A stretch of DNA of 64,000 nt, taken from contig NZ_JABSSX010000008.1 of NCBI RefSeq assembly GCF_013280495.1, forward strand, positions 1 through 64,000, in the 5' to 3' direction. Below are positions 1 through 64,000 of the stretch, piece by piece; position 1 is the stretch's first letter, and each line of letters begins with the position of its first letter. The notes beneath the pieces are model-generated. The model had not been told where the DNA came from, ran no database searches, and saw only the letters and a list, made by a program, of their open reading frames with translations. The stretch is from Brevibacterium permense. GTDB lineage: Bacteria > Actinomycetota > Actinomycetes > Actinomycetales > Brevibacteriaceae. The position numbers and the translations under genes were made by a program.

Positions 1-2
1 AC

Positions 3-80
3 CGGCGGCCTCGTAAGGTTCTGGAGTACGCGACTCCTGCTGAGGTGCTCGCCGGCATCGTGATGGAAAACGTAGGATAA
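3..80 (+). mobile_element. C-terminal end of an IS30-family transposase (cut by window edge)
   Basis: The first 25 codons read RRPRKVLEYATPAEVLAGIV and then MENVG before a TAA stop. IS30-family transposases characteristically end with an RPRK-x-L-x-x-x-TPAEV segment, the tail of the DDE catalytic domain. Only this tail is in the window, so it cannot be said whether the upstream gene is intact. No typical IS end could be defined directly after it, but a repeated 19-bp motif follows within 50 bases. Confidence 0.6.
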
Positions 81-124
81 ACGCACCACGGTGTTGCACT
101 AGAACCCTGAGCCCGCCCGCCTGA

Positions 125-174
125 AAGTATCCGATGGTGACCTATTCTTCACTGGAAGTATCCGATGGTGACCT
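125..174. repeat. Two direct copies of a 19-bp motif, 31 bp apart
   Basis: AAGTATCCGATGGTGACCT occurs at 125-143 and again at 156-174. The core TATCCGATGGTGACCTATT at 128-146 is matched exactly at 39165-39183, next to tRNA-Tyr, with two degraded inverted copies there. The spacing of about one motif per 31 bp and the IS30 tail just upstream suggest transposase-binding sites or insertion-sequence ends, but the owner element is not visible. Confidence 0.7.
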
Positions 175-258
175 GTAGTCGGAGGGCGGGAGCGCCTCCT
201 GCAGCCGTCTAGGCGCCCCAGTCGCGCGCACAGCCGGCGGGCGGTGAGGCCTCGCAGC

Positions 259-921
259 CTACGGGCGGCCGGCGAAGCGGCCGAGCAGCTCGACGTGACC
301 GGCGACGATGAGCAGGTCCTGTTTGCCCACCCGCGTCGTCGGCTCGGCGTAGGTGAAGTCGCGGCCGGGACTCTTGATGCCGACGATCGTCACACCGTAC
401 TTGTCGCGGACACCGGACTCGCTGAGGGTGAAGCCCTGGATCTCCCGAGGCGGACGCATCTTCACCACGGCGAAATGGCCCTCGTCGAACTCGATGTACT
501 CCATCATCCGCGAACTGACCAGGTGAGCGACGCGGCGGCCGGCATCCGACTCCGGATAGAGCACATGGTGGGCGCCGATGCGGTGGAGGATCTTGCCGTG
601 CGACGGCGAGATCGCCTTCGCCCACACCTGCGTCACGCCCAGGTCGACGAGGTTGGCCGTGGTCAGCACGCTGTCCTCGATCGAGGTTCCGATGCCGACG
701 ACGGCGGTCGAGAAGTCACCGGCACCCACCTGGCGCAGAGCGTCGATGTTCGTCGAGTCGGCCTCGACGACGTGCGTGAGTTTGCCGCTCCAGTCCTTGA
801 CGAGTTCGGGATTGTGCTCGATGGCCATCACCTCGCGACCGAGTTTGGCCAGAGTCGCCGCAGTCGAGGACCCGAAGCGTCCCAGTCCGATGACCAGGAT
901 TGAGGTGTGTTCGTTAGCCAA
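259..921 (-). CDS. ktrA: Ktr/Trk potassium uptake regulatory subunit (RCK/TrkA domain)
   Basis: Cytoplasmic regulatory subunit that gates the membrane K+ channel subunit encoded directly upstream. The N-terminus has the Rossmann nucleotide-binding signature VIGLGRFG at about residues 10-17, followed by an acidic residue at the end of strand 2 (IEHNPE). The C-terminal part from about residue 140 matches a TrkA-C domain. A TTG start at 921 is chosen because it gives the usual length of about 220 aa, has AGAAAGG upstream, and overlaps the ktrB stop by 8 bp, implying translational coupling. A longer in-frame ATG start at 987 would add 22 unmatched residues. Confidence 0.9.
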   Translation of the reverse strand: MANEHTSILVIGLGRFGSSTAATLAKLGREVMAIEHNPELVKDWSGKLTHVVEADSTNIDALRQVGAGDFSTAVVGIGTSIEDSVLTTANLVDLGVTQVWAKAISPSHGKILHRIGAHHVLYPESDAGRRVAHLVSSRMMEYIEFDEGHFAVVKMRPPREIQGFTLSESGVRDKYGVTIVGIKSPGRDFTYAEPTTRVGKQDLLIVAGHVELLGRFAGRP

Positions 922-2332
922 CGACCGGCCTTTCTTCGGGGTAGCGGTAGAGACGGGCGGAGTCCTGCATAGACAGCGCTGCCGCAAGTGTAATCGTACC
1001 GAGTCGACCGATGAGCATGATCACCGACAGAACATAGAGTCCCGAGTCCGGCGAGGTCGCCGACACCCCGGAGCTCAGCCCGACGGTGCCGAAGGCGGAG
1101 ATCACCTCGAACAGCACCTGATCGAGCGGTTCCGCACTGATCTGCAGCATCATCAGGGTGCCGATGAAGACGATCATCGCACCGGTGAGCAGAACTGAGA
1201 TCGACAGTTTGATCGTCGACGACGTCAGCCGCCGACCGAACACGTGCACGTCCTGCTGACCCCTGGCCTCGGCATACGCAGCGAGGACGAGCACGGCCAC
1301 CGTCGTCACCTTGATTCCGCCGGCCGTCGATGAAGATCCGCCGCCGATGAACATCATGAGGTCCATGAGCAGGTGCGACGCCTGGCTCATGTCCGCGACC
1401 TCCATCGTCGCGAAGCCGCCGGACCGGGGCATGACCGCCATGAACAGCACTTCGAGGAAGGTGTGACCGGCGTTCTTGTCGCCGAGTGTCGCCGGGTTCG
1501 CCGACTCGAACAGCGCCAACAGCAGCAGCCCGATGGCCAGGACCGTCGTCGTGGTCGTCAGCGTCAGCTTCGTATGCAGATCCCAGCGGCTCGGCCGATT
1601 CCAGAACATCGTGACCATAAGCACGACGGGAAAGCCCAGCGACCCGACGAACACGCCGACCATGATCAGCGACAGGATCCACGGATCGGAGGCGAAGTAC
1701 GCCGCCCCGCCTTCGTGGATGGTGAAACCGGCGTTGTTGAAGGCCGAGATCGAGTAGAACACCGAGTACCAGATCGAGTCGCCGAGCGATTCCCCGCGGA
1801 TGAGGAACCGTGGGAACAGCAGCACCGCGAGGATCGATTCGGCGGTGAAGATTGTGATGACCACGGCCTTGAGCAGCGAGCCGACCTGACCCAGATTGAG
1901 CGCCGAGGTGGCCTGCTGAGCGATCAGTCGCTGCCGGACTCCCAGCCTCCTGGAGACAGCCATGCCCAGCACCGAGGCGAGGGTGAGGATTCCGAGACCG
2001 CCGACCTGGATGCCGGCGGTGATGACCGAGATCCCGAAGTCTGACCAGTACTCCTCCGTGACGACCGGGGTCAGCCCGGTCACGCACACGGCGGAGACCG
2101 CCACGAACACCGAGTTCGCGATGTGTGTGGCCTGGTCGACCGAACCGGGGTCGCGCACGCTCGCCGGCAGCATCAGCAGGATCGCGAACGCCACGACGAC
2201 GGCGACGAAGGACCCGATCGCCAGTTGTGCCGGTGAGGCCACGGCGAGGTCGTCGACGAAGTCACGGACCCACCGGCCCGGATTCAGCAGCCAATCGAAG
2301 CGCGGCGAGGAATTCTTGGACACAATCACCAT
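914..2332 (-). CDS. ktrB: Ktr/Trk potassium uptake channel subunit
   Basis: Polytopic K+ translocating subunit of the SKT (TrkH/KtrB) superfamily, working with the RCK subunit that follows. All four pore-loop filter segments are visible, each with its glycine: SAVCVTGL, SAFNNAGF, MPRSGGF and SAFGTVGL. Length (472 aa) is typical of KtrB. The start at 2332 (MVIVSKNSS) is preferred because the longer start at 2392 would run across the start of the divergent acuC. No strong ribosome site was seen for either. Function is well supported; ion preference (Na+ dependence) is inferred from the family. Confidence 0.92.
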   Translation of the reverse strand: MVIVSKNSSPRFDWLLNPGRWVRDFVDDLAVASPAQLAIGSFVAVVVAFAILLMLPASVRDPGSVDQATHIANSVFVAVSAVCVTGLTPVVTEEYWSDFGISVITAGIQVGGLGILTLASVLGMAVSRRLGVRQRLIAQQATSALNLGQVGSLLKAVVITIFTAESILAVLLFPRFLIRGESLGDSIWYSVFYSISAFNNAGFTIHEGGAAYFASDPWILSLIMVGVFVGSLGFPVVLMVTMFWNRPSRWDLHTKLTLTTTTTVLAIGLLLLALFESANPATLGDKNAGHTFLEVLFMAVMPRSGGFATMEVADMSQASHLLMDLMMFIGGGSSSTAGGIKVTTVAVLVLAAYAEARGQQDVHVFGRRLTSSTIKLSISVLLTGAMIVFIGTLMMLQISAEPLDQVLFEVISAFGTVGLSSGVSATSPDSGLYVLSVIMLIGRLGTITLAAALSMQDSARLYRYPEERPVVG

Positions 2333-2381
2333 GGTAGAGCCGGTGGCCCGGAATCGGCGCAAGTGAGCTGCGCCATATATC

Positions 2382-3587
2382 ATGGTGGGCATGGCCGAAA
2401 ATGATGTGTATGTCGTTTGGGACGACGAGGTGACCGGTTACAACTTCGGTCCCAGCCACCCCATGCACCCTCTCAGGCTCGACCTGACAGCGAAGCTCGC
2501 CGAGGACTTCGGGCTCTTCGACGCGGACAACGTCCACGTCAATCCCATCGGCGAGATCGATGAGGCCAAGCTCGCCCGCCTCCACGACCCCGACTACATC
2601 GCCGCCGTCAAACAGGCCGGCACCGCTGAGGGCCTCGATGAGCAGGACGCGAACAGGTTCGGAATCGGCACCGAGGATGTTCCCGGGTTCGAGAATATGC
2701 ACACCGCCTCGGCGCTGCTGTTCCAAGGCAGCGTCAACGCCGCGAACGCTATCATCTCCGGTGACTATCGCCGGGCGGTGAATTTCTGCGGCGGAATGCA
2801 CCACGCGATGCCGGGCAAGGCCAGCGGGTTCTGCGTCTACAACGACGCGGCCGGAGCGATCACCGAATTTCTCGAAGCCGGATACGAGCGCATCGTCTAT
2901 CTCGATATCGACGCCCACCATGGTGACGGTGTCGAGACGTTCTTCTGGGACGACCCTCGAGTGCTCACGATTTCGATCCACGAATCGGGGAAGTTCCTCT
3001 TCCCCGGCACCGGGTACCCCGCCGATATCGGGGGACTCAAGGCGGCCGCCTCGGCGGTGAATATCGCGCTGCCCCCGCGCACGGGCGACGCGGACTGGCT
3101 GCGCGCCTTCGACGCCACCGTCCCGCAGATCGTCGCCGCCTTCGAACCCCAGGTCATCGTGTCCCAGCACGGCTGCGACGGTCACCGGGAGGACCCGCTG
3201 ACCCATATGCGCCTGAGCGTCGACGCCATGCGCACCGCTGCCGAACGCATCCGCGATCTCGCCGTCGACCACGCCGACGGGCGGTGGCTGTCGGTCGGGG
3301 GAGGGGGATACGCGATCATCGACGTCGTGCCCCGCGCCTGGACGAACCTCCTGGCGGTCGCCGCCGGACTCGATATCGATCCCGGAGCACGGATCCCCGG
3401 ACGCTGGGCCTCCTACGCCCAGACGAAGACCGGAAGGGAGGCGCCGCTGTCGATGACCGACGGATTCGACGGAGCCTTCGAACCCTGGTCGAAGGGGTTC
3501 GACCCCGAAGCCGAACTCGACCGTGCCGTGATGGGCACTCGGAAGAACACCTTCCCCTTCTTCGCCCTCGACCCCTACTTCGACTGA
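2382..3587 (+). CDS. acuC: AcuC-type histone deacetylase-family protein
   Basis: Zinc-dependent deacetylase of the arginase/deacetylase fold. In Bacillus, AcuC deacetylates and so reactivates acetyl-CoA synthetase. The active-site histidine pair lies in GGMHHAMPGKASGFCVYND, and the zinc ligands in YLDIDAHHGDGVETFFWDD. The C-terminal GGGGY motif that carries the catalytic Tyr is at about residue 305. Length (401 aa) is normal for AcuC. ATG codons at 2382 and 2391 are both possible. The gene is divergent from ktrB with almost no spacer, so both promoters must overlap. The substrate here is inferred only. Confidence 0.9.
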   Translation: MVGMAENDVYVVWDDEVTGYNFGPSHPMHPLRLDLTAKLAEDFGLFDADNVHVNPIGEIDEAKLARLHDPDYIAAVKQAGTAEGLDEQDANRFGIGTEDVPGFENMHTASALLFQGSVNAANAIISGDYRRAVNFCGGMHHAMPGKASGFCVYNDAAGAITEFLEAGYERIVYLDIDAHHGDGVETFFWDDPRVLTISIHESGKFLFPGTGYPADIGGLKAAASAVNIALPPRTGDADWLRAFDATVPQIVAAFEPQVIVSQHGCDGHREDPLTHMRLSVDAMRTAAERIRDLAVDHADGRWLSVGGGGYAIIDVVPRAWTNLLAVAAGLDIDPGARIPGRWASYAQTKTGREAPLSMTDGFDGAFEPWSKGFDPEAELDRAVMGTRKNTFPFFALDPYFD

Positions 3588-3609
3588 GCCCCGTCGCCCG
3601 ACGACCGCT

Positions 3610-3672
3610 CGGTCGGAGCCGATCCCGGCACGGTCGCAGCCGAGCTCTGCACGGTCGGAGCCGACCCCGGCG
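3610..3672. repeat. Three imperfect tandem copies of a 21-bp unit
   Basis: CGGTCGGAGCCGATCCCGGC-type units occupy 3610-3630, 3631-3651 and 3652-3672 in the spacer between acuC and the bS22 gene. Copies 1 and 3 differ at very few positions and copy 2 is more diverged. The repeat lies outside any convincing gene. Confidence 0.65.
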
Positions 3673-3772
3673 GAACCGGACCCGGCCCTGCCGCGCACTC
3701 CGCCCGAACCGAACCCGATCCCCGGGCCCGCGCGGATCGCCCGGCGCGGCCGTTGTGGATCTGGACACAGTT

Positions 3773-3802
3773 TTGGGAAAGCAGGCGGCCAAGCGATAGA
3801 AT
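3773..3802 (+). promoter_or_regulatory. Probable promoter of the bS22 gene
   Basis: TTGGGA at 3773-3778 and TAGAAT at 3797-3802 are separated by 18 bp and lie about 70 bp before the bS22 start. This is a reasonable housekeeping-sigma promoter for a ribosomal protein gene. Confidence 0.5.
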
Positions 3803-3870
3803 TGCACGGTTAGTTCAATGGGTGGGCACCTGATGTTCACCCTCCACCGACAAGCACAAGGGGTACCCGA

Positions 3871-3969
3871 GTGGGCTCAGTCATCAAGAAGCGCCGCAAG
3901 CGTATGTCGAAGAAGAAGCACCGCAAGCAGCTTCGCAAGACACGTCACCAGCGTCGCAACAAGAAGTAA
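3871..3969 (+). CDS. Small ribosomal protein bS22 (AURKAIP1/COX24 domain)
   Basis: This 32-residue gene starts with GTG and encodes MGSVIKKRRKRMSKKKHRKQ followed by LRKTRHQRRNKK. It is the actinobacterial bS22 protein, a very basic peptide that sits in the 30S subunit near the decoding centre and is related to the mitochondrial AURKAIP1/COX24 domain. Over half of the residues are Lys or Arg. AAGGGG lies 7 bp before the GTG. It is monocistronic, with a promoter at 3773-3802 and a terminator at 3988-4017. It is easily missed in automatic annotation because of its size. Confidence 0.93.
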   Translation: MGSVIKKRRKRMSKKKHRKQLRKTRHQRRNKK

Positions 3970-3987
3970 GACCCGACGGTCCTACGC

Positions 3988-4017
3988 CCCCGCTCGAGTG
4001 ATTTCTCGGCGGGGTTT
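3988..4017 (+). terminator. Rho-independent terminator after bS22
   Basis: CCCCGCTCGAG (3988-3998) pairs with CTCGGCGGGG (4005-4014) with one bulged T, followed by TTTGTT. Confidence 0.75.
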
Positions 4018-4041
4018 GTTGCACCCGATGAGGAGTGAGCC

Positions 4042-4287
4042 ATGGTCGACCTGACCTTTCTCACGCGTGTCGACTGCCATCTGTGCGCTGATGCGCTGCA
4101 GACCGTCACCGAGGTGGCCGCAGGCAGAGATGTGACCGTGACCGAGATCGACATCGACACCGATGACGATCTGGCCGCACAGTACGGCTGGGATGTCCCG
4201 GTCGTCCTCCTCAACGGGCGACAACACAGTTTTCATCGAGTCGATAGGGATCGGCTGTCCAAGGCGCTCGACGCCTTGGGCGCATGA
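4042..4287 (+). CDS. Glutaredoxin-like thioredoxin-fold protein
   Basis: An 81-aa single-domain protein of the glutaredoxin-2-like (DUF836) family. The redox motif CHLC is at about residues 12-15, the cis-proline is in the WDVPVVLLNG segment, and the length fits the family. It lies 27 bp before rex and is co-oriented with the heme operon, a common actinobacterial arrangement. Its partner is not known. A role in redox control of the heme or cytochrome pathway is inferred from position only. Confidence 0.85.
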   Translation: MVDLTFLTRVDCHLCADALQTVTEVAAGRDVTVTEIDIDTDDDLAAQYGWDVPVVLLNGRQHSFHRVDRDRLSKALDALGA

Positions 4288-4314
4288 GATCGTTTGAAGG
4301 AGTGAGGCGGATTC

Positions 4315-5010
4315 GTGGGCGAGATTCTGTCCGCCAACAGGATTGAGGGTGTCGTTCGCAAGGACGTGCCCGAGCGCGTGATATCCCGACTCCCGATCTA
4401 TCTGCAGACCGTCGAGACGATTGCCGCCACCGGCCAGGACACAGTTTCGTCGGAGGACCTTGCCGCCCGCAGCGGTGTGTCCCCGTCGATTCTGCGCAAA
4501 GACCTGTCCCAACTGGGGCGGTCCGGAACCCGTGGGGTCGGCTACTCCTGTCCGGAGCTGGCAGCGACCCTGCGGACGTTCCTCGGCCTCGACCGCGACC
4601 GCCGCGTCGCCATCATCGGCGCCGGACGTCTCGGTTCGGCGCTGGCCGACTACGCCGGATTCCGTCGGCGCGGCCTGCGCCTGACCGCCGTTTTCGACAT
4701 CGACGAGGAGAAGATCGGCACCTCCATCGGCGCCTTGACCGTCTCTTCCCTGGACGACCTTCCCGCCTGGTCCGAACACATCGACCTGGTGGTCATGGCC
4801 GTGCCCGCAGCCGCGGCACCCGCGGCGGCCCAGAAGGCCGTTGAAGCAGGTGTGCGCGGCATTCTCAACTTCTCACCCACCGTGCTCGACGCACCGGATA
4901 CCGTGCGTGTCCATCAAGTCGACTTGGCCAGTGAGCTGCAAGTACTCGCATACTATTCGGCGCTGGACACGGCACCGCTCAACCCTGGTTTTGAGGAGCA
5001 CAGGAATTGA
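4315..5010 (+). CDS. rex: Redox-sensing transcriptional repressor Rex
   Basis: DNA-binding repressor that reads the NADH/NAD+ ratio and releases DNA when NADH rises. Residues about 20-85 form the winged-helix domain (SGVSPSILRKDLSQLG, GTRGVGY). Residues from about 95 form the Rossmann NAD(H) domain with IIGAGRLGSALADY. The C-terminal domain-swapped helix is present. The GTG start at 4315 has GAAGGAG 12 bp upstream. The stop overlaps the hemA start by 3 bases, so Rex is made from the same transcript as heme enzymes, as in Streptomyces. A Rex operator was looked for upstream but not confidently identified. Confidence 0.94.
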   Translation: MGEILSANRIEGVVRKDVPERVISRLPIYLQTVETIAATGQDTVSSEDLAARSGVSPSILRKDLSQLGRSGTRGVGYSCPELAATLRTFLGLDRDRRVAIIGAGRLGSALADYAGFRRRGLRLTAVFDIDEEKIGTSIGALTVSSLDDLPAWSEHIDLVVMAVPAAAAPAAAQKAVEAGVRGILNFSPTVLDAPDTVRVHQVDLASELQVLAYYSALDTAPLNPGFEEHRN

Positions 5011-7484
5011 CTCTCTTGGTTCTCGGCATTTCACATCAGTCGGCTCCGATCGACATGCTCGATCGGTTGGCCTTCGGCGCCGGTGAGGTCGGCGCTCTGC
5101 GACGGGACGCCTTGGCCGGAGAGAACATCGAGGGACTCGCCGTGCTCTCGACGTGCAATCGTCTCGAACTCATTGCCGACGTCTCCGCCTTTCACGGAGG
5201 ACTGGCCGACCTCGGCAACGCGCTCGTGTCGTCGATCGACAAAGAATGGTCCGATATCGCCGGGCACTTCTACGCCCACTATGACCACCAGGCCATGGAG
5301 CACCTGCTCAAGGTCGCCTGCGGGCTCGACTCCATGGCCATCGGCGAAGCCCAGATACTCGGTCAGCTCCGGACGGCGTTCACGGCATCGCAGTCGGACA
5401 AGGCACTGACCTCCGAACTCTCCCAGACATTGCAGCAAGCGCTGCGTGTGGGCAAGCGCGCCCATTCGGAGACCGACCTCGGAGACGTCGCGCGGTCCCT
5501 GTTCGGCGCAGGCATCGAAGCATCGGCCGCGCACATCGGGTCCCTGCGTGCCGCGAATGCACTCGTCATCGGCGCCGGAGCCATGTCGGGGCTCGTTGTC
5601 TCCGGACTGCACAAGGAAGGCGTCGCCCACATCACCGTGCTCAACCGGACGCTCGACAAGGCCGAACGCCTCGTCGCTGAGGTGGGCGGACGTGCCCGCG
5701 AACTCACCCCGCGCATCATGGCCGAGGAGATCGCCGACGCCGACCTCATCGTCTCCTGCACGGGTGCCCGCGGAGTCGTCGTCAGCCGCGACGACATCGT
5801 CGCCGGACTCTCGCAGAACCCGAAGGGCGCAGCGAACAAGGCCTTCATCGACCTCGCTCTGCCGCACGACATCGACCCCAGCGTCCGCGAGTTCGAACAT
5901 GTCGCCCTCTTCGGCCTCGGCGAGATCCGCGAACTCCTGCGCGGCTCCGACAAGGAACGCGACGCGAAGGTCGTGAGCACTGTCGAAGAGGTGCGCTCCA
6001 TCATCGCCGACGAGCTGGAGAACATCGCCACCGGCAACAAGGAGCGCTCGGTCGCTCCGACCGTGACCGCTCTGCGCTCCCATGCCAAAGATGTGCTCGC
6101 CTCCGAGACCCAGCGACTGGAGAAGAAGCTCGGTGACTCCGTCGACGAGAAGGCCTTCGCGGAGATCCGAAAGTCCCTGCATCGGGTGGCGGAGAAGCTC
6201 ATCCACACCCCGACCGTGAAGGTCAAGGAACTGGCTGTGACCGAATCCGAGGTCGACTACGCTCAGGCGCTCATGCAGCTCTTCGACCTGCCGGTCAATA
6301 AGGTCGCCCACGCCAAGACCGCTCCGGAGACGAAGGTCGCGAAGGCCGCCAGCGCGCATCATGTCGAGGCCGACGGCATCCGCCCGGTCGCCGATCACAC
6401 CCTCGACATCGTCGAACCCGAACACTTCACCGGCCGCACCGTGCGTCTGGGCACCCGCCGATCACAGCTGGCTCGGTCCCAGTCCACGGCGATCGCGCAC
6501 CAGATCGCGGCTCTGACCGGCTGGCGCGTCGAGATCGTCGAGGTCGTCACCGAGGGAGATGTCAACATGTCGCCTCTGGCCGGTTTCGGCGGCACCGGAG
6601 TCTTCGTCTCCGCCGTCCGTCAGGCCCTCCACCAGGGCAAGATCGATCTGGCCGTGCACTCGCTCAAGGACCTGCCCACCACCCCCGAGGCGGGAATCCA
6701 AATGGCAGCCATCCCACCGCGCGTCGACCCGGCCGATGTCCTCATCGGCCGTGACGGGCTGAGCCTGAACGACCTGCCCTCCGGGTCCGTCATCGGCACT
6801 GGTTCGCCGCGTCGGGCCGTTCAGCTGCGTGCCGCACGTCCCGATATCGAGGTCCGCGGAGTGCGCGGAAACGTCGACACCCGCATCGCCCATGTCCGCG
6901 ACGGCCGTCTCGACGCAGTCGTCCTCGCGGCCGCCGGAGTGCGTCGCATCGGGCGCCTGGCCGAAGCCACCGATTCGCTCAACTTCGATGTCATGCTCCC
7001 GGCCCCGGGCCAGGGAGCCCTGGCGATCGAGACGCGCAGCGCCGACAGCGCCTTCGCCACCACCGCGGACATCCTCGACGGCGACGCCGAGGTGCGGGCG
7101 GCCCTGCGCCGGATCCACGACCAGACGACCGACCTCGCCGTGACCTGCGAGCGCGCGATCCTCTCCCGTGCCGAAGCCGGCTGCTCGGCCCCGATCGGCG
7201 CGCTGGCGAAGATCGAGGGCACCGAGTTCATCGTCGACGCCGTGATGGCCGATGACGACGGCAAGCTCGCCCGCACGCGGCAGAGCACCGAGCTGCCCGC
7301 CCTGCTCGACGTCGACTGGAGCAGCACCGGCGAGCAGCAGCTGTCGGTGACCGCGAAGGAACTCGCCCGTATCGCCGACGAACTCGGCACCGCAGCGGCC
7401 GAGGATCTTCTGGGTCGCCTCGGCATCGACCCGGCAGTGAGCGCCGAACACCTCACCCCCGTCAAGGCTCAGGAGCAGGGATGA
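5007..7484 (+). CDS. hemA: HemA-HemC fusion: glutamyl-tRNA reductase / hydroxymethylbilane synthase
   Basis: One uninterrupted 825-codon frame holds two heme-pathway enzymes. Residues 1 to about 430 are glutamyl-tRNA reductase: the nucleophile Cys50 in STCNRLEL, GEAQILGQ at 113-120, the NADPH-binding VIGAGAMSG from 187 and the C-terminal helical dimer domain. Residues about 431-477 are a linker. Residues 478 to about 815 are hydroxymethylbilane synthase: RLGTRRSQLA, catalytic Asp555 in VHSLKD, GTGSPRR at 597-603 and the dipyrromethane-cofactor Cys726 in AGCSAPIG. The TTG start overlaps the rex stop, and the stop overlaps the hemD start. Both halves keep their key residues, so both activities (first and third committed steps of C5 heme synthesis) are expected. 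Confidence 0.93.
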   Translation: MTLLVLGISHQSAPIDMLDRLAFGAGEVGALRRDALAGENIEGLAVLSTCNRLELIADVSAFHGGLADLGNALVSSIDKEWSDIAGHFYAHYDHQAMEHLLKVACGLDSMAIGEAQILGQLRTAFTASQSDKALTSELSQTLQQALRVGKRAHSETDLGDVARSLFGAGIEASAAHIGSLRAANALVIGAGAMSGLVVSGLHKEGVAHITVLNRTLDKAERLVAEVGGRARELTPRIMAEEIADADLIVSCTGARGVVVSRDDIVAGLSQNPKGAANKAFIDLALPHDIDPSVREFEHVALFGLGEIRELLRGSDKERDAKVVSTVEEVRSIIADELENIATGNKERSVAPTVTALRSHAKDVLASETQRLEKKLGDSVDEKAFAEIRKSLHRVAEKLIHTPTVKVKELAVTESEVDYAQALMQLFDLPVNKVAHAKTAPETKVAKAASAHHVEADGIRPVADHTLDIVEPEHFTGRTVRLGTRRSQLARSQSTAIAHQIAALTGWRVEIVEVVTEGDVNMSPLAGFGGTGVFVSAVRQALHQGKIDLAVHSLKDLPTTPEAGIQMAAIPPRVDPADVLIGRDGLSLNDLPSGSVIGTGSPRRAVQLRAARPDIEVRGVRGNVDTRIAHVRDGRLDAVVLAAAGVRRIGRLAEATDSLNFDVMLPAPGQGALAIETRSADSAFATTADILDGDAEVRAALRRIHDQTTDLAVTCERAILSRAEAGCSAPIGALAKIEGTEFIVDAVMADDDGKLARTRQSTELPALLDVDWSSTGEQQLSVTAKELARIADELGTAAAEDLLGRLGIDPAVSAEHLTPVKAQEQG

Positions 7485-9085
7485 ACAGCGAACCGACAAC
7501 GGGCCAGGTGCAGCCGCGCCGACTCCTGCCGGCAGCCCCACGAGTCGTCTTCATCGGCAGCGGACCCGGCGAATCGGGTCTGATGACGATGCGCGGCGCC
7601 GAGATCCTCGCCACCGCCGAAACCGTCGTCTACGACGCCGATGTGCACTCTGAGATCGTCACCGCCTATGTGCCGCAGGCCGCAACGCTCATCGATGCCG
7701 CCGACCTCGGAGTCGCCGCCTCAACCCGGGGCCGCCGCATGGCCGAACTCGCCCGCCCGGACAAGACCGTAGTGCGGCTGAGCTCAGACGACGGAATCAT
7801 CTTCACCACCACGACTTCGGAAGCCGGAGTCTGCCGCAAGGAACAGGTCGAAGTCGAAATCGTGCCCGGAGTCGGACTCTCCGCCTCGACGGCGGCCTTC
7901 ACCGGAACGGCTCTGACGACCAACCGCGTCCGGTCGGTGCGCTTCATCGAAGCCGGACCGCAGACCCATGTCGACGTCTCCCGCCACAGGAACACGACCC
8001 ATGTGCTCACCGGCAGCGCAGCCGCCCACGAACAGGCCATCGAAGCCCTGCTCGCGGACGGCTGGGACGAGGACACGAAGGTTCTCCTCGGGTGGGGGAT
8101 CTCCACCATCGAACAGACGAGTGTGGAGACGACTTTGCAGCAGGCGCTGTCCATGGCGCAGACAGGTTCGGATCGTATGGTGGTGATCATGGGGCAGGGA
8201 GTGGAATCCAGAGGAGAGCTCAGCTGGTTCGAATCCAAACCGCTCTTCGGCTGGCAGGTGCTTATCCCGCGGACGAAGGAACAGGGCACCTCCACGGCAG
8301 AGGCTCTGGCCGAACTCGGCGCCGTCGGCACCGTAGTGCCGACGATTGCCGTTCAGCCGCCGCGCACACCGACCCAGATGGAGAAGGCGATCCGAGGCCT
8401 CGTCGACGGATCCTACGAATGGGTCGGATTCACTTCGGTCAACGCCGTGCGTGCTGTGCGTATGTGGTTCGAAGACTTCGGACTAGACTCCCGTTCGATG
8501 GCCGGCGTCAAGGTCGCCGCCGTGGGCGGTCGCACCGCGGCAGCGCTGGTCGACTGGGGGATCACTCCCGACCTCGTCCCCGACGGGGAGCACTCCGCAC
8601 GCGGCCTGGCCGCGGCCTGGCCGGACTTCGTCGATGACATCGACCCGATGAACACGGTTCTCCTGCCTCGTGCCGATATCGCCACCGAGGTGCTTGTGGC
8701 CGGGCTGCTGGAGAAGGGGTGGGACCCCGACGACGTCACCGCCTACCGCACCGTGCGCGCCTCCCCGCCGCCGGCTCCGATCCGCGAGTCGATCAAGGCC
8801 GGCGACTTCGACGCCTTCCTCTTCACCTCCTCATCGACGGTGCGCAACCTCGTCGGCATCGCCGGCAAACCCGCCCCCACCTCCGTGATCTGCTGCATCG
8901 GCCCGGCAACGGCGAACACCGCAGCCGAACACGGACTGCGCGTCGACGTCCTCGCCGAGGAAGCCAACCTCACCTCGCTTATCGACGGTCTCGTCGAATT
9001 CGCACTCACCCAGCGCGCCGAAGACGTGGAAGCCGGGATCTCCCCGCAGCGTCCGAGTCAGAAGCGCCGCAGAAAGAAGGCCTGA
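7481..9085 (+). CDS. hemD: Uroporphyrinogen-III synthase with N-terminal degenerate methyltransferase domain
   Basis: The C-terminal half (from about residue 255, [13 protein letters not shown]) is HemD, which closes and inverts hydroxymethylbilane to uroporphyrinogen III. The N-terminal 250 residues resemble uroporphyrinogen-III C-methyltransferase: [16 protein letters not shown] and [13 protein letters not shown] are kept. The SAM-binding loop GGDP-x-x-FGRG is replaced by [14 protein letters not shown] at about 101-114, so methyltransferase activity is doubtful. The extreme C-terminus is basic (KRRRKKA). The gene starts with ATG overlapping the hemAC stop (ATGA) and sits 1 bp from hemB. SUMT-HemD fusions are common in actinobacteria; the worn SUMT part is the odd point. 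Confidence 0.88.
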
Positions 9086-9086
9086 C

Positions 9087-10115
9087 ATGTCATTGGTTCC
9101 CGGAACCGTCCGTCCCCGTCGGCTGCGGTCGACCCCGGCCCTGCGTCGCCTCGTCTCCGAGGTGCGCCTCCACCCAACCGAGCTCATCCTGCCGATGTTC
9201 GTCAAGGAGGGTCTGAACGAACCGCTGCCTCTGGGCGGAATGCCCGGAGTCGTCCAGCACACACTCGACTCCCTCCTTGAGGCCGCGCGGGAGGCCCTCG
9301 CGGCCGGAGTCGGCGGGCTCATGCTCTTCGGCATCCCCGAACACAAGGATGAGATCGGCTCACAGGCCGATGATCCCGACGGCATCCTCAACCGGGCGCT
9401 GTCGCTGCTGGCCGACGAATTCGGCGAGGACACTGTGATCATGGCGGACCTGTGCCTCGACGAATTCACCTCCCACGGTCACTGCGGTGTCCTCGACTCG
9501 ACCGGAGCCGTGGACAACGACGCGACCCTCGAACGCTACGCGTCGATGGCGGTGGCGCAGGCCCGCGCGGGCGCTCACGTGCTCGGCCTGTCCGGCATGA
9601 TGGACGGTCAGGTCGCCTACTGCCGCGAAGCTCTCGACGCCGCCGGTTTCACCGATACCGTCATCATGGGCTACACCGCGAAGTACGCCTCCGCGTTCTA
9701 CGGTCCCTTCCGCGAAGCCGTCGATTCCGAACTCAAGGGCGACCGCAAGACCTACCAGCAGGATCCTGCCAACGGCCGTGAGGCGATGCGCGAACTCGGC
9801 CTCGACCTCGCCGAAGGCGCCGACGTGGTCATGGTCAAGCCCGGCCTGCCCTACCTCGACGTGCTCGCCGAGGTCGCTCGCGAGTCCATCGTTCCGGTGT
9901 GGACCTACCAGGTCTCGGGCGAATACGCGATGATCGAATTCGCGGCCGCTGCCGGAGCCATCGACCGGGAGAAGGCGATCGAGGAGTCCCTCATCGCCTT
10001 CAAACGTGCCGGATCCGATGCGATCCTCACCTACTGGGCCACCGAGGTCGCCCAGCGCCTCCAGGTGGAGGCTGCCGGTCACATGTCCGACCGCGACGCC
10101 CGCGGAGGCCGATGA
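9087..10115 (+). CDS. hemB: Delta-aminolevulinic acid dehydratase (porphobilinogen synthase)
   Basis: Condenses two 5-aminolevulinate molecules to porphobilinogen, step 2 of the pathway, filling the gap between the two halves of the upstream fusion. Both Schiff-base lysines are present: [15 protein letters not shown] and [10 protein letters not shown]. The metal-site segment reads [14 protein letters not shown], in which the middle Cys of the three-Cys zinc site is Asp, so metal use may be intermediate between the Zn and Mg types. Length (342 aa) is normal. Confidence 0.95.
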
Positions 10116-10582
10116 TGACCGAGCCTCGCTGGCTCTCGGCGGTCGACCAGAGAGCCTGGCGCAGCTACCTCAACGGCTCTCAGCTGCTCAGCACACAGCT
10201 GGACAAGGAGCTGCGTGAGAAGCACGGCATCGGCCTGCCCGAATACGAAATCCTCGTACGTCTGTCCGAACACGACGACCGGACGATGCGAATGGCGCTG
10301 CTGGCCACCGATACGACCATGTCCCGATCCCGGCTGACCCACAGCGTCGCCCGAATGGAGAAGCGCGGACTTCTCGAGCGTTCCGCCATCCCCGAGGACG
10401 GCCGTGGGGTCAACTGCGTGATGACCGAGGCCGGATGGCAGCTGCTGCGGGCCGCGGCCCCGGACCATGTCGCCGGAGTCCGCAGCCACCTCGTCGATCT
10501 CCTCGACCCCGAGGAGATGGAGACCCTGGGGCGGATCTTCACCAAAGTCTTCGACCATATGACAGACATCGACGGCTCCTGA
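10115..10582 (+). CDS. MarR-family transcriptional regulator
   Basis: A 155-aa winged-helix protein. The helix-turn-helix is in LLATDTTMSRSRLTHSVARM and the wing in EKRGLLERSAIPEDGRG, as in MarR proteins. ATG codons at 10112 and 10115 are adjacent; 10115 has the better spacing from GGAGG at 10104-10108. It overlaps the hemB stop and is followed 69 bp later by hemL, so it is embedded in the heme operon. Ligand and targets are unknown; control of heme synthesis or of heme stress is an inference from location. Confidence 0.85.
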   Translation: MTEPRWLSAVDQRAWRSYLNGSQLLSTQLDKELREKHGIGLPEYEILVRLSEHDDRTMRMALLATDTTMSRSRLTHSVARMEKRGLLERSAIPEDGRGVNCVMTEAGWQLLRAAAPDHVAGVRSHLVDLLDPEEMETLGRIFTKVFDHMTDIDGS

Positions 10583-10651
10583 GCCGTCCCCACGCATAAC
10601 TGAGAACGATCCCGGGACGAAACCCCAACCGCCAAGAATCAGAGGAGAACC

Positions 10652-12013
10652 ATGACGACAGCAGAGACGAACGGTCACACCACCGATCGGTCCGCCGCCC
10701 TCTTCACCCGCGCCGAGGCGGTCATCCCCGGCGGAGTGAACTCCCCGGTCCGCGCGTTCAAGGCCGTCGGCGGCACCCCCCGTTTCATCACCGAGGCGAC
10801 TGGTGCGTGGCTGCGCGACGCCGACGGCAACGACTACATCGACCTCATCGGATCTTGGGGTCCGATGATCATGGGCCACTCCCGCCCCGAGGTCGTCGCC
10901 GCCGTCCAGGAAGCCGCCGTCAAGGGATTCTCCTTCGGCACCCCGTCGACCGGTGAGGTCGAACTCGCCGAGGAGATCGTTCGCCGCGTCGATCCCGTCG
11001 ACCAGGTCCGTCTCGTGTCCTCGGGCACCGAGGCGACGATGTCGGCGATCCGTCTGGCCCGCGGTTACACGGGACGGTCCAAAGTCGTGAAGTTCGCCGG
11101 CTGCTACCACGGTCACGTCGACTCGCTGCTGGCCCAGGCCGGCTCCGGACTGGCCACGTTCTCTCTGCCCGACACCCCCGGAGTCACCGGAGCCCAGGCG
11201 CAGGACACGATCGTCGTCGACTACAACGACGCCGCCGGTCTCGAAGCCGTCTTCGCCGAACACGGTGAGGACATCGCCTGCGTCATCACCGAGGCCAGCC
11301 CCGGCAATATGGGCGTCGTGCCTCCCCGCGACGGTTTCACGAACACCATCCGCCGGCTGACCAAGGCCCACGGTGCGCTGATGATCAGCGACGAAGTGAT
11401 GACCGGCTTCCGCGTCTCCGCCGCCGGCTGGTACGGCTATGAGTCCGAGACTCTCGGCTACCCGGAGGGCCCGGCCGACCTGTTCACCTTCGGCAAGGTC
11501 ATGGGCGGCGGCTTCCCGGCAGCGGCCTTCGGCGGTCGCGCCGAGATCATGGCTCACCTCGCCCCCTCCGGCCCCGTCTACCAGGCCGGAACGCTCTCGG
11601 GCAATCCGGTGGCCACCGCCGCCGGTCTGGCCACGCTCAAACTGACGACCGAACTCGACGTGTACTCGCACATCGGTCGTGCCGCGGACAGCCTGCGCCC
11701 GGCAGTCGCCTCAGCGCTGGAGGCTGAGGGCGTCGCCCACGTCATCCAGTCGGCGAACTCGATGTTCTCCGTGTTCTTCACCGACACCGACGTGACGAAC
11801 TACGACCAGGCACGGGCTCAGAACGTCGACCGCTACACCGCCTTCTTCAACGCCATGCTCGATCAGGGCATCCATATGCCCCCGAGCGCGTTCGAAGCCT
11901 GGTTCCTGTCCTACGCCCACACCGATGAGATCCTCGACCGGATCATCAGCGCACTGCCAGCCGCGGCCAAAGCCGCGGCCGCGGTTCCGGAGGCCGGGAA
12001 GGCGCAGTCGTGA
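10652..12013 (+). CDS. hemL: Glutamate-1-semialdehyde 2,1-aminomutase
   Basis: PLP enzyme turning glutamate-1-semialdehyde (the HemA product) into 5-aminolevulinate. [13 protein letters not shown] near residue 24 and the PLP-lysine segment [18 protein letters not shown] near residue 278 are diagnostic. The ribosome site AGAGGAG lies just before the ATG. The 3' end overlaps the next gene by 4 bp. With hemAC, hemD and hemB it completes the route from glutamyl-tRNA to uroporphyrinogen III; later steps (hemE, coproporphyrin-branch genes) are not in this window. Confidence 0.96.
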
Positions 12014-12651
12014 CCACCATCCACCTCGTCCGCCACGGCGAAGTCGACAACCCCGACGGCATCCTCTACGGACGTCTGCCGCATTTCGGTCTCACCGAAC
12101 GGGGACACGAGATGGCAGTGCGCGTGGCCGAGCACTTCCACGCTGCGCCCACTCGTCCGGTCGAACTCGTCGCCTCCCCGCTGCTGCGGGCACAGCAGAC
12201 GATTCGTCCGCTGTCGAAGTCTCTTGACCTGCCGGTCTTCGACGACGACCGGGTCATCGAGGCGGCGAATTCCTTCGAGGGACAGAAGCTGGATGCTCGT
12301 CGGCTGGCCGAGCCGAGGAACCTGGTGCGCCTCTACAACCCTCTCACTCCGTCCTGGGGAGAGCCGTACAAGCAGATCGTGCTGCGCATGCGGGCCGCGA
12401 TGGCCAGTCTGAGAGCCAAGCTCGACCTCCACGGTCCGGACGCCGAAGGAGTCATCGTCTCCCACCAGTTGCCGATCTGGATGACGCGCCTGTCGGGGGA
12501 GGGACGCTCACTCGTCCACGACCCGCGCAGACGCGAATGTGACCTGGCTTCTATCACCAGTTTCACATTCGATTCCTCCACACTGGTGTCCGTGAGTTAT
12601 GAGAGCATCTGTGCCGATCTGCAGCCGGGCACCGCGGTGGCGGGAGCATGA
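12010..12651 (+). CDS. Histidine phosphatase (phosphoglycerate mutase family)
   Basis: The catalytic motif LVRHGEV is at residues 6-12, the second arginine lies in SPLLRAQQT, and the second catalytic histidine is in VIVSHQLP near residue 155. Length (213 aa) fits the branch-1 histidine phosphatases. Such a gene regularly sits between hemL and the cytochrome c maturation genes in actinobacteria, but its substrate is unknown. It overlaps its neighbours on both sides by 4 bp, so it is part of the operon. Confidence 0.88.
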
Positions 12652-13247
12652 GTTTCGGACGCCGTTCCCTCAACCGTCGGGCCCTCTTCACCTCGGCGCT
12701 CGCCGCCGGAACGGCCCTGGCGCTCAGCGCCTGCAGCGAGAACGATGAGCTGGCCGATCAGGCCGGATCCGACCAGGGGTACGTCTCCGGTTCGGGAGTC
12801 GTCTCGCAGGTGGCGGTCGAGGACCGCGGCGACCCCCTCGATCTGAGCTTCGAGACCCTCGACGGGAAGTCCACGTCTCTGGCCGATCTGCGTCCCACCC
12901 CGGTCGTCGTCAACCTTTGGTACGCGGCGTGCCCGCCGTGCCGGAAGGAAGCCCCGGACCTGAAGTCCGTGTCCGAGGAATTCGGGGACAAGGCCCAGTT
13001 CATCGGCGTCAACGTCCGCGACCAAGAGGCTGCGGCCAACGCGTTCATCCAGAACTACCAGGTGCCGTACCCGAACATGCTCGATTCGAACGGTGAGATG
13101 GTGTCTCTGCTCTCCGGAGTCCTGCCCCCGCAGGCCACCCCGTCGACGGTGGTCCTCGACGCGAAGGGCCGGGCCGCGGCCAGAGTCGTCGGTGAGATCG
13201 ATGCCTCGACTCTCAAGGGACTCATCGAGGACGTGCTGGCCGAGTGA
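12648..13247 (+). CDS. resA: ResA/TlpA-type thiol-disulfide lipoprotein
   Basis: Extracytoplasmic thioredoxin-fold reductase that keeps apocytochrome c heme-binding cysteines reduced. The N-terminus has a basic segment, a hydrophobic stretch and a lipobox ending LSAC near residue 27 (LALSAC), so it is probably a lipoprotein. The redox motif is WYAACPPCRKE near residue 90. The cis-proline region is QATPSTVV. It is followed directly by ccdA, the membrane electron donor, with a 4-bp overlap. Confidence 0.9.
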   Translation: MSFGRRSLNRRALFTSALAAGTALALSACSENDELADQAGSDQGYVSGSGVVSQVAVEDRGDPLDLSFETLDGKSTSLADLRPTPVVVNLWYAACPPCRKEAPDLKSVSEEFGDKAQFIGVNVRDQEAAANAFIQNYQVPYPNMLDSNGEMVSLLSGVLPPQATPSTVVLDAKGRAAARVVGEIDASTLKGLIEDVLAE

Positions 13248-14008
13248 GTGGACTCGGGGCGGACTTCGCCCAGACCGTTCTCTCCGGTCCGCTGCTGCTG
13301 GCTGCCGGCGCAGCGGCCCTGGCCGGACTCGTCTCGTTCGCCTCCCCGTGTGTGCTGCCCCTGGTTCCCGGCTATGTCGGGTACGTCACCGGGCTGTCCG
13401 GTTCATCGCTGAGGGACAAGCAGACGTGGCGAGTGGTCGTGGGCATCAGCCTGTTCGTCCTCGGCTTCACCGTCGTCTTCGTGCTGCTGGGGACCAGCTT
13501 CTCCGCGCTGGGAGCGCTGTTCTCCCAATGGCAGTCGGTCATCCTCCGCGTCCTCGGCGTCATCGTCGTCCTCGCCGGTTTCGTGTTCATGGGCGGATTC
13601 GGTCTGCTGCAGAACGAACGTCGCATCCGTGCCAGACCGAAGGCCGGGCTCTGGGGTGCACCGGTGCTCGGAGCGACCTTCGCCCTCGGGTGGGCACCCT
13701 GTGTGGGACCGACCCTGTCGGCGGTGCTGAGCATGTCGGTGAGCTTCGGCGGTGACGGGATGATCTGGCGCGGAGCACTGTTGGCCTTCGTCTACTGTCT
13801 GGGCCTGGGCATCCCGTTCATCCTCCTGGCGCTGGCGATCCACAAGGGCGCGGGGCGACTCGTCTGGGTGCGCAAGCATCAGACCGCGATCGTGCGGGCC
13901 GGGGGCATCATGCTCATCATCCTCGGTGTGCTCATGGCCAGCGGCGTATGGAACATGTGGATGACCTCTCTGCAAGGTCTCATCAATGGATTCGAAGTGG
14001 TGATCTAG
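13244..14008 (+). CDS. ccdA: Cytochrome c biogenesis membrane protein CcdA
   Basis: Six-helix membrane protein that carries electrons from cytoplasmic thioredoxin to ResA. The two redox cysteines lie in FASPCVLPLVPGY (first helix) and LGWAPCVGPTLS (fourth helix). GTG start at 13244 overlaps the resA stop by 4 bp. Length (254 aa) is standard. Confidence 0.95.
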   Translation: MSGLGADFAQTVLSGPLLLAAGAAALAGLVSFASPCVLPLVPGYVGYVTGLSGSSLRDKQTWRVVVGISLFVLGFTVVFVLLGTSFSALGALFSQWQSVILRVLGVIVVLAGFVFMGGFGLLQNERRIRARPKAGLWGAPVLGATFALGWAPCVGPTLSAVLSMSVSFGGDGMIWRGALLAFVYCLGLGIPFILLALAIHKGAGRLVWVRKHQTAIVRAGGIMLIILGVLMASGVWNMWMTSLQGLINGFEVVI

Positions 14009-15675
14009 TGGCGGGCTCAACCGAAGGCTCGGAGAAGACGCAGTCGAAATCGGGTGCGAAGACGACGGCGAAGCAGGGAGACAAGCCTGCAGTGAAGTCG
14101 ACCGTGAACCAGCCGCAGCTCGGGTTCATCGGCATGTGCCGGTGGGCCTGGACCCAGCTGACGACGATGCGTGTGGCACTGATCCTCCTGCTCATCCTCG
14201 CCCTCGCCTCGATCCCCGGATCTCTGCTGCCGCAGCGCATCCAGGACCCGGGCCGGGTGAACACCTTCCTGGAGAACAACGGTGCCTGGGGACAGTTCCT
14301 CGACACCATCCAGATGTTCGACGTCTACTCCTCTGTCTGGTTCTCCGCGATCTACCTGCTGCTGATGATCTCCCTCATCGGCTGCATCATCCCGCGGACG
14401 AAGCAGCACTGGAAAGCGATGCGCTCGTCCCCGCCCAAAGCACCGAGGCGGCTGTCCCGGATGCCCGGATACGCCGCCTTCACCTCGGCGCAGGCAGACG
14501 CAGAGACCCGTGAGGATGCGGATGAGGCGTTCCTCGACGCAGCGGAGGCCCGGCTGAAGAAGTCCGGGTACCGCATCAACCGGCAGTCCGATCACATCGC
14601 CGCCGAACGTGGCTATCTCCGCGAGACCGGCAATCTCGTCTTCCATATCGCGCTGCTCATGGCGACCCTGACGATGGCGATCGGATCGCTGTTCGGCTAC
14701 GAAGGTCAGCGCATCCTCGTCGAGGGGGAGACGTTCTCGAATTCGCTGGTCTCCTACGATTCCTTCGAACCCGGCTCCTACTACGATGCCGACAATCTGC
14801 CGGACTTCCGGCTCAAGCTCGACTCCTTCACCTCCACCTTCGACGATCAGGCGGCGGGCAACCAGTTCGGTCAGCCGCGCACCTTCGATGCGAAGGTGAC
14901 GACGACGGCGGACGGGAAGACCGAATCGCACGTCCTCAAGGTCAACGAGCCGGTGCGCGTGGGCGGCGTCGGCGTCTATCTCACCGGCAACGGCTACGCC
15001 CCCGAAGTAACCGTGCGTGATGCGAAGGGCGATATCGTCCAGTCCGGTCCGCAGGTGTTCATCCCGGACGGCGGGGACCCCGGATACACCTCCGAGGGCG
15101 TCATCAAGGTCCCGGACTCGGCCGGCACGCAGATGGGCTTCGTCGGGGTGTTCCTGCCGACGGCCGCACAGAATGAGGACGGTGAGCTGATCTCGAGCTT
15201 CGCCGAGCTGCGCAACCCCTACCTCGTGATGAGCGGTTACACCGGCGACCTCGGCCTCGATTCCGGAGTCCCGCAGTCCGTGTACTCCCTCGACGCGGAG
15301 AACATGACGGAGATGACCGATGAGTCGGGCAACCCGCTCGTCATCCAGCTCGCCGAGGGGGAGACGCAGAAGCTGCCGAACGGCGGTTCGGTGACCTTCG
15401 ACGGAGTCAAGAAGTACATCGCCGTCGACATCTCCCAGGACCCGACACAGGCCCTCATGCTCATCAGCGCGATCCTCGTCCTGGCTGGGCTCGGCCTGTC
15501 CCTGTTCATTCCCCGCCGACGCGTATGGGTGCGGATCAAGAACGGCGACGCCGAGGTGGCCGCTCTGGCCCGCGGTGAGGATCCGATGGTCGAACGCGCC
15601 GTCGATGGCCTGGTCAAGGACCTGCGTGAGCCGGAACCCGATGAGGGTGAGCATGGTGACGATGACGAAAGATGA
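14008..15675 (+). CDS. resB: Cytochrome c biogenesis protein ResB
   Basis: Large subunit of the System II heme-export and cytochrome c synthetase complex (ResBC/CcsBA). Hydrophobic helices near residues 50-75, 110-130 and 205-230 precede a long extracytoplasmic domain and a last helix near 485-510. The GTG start at 14008 overlaps the ccdA stop codon by one base; an upstream in-frame ATG would lie deep inside ccdA. The first 35 residues are Ser/Lys/Thr-rich and cytoplasmic. Length (555 aa) is normal for actinobacteria. Confidence 0.92.
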   Translation: MAGSTEGSEKTQSKSGAKTTAKQGDKPAVKSTVNQPQLGFIGMCRWAWTQLTTMRVALILLLILALASIPGSLLPQRIQDPGRVNTFLENNGAWGQFLDTIQMFDVYSSVWFSAIYLLLMISLIGCIIPRTKQHWKAMRSSPPKAPRRLSRMPGYAAFTSAQADAETREDADEAFLDAAEARLKKSGYRINRQSDHIAAERGYLRETGNLVFHIALLMATLTMAIGSLFGYEGQRILVEGETFSNSLVSYDSFEPGSYYDADNLPDFRLKLDSFTSTFDDQAAGNQFGQPRTFDAKVTTTADGKTESHVLKVNEPVRVGGVGVYLTGNGYAPEVTVRDAKGDIVQSGPQVFIPDGGDPGYTSEGVIKVPDSAGTQMGFVGVFLPTAAQNEDGELISSFAELRNPYLVMSGYTGDLGLDSGVPQSVYSLDAENMTEMTDESGNPLVIQLAEGETQKLPNGGSVTFDGVKKYIAVDISQDPTQALMLISAILVLAGLGLSLFIPRRRVWVRIKNGDAEVAALARGEDPMVERAVDGLVKDLREPEPDEGEHGDDDER

Positions 15676-15830
15676 AGCCGAAGTACTACGCGGAGTAGAA
15701 TAGCCGCGGAGTGCGCGTCGCCGGTGGCTTCGTCACGGAGTCGGCAGGGCGCGCACCGACATATGGTCAGACAGAGAGTCTGGCAGCAGCAGCCTGCGAC
15801 AGAAGAGCACTTCAGCGGTGCGGAGGATGA

Positions 15831-16835
15831 ATGGACGTCAACACTGACCTCGCAATGTGGTCGAACCAGCTGATCATCTCGGCGATGATCGTCTACGCCG
15901 TCGCCATGATCTTCTACGCCTTCGACCTCTTCGGCGCGCGTGAGCTCAAGACCTCCGAAGCTGAGGTCGCCACCTCGGCCAAAGCCAGTACGGTGCGGCG
16001 GACGAACCGGAAGACGGCGACGACTGCCGTCCTCGATCGACCCGGCGGCGACGACTCCGCGACGGTGAAGTCGTCCCGGAGGAACAAGCACCGCGGAGCC
16101 CGCATCGGCACCTCGCTGCTCGTGCTCGCCATGCTGCTGCACGTCAGCGGGGTTCTCACCCGTGCCCTGTCTGTCTCCCGTGTGCCGTGGGGCAACATGA
16201 TGGAGTACGTCCTCACCGCCACCGCGATCACCGTCATCGTCTTCCTCGTCGTGCTGACGAAGAAGGACGTGCGCTATCTGGGGACGTTCGTCTCCGGGGG
16301 AGTGCTGCTGTGCCTGGGACTGGCGATCACCGTCTTCTACACGCCTGCCGCGAAGCTCATCCCGGCGTTGGATTCGTACTGGATCGCCATCCACGTGCCG
16401 ATCGCGATCCTCTCGACCTCACTCCTCTACATCTCTGCGATCCTCGCAGTCTTTCAGATTCTGAAGAGCGTGCACGAGACCAAGGACCCGAAGTGGCTGC
16501 GGTTCCTGCACCGTCTGCCCTCGAGCACTGACCTCGAGCGGATCTCCTACCGGATCGCGGCAGTCGGCTTCATCACCTGGACGTTCACACTCATCGCCGG
16601 TGCCATCTGGGCCGAAGTGGCCTGGAGCCGTTACTGGGGCTGGGATTCGAAGGAGATCTGGACGTTCGTCGTCTGGGTCATCTACGCCGCGTACCTGCAC
16701 GCTCGTGCGACTCGCGGTTGGGGCCCGACGAAAGTGGCCGTGCTCAACCTCATCGGCATCGCCTCGGTGATCTTCAACTTCACCGTCGTGAACATGTACT
16801 TCAACGGCCTGCACTCGTACTCCGGGCTCGACTGA
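15831..16835 (+). CDS. ccsA: Cytochrome c biogenesis protein CcsA/ResC
   Basis: Heme-handling subunit of the System II cytochrome c synthetase. The tryptophan-rich heme-binding WWD-type segment is seen as WSRYWGWDSKEIWTFVVW near residue 265, followed by HARATRGW carrying a conserved histidine. Eight or so membrane helices. GCGGAGG precedes the ATG. A 155-bp spacer separates it from resB, longer than any other gap in this operon; no gene was found in that spacer. Confidence 0.94.
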   Translation: MDVNTDLAMWSNQLIISAMIVYAVAMIFYAFDLFGARELKTSEAEVATSAKASTVRRTNRKTATTAVLDRPGGDDSATVKSSRRNKHRGARIGTSLLVLAMLLHVSGVLTRALSVSRVPWGNMMEYVLTATAITVIVFLVVLTKKDVRYLGTFVSGGVLLCLGLAITVFYTPAAKLIPALDSYWIAIHVPIAILSTSLLYISAILAVFQILKSVHETKDPKWLRFLHRLPSSTDLERISYRIAAVGFITWTFTLIAGAIWAEVAWSRYWGWDSKEIWTFVVWVIYAAYLHARATRGWGPTKVAVLNLIGIASVIFNFTVVNMYFNGLHSYSGLD

Positions 16836-17160
16836 AGCGCTGGGTCGCTCTCAAGGTCGCTCTGACGCCGAGCACCGGGAGCCATCGCCTGCACCGGGTG
16901 CCATAACTGCTGACGGCCCAGGCTGAGGCGAACAGCCCATGTTTGAAACTGGGCTCTCCGCCTCAGACTGGGCCGTTTGCGTGCTGGTTCGATGCCGTGA
17001 TCAGGCGGCGGACGACAGTTTCGGCTCGGTCTGCTCTGAAATCACCACGTTCCTCGGTGTGTAATTCAGAGAAAGCAATGACAATTCGCCGAATCGCAGC
17101 GTGGCAACGCACCTGCGGTATCGATGCCGTCGTCGGACAGCGGTGGTGCGGCAAGGGAAT
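16836..17160. other. Gene-free spacer with a hairpin at 16924-16965
   Basis: No convincing gene lies in this 325-bp stretch. TGAGGCGAACAGCCCA (16924-16939) pairs with TGGGCTCTCCGCCTCA (16950-16965) at 14 of 16 positions around a 10-base loop. It is the likely end of the heme/cytochrome c transcript, though there is no long T-run. Confidence 0.6.
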
Positions 17161-17604
17161 TCAGTTCGAGCGGCCGCGGCCGTCGCCCTTGGTGCCCCGG
17201 TCGTCGGAGTCGGCTGATGTATCAGCGGAGGAATCCGCGGGATCGCTGTCATCGTCCGGCTCGGCAGAATCATCGCGCGGAGATTCCTTCTCGTCTTTGT
17301 CCTGAGCCGGAGGCGCATGCTTGCCGAGCTTGACTTCGCGATCGACCTGTCGCAGATAGTCTGGATCGTCATCCGGGGCGACCTGACCGCGAGGGCGGGT
17401 GCCGCGGTTGGGCTTGTCTTCCGAACCGCGTCCGAACAGATACCAGAGGATGAACCCGAGGACGGGGATGAAGAGGATGATGAGTGCCCATACAGGTTTG
17501 GGCAGGACTCGAATCAGACCCCGATCGCGCAACAGGCAATCGAAGAGTCCGTACAGTGTCACCGCTGCCGCCAGGACGATCGCGGCAATGAGTAGTCGAG
17601 CCAT
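17161..17604 (-). CDS. PLDc_N-domain small membrane protein
   Basis: A 147-aa protein with two predicted membrane helices (residues about 3-23 and 35-55). The second ends in FIPVLGFILWYLFGRG, the signature of the phospholipase D nuclease N-terminal (PLDc_N) family also found at the head of cardiolipin synthases. The remaining 85 residues are hydrophilic and very acidic (DDDS, SADTSADSDD). The ATG at 17604 gives the normal N-terminus. No catalytic HKD motif is present, so it is not itself a phospholipase. Function unknown. Confidence 0.8.
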   Translation of the reverse strand: MARLLIAAIVLAAAVTLYGLFDCLLRDRGLIRVLPKPVWALIILFIPVLGFILWYLFGRGSEDKPNRGTRPRGQVAPDDDPDYLRQVDREVKLGKHAPPAQDKDEKESPRDDSAEPDDDSDPADSSADTSADSDDRGTKGDGRGRSN

Positions 17605-17679
17605 GCAACAAGGATAGTCCACCAACCTGAGCGCGGCCTCCAGCGGGCGGTGACAAGACTGTCACGATCGGAGGCTAAA

Positions 17680-17979
17680 ATGAGTTCAATGCGCACCTTC
17701 TGGCTCTACACACTCGCTCGCTTCGGCCTCATCATCGCCGCCGGCCTCGTTCTGTTCCCGTTCCTCGGCTTCAATCTCGTCATGGCGATCGCGGCCATCA
17801 TCATCGGCGCGCTGCTGAGCTACCTCTTGCTCGGTAAGATGCGCGCCCAAGCAGCGACCGAGATCGAAGCAAAGGTCGCCAAGCGAGCCTCCAAGCCCAA
17901 GCGCGTCGGCGCCGATGAAGCGGCAGAAGATGAGATCGTCGAGGAGCGCCTCGGAGAAGACGGCGACCAGTCCAAATGA
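17680..17979 (+). CDS. DUF4229 small membrane protein
   Basis: A 99-aa protein with two membrane helices (FWLYTLARFGLIIAAGLVLF and a second near residues 30-48) and an acidic, charged tail. Actinobacterial DUF4229 proteins of this size sit next to the menaquinone genes. The ATG at 17680 has CGGAGG 5 bp upstream. Function unknown. Confidence 0.75.
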   Translation: MSSMRTFWLYTLARFGLIIAAGLVLFPFLGFNLVMAIAAIIIGALLSYLLLGKMRAQAATEIEAKVAKRASKPKRVGADEAAEDEIVEERLGEDGDQSK

Positions 17980-17985
17980 ACTTGT

Positions 17986-18019
17986 GGCTCAGCCGAATGA
18001 GCTGCGGCTCGGCTGAGCC
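17986..18019. terminator. Hairpin between the DUF4229 gene and menA
   Basis: GGCTCAGCCG (17986-17995) pairs perfectly with CGGCTGAGCC (18010-18019) around a 14-base loop. It lies just after the DUF4229 stop, between convergent genes, and could end transcripts from either side. There is no marked T-run. Confidence 0.5.
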
Positions 18020-18055
18020 GGCTCAGAACCTAATGAGCTGGGGCCTTTCAGCGCG

Positions 18056-18124
18056 CTGAGCCTTGGAACACCAGGCGACTGAGCCTTCGAACACCAGGCG
18101 ACTGAGCCTTGGAACCCCAGGCGT
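18056..18124. repeat. Three tandem copies of a 23-bp unit
   Basis: The unit CTGAGCCTTGGAACACCAGG plus CGA occurs at 18056-18078, 18079-18101 and 18102-18124 with one or two changes per copy. It sits just beyond the 3' end of menA in the convergent spacer. Confidence 0.8.
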
Positions 18125-18139
18125 CAGCACTGAAATGCC

Positions 18140-19072
18140 TCAGAGCGCCAGACCGAGGCCCATCAGTGCGGAGAAGGCCAAACCGGTCAGTCCAGTGGCT
18201 TTGATCGGCGGAATCAGGCCAGGGCCCGTTGTGCCGCTGAGCACCGTCTTGAGTGGGTTGAGTGCTGGGACGAGGGCAAGGATCGCCAAGGCCACGGCGG
18301 GATGTCCGTCGAGGATCGCCAGCGCCAGCAACGCGAACGGCAGCAGCACGAGCACTGCATAGGCGATGCGCGCGGCATTGTCGCCCATCCTCACGGCCAG
18401 AGTGATCTTGCCTGCCTCGATGTCTGTGGGGATATCGCGGAGGTTGTTGACCATGAGCACAGCCGAGGCCAGAGACCCGATTGACACGGCACCGGCCCAG
18501 CCGCTGAGGCTGAGATGACCGACCTGCATCCACATCGTGCCCAAGGTCGCCACGAGTCCGAAGAACACGAACACGAAGACCTCGCCGAGGCCCATATAGC
18601 CATAGGGCCGTCTGCCACCGGTGTAGAACCAGGCGGCGGCGACGGCTGCGGCTCCGACGATGAGGAACCACCAGGCCTGTGAGATGAGGATGAGCACGAT
18701 GCCCGCGACCCCGGCCAGGCCGAAGAAGATGAAGGCGGCCCGTTTGACCTCGTGAGGTTCGGCCAGTCCGGTCGCGGTGAGCCGGACCGGTCCGACACGT
18801 TCGTCATCTGTGCCGCGGATGCCGTCGGAGTAGTCGTTGGCGTAGTTCGAGCCGATCTGCAGGCACAGGGAGACGAGGAGAGCGAGGAATCCGCGCAGCA
18901 GGATCTGTCCGAAGCTGACGTGGTCGTCCTTGCCCGAGATGTCGTCGAGGATGAAGGCGGTGAATCCGCCGAGTGATCCGATCGCGGCGCCGGTTCCGAT
19001 GAGGACGGGTGCGAGAGCCAGGGGCAGAGTTCGCAGTCGAGCTCCAGAAATCCACTGGGCGGCATCAGCCAT
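18140..19072 (-). CDS. menA: 1,4-dihydroxy-2-naphthoate polyprenyltransferase
   Basis: Membrane prenyltransferase of the UbiA family that joins the polyprenyl chain to dihydroxynaphthoate. The first Asp-rich motif is NYANDYSDGIRGTDD near residue 75, and the second is NNLRDIPTDIEAGK near residue 200, both Mg-diphosphate binding. Eight or nine helices. The ATG at 19072 (MADAAQW) is preferred over an upstream ATG at 19114 that would overlap menE. It lies 38 bp after menE on the same strand, so the two probably share a transcript. Confidence 0.94.
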   Translation of the reverse strand: MADAAQWISGARLRTLPLALAPVLIGTGAAIGSLGGFTAFILDDISGKDDHVSFGQILLRGFLALLVSLCLQIGSNYANDYSDGIRGTDDERVGPVRLTATGLAEPHEVKRAAFIFFGLAGVAGIVLILISQAWWFLIVGAAAVAAAWFYTGGRRPYGYMGLGEVFVFVFFGLVATLGTMWMQVGHLSLSGWAGAVSIGSLASAVLMVNNLRDIPTDIEAGKITLAVRMGDNAARIAYAVLVLLPFALLALAILDGHPAVALAILALVPALNPLKTVLSGTTGPGLIPPIKATGLTGLAFSALMGLGLAL

Positions 19073-19110
19073 AGTCCTCGCTCCCCTTCCTGTCGAATTG
19101 TGGAGCCGTC

Positions 19111-20364
19111 TCATGTTACCGGTAGTTCGCCGGTATGGGTATTCGCATCACGCGCGATGAGATCGGCGGCGATGCGGGCCGCCGCCTGGCGATCGGGTTT
19201 GCCGATCGACCGGTTCGGAATCTCGGCGACCGGGAAGACGAGCTGCGGCAGCAGCTGCCCCGTCATCCCGTGATCGAGGGCGTTGAGCCTCTGTGCCGAT
19301 GCTCGCGGATCCTCGGCTCCGACACCACCTCCGCCGTCGGCGAGGCGGACGAGCGCGACGATCCGTCTGCCCCATTCCTCGTCGGGCACCCAGGTCACGA
19401 GCATCTCCTCGATTCCCGCCTTCTGCCAGCTCGGCAGCAGGCCGGTCTCCAGGGCGTGCGGGGAGACGTTCGTGCCCCCGGAGACGATGATGTCATCGGC
19501 TCGACCGAGCACGCTGAGCACACCGGAATCGATCCGACCCAGATCGCTGGTGTGCATGATCCGCCGTCCCGCCTCGTCGACGGTGAGAGCGGGGGAGTCG
19601 ACCGGTGTGATCGCTCCGTCGGCGCCGATCTCGACGTAGCCGTCGGCCACGACGGGCCCGGTCAGGTCGATCGTCCCCGCCTCGGTGATGGTCACCTCGA
19701 CCCCGTCGAAGGGCACCCCGTCATAGACGCAGCCGCCCGCCGTCTCGCTCATCCCGTAGGTCCGCACGATCGCCAGTCCCGCGGCCTCGGCGCGGTCGAG
19801 CAGCGATGGTGAGATCGCCGCTCCGCCGAGGAGGATGTGCGAGATCCGTCCGGCCGCCTCGGTGGCGAGGCCGTCCTCGAGGATCCGGTGGAGTTGGGTG
19901 GGCACGATCGAGGTGTACGTCGGTCGGTCGCCCGCCCGTTCCACCAGGGCGGTCACCTCGGTGGCGAAGGACTGGGCGGTGAACCTCGCCGAGGCGGCCC
20001 TGACCGGGGCGCGGCCCGCCAAGCGGGCGCGCAGCTCGACTTGGAACCCGGCGATGTGGTTGACCGGCAGGCACAGGTGCCAATCGCCGGGCCCGGAGAG
20101 GAATCGTTCGGTCGCCCGCGCCGAGGCGGTCAGCGCATCACCTGACAAGGCCACTGCCTTCGCCGTCCCGGTCGATCCGGAGGTGAAGAGGATGAGGGCC
20201 GGGGCTGGACCCTGCCCTGCCCACAGACTGGGTGCCGCCTCGGTGACGGCACCGTCCCGATCCGACGGAAGGATGAGGATCGAGGTCCCGGCGAGTGCCC
20301 GGTCGATGGCCTCGGGCAGCTCGGCGGCTCTGAGCTGACGCCCGTTGACGATCGTCTCGGACAC
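19111..20364 (-). CDS. menE: o-Succinylbenzoate-CoA ligase
   Basis: Adenylate-forming enzyme activating o-succinylbenzoate. The AMP-binding P-loop is LFTSGSTGTAKAVALS near residue 60, the A5 motif is YGMSETAGGCVYDG near residue 205, and the catalytic lysine region is RSIGKPDRQ near residue 385. At 417 aa it lacks the long N-terminal part of general acyl-CoA ligases, as is usual in actinobacterial MenE. Confidence 0.92.
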   Translation of the reverse strand: MSETIVNGRQLRAAELPEAIDRALAGTSILILPSDRDGAVTEAAPSLWAGQGPAPALILFTSGSTGTAKAVALSGDALTASARATERFLSGPGDWHLCLPVNHIAGFQVELRARLAGRAPVRAASARFTAQSFATEVTALVERAGDRPTYTSIVPTQLHRILEDGLATEAAGRISHILLGGAAISPSLLDRAEAAGLAIVRTYGMSETAGGCVYDGVPFDGVEVTITEAGTIDLTGPVVADGYVEIGADGAITPVDSPALTVDEAGRRIMHTSDLGRIDSGVLSVLGRADDIIVSGGTNVSPHALETGLLPSWQKAGIEEMLVTWVPDEEWGRRIVALVRLADGGGGVGAEDPRASAQRLNALDHGMTGQLLPQLVFPVAEIPNRSIGKPDRQAAARIAADLIARDANTHTGELPVT

Positions 20365-20664
20365 TCAGCTGTACCTGCGGACAGTCTTGCAAGGCGCAGA
20401 CTGGTGTTGATCGTGTTCGAGCGGTTGAGCTGACCAGGGATTGTGGTCCTGGTTGCGTTTGCAGAGATTGATCACTTAAAGCTCTTTTGCGGACTCTGTG
20501 CGGACTGGCCGGAGGTACTCGATTCTATCGCAATGGGCGCCCCGCGTTGTCAGCGCGGTGGAAGACATGCAACCGGCAGCCATGTGCGGAGTCGTGACTT
20601 CCGCGCCACGTGGATCAAGGCAGCAGATGAAGCGTCGATGAGATCCCCACCTCCGGGATGGCTA
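20365..20664. other. Gene-free spacer upstream of the DUF2975 gene
   Basis: No gene or clear repeat is seen in this 300-bp stretch between the start of menE and the DUF2975 promoter. Promoters for menE should lie here but none stands out. Confidence 0.5.
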
Positions 20665-20699
20665 TTGACAAACGATAGATATCTATCGAAAATCGATGT
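20665..20699 (+). promoter_or_regulatory. Promoter with a perfect 16-bp palindromic operator
   Basis: TTGACA at 20665-20670 is followed by CGATAGATATCTATCG at 20673-20688, a perfect inverted repeat filling the -35/-10 spacer. A GAAAAT at 20688-20693, 17 bp from the -35, would put the transcript start at or next to the ATG at 20700, giving a leaderless message, which fits the lack of a ribosome site. The likely repressor is the XRE protein encoded by the second gene. Confidence 0.65.
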
Positions 20700-21194
20700 A
20701 TGACTTCTTTCTTACCACGTCCGCCCTTGTCCCTCATCGTCGCGACAGAGGCTCTCCTGGGCGTAATGTTCGTTGTCGGCCTCGGAGCGGTGTCCTTGTT
20801 GCCAGGATTCGCGACAGCTCTCGGGGCAGAGTTTCCGGAGTTCGCGGGCCTTCGTGGTCCACTGCTTGCCCTGGGGATCACGTTCATGGTGGTCGGTCTC
20901 ATTGCCTTGGCCATGCTGGCGTTGCTCGTCTGCCGTATCTATACCGGTTCCGTGCTCGAGCGCCGGTCGCTTGTCTGGGTCGATGTGCTTGTGGGTGCGT
21001 TCGTATTCGCGGCTGTGCTGATCGTTGTGGGATTCGTTGTGATCAGCATCGGACAGGCGGGAAGTCTGTTTCTGGCGATCATCCAGGTTCTGACGTGCTT
21101 GAGTTTCGTGGTGGTTGCCTGCGTCACTCTTGTGCTCAGAACGCTTTTGAACAGTGCGATCGGGATGCGTGCTGAGTTGGCTGCAGTGGTGTGA
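20700..21194 (+). CDS. DUF2975-family membrane protein
   Basis: A 164-aa protein with four predicted membrane helices (about 10-32, 50-78, 92-118, 128-150). The size, topology and pairing with a downstream 68-aa YozG-like XRE regulator match the DUF2975 family. The start at 20700 has no Shine-Dalgarno sequence, in line with a leaderless transcript. Its stop overlaps the regulator start. Function unknown; the pair may form a membrane-signal/repressor unit. Confidence 0.75.
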   Translation: MTSFLPRPPLSLIVATEALLGVMFVVGLGAVSLLPGFATALGAEFPEFAGLRGPLLALGITFMVVGLIALAMLALLVCRIYTGSVLERRSLVWVDVLVGAFVFAAVLIVVGFVVISIGQAGSLFLAIIQVLTCLSFVVVACVTLVLRTLLNSAIGMRAELAAVV

Positions 21195-21400
21195 TGGCCA
21201 TCCACATCACTATCGACCGAATGTTGGTTGAGCGGGGGATGAGCGTCGGCGAGTTCGCGGACGCGATCGGTATCACCCCGGCCAACGTGGCAGTGTTGAA
21301 GAATGGGCGCGCGAAAGCGGTGCGTTTGTCGACATTGGACGCGATGTGTCGTGTCCTTGAATGCCAGCCTGCTGACTTGCTCCGATACGAGCACGACTGA
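21194..21400 (+). CDS. YozG-like XRE-family transcriptional regulator
   Basis: A 68-aa protein that is almost entirely a Cro/C1 helix-turn-helix: MSVGEFADAIGITPANVAVL with the recognition helix near residues 28-38, then LDAMCRVLECQPADLL. This minimal form is the usual partner of DUF2975 proteins. ATG at 21194 overlaps the previous stop (TGATG); a GTG at 21191 is also possible. It probably binds the palindrome at 20673-20688 and autoregulates. Confidence 0.88.
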   Translation: MAIHITIDRMLVERGMSVGEFADAIGITPANVAVLKNGRAKAVRLSTLDAMCRVLECQPADLLRYEHD

Positions 21401-21507
21401 ACCGGGCGAGGATTTGCAACGGGCGACGCATCTGCCAGCAGAGGACCGGGAAAGCTGACGGGCTCAACCGTCGCTCGCCTGTTCTGAAGAGAGGTTTCGA
21501 CCTGTTC

Positions 21508-22428
21508 TCAGTAGTACCAGGGGAACGGCGACCAGTCGGGATCGCGCTTTTCGAGGAACGCGTCGCGGCCTTCGACCGCCTCGTCGGTCATATAGCCAAG
21601 TCGGGTGGCTTCTCCGGCGAAGACCTGCTGGCCGACGAGCCCGTCGTCGACGAGGTTGAAGGCGAACTTGAGCATGCGCTGCGCGTTCGGTGACTTGCCC
21701 AGGATCTCCCGCGCCATCTGGAGGGCCGCGGTCTCGAGATCGGCATGGTCGACGACTTCATTGACGGCTCCCATATCGGCCATCTCCTGCGCGGAGTAGG
21801 TGCGGCCCAGGAAGAAGATCTCACGGGCCTTCTTCTGCCCGACCATCTTCGCCAGGTAGGCGGAACCGTAGCCGGCGTCGTAGGAGCCGACATCGGCATC
21901 GGTCTGCTTGAACTTCGCATGTTCGCGTGAGGCGATCGTCATATCGCAGACGACGTGGAGGCTGTGGCCTCCGCCGGCTGCCCAGCCGGGGACGACGGCG
22001 ATGACGACCTTCGGCATGGTGCGGATGAGGCGCTGGACCTCGAGGATGTGGAGGCGGCCGGCACGAGCCGGATCGACGCTTTCACGAGTCTCACCGGAGG
22101 CGTACTGGTAGCCGGAGCGGCCGCGGATGCGCTGATCGCCGCCGGAGCAGAAGGCCCAACCGCCGTCCTTCTCGCTCGGGCCGTTGCCGGTGAGCAGCAC
22201 GGCGCCGACGTCGGAGGTCTGGCGGGCATGGTCGAGGGCGCGGTAGAGCTCGTCGACAGTGTGGGGACGGAAGGCGTTGCGGACTTCGGGGCGGTCGAAG
22301 GCGATGCGCACACAGCCGATGTCGTTGCCGGTGGCGGGGTCGATGGCCCGATGGTAGGTGATATCGGTGAAGTCGAACCCGGAGACTTCGCGCCAAGCAG
22401 AAGGGTCGAAGATTTCTGAAACCGTCAT
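21508..22428 (-). CDS. menB: 1,4-dihydroxy-2-naphthoyl-CoA synthase
   Basis: Crotonase-fold enzyme closing the naphthoquinone ring. FCSGGDQRIRG near residue 95 is the first half of the oxyanion hole; VVPGWAAGGGHSLHVVCDM near residue 145 is the second. The conserved KQTDADVGSYDAGYGSA stretch identifies MenB rather than a generic enoyl-CoA hydratase. The C-terminus PDWSPFPWYY is typical. It is divergent from menC with a 113-bp spacer. Confidence 0.96.
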   Translation of the reverse strand: MTVSEIFDPSAWREVSGFDFTDITYHRAIDPATGNDIGCVRIAFDRPEVRNAFRPHTVDELYRALDHARQTSDVGAVLLTGNGPSEKDGGWAFCSGGDQRIRGRSGYQYASGETRESVDPARAGRLHILEVQRLIRTMPKVVIAVVPGWAAGGGHSLHVVCDMTIASREHAKFKQTDADVGSYDAGYGSAYLAKMVGQKKAREIFFLGRTYSAQEMADMGAVNEVVDHADLETAALQMAREILGKSPNAQRMLKFAFNLVDDGLVGQQVFAGEATRLGYMTDEAVEGRDAFLEKRDPDWSPFPWYY

Positions 22429-22541
22429 GGCCCCCAGCCTAGCGCTTGGTCGTTGTGGTGAGGTTCGGGGCCGGGCGGCGGACGGTGAGGTTCCGAACGG
22501 CAGACAGGGATGGCAGGGTCGGCGGAGGCTAGTCTGGGCTC

Positions 22542-23702
22542 ATGGCCGATTTCGCACGTTCGCACACTGGCGCACTGGACTCAGAGGCTCCATCTGCCGC
22601 ACCTCTTGATCTGCCGCAACGCTTCGATGAGGTCATCGAGGACCTGCATGTGGTGCGGCTGCCGATGGTCACCCGGTTCCGGGGGATCACGGAGCGGGAA
22701 GTGGCGCTGTTCACCGGCCCTTCCGGGTGGGCGGAGTTCTCCCCCTTCGTCGAATACGGCACCGAGGAGGCCAGCCGGTGGCTGCGCGCCTCCCTCGAAT
22801 TCTCCGGGCTGATCCCGCAGAAGACCGCGCTCGCCGAGGCGGCACCCTCCACCGTTCCCGTGCGCGGTTCCAGTCCGGCCGTGGCGGAGGCGGGGACGAG
22901 CGGTGAGACCGTCGACGTCAACGGCACCCTGCCCGCCTGTCCACCTGATCAGGTCGCACCGATCCTGTCTCGCTATGACCGGGTCGGCACCGTCAAGGCG
23001 AAGGTCGCCGAGCACGGATTCGGCTCCCTCGACGAGGATCTGACACGCCTGCGGGAATTCCGCAGGCTCTACCCCGAGACGACGCTGCGCCTGGACGCGA
23101 ATGCCGGATACACGCTCAGCGAGGCCCTTCAAGCTTGTGAGGCATTTGCCGAGTTCGATATCCAATACTTCGAACAGCCGGTTCCCGAGGTCGAGCAGCT
23201 GGCCGAACTGCGCGATGAGCTCGCCCTGCGAGGACTGCCGATCATCATCGCCGCCGACGAATCCATCCGCAAAGCCGAGGACCCGCTGCGCGTGGCCGAA
23301 CTCGGAGCGGCCGAGGTCATCATCGTCAAGGTCCAGCCGCTGGGCGGGATCGGCGCCGCCCTCGAGGTCATCGGCGCTTCGGGGCTGCCTGCTGTCGTGT
23401 CCTCGGCTCTCGAGTCATCCGTCGGTCTGGCCGCCGGAGCCGAACTCGCCGCCAGACTGCCGCGCACCGACCGCAGCCGGGACATCCTCGGTGATCGGGT
23501 GGCCTGCGGTCTGGGCACCGGGCGCCTGTTCACCGCCGATATCGTCGCCGAGGACGAGGCCCTGACTCCGGTCGACGGCGCCATCCCGGTCACGCGTATC
23601 GTCCCGGACCCTGACCGCCTGGAGCAGTTGGCGGTGGATCCGGGACGATTCGAATGGTGGGCGCAGCGTTTCCAGGATTGCTGGAGCGCCCTGCGCGGTT
23701 GA
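22542..23702 (+). CDS. menC: o-Succinylbenzoate synthase
   Basis: Enolase-superfamily dehydratase making o-succinylbenzoate. Catalytic and metal residues are visible: the KxK motif in TVKAKVAEHG, Asp in RLDANAGYT, Glu in YFEQPVPE, Asp in IAADESIRK and Lys in IIVKVQPLGG. The N-terminal capping part has a loop of about 35 residues (about 95-130, Ser/Pro/Ala-rich) not usual in compact actinobacterial MenC. Confidence 0.9.
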   Translation: MADFARSHTGALDSEAPSAAPLDLPQRFDEVIEDLHVVRLPMVTRFRGITEREVALFTGPSGWAEFSPFVEYGTEEASRWLRASLEFSGLIPQKTALAEAAPSTVPVRGSSPAVAEAGTSGETVDVNGTLPACPPDQVAPILSRYDRVGTVKAKVAEHGFGSLDEDLTRLREFRRLYPETTLRLDANAGYTLSEALQACEAFAEFDIQYFEQPVPEVEQLAELRDELALRGLPIIIAADESIRKAEDPLRVAELGAAEVIIVKVQPLGGIGAALEVIGASGLPAVVSSALESSVGLAAGAELAARLPRTDRSRDILGDRVACGLGTGRLFTADIVAEDEALTPVDGAIPVTRIVPDPDRLEQLAVDPGRFEWWAQRFQDCWSALRG

Positions 23703-23738
23703 GTCGACTCTGGCTGAACCGATCGAGACTGAACCGGC

Positions 23739-24449
23739 TCAGCCTGCGTTCTTCACCGCGTCGACGAAGGCACCGGCGGTCTTCGTCACGGTGGCCTCTT
23801 CGACATCGGCGATATTGGAAACGGCCACGACGTTGTTGCCGACGAGGGCGTAGACCATGCGCAGATTCATGGCTGTCTGTCCGCCGGCTTCGACGGAGGC
23901 GACGATTCCATTGGTCTCGTCTGCCCCGTCGACCTTGGCGTCGAAAGTCTTGTACTTCATCGACATCTCGACGCCGGCGGTCTTGATCTTCACATCGCTG
24001 CATTCTTCTGCGATCTTCGAGGCCCCCTCGATCTGGGTCTGTGCGCCGTCCAGATCGTCATAGCTCGACAGCGCCGCGGAGAGGATGTTGTCGGTGGAGG
24101 TTCCAGCGACCGTGGTGCCTTTGGAGGCGAGGTTGGCGTTGAGGAGGTTCATGGTGATGTCTTTGCACTTGGCGGGTTCGAACTCAGAACTCTCCAGGGC
24201 CTTGACTGCCTCGCTGGAGGAACTGCCGGCACCGTCGACGGCCTTGAACGACTGACCCTCGGCCTTGGTCGACTCAAGGATCTCCTTGAGCTTCGCCTCA
24301 TCGAGTTTGCTTGCCTGCGGGGTCTCTTCGGCTGACGCCTGCGAGGAGTCACCGCTGCCGTCAGCCTGGTCCGGCTTGTCTCCTCCACCCGTGCAGCCGA
24401 CGAGGGAGAGTCCGGCGAAAAGAACGATGGCGGGGAGTACGCGTTTCAT
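23739..24449 (-). CDS. Secreted lipoprotein of unknown function
   Basis: A 236-aa protein with a signal peptide and lipobox LVGC (Cys19), followed by a low-complexity Ser/Asp/Glu linker to about residue 50. The mature domain contains two cysteines, in PAKCKDIT and AEECSDVK, that could form a disulfide. The layout resembles actinobacterial PknH-sensor-like lipoproteins, but no firm family is claimed. Monocistronic between menC and the esterase gene, with the lipoprotein start close to the esterase 3' end. Confidence 0.75.
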   Translation of the reverse strand: MKRVLPAIVLFAGLSLVGCTGGGDKPDQADGSGDSSQASAEETPQASKLDEAKLKEILESTKAEGQSFKAVDGAGSSSSEAVKALESSEFEPAKCKDITMNLLNANLASKGTTVAGTSTDNILSAALSSYDDLDGAQTQIEGASKIAEECSDVKIKTAGVEMSMKYKTFDAKVDGADETNGIVASVEAGGQTAMNLRMVYALVGNNVVAVSNIADVEEATVTKTAGAFVDAVKNAG

Positions 24450-24464
24450 GGTTGACCTCTCGAG

Positions 24465-26042
24465 TCAGCGTTCCGAAGAATCAGCGGCCGTCGATTCGCG
24501 ACCGCTCTCAATATAAACGCCAGTGGGATCGTCCGTGGATTCTGTCTGTGACGGATCTGGAACATCGGCTGTGGACCGTTCGCCATCGACCGCTGCCGCA
24601 GCTGTGCGTCGGCGATCGGCCGCGCTGTGCTTGCGGTCGGCTGCCGCGTCAACCGGCACCGAGGCGATCCTCACCGTGGTCACCTCGTCCTGTCCCAGCG
24701 TGGCGAAGTGAGCGGTGCGTTTTCCCGGGATGATCGGATCGTGCATGGCCGCGGCCAGGCGACCGGTGAATGTCAGCCGCCCTTTCTTGTCGGCCTTCTG
24801 CTGATAGGCATTGTCCCCGCTGGGACCGGACACGCTGATGTCGTAGCGGCGGTCGGGGTCGAAGAGACCGGGAGTGCGCACACGGAAGCTGCCGGTCCCG
24901 GTCAGAGAGAAGCCGGCGGCGCTGACTGCATCGAAGCGCACCACCTGCGCGCGACGACGGGAGATCTCCACCCGCCACCCATGGATGTCGAAGAGGGCAT
25001 GGCCGGTGAGGAAGGTGAACTGTCCTCCATCGGCCACACGATCTGTCCGACGACGATCCGAACTCGCATAGTTGCGCCGCTTGCCGAGGGTCTTCAGCCA
25101 GGCTCCGAGTTCCCGTTCCCAGCTCGTCCAGTCGTGCAGGCCGCTGGTGCGCGGAAACCAGGAATGGCGGATGCCGAGGGAGTTGAGACGGGCGGAGAAG
25201 CGCTCGCCCTGCGAGCTGATCATCGACTCCAGCAGGTCGCGATCCTTCGCCCCTTCGAGGCTGCCGGAACCGGCGCTGAACCACAGGTCGAGGCCGCGGA
25301 GGTTCTCGGCCAGAGCGTACGGGGAATTCGCCAGCCATTCGCTGCGGTCGAGAGCGGGATCGCCGAACAGGCTCAGTGATCGCGCGCCTTCGCGCATCGC
25401 GATGATGTCGAAGGCGGGCACGGTCGACAGAGGATCCAGAGGAGAGGAGAACGCGGCGGCCGATCCGTACCTGTCGGGATGCCAGGCCGCGTACTTCATC
25501 GCCCCGTACCCGCCCATCGACAGCCCCGCCGCCAGCTGACCGGCAGGCGCCCAGTCGACGGAGAAGTTCGCCTTGAGGAACGCTGGGATCTCCTCGGTAT
25601 GAAATCGCGGCCAGTCGTGGACCTCGCTGCCGACAGCCAGACGCGAATAGGTTCCTGCCCCGCCGTCGGGCATGACGACGAGGTACGGGGAGTCGAGGGT
25701 GAGCTCCTCGGCGGAACCAAAATCCGTCCATGAGCGGAAATCATCGCCGCCTCCGTGGAAGAGGTGGATGACGGGGCTGACCTCGGCGGGAATCCCCGGC
25801 AGCAGCACACGCACGCCGACGGTGCGACCGAGCGCGGGGGAGTAGAGGAAGAATTCGCGCAGCCTCGGCGAGAGTTTCCGTTTGTCCCGGATATGCCAGG
25901 TTCGGGCAACCTTGCCACGGGGTTCGGGACCGAGGAAGGAGGTGGTCTGGTCGCGAGCGGGATAGCGTCCGCGATGGGAGCGGGCCGCGGTCAGAGTGCG
26001 GATGGCTCGTGCTCCCATCGCAATGATCAACGAGCGGCGCAT
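24465..26042 (-). CDS. Antigen-85-like alpha/beta-hydrolase esterase
   Basis: A 525-aa esterase-D/antigen-85-type hydrolase. The nucleophile elbow is AGLSMGGYGAMKYA near residue 175. The catalytic His is probably in TSGLHDWTSWERELGAW near residue 300, and HLFHGGGDDFRSW supplies the oxyanion region. After residue about 315 there is a beta-rich extension and a disordered Arg/Asp/Thr/Ser-rich tail. No clear signal peptide is visible (an Arg-rich N-terminus), so location is unsure. In mycolate-making relatives this fold transfers mycolates; no such role can be assumed here. Confidence 0.75.
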   Translation of the reverse strand: MRRSLIIAMGARAIRTLTAARSHRGRYPARDQTTSFLGPEPRGKVARTWHIRDKRKLSPRLREFFLYSPALGRTVGVRVLLPGIPAEVSPVIHLFHGGGDDFRSWTDFGSAEELTLDSPYLVVMPDGGAGTYSRLAVGSEVHDWPRFHTEEIPAFLKANFSVDWAPAGQLAAGLSMGGYGAMKYAAWHPDRYGSAAAFSSPLDPLSTVPAFDIIAMREGARSLSLFGDPALDRSEWLANSPYALAENLRGLDLWFSAGSGSLEGAKDRDLLESMISSQGERFSARLNSLGIRHSWFPRTSGLHDWTSWERELGAWLKTLGKRRNYASSDRRRTDRVADGGQFTFLTGHALFDIHGWRVEISRRRAQVVRFDAVSAAGFSLTGTGSFRVRTPGLFDPDRRYDISVSGPSGDNAYQQKADKKGRLTFTGRLAAAMHDPIIPGKRTAHFATLGQDEVTTVRIASVPVDAAADRKHSAADRRRTAAAAVDGERSTADVPDPSQTESTDDPTGVYIESGRESTAADSSER

Positions 26043-26101
26043 TTCTCGAGGTTAGAGGGCGGAGGTGAACCACAGGTGGTCAGGTGGTTGAATATCAGGT
26101 G

Positions 26102-27892
26102 ATGTCGAATTCGAGCGCGGTGGCGCAGCAGATTGCCCGAAGCCTGGTCCATGCCGGGGTCAGTGATGTCGTCTTCGCCCCCGGTTCGCGGTCCGCCCCC
26201 TTGGTCTATGCTCTGGCTCCGCTCGCCGAGGCGGGGCTCATCCGCGCTCATGTGCGCGTCGATGAGCGTGATGCCGCCTTCCTCGCCCTCGGCCTGTCCC
26301 GAGGTCTGCGTGCGCGCGGCCGTGAGTCCGCCGTGGCGGTCGTGACGACGTCCGGCTCGGCCGTGGCCAATCTCCATCCCGCCGTCCTCGAGGCCTCGTA
26401 CGGGCACCTGCCGCTGCTGGCACTCACCGCGGATCGTCCCGCCAGGCTGCGCGGCACCGGAGCCAATCAGACCATCGACGACCAGTCGCAGGTGCTCAGC
26501 GATGTCCGTGCCCGCTTTGACATCCCCGCCGGCGACACCGCAGAGGCGGTCCACCGAGCGATGTCAGACGCCGTGGCCGCGGCATTGGGATCACGCTCGG
26601 ACACCGCCGCCGAGGCGGCCGGCCCCGTCCAATTCAATGTGCAGTTCGACACCCCCTTGGTTCCCACCCCGGAGGAGTTGGACACGTGGAAGAGCGAGAT
26701 CCACGGGCTGGCCGAGACCCGAGTCGCGAATGACGAGCCCCGCATCAAGGAACCGGAAGACATCGGCGCAGGGAACGATTCGCAGACGTCTGTCGAAGTC
26801 ACCATCACCGAGGGGACGGTCATCGTCGCCGGGGACGCCGGTGGGCATTCGGCCGAATCGTTGCGTGCGCTCGCTGAAGTTCACCATCTTCCGGTGCTTG
26901 CCGAACCCTCGAGTCCTCTGGCGCGCACCGCTGTTGATTCGAAGGAATCCTCGACTTCCGGATCATTCGAACCCTCGACGGTCGTGCCGGCTCATGCCCG
27001 CGTGCTCAGCGATCACCCCGCACTGCGGGAGTCGATCCGCACCGTCATCGTCCACGGAAAACCGACGCTGACCAGACCAGTCGCCGCACTGCTCGCCGAC
27101 GAAACCGTGACCGTGCGGCGCATTCCCGACAACATCGATGCGCTCGGCCTGACTGTCACTGAGGAGAAGAGCGTCGCGGGTGATGTGATGGCAGCGGGCG
27201 ATGCTCAGGGAATCGCCGCCTCGGGGCCGGCCTGGCTGTGCGCCTGGATCGACACAGGGTCTTCCCTCGTGGCAGCTGCACGAGCGGAGCGGTGTGCGAA
27301 ACGACCCTCGGAACCGGGCGTGGGAGGGAACCCGGGTGCCACCTCGGCGAAGGAATTCCAGGCGACGGCGCGGAGGGTCACTGAGCATTTGGCCGCCCAG
27401 GACATCACTCTCTTCGTTGCCAGCTCGAACTCGGTGCGCTATCTCAGCGACGCCGCCGACATCCGCGCCCGCATCCACGCCTCACGCGGACTCGCCGGAA
27501 TCGACGGACTGATCTCGACGGCGACAGGACTGTCGCTGGGTCTGGGGGAGCCGGTCATCCTGCTCATCGGTGATATCGCCATGCTCCACGACATCGGCGG
27601 ACTGCTCACCCCGAGCGCCGAGGAAGCCGGGGAGGTGACGATCGTCGTGCTCAACGACGACGGGGGAGCGATCTTCTCCGGACTCGAACATTCCCAGCCC
27701 CATCTCGAAGGCTTCCTGGAACGATATTTCACCGTCCCCCACGGTCGCGGATTCGCCGACCTCGCCGCAGCGTACGGATGGGACCACCAACAGGTGACCA
27801 GCGCAGAGGAATTCGAAACGACCCTGAGTCAGATCGACGCAACGCGAAACGTACAGGCTCGCCGGATCATCGAGGTGACTGTTCGACGCTGA
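26102..27892 (+). CDS. menD: SEPHCHC synthase (MenD)
   Basis: Thiamine-diphosphate enzyme adding a succinic semialdehyde unit to isochorismate. The N-terminal signature DVVFAPGSRSAPLVYAL near residue 23 and RVDERDAAFLALG near residue 53 (catalytic Glu) are diagnostic. The ThDP-binding region is LLIGDIAMLHDIGG followed by IVVLNDDGGAIFSGL. ATG at 26102 matches the usual MenD N-terminus; a GTG at 26084 would add six residues. The central domain is long and poorly conserved, giving a 596-aa protein. Confidence 0.93.
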   Translation: MSNSSAVAQQIARSLVHAGVSDVVFAPGSRSAPLVYALAPLAEAGLIRAHVRVDERDAAFLALGLSRGLRARGRESAVAVVTTSGSAVANLHPAVLEASYGHLPLLALTADRPARLRGTGANQTIDDQSQVLSDVRARFDIPAGDTAEAVHRAMSDAVAAALGSRSDTAAEAAGPVQFNVQFDTPLVPTPEELDTWKSEIHGLAETRVANDEPRIKEPEDIGAGNDSQTSVEVTITEGTVIVAGDAGGHSAESLRALAEVHHLPVLAEPSSPLARTAVDSKESSTSGSFEPSTVVPAHARVLSDHPALRESIRTVIVHGKPTLTRPVAALLADETVTVRRIPDNIDALGLTVTEEKSVAGDVMAAGDAQGIAASGPAWLCAWIDTGSSLVAAARAERCAKRPSEPGVGGNPGATSAKEFQATARRVTEHLAAQDITLFVASSNSVRYLSDAADIRARIHASRGLAGIDGLISTATGLSLGLGEPVILLIGDIAMLHDIGGLLTPSAEEAGEVTIVVLNDDGGAIFSGLEHSQPHLEGFLERYFTVPHGRGFADLAAAYGWDHQQVTSAEEFETTLSQIDATRNVQARRIIEVTVRR

Positions 27893-27895
27893 TAG

Positions 27896-27914
27896 TGGTA
27901 CCATAAATGAGTAC
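27896..27914. promoter_or_regulatory. Possible YefM operator: two GTAC-centred sites
   Basis: TGGTACCA (27896-27903) and GAGTACAA (around 27910-27916) have GTAC cores 13 bp apart, directly before the antitoxin gene. YefM-type antitoxins bind paired TGTACA-like palindromes to autoregulate, so these are plausible operator halves. Confidence 0.4.
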
Positions 27915-27942
27915 AACTGGTTCGAAGGCGGAGGTCGTCATC

Positions 27943-28203
27943 ATGTCCATCAGCGCAAGCGAGGCGCGCAAGACCCTGTTCCCCCTCATCGAGCGAGTCA
28001 ATGAGGACCGTGATGCAGTCGAGATAGTCTCTCGCAAGGGCAATGCCGTCCTGATGCCGGCCGACGAGTACGCCGCATGGCAGGAGACCGCTTACCTTTT
28101 CCGCTCGCCGGCGAATGCCCGCCGCCTGCTCGATGCCTACGACCGTGCCCGAGGTGGAAAGGCTGAGGTTCACGACCTTGATCGCTCGGACGAGGAAGCT
28201 TGA
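27943..28203 (+). CDS. yefM: YefM/Phd-family antitoxin
   Basis: An 86-aa antitoxin. MSISASEARKTLFPLIERVN is the Phd/YefM DNA-binding N-terminus and SRKGNAVLMPADEYAAWQET is the conserved core. The disordered C-terminus that would wrap the toxin follows. The ATG at 27943 is preferred over an upstream one at 27907 because GGAGG lies 8 bp before it. The stop touches the toxin start directly. Confidence 0.92.
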   Translation: MSISASEARKTLFPLIERVNEDRDAVEIVSRKGNAVLMPADEYAAWQETAYLFRSPANARRLLDAYDRARGGKAEVHDLDRSDEEA

Positions 28204-28458
28204 GTGCGTCTGGTCTGGGACGAGTCGGCCTGGGAGGACTACAAGCACTGGCAGACTGCCGACCGGAAGACTCTGAAGCGAATCAATACGCTCATCGACG
28301 CCTGCCTGCGTGAACCGTTCTCCGGGATAGGCAAGCCCGAGCAGCTGAAGTACGGAGCGCCGGGCGCGTGGTCGCGGCGCATCACCGCAGAGCACCGACT
28401 GGTCTATCTCGCAGACGACGAGGACCTGGTGATTCTTCAGGCCCGTTATCACTACTGA
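28204..28458 (+). CDS. yoeB: YoeB/Txe-family mRNA interferase toxin
   Basis: An 84-aa RelE-fold endoribonuclease that cleaves mRNA on the ribosome. Starts MRLVWDESAWEDYKHWQ and ends RRITAEHRLVYLADDEDL with the terminal LQARYHY; the catalytic Glu, Arg and the C-terminal His-Tyr of YoeB are all present. The GTG start follows the antitoxin TGA with no gap. The toxin looks intact. Confidence 0.93.
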   Translation: MRLVWDESAWEDYKHWQTADRKTLKRINTLIDACLREPFSGIGKPEQLKYGAPGAWSRRITAEHRLVYLADDEDLVILQARYHY

Positions 28459-28561
28459 ATCAACTGCGCTCCGCGTGGGCACACGAAGCACCTCACCGGT
28501 CGACCTCTTCTCACCTTCGCCGACCGGGCCCGTGACAATGCCGGAGAGTTCCGGTAAACGG

Positions 28562-29932
28562 TCAGCCCCGGTCGAGACCGAGCGCCCGACGCATCGGAGC
28601 CAGCTTCGCGTTCGTCTCGGCCACCTCGGTGGCGGGATCCGAATCCGGCATGATCCCGGCACCGGCATACAGCCGGATGCGGTTGCGGTCCTCGAGCTGG
28701 CCGCAGCGCAGGGCGATGCCGAACTGGCCGTTGCCGCGCCCGTCCATCCATCCGACAGGGCCGGAGTAGCGGCCGCGGTCGAGAGGTTCGAGCTCATCGA
28801 CGTGTGCCACGGCGCTCGCCTGCGGGTACCCGCCGACGGCAGCAGTGGGGTGGACCGCTGCGGCGACGTCGAGGGCGGTGAGCCCGGAATCGGGGGAGAG
28901 GTTCGCCTGCGCATCGGAGGCCGAATGGATGACATTGGCCAATGGCAGCAGGTGAGGGCGCTCATCGACGGTGACATCCTCGGCGACCGAACCCAGACTG
29001 CGCTGCAGGGAGGCGATGGCGAACGCATGTTCGGTGCTGTCCTTGTGCGCGCTCAGCAGCTTCCGAGCCGCCGGCATCTCCTCCATCGGGTTCTTCTCCA
29101 CCCGGTAGGTTCCGGCCAACACTCGTGAGGTCACTCTGTTGTTCTCCACCCCGATGAGCAGTTCCGGGGTCGAACCGATGAGACCGGCGATGTCGAAGGT
29201 CCAGCAGCTCGGGTAGCTGCGGTTGAGCGCACCGAGCACCGCACGCACGTCGATGTCCTCTTCGGTGGTGACGACTTCGTCGCGGGCGAGGACGATCTTG
29301 CGCAGAGTCGGATCGTCCGAGAACGCGTCCACCTCCGCCGAGGTATCGATCGGAGTGAGCATGGCAGCGACCTGCTCGACGAGCCGGGACCACTTGTCGG
29401 GATCGAGCTCCCCGGCCTCGGCCCGCGCCGAGTGCACGCGCTGCAGCGGTTCGGCATGGAGGATCGGCGGCAGAGGAGGCTCCTCGGCCGTCGAGATCGA
29501 GGTCAGCCACACGCGGCCGCCGCGGCGGCCGAGAACGAATTCAGGGACATGGATGATCGAATCGACCGCGGATTCCCCCGAATAGGCGACCGTGGCAAAG
29601 CACATGAGTCCGGAACCGAGCAGATCGACCTCATCCTCGACGGCAGCCGCCTCGGTGATGGCCTTCCATGCATCCGAGAGTTCGGTGAACCGCTCAGGTC
29701 CGCGGGCCCGGATGCGCAGGGTGCGTCCAAAGCCGATGAGACCGGAGGTGTCACGGACCCAGCAGGAGAAGCCGTCGGTGGGCAGCAACTCGAGCGTCTG
29801 CTCCACGGTCGTGGGCAGACCCGATTCGAAGGGGAAGCCCGGCCCGGGATCGACGTCGTCGACGAAACGGGACCGCACATGCAGGCGCGGCGGGGCAGAG
29901 AGGATGTCGGAAGTGCCGAAAGTCGTAGTCAT
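28562..29932 (-). CDS. menF: Isochorismate synthase
   Basis: Chorismate-binding enzyme committing chorismate to menaquinone. The chorismate-binding domain holds SRVLAGTYRVEKNP, HAFAIASLQRSLGS, HPTAAVGGYPQ and the C-terminal RLYAGAGIMPDSDPATEVAET, which carries the Mg-binding Glu. The first 190 residues form the usual N-terminal domain. It is convergent with yoeB and divergent from menG. A salicylate synthase or siderophore enzyme is less likely, given the men neighbours. Confidence 0.9.
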   Translation of the reverse strand: MTTTFGTSDILSAPPRLHVRSRFVDDVDPGPGFPFESGLPTTVEQTLELLPTDGFSCWVRDTSGLIGFGRTLRIRARGPERFTELSDAWKAITEAAAVEDEVDLLGSGLMCFATVAYSGESAVDSIIHVPEFVLGRRGGRVWLTSISTAEEPPLPPILHAEPLQRVHSARAEAGELDPDKWSRLVEQVAAMLTPIDTSAEVDAFSDDPTLRKIVLARDEVVTTEEDIDVRAVLGALNRSYPSCWTFDIAGLIGSTPELLIGVENNRVTSRVLAGTYRVEKNPMEEMPAARKLLSAHKDSTEHAFAIASLQRSLGSVAEDVTVDERPHLLPLANVIHSASDAQANLSPDSGLTALDVAAAVHPTAAVGGYPQASAVAHVDELEPLDRGRYSGPVGWMDGRGNGQFGIALRCGQLEDRNRIRLYAGAGIMPDSDPATEVAETNAKLAPMRRALGLDRG

Positions 29933-30008
29933 GTCGCCACGATTCTAGTTGAGGATCGCGAGTACCAGGGATCCGGATTCGCCCTCCCGGTTCAGGTGTT
30001 GAGAGAAT

Positions 30009-30743
30009 ATGGTCATGAACCGTGCCAAGCTGGACAAACAGCCCGCAGACGTCGCGTCGATGTTCGACGATGTCGCCTCCCGCTACGACCTCACGAACGA
30101 CGTCCTCTCCTTGGGCTTCGCCCGTGCCTGGAGGCGCACCGTGGCCCATTCCGTGGCCGCCGGGCCCGGTGAGCGCGTGCTCGACCTGGCTGCCGGCACC
30201 GGCACCTCCTCGATGACGTTCACCCACCACGGCGCCGAGGTGGTGGCCGGGGACATCTCCACGGGAATGCTCGCCGAGGGGCGCCGTCGGCACCCGCAGA
30301 TCGACTTCATCTACGCCGATGCGATGGACCTGCCCTTCGCCGATTCGAGCTTCGACGTCGTCACGATCTCCTTCGGCATCCGCAACGTCCACGATGTCGA
30401 CCTGGCGCTCGCCGAGATGCTGCGCGTGCTCAAGCCCGGCGGACGTCTCGTGATCTGCGAATTCTCCACTCCGACGCTCGATGCCTTCAGCCTCGTGTAC
30501 AAGGAGTACCTGATGAGAGCCCTGCCGCCGCTGGCCCGTGCCGTGTCGTCGAACCCCGAAGCCTACGTCTACCTGGCCGAGTCGATCCGTGCCTGGCCGA
30601 ACCAGGACGCCTTCGCCCATCAGATCCTCGACGCCGGCTTCGACCAGGTGAAGTACCGCAACCTCACCGGCGGAATCGTCGCAGTCCACCACGCCCTCAA
30701 ACCCACCGAGGCGGCCGACACCACGGAGTCGGCCCAGCCTTGA
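30009..30743 (+). CDS. menG: Demethylmenaquinone methyltransferase
   Basis: SAM-dependent C-methyltransferase finishing menaquinone. The UbiE signatures are [18 protein letters not shown] near residue 19, [13 protein letters not shown] near residue 59 (SAM motif I) and [14 protein letters not shown] near residue 120. ATG at 30009 or 30015; GAGAG lies just upstream. The stop overlaps the start of menJ. Confidence 0.95.
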
Positions 30744-32047
30744 CGATGAATGAGTTCGATGCCGAAGTCGTCGTCGTCGGTGCCGGCCCGGCCGGCTCGG
30801 CGATCGGCGCCTACCTCGCCCAGGCCGGGCACGAGGTCATCATCCTGGAGAAGTCCGGATTCCCGCGCGACAAGATCTGCGGCGACGCCCTGACCCCACG
30901 CGCGGTCAAGGAAGCCGGCTACCTCGGAATGGAGCTGCCGGAATCCGACGGCTGGCACCGCAACAAGGGGCTGCGCCTCATCGGCGGCGGCCACCGGCTC
31001 GAACTCGACTGGCCCGAGATCGACGGCACCCCGAACTACGGGGTGACCCGCCCCCGGATGAGCATGGACGAAGCCTTCGCTCGTCATGCCCAGCGCAGCG
31101 GCGCCCGGCTCTTCGAACAGGTTCGCGCCATGTCCCCGGACGTGGGCGACGACGGGTGGATCCGCGGCGTCCACGCCTCCGGAACCGATCACCGGGGTCG
31201 CCGAGTCGGTCCCGAAGCCCACTTCCGGGCACCGATCGTCATCGCCGCCGACGGAGTCTCCTCCCGACTGGCCGTGTCCATGGGGTTGGAGAAGCGCGAC
31301 GACCGGCCGATGGGAATCGCCGCCCGCGCCTATCACACAACGCCACGGCATGCCGATGACTACATCGAATCCTGGGTGGAGATGCGGTCGACGAATGCGG
31401 CCGGGGAATCCGAGACCCTGCCCGGATACGGGTGGATCTTCCCCCTCGGCGACGGCACGGTGAACATCGGTGCCGGACTGCTCGACTCCTCGCCCCAGTT
31501 CAGATCCGTGGATCTGCGCGGAATGATGAACCAGTGGATCGCCGACATGGGCCACGAGTGGGGCATCGACGAAACCACCTCATTGGGTCCGATCAAATCC
31601 GCGGCCCTGCCGATGGCTTTCAACCGCACACCGCACTTCCACCGTGGTCTGCTGCTCGTCGGCGACTCGGGCGGAATGGTCAACCCGTTCAACGGCGAAG
31701 GCATCGACTACGCCCTGGAATCCGCGCGCATCGCCGCCGAGGTGATCTCCACCTACTCGCGCTACCCGCAGTCCGTGATGCGTCGCCGGTTGGAGGAGTA
31801 TCCTGCTCTGCTCGGAGATTCTCTGGGCGGCTACTTCACCCTGGGACGCGTTTTCGCCTCGATCATCGGCCATCCTGCGCTCATGCAGTTCGGAATCAAG
31901 TACGGTATGGGTGTTGACGTTGTGATGGAGTTCGTCGTCAAATTGTTGGCGAACCTCTACCGCGACCCGAAGGTCTCCGAGGCCGATCTCATCGACCGGA
32001 TCATCTCGGCCCTGACCCGAATCGTCCCGGCCACCAGCAATGTCTGA
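30740..32047 (+). CDS. menJ: Menaquinone reductase MenJ (geranylgeranyl reductase family)
   Basis: FAD enzyme of the geranylgeranyl-reductase family. In mycobacteria the MenJ member saturates one isoprene unit of the menaquinone side chain. The FAD-binding motif [18 protein letters not shown] lies near residue 9, and the conserved [19 protein letters not shown] near residue 310 is the second flavin motif. Either TTG at 30740 (overlapping the menG stop) or ATG at 30746 could be the start. Position between menG and the polyprenyl synthase supports MenJ rather than a lipid-phytyl reductase. Confidence 0.88.
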
Positions 32048-33152
32048 GCGCAAGGACCACGGTGAGACCACAATGAAGAACTCTGAGCGCAAGGGCTGCG
32101 ACAACACCATGCCGACACCGACTACGACGAATGACGAGGACATGAGCCACCCAGCCTCTCCGGCCACCTTCACCGGTGACGACGCCCAGCTCGCGGCAGA
32201 GCTCTCGACTCAGTTGGAAACCGTGGAGGCCCGTCTCTACGAGGTCACCGAACAGACGCGGAGACTGCCGGACGAGACATCGAAGCATCTGCTGGCTGCC
32301 GGCGGAAAACGTGCCCGCCCGAACCTCGTGCTGCTCACCGCCCGCCTCGGCGATGCGGAGAACGATGACATCATCGATGCGGCCGTCGCCGTCGAACTCA
32401 TCCACCTCGCCTCGCTGTACCACGACGACGTCATGGACGATGCTCCCGTGCGCCGCGGTGCGAAGGCCGCCCATGAGGTGTGGGGCAATTCGGTGGCGAT
32501 CCTCACCGGCGATCTGCTGTTCTCCAAGGCCTCCGGCGTCACCGCGAAGCTCGGTCCCGAAGCCGTGCGCATCCAGGCCGAGACGTTCGAGCGTCTCGTC
32601 CTCGGTCAGCTCAACGAATTCGCCGGCCCGCCCGAAGGCGCCGACGAGATCGAGCATTACATTCAGGTGCTCGCCGACAAGACCGGATCGCTCATCGCGA
32701 CCTCGGCGCGCTTCGGCGTCATGTTCTCCGGAGCCGATTCTGCCCTGGCCGAGCCCGTCCGGGTCTTCGGCGAACGCGTCGGTGTCGCCTTCCAGCTCGC
32801 CGATGACATCATCGACCTCACCACCACATCCTCTGAGTCGGGAAAGACCCCGGGCACGGATCTGCGCGAACGCGTTCCCACCCTGCCCGTGCTCTACGTT
32901 CGGGCTGCTGCCGCCGACGGGGATGCCGCCGCCGCCGAGGTGGTCGACCTCCTCGACGCGGATCTGACCTCCGATGACGCTTTGGAGACCGCCCGTGCGG
33001 CTCTGGCAGCGCATCCGGTGACGGAGAAGGCCCGAGCAGAGGCAGCGCGCTGGGCCGATGAGGCCAAGGCGGCTTTGGCGCCGCTGCCGGAGGGTCAGAT
33101 CAAGGAATCGCTGTTCGCCTTCGCCGACTCCGTCGTCGCCCGCACCTCCTGA
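32040..33152 (+). CDS. Polyprenyl diphosphate synthase
   Basis: Trans-prenyl chain synthase making the menaquinone side chain. The first Asp-rich motif is LYHDDVMDD near residue 126 and the second QLADDIIDLTT near residue 255; GGKRARP near residue 88 binds the allylic diphosphate. The N-terminal 35-40 residues are hydrophilic and have several alternative ATGs; the first ATG overlaps the menJ stop. A 13-bp direct repeat (TCTGAGCGCAAGG) occurs twice in the first 50 bases. Chain length cannot be read from the sequence with certainty. Confidence 0.9.
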   Translation: MSERKDHGETTMKNSERKGCDNTMPTPTTTNDEDMSHPASPATFTGDDAQLAAELSTQLETVEARLYEVTEQTRRLPDETSKHLLAAGGKRARPNLVLLTARLGDAENDDIIDAAVAVELIHLASLYHDDVMDDAPVRRGAKAAHEVWGNSVAILTGDLLFSKASGVTAKLGPEAVRIQAETFERLVLGQLNEFAGPPEGADEIEHYIQVLADKTGSLIATSARFGVMFSGADSALAEPVRVFGERVGVAFQLADDIIDLTTTSSESGKTPGTDLRERVPTLPVLYVRAAAADGDAAAAEVVDLLDADLTSDDALETARAALAAHPVTEKARAEAARWADEAKAALAPLPEGQIKESLFAFADSVVARTS

Positions 33153-33221
33153 CCTCCCACCCCTCACCGTTTCTCTTCTGTCTCTCAGCCGTTTCGGCAC
33201 AGGCGCAAAGGACATACCACG

Positions 33222-34289
33222 ATGACGCAGACCTCGGCTTCGGCACCGATTCGGACTCCGCAGAGGCTCGGCGCCGCCGACTGGATCGGACTCGTCGTAC
33301 TCGCGGTGCTGCTCGTCGTCGGCCTGAGCTGGTCGAAATGGCTGCCGTACTGGGACAAGGCGTGGACGATGAGCCGGACGTCCCTGTGGGACGGTACCCC
33401 GCTGTTCGATGCCGCCGGGGACACGGTGTCGCTGTCGGGCGCGTGGGACTTCACGCTCGTGTACTTCACCGCCGTGTGGAAAGCACTGCTGGTGGCGCTG
33501 CTCGTCGCGGCGGCCATCGACGCATTGGTGCCGCGTGACTGGCTGCTGAAGCTGCTCAACCGCCGCAGCCACACGGGTCAATCCCTCGTGGGTGCCGCCT
33601 TGTCGATGCCGTCGATGATGTGCACCTGCTGTGCGGCACCGGTGGCCGCGGGCCTGCGGGACTCGGGTGTGCGCCGTTCGGCCGCTCTTGCCTATTGGGT
33701 GGGCAATCCGCTGCTCAACCCCGCGGTCATCATCTTCTTGGCCCTCGTCCTGCCGTGGCAGTACATGGCGGTACGCATCGTCTTCGCGCTCCTCGTCGCG
33801 GTCGGTGCCGCCGCGCTCATCGGACGGTGGGTGAACGGCCCCGCCGAGGCGGCACCGGAGCCCGCACCCGCCTCGGCGAGTCTGCTGTCTCTGCCCATGC
33901 GCTACCTGCGGTCCCTGGCCAGGTTTGCCCTCATCCTCGTGCCCGAACACCTCGCGCTCGTCTTCGTCATCGGCCTCATCGCACCGTGGCTGACCGGTGT
34001 CTTCGGACTCGAAGCCCAATTGGGTGCCGGTGCCGTCCTCATCGTGGCGGTTGTGGCGACTCTGTTGGTCATCCCCACCGGCGGAGAGATCCCGATCATC
34101 CTCACCCTCGTTCCCCTCGGAGTCGGGGCCGGTGTCACGGGTGCCCTGCTCATCGCTCTGCCGGCGCTGAGCATCCCCTCGATGGTCATGGTCGGCAAGG
34201 CGATGGGATGGAAGACGACAGCAGCGATGGGTGCGGCCGTGGCGGTTGCCGCGGTACTGGCCGGGGGAGCGCTGTCCCTGCTCAGCTGA
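33222..34289 (+). CDS. YraQ/ArsP-type membrane permease with CxCC motif
   Basis: A 355-aa protein with about eight helices in two halves. The first half has MPSMMCTCCAAPVAAGL near residue 130 and the repeat-type VGNPLLNPAVIIF; the second half has VIPTGGEIPIILTL. This paired layout and the cysteine motif are hallmarks of the DUF318 (YraQ) permease family, whose best-known member ArsP exports organoarsenicals. No arsenic genes are nearby. AAAGGA precedes the ATG. The substrate is unknown; a thiophilic metal or metalloid is an inference from the cysteines. Confidence 0.8.
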   Translation: MTQTSASAPIRTPQRLGAADWIGLVVLAVLLVVGLSWSKWLPYWDKAWTMSRTSLWDGTPLFDAAGDTVSLSGAWDFTLVYFTAVWKALLVALLVAAAIDALVPRDWLLKLLNRRSHTGQSLVGAALSMPSMMCTCCAAPVAAGLRDSGVRRSAALAYWVGNPLLNPAVIIFLALVLPWQYMAVRIVFALLVAVGAAALIGRWVNGPAEAAPEPAPASASLLSLPMRYLRSLARFALILVPEHLALVFVIGLIAPWLTGVFGLEAQLGAGAVLIVAVVATLLVIPTGGEIPIILTLVPLGVGAGVTGALLIALPALSIPSMVMVGKAMGWKTTAAMGAAVAVAAVLAGGALSLLS

Positions 34290-34345
34290 CCTGCTGACCG
34301 CGGAGCCTCCTCGGCGAGGGTGCGGGCAATCCTCACCCTTACCCC

Positions 34346-34411
34346 AATTACTCCCTGACGGCGGCTCAGCACCCTCGCGCGAGGTTGCTGAGCCGCCGTC
34401 AGGTAGTAATT
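34346..34411. repeat. Large palindromic repeat, copy 1 (about 33-bp arms)
   Basis: An almost perfect inverted repeat. CCTGACGGCGGCTCAGCA (34354-34371) pairs with 34386-34403, extended by AATTACT/AGTAATT outside and CCTC/GAGG inside, with two mismatches and a 4-base loop. It lies between convergent genes and could act as a bidirectional terminator. The same arms recur at 63514-63577, so it is a dispersed element and not a one-off terminator. Confidence 0.9.
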
Positions 34412-34438
34412 GAGAGGTGTGGGGGGTCTCGTTTCTGG

Positions 34439-35350
34439 TCAGCGGCGCCGGCTGTGGCGGATCATGTCCGTGCACAGCAGGATCACGGCGATCCAGATGA
34501 CGAAGAATCCGATCCAGCGGGTCGTCGACATCATCTCGCCGAGCACCGTGACGCCGAGGGTGAATTGGATGGTCGGGGTGAGGTATTGGAGCATGCCCAC
34601 CCAGGACAGCGGGATGCGGCGGGCGGCGGCACTGAAGAGGATGAGCGGGATAGCGGTGGCGGGACCGGTGATGATGATGACGAAGACGTGCCAGCAGCCG
34701 AAGCCGGTGAACGTCTGCAGGCTCAATGAGCCGAGGACGATGAGATAGATCGCCGAGGGCACGGCGAGGACGAGGCTTTCGACCGCCATGCCCTCGAGGG
34801 CTCCCACTCGGCTGCCGACCTTGTTCTTCACCAGTCCGTAGAGTCCGAACGACAGGGCGACGGTGAATGCGAGGTAGGGGACGCGGCCGAGGCCGATGCC
34901 GACGATGATGACCGCAAGCAGACCGAATCCTACGGCCGTCCACTGCAGCGGTCGCAGCTTCTCGCCTAGGAAGACGACGCCGAGGCCGATGGAGATGAGC
35001 GGGTTGAGGTAGTAGCCGAGTGAGATCTCGACGAGGTGGTTGGTCTCGACCCCGTAGATGAACGTCGTCCAGTTGATGGCGATGAGCACGGAGGCCAGAA
35101 GCAGCAGGCCGAAGAGGCGCGGTGAGCGCAGAATCTGCCAGGTGCGCAGGAATCCGCCGGTGAAGACGAGGAGGATGGCGCAGAAGACCAGCGACCAGAT
35201 GACTCGGTGGGAGACGAGCTCGAGGGCGCCGGTGGGGGCCGCGGCCGCGAAGAGCAGCGGCATCACACCCCACAGCAGGTAGGCGGAGAATCCGTTGATC
35301 AGGCCGGCACGGCGGATTGCGCTCTCATCGGGGGCTGGGTTCTGGCTCAC
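34439..35350 (-). CDS. rarD: RarD-type EamA transporter
   Basis: A 303-aa drug/metabolite-superfamily protein with ten helices in two EamA repeats. GFSAYLLWGVMPLLF near residue 20 and NWTTFIYGVETNHLVEISLG near residue 95 are typical of RarD, which is annotated as a chloramphenicol-sensitive protein but has no proven substrate. The gene ends next to the palindromic repeat and is divergent from fprA. Confidence 0.92.
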   Translation of the reverse strand: MSQNPAPDESAIRRAGLINGFSAYLLWGVMPLLFAAAAPTGALELVSHRVIWSLVFCAILLVFTGGFLRTWQILRSPRLFGLLLLASVLIAINWTTFIYGVETNHLVEISLGYYLNPLISIGLGVVFLGEKLRPLQWTAVGFGLLAVIIVGIGLGRVPYLAFTVALSFGLYGLVKNKVGSRVGALEGMAVESLVLAVPSAIYLIVLGSLSLQTFTGFGCWHVFVIIITGPATAIPLILFSAAARRIPLSWVGMLQYLTPTIQFTLGVTVLGEMMSTTRWIGFFVIWIAVILLCTDMIRHSRRR

Positions 35351-35470
35351 ATCCTTCAGTCTAGTGAGGGGTGGGTTCGGGGGAGCCGGCGGGATCGCCG
35401 GTGAGATGGCAGGGCGGCGAGGGGTGCAGTCTGCCGTCCAGGCTGCGGCGATGCGAGTTTGGTCACGTCA

Positions 35471-35501
35471 TTGTAAGGATGACCTACATTGACGATAGAC
35501 T
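35471..35501 (+). promoter_or_regulatory. Possible fprA promoter with a symmetric spacer
   Basis: TTGTAA at 35471 and GATAGA at 35494 are 17 bp apart. The spacer start TTGTAAGGATGACCTACATT has partial dyad symmetry (TGTA...TACA) and loosely resembles a DtxR/IdeR-type iron box, but falls short of the consensus. Confidence 0.35.
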
Positions 35502-35529
35502 CGATGGGACTGAACAGAGAGGTGTGAGA

Positions 35530-36948
35530 ATGACTCGTCCCTTCCGGGTGGCCATCGTCGGCGCCGGTCCTGCTGGGATCTACGCGGCCGATCTCATGAC
35601 AAAAGCGGAACGTGATTTCGATCTGAGCATCGATCTCTTCGATCGTCTGCCGACTCCCTTCGGGCTCGTCCGCTACGGCGTCGCTCCCGACCACCCGCGG
35701 ATCAAGGGCATCATCAACGCCCTGATCAAGGTCCTCGACCGAGGCGACATTCGCCTGTTCTCCAACGTCGAGTACGGAGTCGACCTCCACCTCGAAGAGC
35801 TCACCGACCGCTACGATGCGGTGATCTTCTCCACCGGCTGCTTCGTCGACGCCGCCCTCGATCTGCCCGGTATCGATCTGCCCGGATCCTACGGTGCCGC
35901 GGACTTCGTCAACTGGTACGACTCGCACCCAGACGTCCCGCAGTCCTGGCCGTTGGACGCCGAACGCGTCGCCGTCATCGGCAACGGCAATGTCGCCCTC
36001 GACGTCGCCCGAGTGCTGGCGAAGCAGGCCGACGATATGCACACCACGGAGATCCCCGATCACGTGTACGAGGGGCTGAAGTCCTCGAAGGTCACCGATG
36101 TCCACATCTTCGGCCGCCGCGGACCGGCTCAGGCGAAGTTCACGCCGCTGGAGCTGCGTGAGCTCGGCGCCGTCAAGGACGTCGACCTCATCGTCTACCC
36201 GGAGGACTTCGAGTTCGACGAAGGGTCGATGCAGGCGATCGAGTCGAGCAACCAGACCAAGCAGGTCGCGAAGACGCTCACTGACTTCACCATGCGCGAA
36301 CCCACCGGAGCGAAGCGGCGTCTCCACCTGCACTTCCTGCACTCACCGGTCGCCATCCTCGGCGAGGACAAGGTGACGGGGCTGCGCACCGAACGCATGG
36401 AACTGGACGGTTCCGGCGGAGTCAACGGCACCGGCAGCTTCCACGATTGGGAGCTCGACGCCGTCTACCGTGCCGTCGGCTATGCGGGCACTCAGCTGCC
36501 GCAGCTGCCCTTCGACGATCGCAAGCGTGTGATCCCGAACCACGAGGGTCGCGTCGTCGACTCCGATGATCAGACTACGGCCGCCGAAGCCGATGTCGTT
36601 CAGGGCGTGTACACCACCGGGTGGATCAAGCGCGGACCCGTCGGGCTCATCGGCCACACGAAGGGCGATGCGCTCGAGACCATCGGACACATCCTCGACG
36701 ACCGTGCCGCCGGCGTGCTCACCGAGCCGGTGTACCCGGACGAATCGGCCATCATCGAGCTCCTCGAATCCAAGGGCGTCGACTTCGCCGATTGGGAGGG
36801 CTACCACCGTGTCGAGGCCGCCGAGAAGGCCGCCGGCGAGGTCGAGGGACGTGAACGGGTCAAGCTCGCCACCCGTGAAGCCATGCTCGCCGAGGCGCGC
36901 GGACACGTCACCGCCGAATCCGTCGGCCAGCCGTCCGCAGGCAGTTGA
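35530..36948 (+). CDS. fprA: NADPH-ferredoxin reductase FprA
   Basis: A 472-aa FAD/NADP oxidoreductase of the adrenodoxin-reductase family, passing electrons from NADPH to ferredoxins for P450 or iron-sulfur chemistry. VAIVGAGPAGIYAADLM at residue 7 binds FAD; TPFGLVRYGVAPDHPRIKG is the family signature; VAVIGNGNVALDVARVLA near residue 148 binds NADP; GWIKRGPVGLIGHTKGDA near residue 365 is the C-terminal signature. ATG at 35530 with GAGAGGTG upstream gives a standard N-terminus; an earlier in-frame GTG/ATG would add 50 unmatched residues. Confidence 0.95.
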   Translation: MTRPFRVAIVGAGPAGIYAADLMTKAERDFDLSIDLFDRLPTPFGLVRYGVAPDHPRIKGIINALIKVLDRGDIRLFSNVEYGVDLHLEELTDRYDAVIFSTGCFVDAALDLPGIDLPGSYGAADFVNWYDSHPDVPQSWPLDAERVAVIGNGNVALDVARVLAKQADDMHTTEIPDHVYEGLKSSKVTDVHIFGRRGPAQAKFTPLELRELGAVKDVDLIVYPEDFEFDEGSMQAIESSNQTKQVAKTLTDFTMREPTGAKRRLHLHFLHSPVAILGEDKVTGLRTERMELDGSGGVNGTGSFHDWELDAVYRAVGYAGTQLPQLPFDDRKRVIPNHEGRVVDSDDQTTAAEADVVQGVYTTGWIKRGPVGLIGHTKGDALETIGHILDDRAAGVLTEPVYPDESAIIELLESKGVDFADWEGYHRVEAAEKAAGEVEGRERVKLATREAMLAEARGHVTAESVGQPSAGS

Positions 36949-37249
36949 GGTATGCCACCGGGCGCTCTTCGCGCCGTCGGAGTGTCACACATAGCTGAGG
37001 CCTCCCGCGCCGTCAGTGCCTTATCTTCCGCTTAGCCTCACTTCCTCCACTCCTGGGGCCATCTGTCACCGGCAGTGACTTCTCCTCCTGTAGCTATGGG
37101 CGGACGAGTCGCTGCCGGTGCCAGATGCTTCCACCACGTAGAGTCGGAGAAGTCCAGAACACGCCAGCGCGCACCGAGTCACCTCAGCTCGCAGCAGATC
37201 GCACCAGCGAGCGTGGACCATTGCGCTGAAGGCCGGCAGGGGAGACCGC
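36949..37249. other. Gene-free spacer
   Basis: A 301-bp stretch between fprA and the alarmone synthetase gene. No gene, hairpin with T-run or repeat was recognised. GGGGAG at 37239-37243 is the ribosome site for the next gene. Confidence 0.5.
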
Positions 37250-38176
37250 GTGAGAAACGAATCGCAGCTCAAAACGATCGTCGAACGTGCCTACGTCGAA
37301 CGGCTCAACGCCTGGCAGACGGCGGCGGTGCGGATCAAACACTGGCTGACCGAACAGCAGAAGGGCCTGCTCAAGGACAAGGACATCTCCCGCCTCGACG
37401 TCGACGGCCATCGGATCAAGGACGCGGCACGGACCTTGGCGAAGCTGACGGAGAAGACCGAGGACGATCCGGATCTGACGATCACCTCCACCGAGGATGT
37501 CGAAGACCAGGTCCGCGACATCGTCGGCGTCAAGGTGCTGTGCAAATCACCGCGTGATCAGTCAATGATGTTCGCCGCACTGCGCGATCCCGATCAGCTG
37601 GGCGCCTTCGAACTCATCGAGTGGAAAGACTATACGGACCCGCCGAAGGCCAGCGGCTATCGCGCCTGCCACGTCATCCTGCGCATCCCGTCTGACCAAG
37701 GGCCGCCGGTCTTCGCCGAGATCCAGGTCAAGACCCGGCTCCAGGACGCCTGGAGCGAGCTCACCCATGAGGACATGTACAAACCCGGCGCTGCGATGAA
37801 GCCGAGCAAGCTGCACGGCGAATTCGCCCGTGCCATGGCGAACATGCTCGCCACGGTCGATGACATGGCCGATACCCTGGCCGTCGAGCTCACCGCGCTG
37901 ACGAACCCGGAACCCGTCGTCGAGCTCGATGAACTGCGGGAACAGGACACGGGCATCGACGTCCGGGTCCGCGCGACCGGCCCGAAATACGCGCTCGCCG
38001 TCGACGGCTCGGGACGGCAGGGTCTCATCCCAGCCTTCGCCATCCGTCGCCTCAGCGGCCAGAAGGGCACCATCAAGGTCAACGATTTCATCCACCTCGA
38101 CGATCGCCTCCGGGCCAGTGTCGAAGAGGACTCGAAGGGTCTGTACTACATCCCGCTCGAACTCCCCGAACACTGA
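37250..38176 (+). CDS. RelA/SpoT-domain small alarmone synthetase with C-terminal extension
   Basis: A 308-aa protein with a (p)ppGpp synthetase domain at about residues 45-180 and no HD hydrolase domain. The ATP-binding region reads GHRIKDAARTLAK; the Mg-binding Asp is in RDIVGVKVLC; DYTDPPKASGYRACHVIL and AEIQVKTRLQDAWSE carry the substrate Tyr, His and Glu-Gln. In the ATP loop, the usual Ser after R-x-K is Arg. From about residue 235, the segment IDVRVRATGPKYALAVD to the end looks like an OB/S1-type fold and may bind RNA. GTG start with GGGGAG 7 bp upstream. Catalytic output is likely but not certain. Confidence 0.8.
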   Translation: MRNESQLKTIVERAYVERLNAWQTAAVRIKHWLTEQQKGLLKDKDISRLDVDGHRIKDAARTLAKLTEKTEDDPDLTITSTEDVEDQVRDIVGVKVLCKSPRDQSMMFAALRDPDQLGAFELIEWKDYTDPPKASGYRACHVILRIPSDQGPPVFAEIQVKTRLQDAWSELTHEDMYKPGAAMKPSKLHGEFARAMANMLATVDDMADTLAVELTALTNPEPVVELDELREQDTGIDVRVRATGPKYALAVDGSGRQGLIPAFAIRRLSGQKGTIKVNDFIHLDDRLRASVEEDSKGLYYIPLELPEH

Positions 38177-38213
38177 CCGGCCTCTTTCGGGTCACAGCGT
38201 ACGGGCGAATACG

Positions 38214-38257
38214 ACACCGGCCCGGTCCGCACTCAGCAGTGCGGATCGGGCCGGTGT
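38214..38257. terminator. Bidirectional hairpin between convergent genes
   Basis: ACACCGGCCCGGTCCGCACT (38214-38233) pairs with AGTGCGGATCGGGCCGGTGT (38238-38257) over 20 bp with one mismatch and a 4-base loop. It lies between the alarmone synthetase (plus) and yajQ (minus). Confidence 0.75.
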
Positions 38258-38270
38258 GGTGCGCTGGCGA

Positions 38271-38762
38271 TCAGCGGTAGTTTGTGAACTGCAGGTCGAC
38301 GTCGAGGTCCTGTCCCTTGAGCAGAGCGATGACTTCCTGCAGGTCGTCACGCTTCTTCGAGCTCACGCGCAGCTCGTCGCCCTGGATCTGGGCCTTGACG
38401 CCCTTGGGGCCCTCGTCGCGGATGATCTTCGCGATCTTCTTCGCATTGTCCTTGTCGATTCCCTCCTTGAGGGACGCATCGATGCGGTACTCCTTGCCGG
38501 AGGGGTACGGCTCTCCGTCCTCAAGGGACTTCAGCGAGATTCCGCGCTTGACCAACTTCGACTGGAACACGTCGAGGATGGCCTTGACTCGGTCCTCGCT
38601 GTTGGCTTTCAGCTGCACGGCTTCGCCACTCCAGGCGATCGACGCATCGGTGCCGCGGAAATCATAGCGGGAGTTGATCTCCTTCGCGGCCTGATTGAGC
38701 GCGTTGTCGGCCTCCTGACGGTCGACCTTGCTGACGATGTCGAATGAGGATTCGCTGGCCAT
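38271..38762 (-). CDS. yajQ: YajQ-family nucleotide-binding protein
   Basis: A 163-aa double-ferredoxin-fold protein. The N-terminus [20 protein letters not shown] and [12 protein letters not shown] are the family signature, and [18 protein letters not shown] closes it. Some YajQ proteins bind c-di-GMP and act as co-regulators; others bind nucleic acid. Length is exact for the family. Confidence 0.95.
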
Positions 38763-38933
38763 GAATGCTCCTTTGTCTGCGATCTGTCTGGGATCGTTGA
38801 TGCCCGTTTGAAATGGGCTCGGCTGTTGAGTCCGAGTCTAGTCGAGGCCCCGAACTGTGATCTGCGTCTACCGAGTTGGAGATTCGGGTCCGAGCCTTGT
38901 ATTCTTTTCAGGTGCTCATCGAGCGCCACCTGC

Positions 38934-39015
38934 GGCAGATTGCCCGAGCGGCCAAAGGGAGCTGACTGTAAATCAGCCGGCATTGCCTTCATAGGTTCGA
39001 ATCCTATATCTGCCA
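38934..39015 (+). tRNA. tRNA-Tyr (GTA)
   Basis: GGCAGAT at 38934-38940 pairs perfectly with ATCTGCC at 39008-39014. The anticodon stem GCTGA/TCAGC encloses the loop CTGTAAA, giving anticodon GTA. The extra arm is the long type expected for bacterial tRNA-Tyr (GGC-ATT-GCC). T-loop TTCGAAT is present. CCA is not encoded. Confidence 0.97.
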
Positions 39016-39097
39016 CGCAGAACAAAGCGGTCCCGCGACTTGTGGAAACACAGGACGCGGGGCCGCTTTCGGTCTCCCTGCGCCATCTGCGTCAGAA

Positions 39098-39183
39098 AAT
39101 AGGTCGCATTCGGACATCTGCGCAAAAACCTAGGTCAGCATCGGACCTTTCCGGCCCTGGAAAATATCCGATGGTGACCTATT
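39098..39183. repeat. Three copies of the 19-bp motif downstream of tRNA-Tyr
   Basis: TATCCGATGGTGACCTATT at 39165-39183 is identical to 128-146. Two degraded inverted copies precede it: 39098-39116 (15 of 19 positions) and 39129-39147 (14 of 19). The copies are spaced 31 and 36 bp. No transposase remains, so this looks like the footprint of a lost insertion element near a tRNA. Confidence 0.7.
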
Positions 39184-39285
39184 TCTGGGCAGCGGTCGAT
39201 CGCTCTGAAGTCCTTGCGGACCGCGTGTAGCGACGCCTACCGTGTGAGGACAAAGCGGAAATGCTCCGCCGAGGAGGGCGAACCG

Positions 39286-39816
39286 ATGAGCGATGACACG
39301 GACGATGCGCAGCCGCTTCGGCGTCTGAATTCGCTCGAGGACCGCAACGCTGTCGTCGAATCCGCTCTCGACCGAGCCATCAAGCGCGGGGACTTCGACG
39401 ATCTGCCGGGCCTCGGCAAACCGCTGACCGGTCTGCACGGCTCATCCGATCCCGACTGGTGGATCAAGCAGAAGATGGAGTCCGAAGGCATCAACGGCGT
39501 CGCTCCGGCCGCCTTCCAGCTGCGCAAGGAGAACGCCGTCCTCGAGGACACCGTCGACGCCTTCACCGAAGAATCTGACGTCCGCGACTACCTCGCCGGC
39601 TTCAACGCCCGGGTGCGCGAGGCCGTGATGGATCTGCGCGACGGACCGCCCGTGTTCACTCCGCCCCGCGATGTGGAGAAGGAGATCGCCGCATGGCGGC
39701 GGCGTCGGGATGTGAAGAAGAACGACTCCGTCACCGAGGCGGAACCGGGGGGTCAGCCCGCCGGTCCGGAGTCGGTGGGTTCACCTCGGCGATGGTGGAA
39801 TCGTTTCCGTCGCTGA
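39286..39816 (+). CDS. DUF1992 (DnaJ-C28-like) protein
   Basis: A 176-aa protein. RNAVVESALDRAIKRGDFDDLPGLGKPL is split here as ESALDRAIKRGDFDD and LPGLGKPLTG, the signature of the DUF1992 family (also found in the DnaJ-C28 protein of animals). DPDWWIKQKMESEG and the C-terminal Arg-rich helices are typical. The ATG at 39286 has GAGGAGGG upstream. Molecular function is unknown. Confidence 0.88.
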   Translation: MSDDTDDAQPLRRLNSLEDRNAVVESALDRAIKRGDFDDLPGLGKPLTGLHGSSDPDWWIKQKMESEGINGVAPAAFQLRKENAVLEDTVDAFTEESDVRDYLAGFNARVREAVMDLRDGPPVFTPPRDVEKEIAAWRRRRDVKKNDSVTEAEPGGQPAGPESVGSPRRWWNRFRR

Positions 39817-39836
39817 TGCGGGGTCGGGCATCGGCA

Positions 39837-40184
39837 GCCACACCAGCCGTATGCAGGTCGTGTCCGCAGGCGTGCATATGTCCGTTCGTCGAGGCGAACG
39901 GCTCATCCGTCTCCTCGGTCACCGGCAGAGCGTCCATGTCTCCGCGCAACAGCACCGCTGGAGCGGCGGCCGGCTTGTTCGGGTGCGATCCGCGCAGTAC
40001 GGCCACCACCGAGGTGGTGCCCACACCCGTGGTCACTCCGAGATCGAGCCCGGACAGGGCATCGAGGACCGCCGCCTGGGTGCGGGGCAGCTCGATGACC
40101 GACCTCTGGGAACGTATGCAGGGAACGTCGCAGCTCCTGCAGCGCCGGGAGCAGAGCCCGGCCATCGGCGAGCAGATCGTGCAC
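39837..40184 (-). pseudogene. Truncated, frameshifted M20 amidohydrolase
   Basis: The first frame starts with GTG at 40184 and reads MHDLLADGRALLPALQELRR then SLHTFPEVG. The match continues in another frame with IELPRTQAAVLDAL, VVAVLRG, LLRGDMDALPVTEETDEPF and HMHACGHDLHTAGV, then stops. These are the N-terminal metal-binding signatures of M20 hydrolases (compare the intact gene at 47935). The frameshift, and the loss of about 270 C-terminal residues at the DUF1992 boundary, mark a dead gene. Confidence 0.88.
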
Positions 40185-40248
40185 GGTGGCCTTTCCGGTG
40201 GGGAGTCAGCGTCGTCGGGGCGAAGGCCCCTGGCAGTCGGCAGAGTGG

Positions 40249-41421
40249 TCAGAGCAGGCTGACGAGCACGCTGGCGATGACGACGGAGCCGGCCGACACC
40301 GAGGTGAAGCCTCCGACGAGCATGGGCGGAAGCATGACATTGAGCAGCGCTTCCTTCTCATCGTCGTCGCGGGCGATGGACCGGGCGACCTCATTGGTGA
40401 GCAGATAGTCGGCTGGGAAGCCGTACATCGATGTCAGCGCTACCGACATGCCCAGCGGGGCCTTCCAGCGCAGCAGCTTCGTAGCGACGAAGCCGCCGAT
40501 GACGATGCCGGCACCGCCGACGACGAGGATGGTGATCGTCGGCAGGAACGCGTTGATGACGTCCTGCACGGACGCGGAGACCAGCGGGGCCATGACGATC
40601 GCGATGACGCCGGCCATGGCGACGCCGAAGGAGTTCGACCGCTCCATGGCTTTGTCGGGTGAGAGACCGATCGCGGCCGCGGCGATGCCGAGCAGGAGGG
40701 CGAGGATCGAGGACGGGATGTGCGTGGGCTCGGCCAGCAGCGTTGCGATCGATCCGCCGACGAGGATGAGGAAGAGCATGAACAGCTGATTGTCGACGAG
40801 GAAGGACGGCAGGGTCACGAGCTTCTTCTTCTGCGCGGCCTCCTCTTCCTCTTCGTGATGGGCGGCGGCGAGCTCTTGGAGTTCGCCGCTGTCGCGCAGC
40901 TTCGTCGCATAGCGGCGGAGCAGGAAGTTCGTCAGCGGCATCGACGGCAGGGATTGGAGCATGAGCACGAGCGCGGGGAGGACGATGATCGCCGAGGCGG
41001 CCCCCTGAGCCGTGAGCCCCTCGGTCGTCAGGCTGGTGGCGACGATGCCGCCGGCCAGCGGTCCGGAACCGGCGACGAAGGTGTCGAAGCCGAAGATCGG
41101 GGCGACGACTGCGAGGATGAGGAGGACGGCGACGAGCATGCCCGAGATGGCGATGATCACCGAACGCCACTGCTTGGCCATCACCCGCAGCGGGATGAGC
41201 GTGCCCATATGGAACAGCAGCGGAGCGACGAGGATCGTGTAGATCTGCACGAGCATCGAATCGTCGACGATCGACTCCGGAACGATGCCGATCTTGGCGA
41301 AGACGAAGATGCCGAGCATCGCGACCAGCAGACTGGGGATCCGCGCTTTCGACCAGATCGAGACCAGCTCGCCGAGAGCGATGAAGGCGAGGACGATTGC
41401 GGCGGCGAAGATGGCTTCCAT
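40249..41421 (-). CDS. Polytopic membrane transporter, family not firmly assigned
   Basis: A 390-aa protein with about ten helices in two halves, split by a charged cytoplasmic loop near residues 190-205 containing HHEEEEEAAQKKK. Glycine-rich segments (GPLAGGIVATSLTTEGL, ILVVGGAGIVIGGFVATKLL) suggest a GltS/ESS-like or other inverted-repeat carrier. It lies just upstream of the broken M20 gene on the same strand, an arrangement seen for uptake of N-acylated amino acids or peptides. The substrate is unknown. It appears intact although its enzyme partner is lost. Confidence 0.7.
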   Translation of the reverse strand: MEAIFAAAIVLAFIALGELVSIWSKARIPSLLVAMLGIFVFAKIGIVPESIVDDSMLVQIYTILVAPLLFHMGTLIPLRVMAKQWRSVIIAISGMLVAVLLILAVVAPIFGFDTFVAGSGPLAGGIVATSLTTEGLTAQGAASAIIVLPALVLMLQSLPSMPLTNFLLRRYATKLRDSGELQELAAAHHEEEEEAAQKKKLVTLPSFLVDNQLFMLFLILVGGSIATLLAEPTHIPSSILALLLGIAAAAIGLSPDKAMERSNSFGVAMAGVIAIVMAPLVSASVQDVINAFLPTITILVVGGAGIVIGGFVATKLLRWKAPLGMSVALTSMYGFPADYLLTNEVARSIARDDDEKEALLNVMLPPMLVGGFTSVSAGSVVIASVLVSLL

Positions 41422-41570
41422 GGACGATCCTTAAAGTCATTGAGTGAACCAGCTCACAAGATACTACGTCGCAGGCCGCGTTCGGAGGTTTCGGCGAGAT
41501 TTCCTGATAGCCGGGACTTGACCGTTGCAGCGGCGCGACGGTCATCGAGGGCAGGGCATAGGCTGAAGGC

Positions 41571-42371
41571 ATGAGTTTTCTGCAGTTCCTCCACGAACGA
41601 GGCATCGTTGAACGTCCCGGCGCGGGGCGCCGGCCGCTGGTGATCGCGCATCGAGGGTATTCGGCGGTCGTGCCCGAGAACAGTTTGGCCGCGGTCGATG
41701 CCGCGCGGGCCCTCGGCGTCGACTTCATCGAGGTCGATACCTCGACGAGCGCCGACGGGGTTCCCGTGATCCTGCACGATGCGGATCTGGACCGGACCAC
41801 CAACCGCAAGGGCCCCGTGGCCGGCCTGACCGCCGAGGAGCTGTCGTTCGTCGACGCGGGATCATGGATGGGTCCCGGATTCCACGGAGTGCGGATCCCA
41901 ACCTTGGCCGCCGTGATGCGCGACATCCAGCACCGAGGCGGCGAACTCCTGCTCGAACTCAAGGGGGAGTGGTCCTCCGGTGCGGTGGCGCGGATCGCCG
42001 AACTCGTCGTTGAGACCGGCATCGCCGACCGCATGATCGTCCAATCGTTCAATATCGAAACGCTTGAGACCTGTCGGGATATGCTGCCGATGGCGGCTCG
42101 CTTCCTGCTGCGCATGGTTCCCAAGCCCGAGGACATCGAGATCGCTCGCGAACTCGGAGCGGTGGCGATCAATCCTTCGTACAAGGGATTCACGATGCGC
42201 AGATCGGTGGTCACCGAGATCATGGACAACGACCTCGGCGTCTTCGTCTGGACTGCTGACGAGATGAACGAGTGGCGGGAACTCCTCACCGCCGAGGTCG
42301 ACGGGATCATCACCAATCATCCCGGTCGTCTGCAGGGCTTCCTGGCGGGGCGCTTCGACCCGGTGCAGTAG
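41571..42371 (+). CDS. Glycerophosphodiester phosphodiesterase
   Basis: A 266-aa TIM-barrel enzyme releasing glycerol-3-phosphate from deacylated phospholipids. IAHRGYSAVVPENSLAAV near residue 25 carries the catalytic His; IEVDTSTSADGVPVILHDADLDR (split: FIEVDTSTSADG, VPVILHDADLDR) holds the metal Glu/Asp and second His; LLLELKGEW near residue 125 the third Glu. No signal peptide, so cytoplasmic. Confidence 0.95.
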   Translation: MSFLQFLHERGIVERPGAGRRPLVIAHRGYSAVVPENSLAAVDAARALGVDFIEVDTSTSADGVPVILHDADLDRTTNRKGPVAGLTAEELSFVDAGSWMGPGFHGVRIPTLAAVMRDIQHRGGELLLELKGEWSSGAVARIAELVVETGIADRMIVQSFNIETLETCRDMLPMAARFLLRMVPKPEDIEIARELGAVAINPSYKGFTMRRSVVTEIMDNDLGVFVWTADEMNEWRELLTAEVDGIITNHPGRLQGFLAGRFDPVQ

Positions 42372-42505
42372 GGGTCTCCTCTGGCGGTGAGGGTGACTCT
42401 GCGCCGTCTGCGGAAGCGGACAGCGCGGCACAGAGTGCCTGTGAGCGACGTCACCGAATCCCGATTTGCCCCGGCCGCGCAAACCCGTGTAAATTCTTAC
42501 CTGTT

Positions 42506-42578
42506 GCCCCGATAGCTCAGTCGGCAGAGCATCTCCATGGTAAGGAGAAGGTCAAGGGTTCGATTCCCTTTCGGGGCT
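42506..42578 (+). tRNA. tRNA-Thr (GGT)
   Basis: GCCCCGA at 42506-42512 pairs with TCGGGGC at 42571-42577. The anticodon stem TCTCC/GGAGA encloses ATGGTAA, giving anticodon GGT. D-stem GCTC/GAGC and T-loop TTCGATT are in place. CCA is not encoded. Confidence 0.97.
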
Positions 42579-42605
42579 CTCGTGCCGCCTCGAATGCGGC
42601 GCTGG

Positions 42606-42679
42606 GGCGGGGTAGCTCAGCTGGTTAGAGCGCACGACTCATAATCGTGAGGTCGGGGGATCGAGTCCCCCTCCCGCTA
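42606..42679 (+). tRNA. tRNA-Met (CAT)
   Basis: GGCGGGG pairs with TCCCGCT through five Watson-Crick and two G-U pairs. The anticodon stem CACGA/TCGTG encloses CTCATAA, giving CAT. T-stem GGGGG/CCCCC. The lack of three G-C pairs at the base of the anticodon stem argues against the initiator; an Ile2 tRNA with modified C34 cannot be excluded. Confidence 0.95.
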
Positions 42680-42685
42680 CTTCAG

Positions 42686-42726
42686 AAGCTCCCCACCAGA
42701 CCAGATGGTCATGGTGGGGAGCTTTT
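42686..42726 (+). terminator. Rho-independent terminator after the tRNA pair
   Basis: AAGCTCCCCACCA (42686-42698) pairs perfectly with TGGTGGGGAGCTT (42712-42724), followed by a short T-run. Confidence 0.85.
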
Positions 42727-42829
42727 CTCATGCTCGAAACCGTCCGACTTCGAGGGTCGGCTCTTTGGCTTCATTTCGAAACGAAACGTTGTGTTGCGGA
42801 ATTGTTGTGACGTATGCAATGCTCTGAAT

Positions 42830-43432
42830 ATGACTGAGAGAACAACGAAGGGCAGGCCCCTCGACGACGACCTGACCCGACGTGTTCTCGCCGCCGTGCG
42901 CTCGCAGCTCGAAGACTCCGGATTGGTGAATCTCAACATCGAGAAGATCGCTTCGTCCGTCGGATGCGGCAAGACGACGATCTACAGAAGGTGGCCGACC
43001 AAACCTGAGCTCGTTGCGGCCGCCATCGTCGACGGACTCAAGCTCGGCGATATGCCGGACACCGGTGACGTCGTCGAAGACCTCGTCGAACATGCGTGGC
43101 AGAATCTCGAGAACTTCCGCCGGTCGAAGGAGGAGGCGAAGAACAATGGGCTGCTGTTGGCGATGTTCAACATGGATGTCATCCCGATAGTCTCCGATTC
43201 CTTCATGAAGGTTCGCCACGCCATGGGACGCGAAATCCTCTCCAGGGCGGTCGAGCGCGGTCAGATGAGCGACGAGGTGGATCAGGACGCCATCATCGAC
43301 GCTCTCGCCGGCTTCACCCTCTTCCGCATCACGCTCAAGCCGGACCTGAAGGCTCATGACGACGAAGAGCTCAGAGGCACCTACCGCAGCCTCGTCCGTT
43401 CGCTCATCGGGAGAGCACCGGAGCCCCGCTGA
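42830..43432 (+). CDS. TetR-family transcriptional regulator
   Basis: A 200-aa regulator. The N-terminal helix-turn-helix is NIEKIASSVGCGKTTIYRRW near residue 40. The rest is the ligand-binding domain, of unknown specificity. The ATG at 42830 gives the normal start; TATGCAAT at 42813-42820 could be a -10 box making a near-leaderless message. It precedes the MFS and hydrolase genes on the same strand and probably controls them. Confidence 0.88.
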   Translation: MTERTTKGRPLDDDLTRRVLAAVRSQLEDSGLVNLNIEKIASSVGCGKTTIYRRWPTKPELVAAAIVDGLKLGDMPDTGDVVEDLVEHAWQNLENFRRSKEEAKNNGLLLAMFNMDVIPIVSDSFMKVRHAMGREILSRAVERGQMSDEVDQDAIIDALAGFTLFRITLKPDLKAHDDEELRGTYRSLVRSLIGRAPEPR

Positions 43433-43496
43433 CCACACCCCTTCGCGACGACCAAACAGTTGCCGCGCCAAACCGAAGCACCGCGAAAGGACCACG

Positions 43497-44957
43497 ATGA
43501 CCGTCACCGAATCAGGGCTGGCCGGAAGGTCGAACAAGCGAATCCTCGCCGTCGTCGGATTCCTCGTCTTCGTCGAATTCTCCAGCGGATTCCTCCAGGG
43601 GTACTACCTGCCGCTGCTCGACGCAGTGCGCGACCACCTCGGCGTCTCCGATGCCTCCATCGCCTGGTTCATCACCGTGCAGACCCTCGCCGCGGGAGTC
43701 TGCGTCCCGATCCTGTCCAAGCTCGGGGACATCTTCGGCCACCGCCGCATTCTGCGCATCGGCATTGTCACCGTCCTCATCGGCACCGTGCTCGTCGCTT
43801 GGGCCCCCAGCTATCCTTTGGTCCTGCTGGGTCGCGTCCTGACCGGACCGATCGCTGTCTGGCTGCCTCTGGAATTGGCCATCGTTCACAACCAGATCCA
43901 AGGCGAGACCGCACGTCGTGCGGTCGGCATGCTCATCTCCGCCCTCACGATCGGCGCTCTGATCGGATCACTTGCCGCCGGGTTGTCCTCCTCCCTGCTG
44001 CCGTCGATGGCTGCTCAGCTGATGGTCCCGGTTGTCATGGTCGCCATCTCGGCCGTCTTCGTCTACACGCTCGTCCCTGAGTCGACCGCGCGCACCTCAC
44101 CGGTCATCGACTGGCTCGGCTTCATCCTGCTTGCGCTGTTCATGCTGGTACTCCTTGCCGGAATCAAGGCCGTGACCTCACAGGTGGGCCTCGGCGCCGC
44201 ACTCATCGCTGCTGCGATCGTCCTCATCGGGGTCTTCGTCTGGTGGGAGCTGCGCACCGGCTCTCCCGCACTCAATCTGCGTGTGCTCACCTCGAACCGC
44301 CTCTGGCCGGTGTACGTCACCTCGTTCCTCTTCGGAATGGTCCTCTTCGGAACCCAGAGCATCACGACGACCTTTCTCGCGGGCCGACCGGAACTGGTCG
44401 GATACGGGTTCGGACTCAGCGCCGGAACGATCTCCCTGACCAATGGGACGAACATGCTCCTCGCCGCCATCGGCGCCGCTGTCTACGCCTACATTGCGAA
44501 AGGCATTTCGCTCAAGGGCGTTCTGATCCTCGGCTCGGGGACCATTGCGATCTCTCAGCTGCTCCTCATCGTCGGCCATGCTTCGTTGCCGCTGGTCGTC
44601 GTTGGCATCGCCCTCGCCGGCTTCGGGTCCGGACTGCTCCTCGGCGGCCTCCCCGCCGCGACCACCGAGGCTTCTCCCGCCGACGAGACGGGAATCGCCA
44701 CCGGAGTGTACAACTCCGTCAAGACACTCGGGGGAGCCCTGGCCGGAGCTGTCTTCGCTCTCATCCTCGGACTGTTCGTCATCCCCGAGGCCGGGGCCTC
44801 CGGAGTGGGAGGCTACATCTCCATCTGGGTGATCTGCGCAGCTGCTACGGGCCTCTGCCCAGTGCTCCTCGCCCTCATCCGCCCGGAGAAGAAACCGGCC
44901 GCGACGACGTCGGTCCCAGCTACCACAGCAGCCGGCCAGACGTCACAAAGCGTGTGA
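43497..44957 (+). CDS. MFS transporter (DHA2-like, 14 helices)
   Basis: A 486-aa major-facilitator protein. The motif A loop is SKLGDIFGHRRILRIG near residue 75 and motif C lies near GLSAAG-like glycines in helix 5. There are about 14 helices, as in drug/H+ antiporters of the DHA2 group. ATG at 43497 has GAAAGGA 5 bp upstream. Location after a TetR gene and before three amide-bond hydrolases suggests it moves the substrate or products of that pathway. Confidence 0.88.
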   Translation: MTVTESGLAGRSNKRILAVVGFLVFVEFSSGFLQGYYLPLLDAVRDHLGVSDASIAWFITVQTLAAGVCVPILSKLGDIFGHRRILRIGIVTVLIGTVLVAWAPSYPLVLLGRVLTGPIAVWLPLELAIVHNQIQGETARRAVGMLISALTIGALIGSLAAGLSSSLLPSMAAQLMVPVVMVAISAVFVYTLVPESTARTSPVIDWLGFILLALFMLVLLAGIKAVTSQVGLGAALIAAAIVLIGVFVWWELRTGSPALNLRVLTSNRLWPVYVTSFLFGMVLFGTQSITTTFLAGRPELVGYGFGLSAGTISLTNGTNMLLAAIGAAVYAYIAKGISLKGVLILGSGTIAISQLLLIVGHASLPLVVVGIALAGFGSGLLLGGLPAATTEASPADETGIATGVYNSVKTLGGALAGAVFALILGLFVIPEAGASGVGGYISIWVICAAATGLCPVLLALIRPEKKPAATTSVPATTAAGQTSQSV

Positions 44958-45038
44958 AAGTCACCAGACCGCATCGGCAGCTGACCGATCAGACCAGCGC
45001 TCCACGCTAACGAGCGCCCCACCACCGAAAGGAACACC

Positions 45039-46331
45039 ATGTCCACTGCCCAGCTCCCTTCAACCATCCCCGGCGCCGACCACCTGCTGCTGCGCGGGGC
45101 CACCCTCATCGACGGCACTGGGGAAGCCCCGGTCGCCGCTGCCGAGATCGAGGTCAGGGACGGACGGGTGGTCTATTCAGGACCGGCACGTGAGACCGCC
45201 GCCGCCGGTGCCACGCTCGTCGATCTGAGCGGAAAGACGATCCTGCCCGGGTTCATCGACGCCCACGTCCACTTCGGAATGTCGATCGAGGATCAGCCTG
45301 CTGACGCGGGCCGCTTCGAGTCAGAACGAACTTTCAGAGCAGCGCTTAATGCCCGGAAGACGCTCATGGCCGGAGTGACCACGGCCCGCGACCTCGGCGG
45401 ACTCGACCGCGGCTACCGCGATGCGATCGCGGCCGGACTCATCCAGGGTCCACGCACCCATCTTGCCCTCGTACCACTGTCGCCGACCGGGGGACACACA
45501 GACTTCACGATGCCCAACGGGCGTGCGGTGCCGATGCACATGCCGGTCGACCCGATCATCGACACCGACGACGATGTGCGGCGGACGATTCGCCTCCTGG
45601 TCCGGAGCGGTGCCGACGTCATCAAGGTCTGCACGACAGGAGGCGTATCCAGCCCGTCGGACACCCCCGATGATATCGGCGTCCCCGAAGAACACGTGCG
45701 ACTCATCGTCGCCGAGACAGCGAAGCGAGCCGGACAGCCCGTCGCCGCACATGCCCAAGGTGCCGAAGGCATCAAAGCCGCCATCCGCGGCGGTGTGAGG
45801 TCTGTCGAACACGGCTACGGAATCGACGATGAGGGCATCGACCTCATGCTCGAGCACGGAACCTTCCTCGTCCCGACCCTCAGCAGCGCCCTGCGTGTGC
45901 CCGACCCGGCAGCGGTTCCCGGCTACCTGTATGAGAAGAAGGTGAAGTGGTCGGCAATCGCCCGCGAGCGCGTCGCCGCCGCACTGGCAGCCGGAGTCAA
46001 GGTCGCACTCGGCACCGATTCGGGCGTCTGCCCGCACGGTGAGAACCTCCGCGAACCCGTCCACTCAGTCGAGCTCGGCCTGACGCCGATGCAGGCGATC
46101 GTCGCCGGAACGAAGAACGCCGCCGAACTGCTCCGCCTCGACTCCGACCTGGGAACCCTCGAAGAGGGCAAGCTCGCGGACTTCATAGTCATCGACTTCG
46201 ACCCGCTCGAGGACATCACTCCGCTGGCGAGTCCGGACAACGTCAAGGTCGTCGTGCAGGGTGGGGCAGTGGTCAAGGACACCGCAGCATGGTTCGATTC
46301 GGCACCGGTCCGGCCGCGGCTGGCACAATGA
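45039..46331 (+). CDS. Metal-dependent amidohydrolase (Xaa-Pro dipeptidase/ochratoxinase-like)
   Basis: A 430-aa amidohydrolase-superfamily enzyme with a full binuclear metal set: His-x-His in FIDAHVHFG near residue 75, the probable carboxylated Lys in GADVIKVCTTGGVSSPSD near residue 193, His in VAAHAQGAEG and SVEHGYGID, and Asp in ALGTDSGVCPHGEN near residue 328. This layout is shared by microbial Xaa-Pro dipeptidases and fungal ochratoxinase, which cleave amide bonds of N-acylated amino acids. AAAGGA lies before the ATG, and the stop overlaps the amidase start (ATGA). Confidence 0.88.
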   Translation: MSTAQLPSTIPGADHLLLRGATLIDGTGEAPVAAAEIEVRDGRVVYSGPARETAAAGATLVDLSGKTILPGFIDAHVHFGMSIEDQPADAGRFESERTFRAALNARKTLMAGVTTARDLGGLDRGYRDAIAAGLIQGPRTHLALVPLSPTGGHTDFTMPNGRAVPMHMPVDPIIDTDDDVRRTIRLLVRSGADVIKVCTTGGVSSPSDTPDDIGVPEEHVRLIVAETAKRAGQPVAAHAQGAEGIKAAIRGGVRSVEHGYGIDDEGIDLMLEHGTFLVPTLSSALRVPDPAAVPGYLYEKKVKWSAIARERVAAALAAGVKVALGTDSGVCPHGENLREPVHSVELGLTPMQAIVAGTKNAAELLRLDSDLGTLEEGKLADFIVIDFDPLEDITPLASPDNVKVVVQGGAVVKDTAAWFDSAPVRPRLAQ

Positions 46332-47857
46332 CCACGCAGACACCCGCCATGGCCCTGGACCTGACGGCGCAGATCGAGCAGATCAGGTCCGGGACCGAAA
46401 CGGCCGAGGCACATCTCGCTGCCTCGTTCACCGTTGCCGATGAGGTGAATGACCGCATCGGTGCGATCCTCGAGCGCTTCGACGACTCCGCGGCGACGGC
46501 ATGCCGCAGCACTGAGACAGCCGGGGGCGTGCTCGTCGGACTTCCGCTGGGAATCAAGGCGAACATCGCCGTCGCCGAGGCGGTCCCGACTTCACAGAGC
46601 CGCGTCTTCGATCAGGGCTTCCACCAGGGCAGGGACTCCGAGGTCGTCGCCCGCCTACGACGGGCCGGGGGAGTCATCGCGTACACAACAACGATGGTCG
46701 AACACGCTGCCGGTCGCCCTGATCCTGCGCTCGGGTTTCCGATTCCCCGCAACCCCTGGGACCCGACGCGCTGGCCCGGGGGCTCGAGCTGCGGAACGGC
46801 GATCGCGATCAGCCTCGGAATCATCTCCGCCGGTCTCGGCACCGACACCTCCGGAAGCTGTCGGATCCCCGCCGCCTACTGCGGCGTCACGGGACTGCGA
46901 CCGGCCTCCGGTTCGCTGCCGATGGATGGCATCATGCCGGCCGCGCCGAGCCTCGACATCGTCGGCCCCATGGCCAGAAGCGCCAGGGACTGCCGTCTGC
47001 TCCTCGAAGTGATGCGCAGTCAATCCGTCGGCTCCTCACGAGGCGGTCAGACACCGCGGGTCCTCGTTCCGCGGCAGGTCGTAGACTCGCCGCGGATCTC
47101 CGCCGAGGTAGCTGCTGCGTTCGATCTTGCGCTGGAGACGCTGAGGACCGTAGGACTCGAGATCGTCCCTATCGATCTGCCCTATCTCGATCAGCTCATC
47201 TCAGCGACGCTGACGATCATGCTCCGCGAGATGTACGTTGTCCACCGTGATCGCCTGGTCTCGCGCTGGAGAGACTATGGTCGATCATTTCGTCGGCTCG
47301 CCCTCGTCGGTGCGCTGGTCTCGGACGAGGCCTACGCAGCCGCACAGTCCTCGACTGCGCAGCTGCGGCGACGACTCGAGGACCTCCTCGCCGAGGCCGA
47401 CGTGCTCGGGCTTCCGACCTGGCCCTCGTCCGCGCCGCCCTATGTGTTCAAAGGTGGAACACCGCAGGACGAGTGGAATCTGACCGCGGCCTTCTGCGCG
47501 TCCGGAAACCCGGCACTGGCCGTGCCGATGGGCTTCGACGATGCGGGACTGCCGTTGTCATTGCAACTCGTCGGGTCCATATCGGATAGGACGGGTACGC
47601 AGGCCGCGACGGTCGGGGAGGACGCGATCCTGAGCGTCGGCGAACTCTTCCAATCGCACACCGATCACCACCTGCGCCTGCCTCACCCGGACCTGGACAT
47701 CCCGCTGCCACCGATTCCCGACCCTGATGAGGGCATCGACGAGTACACGAGCGCACCCGAACTGCCCCCGCAGCTCACGGGACTCGGCGTACCCCTGACC
47801 CGAGCTGACGAAGTGATGCTCGGCCACCTCGTCGACATGCTGTTCCCACCACCATGA
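46328..47857 (+). CDS. Amidase-signature enzyme
   Basis: A 509-aa amidase with an intact Ser-cisSer-Lys triad: Lys in LPLGIKANIAV near residue 78, the cis-Ser in WPGGSSCGTA near residue 150 and the nucleophile in GLGTDTSGSCRIPA near residue 172. The C-terminal 60 residues are Pro/Asp-rich and unusual. The start overlaps the previous stop. Substrate unknown; it hydrolyses an amide or ester in the same pathway as its neighbours, by inference. Confidence 0.9.
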   Translation: MTTQTPAMALDLTAQIEQIRSGTETAEAHLAASFTVADEVNDRIGAILERFDDSAATACRSTETAGGVLVGLPLGIKANIAVAEAVPTSQSRVFDQGFHQGRDSEVVARLRRAGGVIAYTTTMVEHAAGRPDPALGFPIPRNPWDPTRWPGGSSCGTAIAISLGIISAGLGTDTSGSCRIPAAYCGVTGLRPASGSLPMDGIMPAAPSLDIVGPMARSARDCRLLLEVMRSQSVGSSRGGQTPRVLVPRQVVDSPRISAEVAAAFDLALETLRTVGLEIVPIDLPYLDQLISATLTIMLREMYVVHRDRLVSRWRDYGRSFRRLALVGALVSDEAYAAAQSSTAQLRRRLEDLLAEADVLGLPTWPSSAPPYVFKGGTPQDEWNLTAAFCASGNPALAVPMGFDDAGLPLSLQLVGSISDRTGTQAATVGEDAILSVGELFQSHTDHHLRLPHPDLDIPLPPIPDPDEGIDEYTSAPELPPQLTGLGVPLTRADEVMLGHLVDMLFPPP

Positions 47858-47934
47858 GCCCAGTTCATCGGGCAGAACGCACAATCTCCGCGACCGCACC
47901 GGTCAACGAACCCCACGAACAGAAAGACACCATT

Positions 47935-49125
47935 ATGACGATCGACTTCAGCGCCGAATCCTCAGGTCTGAGCGCGGAACTGCGGGAACTGCGTCGCGAT
48001 CTCCACCGCAACCCCGAAATCGGCCTCGAGCTGCCATACACACAGAAGCGGATCCTTGCGGCCCTCGGAGGGCTTCCGCTCGAGATCACCCTGGGCAAAG
48101 ACCTCAGCTCGATCGTTGCGGTGCTGCGCGGCGGACAGCCCGGCCCCACGATCCTGCTGCGCGGGGACATGGACGCCCTGCCTGTCGCCGAGACCACCGG
48201 ACTCGACTTCGCCTCGGACAACGGTTTCATGCATGCCTGTGGGCACGACCTCCATGTCTCCGGACTCGTCGGTGCAGCAAAGCTGCTCGCTGCCCACCAG
48301 GCCGAGCTGCGCGGGACCGTGGCCTTCATGTTCCAGCCGGGAGAAGAAGGCATGGGCGGAGCGAAGATCATGCTCGACGAGGGAATGTTCGAGGCCATCG
48401 GTCAGACACCCGATGCCGCCTATGCGATCCATGTCGCTCCCGGAGTGCCGGGAACCTTCGTCTCCCGACCCGGCACGATCATGGCCGGTGCGAACACCCT
48501 CCACGTGACGATGCACGGCAGAGGCGGACACAGCTCACGACCACAGGACGCCGCCGACCCAGTCCGTCCCATCCTCGAGTTCGGACAGTCCCTCTACTCG
48601 ATGATCACGGGATCCTTCAGTGTATTCGACCCCATCGTCGCCGAGATCACCCAGCTCAACGCCGGCACCGCAGTCAATATCATCCCGGAGACCGCGATCC
48701 TCGGCGCCTCGGTGCGCACACTCTCTGCCGAGTCGACGAAGAAGTTCCCGGAACTGGCCACCAGGCTCGCCGAATCGATCGCGGCCGCGCATGGATGCCG
48801 GGCCGAAGTCGTCTGGAACGAACAGTATCCGGTCACCGTCAACGACGCCGCCGAAGCACAGTTCGTCGCAGACACGCTCACCGATGCGTTCGGCCCCCAG
48901 CGATTCGTAGAGGCTCAGGACCCGGTGATGGGGTCCGAAGACTTCTCCTACGTGCTCGAGCAGGTGCCCGGAGCTTTCCTGTTCTTCTTCGTCACCCCGG
49001 AGGGGACCGACCCGGCGACCGCTGCGACGAACCATTCGCCGGAGGTGCTCTTCGACGACGCCTACCTGCCGGATCAGGCTGCTGCACTGGCCACGCTCGC
49101 GTGGAAGCGGTCGCTGCAGGACTGA
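47935..49125 (+). CDS. M20 metallo-amidohydrolase
   Basis: A 396-aa enzyme of the IAA-amino-acid/hippurate hydrolase type. ELRRDLHRNPEIGLELPYT, LLRGDMDALPVAE, MHACGHDLH, FQPGEEGMGGAK (catalytic Glu and metal Glu) and the C-terminal GSEDFSYVLEQVPGAF are all present. An earlier ATG at 47854 overlaps the amidase stop, but AGAAAGAC precedes 47935, which gives the usual N-terminus. Such enzymes split N-acyl-amino acids. The decayed relative at 39837-40184 is not an exact duplicate. Confidence 0.92.
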   Translation: MTIDFSAESSGLSAELRELRRDLHRNPEIGLELPYTQKRILAALGGLPLEITLGKDLSSIVAVLRGGQPGPTILLRGDMDALPVAETTGLDFASDNGFMHACGHDLHVSGLVGAAKLLAAHQAELRGTVAFMFQPGEEGMGGAKIMLDEGMFEAIGQTPDAAYAIHVAPGVPGTFVSRPGTIMAGANTLHVTMHGRGGHSSRPQDAADPVRPILEFGQSLYSMITGSFSVFDPIVAEITQLNAGTAVNIIPETAILGASVRTLSAESTKKFPELATRLAESIAAAHGCRAEVVWNEQYPVTVNDAAEAQFVADTLTDAFGPQRFVEAQDPVMGSEDFSYVLEQVPGAFLFFFVTPEGTDPATAATNHSPEVLFDDAYLPDQAAALATLAWKRSLQD

Positions 49126-49247
49126 AAGCCGAGCCCCGGCCTCGACTCTTCACGGGCAGCGGATCACCGAAAACCAGATATCCGCGTGAAGCCTCATTGC
49201 AATACCTCTGGGAAACATCCGTAGATTTCGGAGGCCGGGAGGTCTAG

Positions 49248-49670
49248 GTTCGAAGCGTCCATCGCACCGAGGAGCTCGGGTCCGAGCTGCTCTTCCCTCA
49301 GGATCCGGACGAACAATGGGCCGGTGGAGCGCTAGGTCCTGCAGACTTCGCCTTCGATGATGACGGATCACAGCCATGGACGGCTGCCACTTGAGCGCTC
49401 AAGGACCTGAGCGAACGGGCTGTGGCTGGGCGCGGACGTCGAGGGACTCGTCGACTGGTTCCTCGACCACCAGATGCCCGACGGCGAATGGAAGAGGCGG
49501 TGGAGCCGATCCGCACACGACGATCCGCTGACGACACCTGGGCTCAGGACCATCGCCTCGACGGTGACGTCTGGTTCCATGTCGACGCTCCGTTCGGCGA
49601 ACCCTCGAAATGGGTGACCCTGCAAGCCCAGCGAGTCCTCGACTGGTGGGACGGAACACAAACCGACTGA
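49248..49670 (+). pseudogene. Remnant of a squalene/terpenoid-cyclase-like protein
   Basis: Three broken frames line up in order: FPQDPDEQWAGGA and DGSQPWTAAT ending at a stop at 49394; then LVDWFLDHQMPDGEW; then WFHVDAPFGEPSKWVTLQAQ followed by RVLDWWDG. The D-G-x-W, PWTA-T and K/R-WVTL-A-RVL-WW motifs recall the repeat units of prolyl/squalene-cyclase-like hypothetical proteins of actinobacteria. At least two frameshifts and several stops show that it is dead. The remaining 49126-49247 and 49671-49764 hold nothing recognisable. Confidence 0.5.
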
Positions 49671-49764
49671 ACATCCACAGCCGCGGCCCAGAAACGCCAC
49701 AGCCCCGCGCCAGAGCCGGTCACCACGATGGTGTCATCACACATCATCGAAGGAAGGACAGCTC

Positions 49765-50742
49765 ATGGCTCGCGTACCCGAACCGGACCAGACCCCCAAC
49801 GGACCCGCCTACGAAGGACGGCTCCTCGATCGACCTGAGGAGGAGGTCGTCGACCAAGGGGCCTCGTTCGACATCCGCACCCTCTTCAGCCGTCGCGGAG
49901 TCTTAGGACTCGTCGGAGCCGGCGTCGGCACCATGGTCCTCGCCGCCTGCAGTTCCGAAGACTCAGGCTCGACGAGCTCGAGCTCGAGCAGCAGCGGATC
50001 CGTCACGGAGATCCCGGACGAAACCGCAGGACCCTATCCGGCCGACGGCTCCAACGGCCCCGATATCCTCGAGGAATCGGGAATCGTGCGCTCCGACATC
50101 CGCTCGAACATCGACGGATCAGAAACCGTCGACGGTGTGCCGCTGACTTTCACCCTCAAGGTCACCGATATGGCCAACGACAACGCCCCGTTCGAGGGTG
50201 CTGCCGTCTACGCCTGGCACTGCGACGCTCAGGGCCGCTACTCGATGTACTCCGACGGCGTCGAGGACGCGACGTGGCTGCGTGGCGTCCAGGTCGTCGA
50301 CGCCAACGGTGAAGTCACGTTCAAATCGGTCTTCCCCGGCTGCTACTCAGGCAGGTGGACGCACATCCACTTCGAGGTTTACCCCGACGTCGACGCCATC
50401 ACAGATGCCGAGAACGCCATCGCCACCTCGCAGATGGCCCTGCCGGAGGATGCTTGCAACGCCGTGTTCAAACTCGACGCCTACGACGGATCGGCGAAGA
50501 ACCTCGCGAACGTCAGCCTCGACGACGATAACGTCTTCGGCGATGACGGTGGTGAACACCAGATCGCGACGATCAGCGGCGACACCGACTCCGGATACAC
50601 CGCCACGCTCGATGTTCCCGTCGACACCGACACCGAACCGACCGGCGGCGCAGCTCCGGCAGGCGGAGGCGGCGGCGAAGGTGGAGAACCTCCGGAAGGC
50701 GGAGCCGGTCCTGAGGGTGGTTCCGGACAGGAAGGACAGTGA
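49765..50742 (+). CDS. Tat-exported intradiol-dioxygenase-like lipoprotein
   Basis: A 325-aa protein with an unusually long N-region of about 42 residues, then a twin-arginine signal SRRGVLGLVGAGVG and lipobox LAAC (Cys near 60). The mature domain is the intradiol ring-cleavage fold: AAVYAWHCDAQGRYSMYSDG and FPGCYSGRWTHIHFEVYPD supply the Tyr, Tyr, His, His iron ligands. The C-terminus is a Gly/Glu/Pro tail. It overlaps the next region by 3 bp and is followed by tatA, tatC and tatB, its apparent export machine. The substrate is unknown; most such secreted forms are uncharacterised. Confidence 0.85.
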   Translation: MARVPEPDQTPNGPAYEGRLLDRPEEEVVDQGASFDIRTLFSRRGVLGLVGAGVGTMVLAACSSEDSGSTSSSSSSSGSVTEIPDETAGPYPADGSNGPDILEESGIVRSDIRSNIDGSETVDGVPLTFTLKVTDMANDNAPFEGAAVYAWHCDAQGRYSMYSDGVEDATWLRGVQVVDANGEVTFKSVFPGCYSGRWTHIHFEVYPDVDAITDAENAIATSQMALPEDACNAVFKLDAYDGSAKNLANVSLDDDNVFGDDGGEHQIATISGDTDSGYTATLDVPVDTDTEPTGGAAPAGGGGGEGGEPPEGGAGPEGGSGQEGQ

Positions 50743-50744
50743 CC

Positions 50745-51110
50745 ATGCTGCACAATCTCACGGGCTGGCACGCGCTCGTCATCCTCGCCATCATCATCCT
50801 CGTCTTCGGAGCGGCCAAGCTGCCGGCTCTGGCCAAGAGCCTCGGACAATCGGTCCGCATCCTCAAGGATGAAACAACGGAGGGGCGGTCGAACGCCACA
50901 GGCCGGCCTGACGACACAGACCGCACTGCCCCGGAGCCTCGCCATTTCGAGGCCGTGACCGATCCGATCACCACCTATCCGGACCCCGCGGCCACCTCCG
51001 CAGGGGATGACGGGAACCCCGGCCCCACCTCGGCGAGCTTTGATCCGAATCTCGGCGGCTCCATCCAGACGAACCCCACCAATGCCGATCAGACGCGGCC
51101 GCGATCATGA
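50745..51110 (+). CDS. tatA: Sec-independent translocase protein TatA
   Basis: A 121-aa protein: one N-terminal helix (WHALVILAIIILVFGAAKLP) with the Phe-Gly hinge, then the amphipathic helix ALAKSLGQSVRILKDE and a long acidic, disordered tail. The ATG at 50745 has GAAGGA 8 bp upstream; a GTG at 50739 is too close to it. It lies 2 bp after the dioxygenase stop and overlaps tatC by 4 bp. Confidence 0.88.
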   Translation: MLHNLTGWHALVILAIIILVFGAAKLPALAKSLGQSVRILKDETTEGRSNATGRPDDTDRTAPEPRHFEAVTDPITTYPDPAATSAGDDGNPGPTSASFDPNLGGSIQTNPTNADQTRPRS

Positions 51111-51934
51111 GCACCGCCGCCGTGGAGAAGATGCCGTTGTCCGCGCACCTGCGGGAGGCGCGGACACGGGCGGTGCGCGCGGCGGTGGCCCTGCTCATCG
51201 GCACGATCGTCGGCTATTTCACGTCAGACCTCGTCATGGACGTCCTCCGCGCTCCGATCACCGACCTCGCTGCATCCCGCAGTGCTTCGCTCAACTACGA
51301 CAGCGTTACAGGGGCCTTCGACCTCCAGCTGCGCATCGCCGTCTACTCCGGGATCGTCCTCTCGAGCCCGGTGTGGCTGGGGGAGCTCTTCGGCTTCCTC
51401 ACCCCGGGGCTGACTGCGAAGGAGAAGAAATACACGTTCGGCTTTCTCGGCGCGGCACTTCCGCTCTTCGCCGCCGGCTGCCTCACCGGGTTGTACATCT
51501 TCCCGCGGATGGTCGAAGTGCTCACCGCCTTCGCCTCGACCGAGGACAGCACCATTCTCCAGGCGTCCTACTACTTCGACTTCGTCTTCAAGATCGTCAT
51601 CGCCACCGGCATCGCCTTCGTCCTCCCGGTCTTCCTCGTTGTCCTCAACTTCATCGGACTGCTCTCCGCCCGATCGATCGCGAAGGCCTGGCGGGTCAGC
51701 ATCGTCGGAATCGTCGTCTTCGCCGCCCTGGTCACCCCCGCCGCCGATGTGCTGTCGATGTTCTTCGTCGCGGCCCCGATGACGCTGCTCTTCCTCGCTG
51801 CGCTCGTCATCGCGTGCATCCACGACCGGACCCGCGGATACGGGAATATGGCCGACCATGCCGGCGATGAGTCGGTGCCGACCGACCAGAATTCCGCCGC
51901 GTCCGAAGAGAGGAGCCGCACATGTTCGGCCTGA
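51107..51934 (+). CDS. tatC: Sec-independent translocase protein TatC
   Basis: A 275-aa protein with six membrane helices. LSAHLREARTRAVRA near residue 10 is the cytoplasmic signal-binding N-terminus, and FGFLTPGLTAKEKKYT near residue 100 is the diagnostic loop (F-x-x-PGL...E++). The conserved Glu in that loop is present. It overlaps tatA by 4 bp and tatB by 13 bp. Confidence 0.93.
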   Translation: MSTAAVEKMPLSAHLREARTRAVRAAVALLIGTIVGYFTSDLVMDVLRAPITDLAASRSASLNYDSVTGAFDLQLRIAVYSGIVLSSPVWLGELFGFLTPGLTAKEKKYTFGFLGAALPLFAAGCLTGLYIFPRMVEVLTAFASTEDSTILQASYYFDFVFKIVIATGIAFVLPVFLVVLNFIGLLSARSIAKAWRVSIVGIVVFAALVTPAADVLSMFFVAAPMTLLFLAALVIACIHDRTRGYGNMADHAGDESVPTDQNSAASEERSRTCSA

Positions 51935-52365
51935 GTTTTGAGAAGATCATCGTCGCCGGCATCATCGCCGTCATCGTCATCGGTCCCAGCCGGCTACCCC
52001 ACTATGCGCAGCGACTCGGCGAGTTCATTCGCCTCTTCCGCGCCCAGGTCGACGTCGCCCGCAACCGGGCCACCGAATCACTGGGGACCGAGGACTGGCA
52101 GACGCTCGATCCGCGACAGTACGATCCCCGGCGGATCGTGCGCGAGGCCTTCGCGGAGCCGGTGACCGCAGGATCCGAGGCTGAGGCCCTCTCGGTGACC
52201 GCCACCGGCGAACCGGGATCGGAGACTGAGATCGCCGAGGCGGCCGGCAGCTTTGTCATCACCGGTTCCTCCGGACATCCGCGGAGACGATTCGTCGCCC
52301 GCACGGACGAAGGTCGTACGGGCGACGATGAGTGTGCAGTCGCAACCTCAGGAACCGATCGATGA
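51922..52365 (+). CDS. tatB: Sec-independent translocase protein TatB
   Basis: A 147-aa TatA/B-family protein: MFGLSFEKIIVAGIIAVIVI, then GPSRLPHYAQRLGEF and a longer amphipathic region (FRAQVDVARNRATESLG). The Gly-Pro hinge with LP and the longer charged helix favour TatB over TatA. AGAGAGGAG precedes the ATG inside tatC. Convergent with the next lipoprotein gene, 24 bp away. Confidence 0.85.
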   Translation: MFGLSFEKIIVAGIIAVIVIGPSRLPHYAQRLGEFIRLFRAQVDVARNRATESLGTEDWQTLDPRQYDPRRIVREAFAEPVTAGSEAEALSVTATGEPGSETEIAEAAGSFVITGSSGHPRRRFVARTDEGRTGDDECAVATSGTDR

Positions 52366-52389
52366 CCAGGGGCGGGGCCGCCTCGGTGA

Positions 52390-52986
52390 TCAGTCCTTGA
52401 AGTCGAAGTCTTCCTTGTCGATGCCGGGGAACATGAGTTCGTACTTGATCATCTGATCCTTGTGATCGACGATCTTCACGGTGCCGAAGTACTTCTTCCT
52501 GCCCTTGTACGCGTCCTTGTCTTTGACAGTGACCTGGCACGATTTGAAGCCGTACCACTCTCGCAGCTCCATATCGGAGTCGCACTTGGCTTCCTTGACC
52601 TTCCAATCGAGTTTGTTCTCGAACAGGTCGACGAGGTCGGCCTCGATCGACGAAGCGGGCACGATGCCGTTGCCCTTCTTGTCGATCTTCATCCCGTCGT
52701 CGCTGGCCCAGTTCGTCGTCTTCGCGGCATCGGCGAACGGGTCGGTGGACTTCGTGTCTGTCGGCTCCGCCTCGGCGGGTTCGGATCCCGGGGCGTCGGC
52801 CTCTTTCGATTCGACGGCTCCTCCGCCGAATCCGCCTTCTTCGGTCTGAGCGGCCTCGGACTTCTGATCCTCGGCGGGCTTGTCCCCTCCGGAGCCTCCG
52901 CATGCGGTCAAGGACAGGGCGAGAACGGTTCCAGCGGCCGCCGTCAGCAGGCGGGGCATCCAGGTGGACCGGCGAATCGGGGTCAT
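52390..52986 (-). CDS. Secreted lipoprotein of unknown function
   Basis: A 198-aa protein with a signal peptide and lipobox LTAC (Cys near 29), an acidic Glu/Ala/Ser linker to about residue 85 and a compact Lys-rich domain. Two cysteines in that domain (EAKCDSD and FKSCQVT) may pair. It resembles actinobacterial DUF4333-type lipoproteins in layout, but the match is not firm. The basic C-terminus ends KEDFDFKD. Confidence 0.7.
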   Translation of the reverse strand: MTPIRRSTWMPRLLTAAAGTVLALSLTACGGSGGDKPAEDQKSEAAQTEEGGFGGGAVESKEADAPGSEPAEAEPTDTKSTDPFADAAKTTNWASDDGMKIDKKGNGIVPASSIEADLVDLFENKLDWKVKEAKCDSDMELREWYGFKSCQVTVKDKDAYKGRKKYFGTVKIVDHKDQMIKYELMFPGIDKEDFDFKD

Positions 52987-53320
52987 CGTGTTTCTCCTTC
53001 GCGCTCAGGCGATCACAAGCGTTGTCGATACACCACGATTCTGCCACGGCCGGTTGCCGCGAACCCGGGGTCGGTGTGCGGATCCGGCGACACTTGTGGC
53101 GATTCAGGCACATCGGGGCTCAGCCTTGGCTGAGTTTCAGGCAGGGAAGTGACCATCCCACACCGTTCCTCGCACATCCACCCGCTGCAACAGGAGGCTA
53201 TGCGAGGAATGGTGAGGGGTGGCCGAGGAACTGTAGGAGCAGATGCCGCCGGTGTGGAGTACGTGCAGCGGTGTGGGCTGCCACTGCTGGTATAGGGTGC
53301 TCCGCAGCGACCGACTCGGC
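52987..53320. other. Gene-free spacer with a long-range hairpin at 53161-53214
   Basis: No gene was found in this 334-bp stretch. CACCGTTCCTCGCA (53161-53174) pairs with TGCGAGGAATGGTG (53201-53214) at 13 of 14 positions around a 26-base loop. There is no T-run, so it may be a mobile-element trace or RNA structure and not a terminator. Confidence 0.5.
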
Positions 53321-54577
53321 CTACTCCGCGGCGGGGGAGTTGACGGCCTTCGCGAGAGCCTCGAAGGCGCGGATCGTCGGGAACAGCTTCGTCGCATCCT
53401 GCGGCAGCCCCCAGCTCGAGAGCTTGACGCCGAGGACATTGGCACCCGGGTTCATATAGATCATCTGCCCGTGGATGCCGAGGGCCAGGAACGCATGAGA
53501 ATCGGGGAACGGGAACCAGAACTGGTTGTGATACGCCCCGCCCGGCATCCGATTGTCTCCGGGCCCATCGGCGAACGCCTGACGCACATCCTCGGAGGTG
53601 GTCAGCGTATCGCCGATCCACGTCGTCGGCGCCACCTGCTGTCCGGTCAGCGACTGCCCGCGGTTGGTGTAGACGTAGCCGAACCGGGCGAGATCGCGCA
53701 GAGTCGTGTTGATTCCGCCGTCGAACATCCCGACCCCGTACTGGTCGGTGGCGATGATCGCGTCCTGTTCGGCGCCGATCCGAGACCACAGCACCCGCGA
53801 CATGAGCGACTGCATGCGCTCGCCGGCGATCTTCTCGCACACCCATCCGAGCACATCGGTTTCACACGACCGGTATTCGAAGACACCGCCGTGCTCGGAC
53901 TTCGCCTCCAGGGTGGTGAGGAACTCGTACATGCCGATGCCCGGGTTCTCCCGCTTCGCCTCTGACCAGCCGATCGACTCTTCGATCTGCCGGACCTCGG
54001 ACTTCGGGTCGAGATAGTCCTCGGAGAAGCGGATGCCCGAGCGCATATCGAGGACGTGGCGCACGGTCGCTCCGGCGTAGCCGGACTCGGCGAGTTCGGG
54101 CACATAATCGGTGACGAGGCGGTTCGGGTCGAGGTCACCCGAACCGGCGAGGACCCCGGCGACAGTGCCGACGAGCGATTTGGACACGGACATGAGCAGA
54201 TGCTCGGTCGACGCGGTCATCTCCCCGAAGTACTCCTCGGTGAGCACGGTCCCGTTGTGCATGAGCATCCAGGCATCCGTGTCGGTGGATTCGATGACGC
54301 TGCGGACGCTGCGGGCCTCCGTGTATTCCGTCGCGGGAACCTCGACCTCGCCGAGATCCTGTGGAGCGGCGGGCAGCTCGGCCACCGGACCGGTGCCCCG
54401 GGCGATCGGCGTCGTGGGAAGGACCCGCGCGACGTTCTGGAACGACCAGCGCACATTGTCGGGATCCTGCCAGTTGTCCCGGTCGATTCCGGCCGCCGGA
54501 TCGACGGGAGCCGATGGGGTCACGGGCTGATCCGCCGGGGGAGTGGCCGCGGTCTGTTCCGGTGACGGTTCGATCAC
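53321..54577 (-). CDS. Serine hydrolase, class C beta-lactamase/NylB-like
   Basis: A 418-aa cytoplasmic-looking hydrolase without signal peptide. The catalytic Ser-x-x-Lys is in LMSVSKSLVGTVAG near residue 130, the Tyr in FEYRSCETDVLGW near residue 235, and GLGIHG-like ALGIHGQMIYMNPGAN near residue 375 replaces the Lys-Thr-Gly box. These match 6-aminohexanoate-dimer hydrolase and related esterases more closely than true beta-lactamases. The first 45 residues are Pro/Ala-rich. It lies 150 bp beyond an ATP-grasp ligase gene on the same strand, separated by a hairpin. Confidence 0.85.
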   Translation of the reverse strand: MIEPSPEQTAATPPADQPVTPSAPVDPAAGIDRDNWQDPDNVRWSFQNVARVLPTTPIARGTGPVAELPAAPQDLGEVEVPATEYTEARSVRSVIESTDTDAWMLMHNGTVLTEEYFGEMTASTEHLLMSVSKSLVGTVAGVLAGSGDLDPNRLVTDYVPELAESGYAGATVRHVLDMRSGIRFSEDYLDPKSEVRQIEESIGWSEAKRENPGIGMYEFLTTLEAKSEHGGVFEYRSCETDVLGWVCEKIAGERMQSLMSRVLWSRIGAEQDAIIATDQYGVGMFDGGINTTLRDLARFGYVYTNRGQSLTGQQVAPTTWIGDTLTTSEDVRQAFADGPGDNRMPGGAYHNQFWFPFPDSHAFLALGIHGQMIYMNPGANVLGVKLSSWGLPQDATKLFPTIRAFEALAKAVNSPAAE

Positions 54578-54636
54578 TCTTCACCTCTGATTCTCGCATC
54601 GGTCTGTCCGCGGAACGGCTCCGCGGGCGGCAGCTG

Positions 54637-54680
54637 GGAGCCGCCTCGGGTCGTGTTGAGATTATCACCGAGGCGGCTCC
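54637..54680 (-). terminator. Hairpin between the ATP-grasp and serine-hydrolase genes
   Basis: GGAGCCGCCTCGG (54637-54649) pairs perfectly with CCGAGGCGGCTCC (54668-54680) around an 18-base loop. It lies just after the end of the ATP-grasp gene on the minus strand. No T-run is present, so it may be an attenuating hairpin. Confidence 0.45.
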
Positions 54681-54728
54681 GCGCTTCTCGTATGTCTGCC
54701 CTTCGCGCATAAGGGCGCGGCGCCGGGC

Positions 54729-56453
54729 TCAGTCGCCTTTGGCTCCGGGTCCGCCGAGGGCCGGCGACGGATCGTCGGCGACGACCGGAACTCCGGCGTA
54801 CATCGCCCTGATCGAATCGATGAAGTGCTTGGCCCGGATGCTCAGCGCATCGGGTCCGCCGACGTTCGTCTGCAGCGGATTCTTCGTCACCAGGACCCCG
54901 AGGTCCGCACCTTTCCACCGGTAGTCCCCGGCACCGAAGATGCGCAGGAAGAACACCTCGCTGCCGTTCTGCAGGGGGTGCCAGTCGAGTGCCGCACGTT
55001 TGTACGTCAGCGTCCCGTACTGGTCGAGATAGTACTGACCGGTCAGTGGGGAATGAGTGATGTACTCGGTGATCGGAGCCGTCTCCTTGATGATCATCTG
55101 GCTCCACTCGTCGGCGCCGGAGAGCTCCTCCCACCGCTCGTTGATCTCGTTGACGTCGAGGTCGAATTCGACGTCGAGGTATTCGAGCAGGTGGAACAGG
55201 AACAGCGGCACATCGGCATACGCACCGGCTGTGACGTTCGTGATCGCCGAGGCCCCGGAGATGCGCGGATTGAGCTCACCGAGGTAGCAGTCGTCGTTAT
55301 CGAGATCGACGAGGACATCGACTTCGAAGAATCCTCGATAGCCGCGTTTGCGCAGACCTTCGCCCATCTTGCGCACGAGCTCACGGGTCTGCGCCCGCTG
55401 CTCGGCGTTGAGGACATCGGGTTTCATCTCGTTGCCGCACCAGCCGCCCTTGTACGGGGTGAGTTCGGCGAAGCCGGCCAGCTCGGTCAGATACGGACCG
55501 ACGACGACACCGCTGGAGGTGATGACCGCCTCGACGGCGACCGGAGTGTTGTTGATCCGCTTCATCACCTTCAGCTGTTCGCCGATGATGTCGTCCTTGT
55601 GCGCCTCCCACCCCGAGGCATCGGAGACGAAGAACGTCGTCTTCCCGGAATCGCCGTAGGGGGTCTGCACGACGAGGTCCGTGCCCAGCCCAGCCTCGGC
55701 GGCCCGCTCATTGAGCTCTTCGTAGGTATCGGCAGTGGTCAGCACGTTCGGGACGGAGAACGCACCAGCCTCATTGCCGAGCTTCGTCGTCTCGATCTTC
55801 GAATCGAGCTGATTGCGCAGGGCCGCCGACGGCAGGATGAGGTCGTAGCCGAGCTCTCGGCAGATCCGCTCGGTCTCCTCGTCGAAGAAGACCATCGCGA
55901 CCTTGACTCGCTCACCATGGGGGACGTTGCGCGTCATATGGGCACGCACCTCGGCATTGAGGAGCAGCCAATTGTTGATCGCCTCACCCGATTCGAACTC
56001 GACAAAGGGCTTGTAGCGCGGTGAGAAGACACGCGGATGTCCGCCGTCCCAGCCGTCGTAGTAGGTGATGTAGGAGAAATTGCGCACCCACCGGTCGAGA
56101 CCGAGCAGGTTGAACGGAGTGGCTCCGACGAAGAAGATCGGGGTCTGATTCGTGCGGAAGAAGTGCCGGACCTCGGAGACGTTTCGCAGCGGTCGACGCA
56201 GCTGAACTCTGTCGGCTTCTTTGCCGGCGTAGGCGGCATCGGTGGCCACTGCCACTTCCACCTGCGGCGGGTCGACGTCGGCTGGTGCCGGTGCCGGATC
56301 AGAACCGGCGGCTGCCGGTGCAGGCGCAGCGGGAGAGCCGGGACCAGGTGTGTGCGGTGAGGGGACCGCGACTGCGTCTTTGACTCGTGCGCCGGGGGTC
56401 GCCGTCTGTGCCTCGGGGCTCTTCGGGTCAGCCCTGGGGGATTCGTTCGTCAT
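54729..56453 (-). CDS. ATP-grasp ligase (pre-ATP-grasp type), substrate unknown
   Basis: A 574-aa protein. Residues 1 to about 75 are a Pro/Ala/Ser-rich, probably disordered region. Residues 90-200 form a pre-ATP-grasp domain (IFFVGATPFNLLGLDRW). The ATP-grasp domain follows, with lid lysine region TPYGDSGKTTFFVSD near 290 and the metal/ATP residues GFFEVDVLVDLDNDDCYLGE then LNPRISGASAITN near 415-440. Family members ligate carboxylates to amines. No acceptor can be named. ATG at 56453 has AAGGAG 7 bp upstream and trims 72 unsupported residues from the longest frame. Confidence 0.8.
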   Translation of the reverse strand: MTNESPRADPKSPEAQTATPGARVKDAVAVPSPHTPGPGSPAAPAPAAAGSDPAPAPADVDPPQVEVAVATDAAYAGKEADRVQLRRPLRNVSEVRHFFRTNQTPIFFVGATPFNLLGLDRWVRNFSYITYYDGWDGGHPRVFSPRYKPFVEFESGEAINNWLLLNAEVRAHMTRNVPHGERVKVAMVFFDEETERICRELGYDLILPSAALRNQLDSKIETTKLGNEAGAFSVPNVLTTADTYEELNERAAEAGLGTDLVVQTPYGDSGKTTFFVSDASGWEAHKDDIIGEQLKVMKRINNTPVAVEAVITSSGVVVGPYLTELAGFAELTPYKGGWCGNEMKPDVLNAEQRAQTRELVRKMGEGLRKRGYRGFFEVDVLVDLDNDDCYLGELNPRISGASAITNVTAGAYADVPLFLFHLLEYLDVEFDLDVNEINERWEELSGADEWSQMIIKETAPITEYITHSPLTGQYYLDQYGTLTYKRAALDWHPLQNGSEVFFLRIFGAGDYRWKGADLGVLVTKNPLQTNVGGPDALSIRAKHFIDSIRAMYAGVPVVADDPSPALGGPGAKGD

Positions 56454-56637
56454 CGCACTGCTCCTTACCGAATGTGATGTGGATAACATATACCAGTTTC
56501 GAAGCCATGAGCCCGATGGTGCAGCAATTGTGTGAACCGGATACGAACGCGCGATCAATTCTTCGCCGGTGAGCCTCATCCTGAGGCCGTGCTTTAGGCT
56601 GGTGTCGATACTGACCCCAGTGGAAGAGAGAGCGCAT

Positions 56638-57087
56638 ATGCCGGTGAATACGGAGAAGCAGGGGGCCACGTTCTCCCTGCCTCAGCCCTATGAGGTCTCC
56701 AGGGAGGCGATCGCGGAATTCGCGCTCGCCACCGGAGCGAAGGCCGATTACCATTTCGACGCCGAGGCGGCCACCGCACTGGGCTACCGCGACGTCGTCG
56801 CCCCGACCACCTTCGCCGTGATCATCGCGCAGAAATCGGAAGCCGCCTATATCTCCGACCCGGACTCGGGCATCGACTTCTCGAAGGTCGTCCACGGCTC
56901 CGAACAGTTCTCGTTCACTCGACCCATCGTCGCCGGCGACGTCCTGACCGCGCTCACCCATGTCGACGGAGTCCGGGCCGCCGGCAGCAATGCCATGATC
57001 ACCACCCGCACCGAGATCACCGATGTCGCGGAGCAGCCCGTCGTCACCGTGACCTCGACCATCGTCGTGAGAGGAGACGGAGAATGA
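56638..57087 (+). CDS. MaoC-like dehydratase, HadA-type subunit
   Basis: A 149-aa hotdog-fold protein. YEVSREAIAEFALATGAKAD and VVAPTTFAVIIAQKSEAAYI match the FAS1-type/HadA dehydratase N-terminal family, which lacks a full hydratase motif and pairs with a catalytic HadB. AGAGAGAG lies before ATG 56638. It overlaps the next gene by 4 bp, as hadA and hadB do in mycobacteria. A (3R)-hydroxyacyl thioester dehydratase role in fatty-acid synthesis is inferred. Confidence 0.82.
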   Translation: MPVNTEKQGATFSLPQPYEVSREAIAEFALATGAKADYHFDAEAATALGYRDVVAPTTFAVIIAQKSEAAYISDPDSGIDFSKVVHGSEQFSFTRPIVAGDVLTALTHVDGVRAAGSNAMITTRTEITDVAEQPVVTVTSTIVVRGDGE

Positions 57088-57527
57088 GCGCCATCGACTT
57101 CTCCGAACTGACCATCGGAGACACCATCGTGGAATCCGAGATCCCGCTGTCGCGCGCATCCCTCGTCGACTATGCCGCAGCCTCGGGCGATCACAATCCG
57201 ATCCACTGGAACGAACGCTTCGCCCGCGAAGTCGGCCTCGACGATGTCATCGCCCACGGGATGCTCTCGATGGCGGCGGTCATCGCCCCGGTGGCCGAAT
57301 GGCTCGGCGACCCGGGTGCGATCGTCGACTACCGGACCCGCTTCTCCGCCCCCGTCGTCGTCCCCGATGCCGAAACCGGATCACCGGCGACCCCGACGAC
57401 CTCGCTCAAGCTCACCGCGACCGTCGGCGCCGTCGACCCTGCCGTCGGCACGGCCCGCATCGACATCACAGTGAAGTCCGGTGAGGCCGATGTCCTCAGC
57501 CGTACTCAGGTTCGGATCTCGGCGTGA
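57084..57527 (+). CDS. MaoC-like dehydratase, HadB-type catalytic subunit
   Basis: A 147-aa hotdog protein carrying the hydratase-2 motif: YAAASGDHNPIHWNERFARE then VGLDDVIAHGML, with catalytic Asp and His. With the previous gene it should make a heterodimer. It ends 4 bp inside murB. Location next to murB is shared with many actinobacteria, including those without mycolic acids. Confidence 0.88.
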   Translation: MSAIDFSELTIGDTIVESEIPLSRASLVDYAAASGDHNPIHWNERFAREVGLDDVIAHGMLSMAAVIAPVAEWLGDPGAIVDYRTRFSAPVVVPDAETGSPATPTTSLKLTATVGAVDPAVGTARIDITVKSGEADVLSRTQVRISA

Positions 57528-58633
57528 GCCAAGCCCACCCGCAGGAACTCTCCAGCTTCACCACCTTCCGCCTCGGCGGACCGGCCCCGCAGGTCACGGT
57601 CGCGAACACCCGAGACGAACTGCTCGACTTCTGCGCCGCCCACCCGCTCGAACTCAGCGGCCAGGAGACGGCGCAAGTCCTGTTCATCGGCGGCGGATCG
57701 AACCTGCTCATCGCCGATGCCGGATTCGACGGTGCGGTCTGCGTGGTCCGAACCACCGGAGTGGAGACGACCCAGACCACGACGACCGACACCCGGGTCA
57801 CCGCCGAGGCGGGGGAGAACTGGGATGACTCCGTCGCTCACACCCTCGACCTGGGGCTGTCCGGACTCGAAGCGCTGTCCGGGATCCCCGGATCGGTCGG
57901 AGCGACCCCGATCCAGAACGTCGGTGCCTACGGCACGGAGGTCGGCGAGCTCATCTCCTCCGTCGAGGTCTTCGACCGGGTGGCCGGTCAGGTCCGCCAC
58001 CTCACCGCAGTCGAACTCGAATTCGGCTACCGCACCTCGGCGCTCAAGCGCGCCCAGATCGCGGCCGGAACCCCGCAGTTCGTCGTGCTCTCGGTGACCT
58101 TCGACCTCCAGCGCAGCGACGAATCGCTGCCGGTGCGCTACGCCCAGCTCGCATCGACCCTCGACGTCGAGATCGGTACCCGCGTTCCGGCCGCACGAGT
58201 GCGCGAGAACGTCATCGCGCTGCGCCGGTCGAAGGGCATGGTTCTCGACGCGACCGACCACGACTCCTGGTCGGCGGGATCCTTCTTCACCAACCCCATC
58301 GTCGAGAACGCCGAGGTCCTGCCCGCCGAAGCTCCTCGCTACCCGATGACCGACCCGCTCAGCGGAGCCAAGATCGAGGGGAAGACGAAGACCTCGGCGG
58401 CCTGGCTGATCGAGCACGCGGGGTTCTCCAAGGGCTTCAGCCTCGGTGAGGGGCTGGCCTCGCTGTCGACCAAGCACACCCTCGCGCTGACGAACCGGGG
58501 ACACGCGAGCACGGCCGATGTGATCGATCTCGCGTCGACCGTCGTCGCCGGGGTCGAGGACGCTTTCGGCATCACCCTCGAACCCGAACCGACCTTCATC
58601 GGCTGCTCCATCGAAGACGGGAAACGTCTTTAG
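57524..58633 (+). CDS. murB: UDP-N-acetylenolpyruvoylglucosamine reductase
   Basis: FAD enzyme of peptidoglycan precursor synthesis. TTFRLGGPAPQVTVA at residue 9, LFIGGGSNLLIADAGFDG near residue 47 and GLEALSGIPGSVGATPIQNVGAYG (split: ALSGIPGSVGATP, IQNVGAYGTEV) are the FAD-binding and catalytic signatures. KTSAAWLIEHAGFSKG near residue 288 and ALTNRGHAS follow. GTG start at 57524 overlaps the HadB gene. Length (369 aa) is normal for the actinobacterial type. Confidence 0.96.
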   Translation: MSQAHPQELSSFTTFRLGGPAPQVTVANTRDELLDFCAAHPLELSGQETAQVLFIGGGSNLLIADAGFDGAVCVVRTTGVETTQTTTTDTRVTAEAGENWDDSVAHTLDLGLSGLEALSGIPGSVGATPIQNVGAYGTEVGELISSVEVFDRVAGQVRHLTAVELEFGYRTSALKRAQIAAGTPQFVVLSVTFDLQRSDESLPVRYAQLASTLDVEIGTRVPAARVRENVIALRRSKGMVLDATDHDSWSAGSFFTNPIVENAEVLPAEAPRYPMTDPLSGAKIEGKTKTSAAWLIEHAGFSKGFSLGEGLASLSTKHTLALTNRGHASTADVIDLASTVVAGVEDAFGITLEPEPTFIGCSIEDGKRL

Positions 58634-58637
58634 ACTG

Positions 58638-60293
58638 GTGGCCGTGTCATTACGACGGAGAATCACCGCACTCGTCATCACCTTGGCCGTGGTTGCGCTT
58701 GTGACCCTGCCCTGGGCGCTGTTCACCTCGCGGGCCGATCTCACCTTCGGCCCGCACGAGGCGCAGTACCGGGTCACCGCGGACTCCCGGCTCACCGTCG
58801 ACTTCGGCCCCCTGGGCAGACTGCTCGTCCCCACCGACGATGTCATCCCCCTCGGTTTAGGACTGCACGTCGACATCGGTGAGATCCCCGTGTCCGGTGA
58901 TTCCGGTGACGACGAGCGACCTGCGGCCGATCCCGCGGAGGTGGCCGACCCTGGCGGGGGAACCGTCGATGCCCTCGGCGGCGACATCGCCTCCTACGCT
59001 TCGCTGTTCTCGGCCCCGCAGGCGCAGATCGACCAGGTCATCGACGGACTCAGCCGGGAGATCCTCACACGATGGGCGTTGGCCGTGTGCATCATCACCG
59101 GGGGACTCGTCGGCCTGGCCCTCTTCCTCGGGCCCGCCCGGGTCGACACCATCATCCGCGCCTTCGTCGGCAAGGAACTCCTCGGCATCGGACTGGTGCT
59201 CGTACTCGTCCTCACCGGATTGGGTGCCGTCGTTCTCAACCGTCCGAAGCCGATCGTGGGCGATCCGGCGTTCGAGGGCACACCACTGGCCGGATCCCAG
59301 GTCACGGGCCGCCTCGGCGGAATCATCGACACCGCATTCGGTGCGGTGCAGGACTTCGCCGACGACAACGACGCCTTCTACGACGAAGTTCTCGAAGCCC
59401 TGCGGGCGCAATGGAACGACCGCCCGATCACCGGCAACTGGACCGATCGGGGACTCGTCCCGTCTGCCGGAGTCGGCGCACCCGCTGCCGACAGCGCTGA
59501 GGGCGAAGGGCGGGAAGGTGTGTCCACGTTCGTCTACGGCTCCGACATCCACTGCAATATCGGAATGGCGCGCGTCGTCGGTGCGGTTGCGGAGATGAGC
59601 CGAGCCGATGCCTATATCGACGGCGGAGACGTCTCCATGACGGGCACCTCGGCCGAGAACTACTGCCTCGACGTCGTCGACGACGAACTGCCGGAGAAGC
59701 TGCCGCGCATGATCGTCAAAGGCAACCACGATTCCATGGGCACGACCCGGCACGCGAAGGCCCGCGGGTGGAACGTGCTCGAGGACTCCACCGCGGAGAT
59801 GGCCGGGGTGACTTTCTTCGGTGCCGCCGACCCGCGCCGGACCGTGTTCGGATCCGGTCCGCAGCTGGAGACGGACCTCACCGCCGACCAGTACGCACAA
59901 CGGCTGCGCGACGAAGCCTGCCAGGCCGACTTCGACATCATGCTCATCCACGATCCCGCCGTCGGCGGACCGAGCCTGCGCTCGGGCTGCGCCGACTACG
60001 CTCTCAGCGGGCACTGGCACCGACGGGTCGGACCGGAGAACTTCGGTTCGGGAACCCGCTACGTCAGCTCGACGACCGGGGGTGCGCTGGCGAACGCGCT
60101 GACACCGGGACCGCTGAAGATGAACGCGGAACTGAGCATCATCCGGGTCGACAATGAGACGAAGCGCCCCATCGACGTGCAGATCATCACCGTCACACCC
60201 GACAAGCAGGTGCAGATCGACCCCTGGGTGCGGTTCCCCGAACCCAGGCCGCTCGTGGGCCAGCCACCTGCCGATGAACCGGTGGGTGAGTGA
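58638..60293 (+). CDS. Membrane-anchored metallophosphoesterase
   Basis: A 551-aa protein. Helix 1 lies at about residues 7-27, an extracytoplasmic segment follows to about 140, then two helices near 147-168 and 182-202. The C-terminal catalytic domain has the calcineurin set: YGSDIHCNIG near 300, YIDGGDVSM, IVKGNHDSMGTTRHA near 360, LIHDPAV and LSGHWHRRVG near 455. Topology suggests an extracellular phosphoesterase. GTG at 58638 or 58644. It starts 4 bp after murB. Substrate unknown. Confidence 0.85.
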   Translation: MAVSLRRRITALVITLAVVALVTLPWALFTSRADLTFGPHEAQYRVTADSRLTVDFGPLGRLLVPTDDVIPLGLGLHVDIGEIPVSGDSGDDERPAADPAEVADPGGGTVDALGGDIASYASLFSAPQAQIDQVIDGLSREILTRWALAVCIITGGLVGLALFLGPARVDTIIRAFVGKELLGIGLVLVLVLTGLGAVVLNRPKPIVGDPAFEGTPLAGSQVTGRLGGIIDTAFGAVQDFADDNDAFYDEVLEALRAQWNDRPITGNWTDRGLVPSAGVGAPAADSAEGEGREGVSTFVYGSDIHCNIGMARVVGAVAEMSRADAYIDGGDVSMTGTSAENYCLDVVDDELPEKLPRMIVKGNHDSMGTTRHAKARGWNVLEDSTAEMAGVTFFGAADPRRTVFGSGPQLETDLTADQYAQRLRDEACQADFDIMLIHDPAVGGPSLRSGCADYALSGHWHRRVGPENFGSGTRYVSSTTGGALANALTPGPLKMNAELSIIRVDNETKRPIDVQIITVTPDKQVQIDPWVRFPEPRPLVGQPPADEPVGE

Positions 60294-60415
60294 GCGTCGA
60301 CACGTTCGACACATTGCTTCGACCCTCGGTTCGACGAATAACGGTCGAGCACGGTATGCTCGTTTCTCGTGGTCGGACACCACAGGGATCGACACGATCG
60401 CTCAAGTCCGATCAG
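60294..60415. other. Spacer before tRNA-Trp with three TTCGAC repeats
   Basis: TTCGAC occurs at 60305, 60318 and 60330, 12-13 bp apart, and TATGCT at 60355-60360 could be a -10 box for tRNA-Trp. The repeats lie where upstream regulatory sites would be expected. Confidence 0.35.
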
Positions 60416-60488
60416 AGGGGTGTGGCGCAATTGGTAGCGCAACGGTCTCCAAAACCGTAGGTTGCAGGTTCGAGTCCTGTCACCCCTG
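60416..60488 (+). tRNA. tRNA-Trp (CCA)
   Basis: AGGGGTG at 60416-60422 pairs with CACCCCT at 60481-60487. The anticodon stem ACGGT/ACCGT encloses CTCCAAA, giving anticodon CCA. D-stem GCGC/GCGC and T-loop TTCGAGT are present. Its place directly before secE is conserved in many bacteria. Confidence 0.98.
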
Positions 60489-60583
60489 CGCAGTTGACTC
60501 TGCCGAAGTCTCATCGGCCAGGCGCCGTCCTCGACCGGCACGAACAATTGTGAAGCCAAACGAAACCGACCGAGTGAGGATGT

Positions 60584-60862
60584 GTGAGCGACACACCGGC
60601 AAAGCAGACTGGCAGCGCACCCAACAGTGCCTCCGGTCCAAAGAAGCTCGGATTCTTCGGACGAATCCTGCAGTTCTTCCGCGAAGTGGTGGCAGAGCTC
60701 AAGAAGGTCGTCACTCCGACCCGGAAGCAGCTGCTCAACTACACGCTCGTCGTGCTGGGCTTCATCCTGTTCATGATGCTTCTCGTCACGGGCCTCGACC
60801 TGGTCTTCGGCAAGCTCGTCGGCTGGGTGTTCGGCGGAACTCCGCTGTGGCCCCTGTGGTGA
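60584..60862 (+). CDS. secE: Preprotein translocase subunit SecE
   Basis: A 92-aa protein with a hydrophilic N-terminus and the SecE core FFREVVAELKKVVTPTRKQL followed by one membrane helix (TLVVLGFILFMMLLVTGL). It clamps the SecY halves together. GTG start at 60584. Confidence 0.95.
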   Translation: MSDTPAKQTGSAPNSASGPKKLGFFGRILQFFREVVAELKKVVTPTRKQLLNYTLVVLGFILFMMLLVTGLDLVFGKLVGWVFGGTPLWPLW

Positions 60863-60944
60863 TGCGGCCTCAGCCGTGAACCACCCCAAGCTCAAACTTC
60901 ACTCCCTACCGGGAATCACAAAACGCGAAGCGAGGAATTGATCG

Positions 60945-61811
60945 GTGTCGGAAACCAACTCACCTGAGCAGGAGACCCCTGAGACCCAGGACGTCACTCC
61001 CGAGGAGTCGGGTGCCGCTGTGGTGCCCGAAACCGAAGAGGCGGCCAACGACGCCGAGGCGACCGCCCCCGTCGAATCCGCTGACGCTGACTCCGCAGAA
61101 GCTGCTGACTCCGCAGACGTTGCCGATTCGGCTGCCGCAGCCGACGGCGAGCAGGGCGATGCCGCCGAAGACGTCGCCGCTGCCGACGGGATAGACCCGG
61201 CCGAAGAGTTCAAGGCCGAGCTGCGCATGCAGGAGGGTGACTGGTACGTCATCCATTCCTATGCAGGCTACGAGAACCGCGTCAAGCAGAACCTCGAGAA
61301 CCGCACCGTCAGCCTCAACCTCGAAGAGTTCATCTTCGAGTCGCAGGTGCCGATGGAAGACGTCGTCGAGATCAAGAACGGACAGCGCAAGCAGGTCCGT
61401 CGTGTGCGCATCCCCGGCTACGTGCTCGTGCGCATGGAACTGACCGACGAGTCGTGGGGCGCCGTCCGCCACACTCCGGGTGTCACCGGATTCGTGGGCA
61501 ACGCCTACGATCCGACTCCGCTGTCGATCGACGAGGTCTTCTCGATGCTCGCCCCGATCTTCGAAGAGCGCCAGGCCGAAGCCGCTGCTGCCGAAGGTCC
61601 CGCCGCCGAGGCCGCTGCGAAGTCCGCGCCCGTCACCGAGGTGGAGTTCGAGGTCGGCGAGTCCGTGCTCGTCAAGGAGGGCTCCTTCGAAGGTCACCCC
61701 GCGACGATCCAGGAGATCCGTCCGGAATCGCAGAAGCTCACCGTGCTGCTGTCGATCTTCGAACGTGATGTTCCCGTCGAACTCGGCTTCGATCAGGTCT
61801 CGAAGCTCTGA
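60945..61811 (+). CDS. nusG: Transcription termination/antitermination protein NusG
   Basis: RNA polymerase-binding factor linking transcription to Rho or ribosomes. Residues 1 to about 95 are a very acidic Ala/Asp/Glu-rich extension absent from E. coli NusG. The NGN domain starts at [20 protein letters not shown], with [14 protein letters not shown] near 155. A Glu/Ala-rich insert near 215-235 precedes the KOW motif ([20 protein letters not shown]). Total 288 aa, normal for actinobacteria. GTG start with CGAGGA upstream. Confidence 0.96.
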
Positions 61812-61851
61812 TCGCCATATGGTTTCACTGATCGCCTCGGTGCGATCGTGA

Positions 61852-61885
61852 CCGAAGGGGCCCGGAATTCTCCGGGCCCCTTCGG
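61852..61885 (+). terminator. Strong hairpin after nusG
   Basis: CCGAAGGGGCCCGGA (61852-61866) pairs perfectly with TCCGGGCCCCTTCGG (61871-61885) around a 4-base loop. It probably separates secE-nusG from rplK-rplA; a T-run is lacking. Confidence 0.7.
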
Positions 61886-62252
61886 CGTTCCCGCGTTCTC
61901 GAGTTCACTGGCTCGGCCGCCTCGGCGAGGGGATTGTCTCGTTGGGGAAGGGATTGCCTCGATCAATGCTGAGCGCAGTTGTCGAACCGTTTACAGGGCG
62001 ATATCCGGGCTCGCGCTTGAACGACGACGCCGAGGTGGTCACATCCGCCGGCGACGTTGGCCCGCCTCGGCGGCGACGCTGTCCCGCCTCGGCGAGAGGA
62101 CGATCGGGTGATGCCCCTCACGAGCATTTGCCCGCAGGTGGGCGCGCATGGAATACTGGTGTGGTTTGATTGCGGCCCTTATCGGAAGGCCGCCGTCGAA
62201 CGATGTGCTGTATATGTCTGGCACATCGAAACCTCAAGATTAAGGACCGTAC
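61886..62252. other. Gene-free spacer with probable rplK promoter
   Basis: No gene was found. TTGCCC at 62128-62133 and AATACT at 62152-62157, 18 bp apart, form a plausible promoter, leaving a leader of about 90 bases before rplK where an L1/L11-type autoregulatory structure could form. Several CCTCGGCG strings occur at 61920-62100 without clear pairing. Confidence 0.4.
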
Positions 62253-62690
62253 ATGCCTCCCAAGAAAAAGGTAGCCGGCCTCGTCAAGCTCCAGATTCAG
62301 GCAGGTGCCGCCAACCCGGCTCCTCCGATCGGTCCGGCGCTTGCCCAGCACGGCGTCAACATCATGGAATTCTGCAAGGCCTACAACGCCGCTACAGAAT
62401 CCCAGCGCGGAAACATCGTTCCCGTCGAGATCACCGTGTACGAAGATCGTTCGTTCGACTTCGTGCTCAAGACCCCGCCGGCAGCCGAGCTGATCAAGAA
62501 GGCCGCCGGAGTGAAGTCGGGTTCGGCCACTCCGCACACCGTCAAGGTCGCTCACCTGAGCGCCGATCAGGTGCGCGAGATCGCGACCACGAAGATGCCC
62601 GACCTGAACGCCAACACTCTGGATCAGGCCGACCGCATCGTCGCCGGAACCGCGCGTTCGATGGGCATCACCACCGACATCGAGGTCTGA
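62253..62690 (+). CDS. rplK: 50S ribosomal protein L11
   Basis: A 145-aa protein of the GTPase-associated centre. [40 protein letters not shown] and the C-terminal [18 protein letters not shown] are diagnostic. It is followed by rplA after 64 bp. Confidence 0.98.
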
Positions 62691-62754
62691 GACCTCACCC
62701 CACACAGTGGCAGGGCCCACGCAGCCCACACCACGACTGCAAGGAGTAAAGCAG

Positions 62755-63450
62755 ATGGCAAAGCGTTCGAAGGCCTATCAGGCCGCGGCTGAGAAGATCG
62801 CCGCAGATGTGAACTACGAACCGGCTCAGGCGATCGCCCTGGCCAAAGAGACCAACGTGGCGAAGTACGACGCCACGGTCGAGGTCGCTCTCCGCCTGGG
62901 TGTTGACCCCCGCAAGGCGGACCAGATGGTGCGCGGCACCGTCAACCTTCCGCATGGTACCGGTAAGACCGCTCGGGTCCTGGTGTTCGCTGCCGGCGAC
63001 CGTGCAGAAGCTGCCCGTGAAGCAGGTGCTGACTACGTCGGCTCCGATGACCTGCTGGAGAAGGTGGCCGGAGGGTTCACCGACTTCGATGCCGCTGTTG
63101 CGACCCCCGACATGATGGGCAAGGTCGGTCGTCTCGGTAAGGTGCTGGGTCCCCGTGGCCTGATGCCGAACCCGAAGACCGGCACCGTGACCATGGATGT
63201 CGCCAAGGCCGTCAGCGACATCAAGGGCGGAAAGATTGAATTCCGCGTCGACAAGCACTCGAACCTGCACTTCATCATCGGAAAGGTCTCCTTCTCCGAG
63301 GAAGCTCTGCAGGAGAACTTCGATGCTGCGATCGAAGAGATCCTGCGTCTGAAGCCGTCCTCCTCGAAGGGCCGCTACATCAGCAAGGCCACGATCACGA
63401 CGTCGAACGGCCCCGCCGTTCCGGTCGACCACTCGGGTCTGCGCATCTGA
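62755..63450 (+). CDS. rplA: 50S ribosomal protein L1
   Basis: A 231-aa L1-stalk protein. [20 protein letters not shown] and [19 protein letters not shown] are the family signatures; L1 commonly also represses its own operon by binding the leader mRNA. ATG at 62755 has AAGGAG 8 bp upstream. Confidence 0.98.
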
Positions 63451-63469
63451 TCTGATCGATGCACCGGCA

Positions 63470-63510
63470 GAGGGCGGGAAGCGATTCGTTCGCTTCCCGC
63501 CCTCTCCCTT
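63470..63510 (+). terminator. Rho-independent terminator after rplA
   Basis: GAGGGCGGGAAGCGA (63470-63484) pairs perfectly with TCGCTTCCCGCCCTC (63490-63504), followed by TCCCTTCCC. Confidence 0.8.
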
Positions 63511-63513
63511 CCC

Positions 63514-63577
63514 AATTGCTACCTGACGGCGGCCCAGCAACCTCACAGCGCGAGGTTGCTGGGCCGCCGTCAGGTAG
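63514..63577. repeat. Large palindromic repeat, copy 2 (perfect 26-bp arms)
   Basis: Arms at 63519-63544 and 63552-63577 are perfect inverted repeats around a 7-base loop. The arm CTACCTGACGGCGGCCCAGC and its AACCTC extension match the copy at 34346-34411, with the same compensatory position changed on both arms (C/G here, T/A there). It follows a separate terminator for rplA, so it is not needed for termination. Confidence 0.9.
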
Positions 63578-63680
63578 TTCGGGGAGTGGACGGGCTCTTG
63601 TCCGCGGACGGGTTCGCGACTAGATTATGAGCAGTTGAGGCACTCTTCCGACACCCGCCGATGGAGGTGGACCGTCCGCC

Positions 63681-64000
63681 ATGGATTCGACGCTGCTGCT
63701 CGAAGACACCTATCAGCGTGCCGTTCGCCGGGCACATGAGCGCCTGGCCGGGCCATCGGATCCTCTACTTCCCGCACCGTGGTCAGGTCCCGGGGTGCGA
63801 GCCTCGGTGCTGGAATCCTGGGACCGGTCTCTGGCCCAGTTGCGCGACCCCGACAGCGTGCAGGTCCAAGTCGCGTTCGAAGCCGATCGACTCGCCGAGG
63901 TGCGCCGACGCCATCCCTTCCACACGATCATGCCGCTGCTGCGATCCCACCTCATCGAACCCGCCAAGGATGCCGGCCTGCTCGCCGCCCTCGGCGACGA
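63681..64000 (+). CDS. GAF-type regulator of the AcoR/acetoin group (N-terminal part, cut by window end)
   Basis: Only about 106 residues are in the window. VRASVLESWDRSLAQLRDPD matches the start of GAF-domain sensor regulators, and HPFHTIMPLLRSHLIEPAKD followed by AGLLAALGDE matches the beginning of their GAF domain. GGAGGTGG precedes the ATG. Whether the rest carries an AAA+ domain or only a helix-turn-helix cannot be seen. Confidence 0.6.
   Translation, partial: MDSTLLLEDTYQRAVRRAHERLAGPSDPLLPAPWSGPGVRASVLESWDRSLAQLRDPDSVQVQVAFEADRLAEVRRRHPFHTIMPLLRSHLIEPAKDAGLLAALGD

Follow-up and report, generated by a model that had tools for sequence, protein, structure and literature searches.

Natural fusions of tetrapyrrole-biosynthesis enzymes have been described in several hosts. 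In the accessible part of a survey that began from archaeal proteins, a CobA-HemD fusion is reported for 3448 of 5525 Actinobacteria, HemC-CobA-HemD fusions for Euryarchaeota, and a HemA-HemB fusion for one Sulfolobus assembly (PMC11237513). CobA-HemD likewise unites two tetrapyrrole genes, but its halves are uroporphyrinogen III synthase and the methyltransferase next after it, and it includes neither HemA nor HemC. In the text available, HemC-CobA-HemD and HemA-HemB likewise involve the HemABLCD segment of the pathway, with other partners and in other hosts. In Corynebacterium glutamicum, hemA and hemC are neighbouring, co-regulated, and repressed by HrrSA, and the accessible portion of that report names them as separate genes (PMC3353115). 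The solved structures of HemA (PDB 1gpj and 4n7r) and of HemC (PDB 1pda, 1ah5, and 5h6o) are all of separate proteins.

The stretch of Brevibacterium permense DNA analyzed here (64,000 nucleotides, hereafter the window) differs from these systems in that HemA, glutamyl-tRNA reductase (GluTR), which opens the heme pathway, and HemC, hydroxymethylbilane synthase (HMBS), which assembles its four-ring precursor, form one chain with a leader-containing linker. While HemA-HemB is known, from the survey text available, in a single Sulfolobus assembly, HemA-HemC is genus-wide in Brevibacterium. No description of a HemA-HemC fusion was found in the accessible portions of the open-access literature. Protein databases may already hold such a fusion under automatic names, and annotation pipelines may name a fusion protein after one half only. 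Tetrapyrrole-enzyme fusions are known as a class; the HemA-HemC pairing is moderately surprising, real, and present throughout the sampled genus.

The fusion gene and its neighborhood

The fusion gene lies at 5007..7484 on the forward strand, as do all features given below, and consists of 825 codons with a TTG start; the orthologous frame is found genus-wide. The TTG overlaps the stop codon of rex (4315..5010), which encodes a redox-sensing repressor, in the sequence ATTGA, and a Shine-Dalgarno-like GAGGAG (4993..4998) is located 8 nt upstream. Both the GAGGAG and the TTG are retained in 24/24 loci from named Brevibacterium records, and on this comparison the start is well supported. The fusion stop has an ATGA overlap with hemD (7481..9085), a separate gene of the CobA-HemD type, and no HemD or CobA domain was found by Pfam in the 825-residue protein itself. 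The next genes are hemB (9087..10115; Pfam ALAD) and hemL (10652..12013; Pfam Aminotran_3), a class-III aminotransferase gene named from its family and position. The order rex - hemAC - hemD - hemB is the same in all 24 named loci, with rex syntenic in every one. A sequence-only reading of the window had placed hemL and hemB just downstream of the fusion, and both are there, with hemD preceding them.

The HemA part (residues 1-428; 5007..6290) contains the Pfam domains GlutR_N (6-156), Shikimate_DH (176-309), and GlutR_dimer (329-428), with the NADPH-binding and dimerisation domains among them, and the HemC part (residues 479-825; 6441..7481) contains Porphobil_deam (479-683), the dipyrromethane-cofactor domain, and the C-terminal domain Porphobil_deamC (711-754); all scored above their cut-offs. 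The NCBIfam equivalog models agree, with 337.2 bits for TIGR01035 (hemA; cut-off 209.55) and 286.9 bits for TIGR00212 (hemC; cut-off 164), while the HemA half narrowly missed the narrower NF000744 (416 versus 429). Each half matches the solved enzymes of its family and retains its domains and catalytic residues. Catalytic Cys50 (codon 5154..5156), in the motif STCNR, aligns with Cys50 of E. coli HemA, and the motifs HSLKDLP, with catalytic Asp555 (codon 6669..6671), and GCSAPIG, with Cys726 (codon 7182..7184) as the site of dipyrromethane cofactor attachment, align with HSMKDVP and GCQVPIG of 1ah5, which is taken to be E. coli HemC. The catalytic Asp and the cofactor-binding Cys, in these roles, are presumably residues 84 and 242 in E. 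coli HemC numbering. Cys50, Asp555, and Cys726 are invariant in 24 aligned rows; the Cys residues of the fusion are 50, 105, 251, 714, and 726.

The proposal of a single 825-codon frame comprising HemA, a linker, and HemC is confirmed by the open reading frame, Pfam, NCBIfam, and relatives, and the coordinates and residue numbers first assigned were correct to within 1-2 residues. The fused frame is almost certainly real. The retention of the three key residues also holds, as does the description of HemA and HemC as intact, non-consecutive enzymes, with domains and residues kept and with HemL and HemB acting between them. The computed mass of the 825-residue protein is 87.2 kDa, against the earlier figure of about 88 kDa. 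Searches with PF05201 and PF01379 found hemA and hemC each as a single copy in the genome, so the fusion chain must supply both enzymes if both are needed.

The suggestion that heme-triggered turnover of HemA would also remove HemC is not supported. Degradation of heme-bound HemA by Lon and ClpAP has been shown in Salmonella, in which Cys170 of HemA is presumably the heme ligand. The column of E. coli Cys170 is occupied by Ile in the fusion, although MTLL at the N-terminus is shared. The same two proteases are named for heme-bound HemA in the accessible text of PMC6399207. No report of heme-triggered HemA proteolysis in an actinomycete was found in the open-access literature as far as it was accessible, and control of corynebacterial hemA is reported, in the parts available, as transcriptional, by HrrSA and ChrSA (PMC10991733, PMC3353115).

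Distribution and origin of the fusion

All 24 loci from named Brevibacterium records are fused, with 80-99% identity to the window; a 25th locus of the same listing, from Caldivirga, had a HemA match only and was left out of the 24. Divergent Brevibacterium sequences are 51-60% identical to that of the window. A junction profile (A1, 13 rows) covering the HemA dimer domain, the linker, and HemC gave a single stop-free match across the junction in 50 of 57 Brevibacterium genomes. Another six (G001, G013, G015, G036, G054, and G055) gave separate HemA and HemC matches owing to a long linker, and in each of these loci no stop interrupts the segment between a HemA motif and the beginning of HemC, five of the loci beginning within HemA. 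The remaining genome (G037) is split by contig ends, with HemA at one contig edge and the linker and HemC at another. The frame therefore runs unbroken from HemA into HemC in 56/57 genomes, a count that includes two with defects in HemC beyond the junction, namely a frameshift in G048 and a stop beside a run of 239 Ns in G036. Since the frame is kept genus-wide although the linker length varies, it is not a chance feature. A survey of hemA/hemC architecture across Brevibacteriaceae, which the sequence-only reading had proposed, thus finds the genes fused in Brevibacterium and separate in the three other genera described below.

In draws reaching beyond the genus, the same profile had matches in 328 of the 396 order-level genomes (35 Brevibacterium among them), 330 of the 394 class-level genomes (2 Brevibacterium), and 218 of the 296 phylum-level genomes (1 Brevibacterium); the draws share some genomes. 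No stop-free match from HemA into HemC was found outside Brevibacterium among the matches listed (the best approximately 150 per search, in Actinomycetota), and a long-linker fusion ranking below these could have been missed. Reading of 86 outside actinomycete loci, picked for long listed frames or for matches into or across the linker, gave 0 fused: 57 have the two genes in different frames, 10 have them in the same frame with one stop between, three share a frame interrupted by two or more stops (L148, L149, and L151), and 16 have no nearby HemA match. Five of the ten one-stop loci come from a single genus (g114), with one TAG counted. A near-fusion state occurs in several lineages, the completed fusion being seen, among the matches listed, in Brevibacterium only. 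A long listed open frame was rejected as a sign of fusion because in GC-rich genomes it is misleading and can run over a stop; that of G913, read out, is 680 + 1 + 317, which is across the stop, and that of G036 likewise runs over a stop. As for the general statement that HemA and HemC are separate in almost all bacteria, the samples that bear on it here are from Actinomycetota.

The three other Brevibacteriaceae genera (G057, G058, and G059) have separate hemA and hemC in different frames with a 4-nt overlap, which is GTGA in G058 and ATGA in G057 and G059. In G058, hemC has a GTG start 7 nt after GGGAGG, a good ribosome-binding site, and the protein begins VSDHTFDIVEP, which matches the conserved part of the Brevibacterium linker, VADHTLDVVEP; most Brevibacterium loci carry PVADHTLDVVEP or PVADHTLDIVEP ahead of HemC. 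In G057 and G059, HemC starts near RLGTRRS, without such a leader. Since the G058 HemC start matches the linker leader, the fusion probably attached a HemA tail to a pre-existing HemC leader. The linker of the window, residues about 429-478 between the complete enzymes, has two parts. The second, EADGIRPVADHTLDIVEPE (residues 454-472; 6366..6422), is homologous to the G058 HemC start and, judged by that alignment, is the old HemC leader, with Val461 (codon GTC, 6387..6389) at the former start position, where G058 hemC begins with GTG. The first and variable part (residues 429-453; 6291..6365) is probably the former HemA C-terminal tail, from weak similarity to the tail in G058.

The 14 Brevibacterium rows form one group in trees of both HemA (support 99/98; 33 rows) and HemC (100/99; 37 rows). 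G058 is sister to Brevibacterium in both (HemA fork 100/99, HemC fork 95/81), the trees being midpoint-rooted and the G058 branch long in the HemC tree. A single fusion event in the Brevibacterium ancestor explains this most simply. A G058-like ancestor would have had shifted frames and would have required one or more indels in the tail of hemA; the exact fusing mutation cannot be read from present-day sequences.

The linker and translation as one polypeptide

The codon at the old hemC start is GTC in 23, GTG in 13, GTT in 5, and GTA in 3 of 44 Brevibacterium loci, some of which share a genome (L038 and L050, for example), with the motif variants L028, L029, L030, and L036 excluded from the count. 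The old start codon has therefore been lost in 31/44 loci. The 13 loci with GTG at this position may have weak internal starts. No ribosome-binding site at normal spacing was seen by eye in the 24 nt before the old start of Brevibacterium loci; GAGG is frequent there, but about 17 nt off. No internal start near HemC is conserved among the 44 loci. Some loci have an in-frame ATG or GTG close to where HemC begins, and the window has an in-frame GTG at Val479, which may likewise act as a weak internal start. HemA and HemC are separated by 51-170 residues in 25 of 48 loci, those in which the distance was measurable by pattern.

Ratios of dN/dS were calculated with an in-house Nei-Gojobori script for close, mid, and divergent groups (of 9, 11, and 8 from 38 aligned rows). 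In the close group the ratio was 0.09 for HemA, 0.14 for the variable linker, 0.03 for the leader, and 0.08 for the HemC core, and in the mid group the corresponding values were 0.17, 0.29, 0.09, and 0.12. Those of the divergent group (0.39, 0.99, 0.15, and 0.22) are rough, synonymous differences there being near 0.5 per site and near saturation. For residues 473-478 the ratios were 0.43, 0.18, and 0.74, and for the HemC tail (761-825) they were 0.25, 0.31, and 0.68, in the close, mid, and divergent groups, respectively. The leader has the lowest dN/dS and is the most constrained region compared, and the linker looks translated in at least two groups, the close and the mid. With the old start gone in most loci and the linker mostly under purifying selection, the fusion is likely made as one polypeptide. 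In the window, a tryptic peptide spanning the old HemA/HemC boundary would be AASAHHVEADGIRPVADHTLDIVEPEHFTGR (residues 447-477), trypsin normally leaving an R-P bond intact.

Functional readings and significance

The explanation given most weight, which as a whole, its proposed mechanism included, is judged slightly more likely than not, is that the gene encodes a bifunctional GluTR-HMBS polypeptide in which the two enzymes would act independently and be synthesized 1:1 on a flexible tether. The sequences show that hemA and hemC, neighbors in a rex-hemA-hemC-hemD-hemB cluster, became one frame, most simply once in the Brevibacterium ancestor, and that the former HemC start codon and ribosome-binding site then decayed in most loci. 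HemA proteins dimerise by way of the C-terminal domain and HemC proteins are monomeric; judging from these families, the fusion may be a homodimer of about 175 kDa via the HemA dimerisation domain, with an autonomous HemC on a flexible tether at each C-terminus. Because the steps of HemL and HemB lie between theirs, the two enzymes would work independently, and because tether length is also not kept, direct active-site channelling is unlikely; a linker of 51-170 residues, where measured, argues against a rigid channel. No internal start is conserved, and if none is used the ratio of synthesis would be fixed. The effect would be obligatory 1:1 synthesis and shared fate and turnover of the pathway-entry and porphobilinogen-consuming enzymes, so that porphobilinogen-consuming capacity would stay matched to the capacity for making ALA.

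A functional gain is not obvious, because the genes were adjacent already. The fusion may instead be a frozen accident, a reading that is possible but doubtful, in which the genes were fused once, by an indel close to the overlap of the hemA stop with the hemC start, and both enzymes tolerated this without functional gain; splitting then became hard once the old start and its ribosome-binding site had been lost. The 4-nt overlap in G057, G058, and G059, the ten outside loci with one frame and a single stop, the consistency of the trees with a single origin, and the slight constraint on linker length and composition in the divergent group are all in keeping with such an accident. The retention of the fusion in 56/57 genomes over strong divergence (51-60% identity), with no re-split copy, speaks against it, but the lack of re-splitting is also its own prediction. 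An assembly or sequencing error has a negligible probability. While G048 and G036 do have breaks within HemC, the window has none, and the identical frame in 24 named loci of separate records and across the junction in 56/57 genomes rules out an artefact at that point.

Improbable is a metabolon scaffold in which the HemA dimer would seat HemL in its cleft while the tethered HemC and its leader would bind HemB or HemD. Such an assembly would lead from glutamyl-tRNA to hydroxymethylbilane, intermediates being handed on locally toward uroporphyrinogen III, and would set a new balance of porphyrin flux with the first and fourth enzymes at a fixed 1:1. Complexes of HemA with HemL are described for E. 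coli, Chlamydomonas, and Acinetobacter in the accessible part of PMC6399207; hemD, hemB, and hemL are in the same cluster as the fusion and the HemC leader is strongly conserved. However, the steps of HemA and HemC are non-consecutive, the tether varies between 51 and 170 residues, the leader is older than the fusion (being present in G058), and an AlphaFold model of the fusion, from an alignment of 24 rows, has a mean pLDDT of only 36.4. Slightly less probable again is a fused frame from which the cell obtains two proteins, through cleavage of the linker or internal initiation. Several species have long Ala/Ser/Thr-rich linkers, and some loci have the in-frame ATG or GTG close to the HemC start noted above, but the absence of the old start in 31/44 loci, the lack of a normally spaced ribosome-binding site by eye in the 24-nt stretches, and the purifying selection on the linker in the close and mid groups are all contrary to two products.

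The fusion couples the enzyme of pathway entry to one whose step is not adjacent, and the likely unfused intermediate, with overlapping genes and the leader present, survives in the sister genus (G058). Species such as B. linens may allow a test of whether toxic porphyrin intermediates are better controlled when non-consecutive enzymes are tethered or kept at a fixed ratio.

Near-fused hemA and hemC outside Brevibacterium

In ten actinomycete loci outside Brevibacterium (L133-L137, L139-L142, and L144), hemA and hemC lie in one frame with a single stop between them, and this arrangement is a near-fusion state.

Genes adjoining the fusion

The gene after the fusion (window 7481-9085) encodes a HemD of the two-domain CobA-HemD type. 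The methyltransferase half reaches a TIGR01469 score of 94.8 bits, far under the CobA cut-off of 185, and so may have diverged from CobA or lost its activity. A frame for a MarR-family regulator, the longest form of which overlaps the end of hemB, lies between hemB and hemL (window 9899-10582), and its product is a candidate regulator of the heme cluster. Downstream of hemL, genes for Thioredoxin-like, DsbD_TM, and ResB proteins (window 12648-15675) probably represent a cytochrome c maturation set adjoining the heme cluster.

Linker and HemC variation within Brevibacterium

The HemC half of the fusion is frameshifted at about residue 669 in one Brevibacterium locus (L049, from the one-contig genome G048), perhaps through a sequencing error. 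The stretch between the HemA and HemC halves is long in the loci of some species (L028, L030, L036, L037, L044, and L048), and is rich in Ala, Ser, and Thr; five of these six loci were measured, and their linkers span 119-170 residues. The linker is thus a variable stretch within an enzyme that is probably essential.
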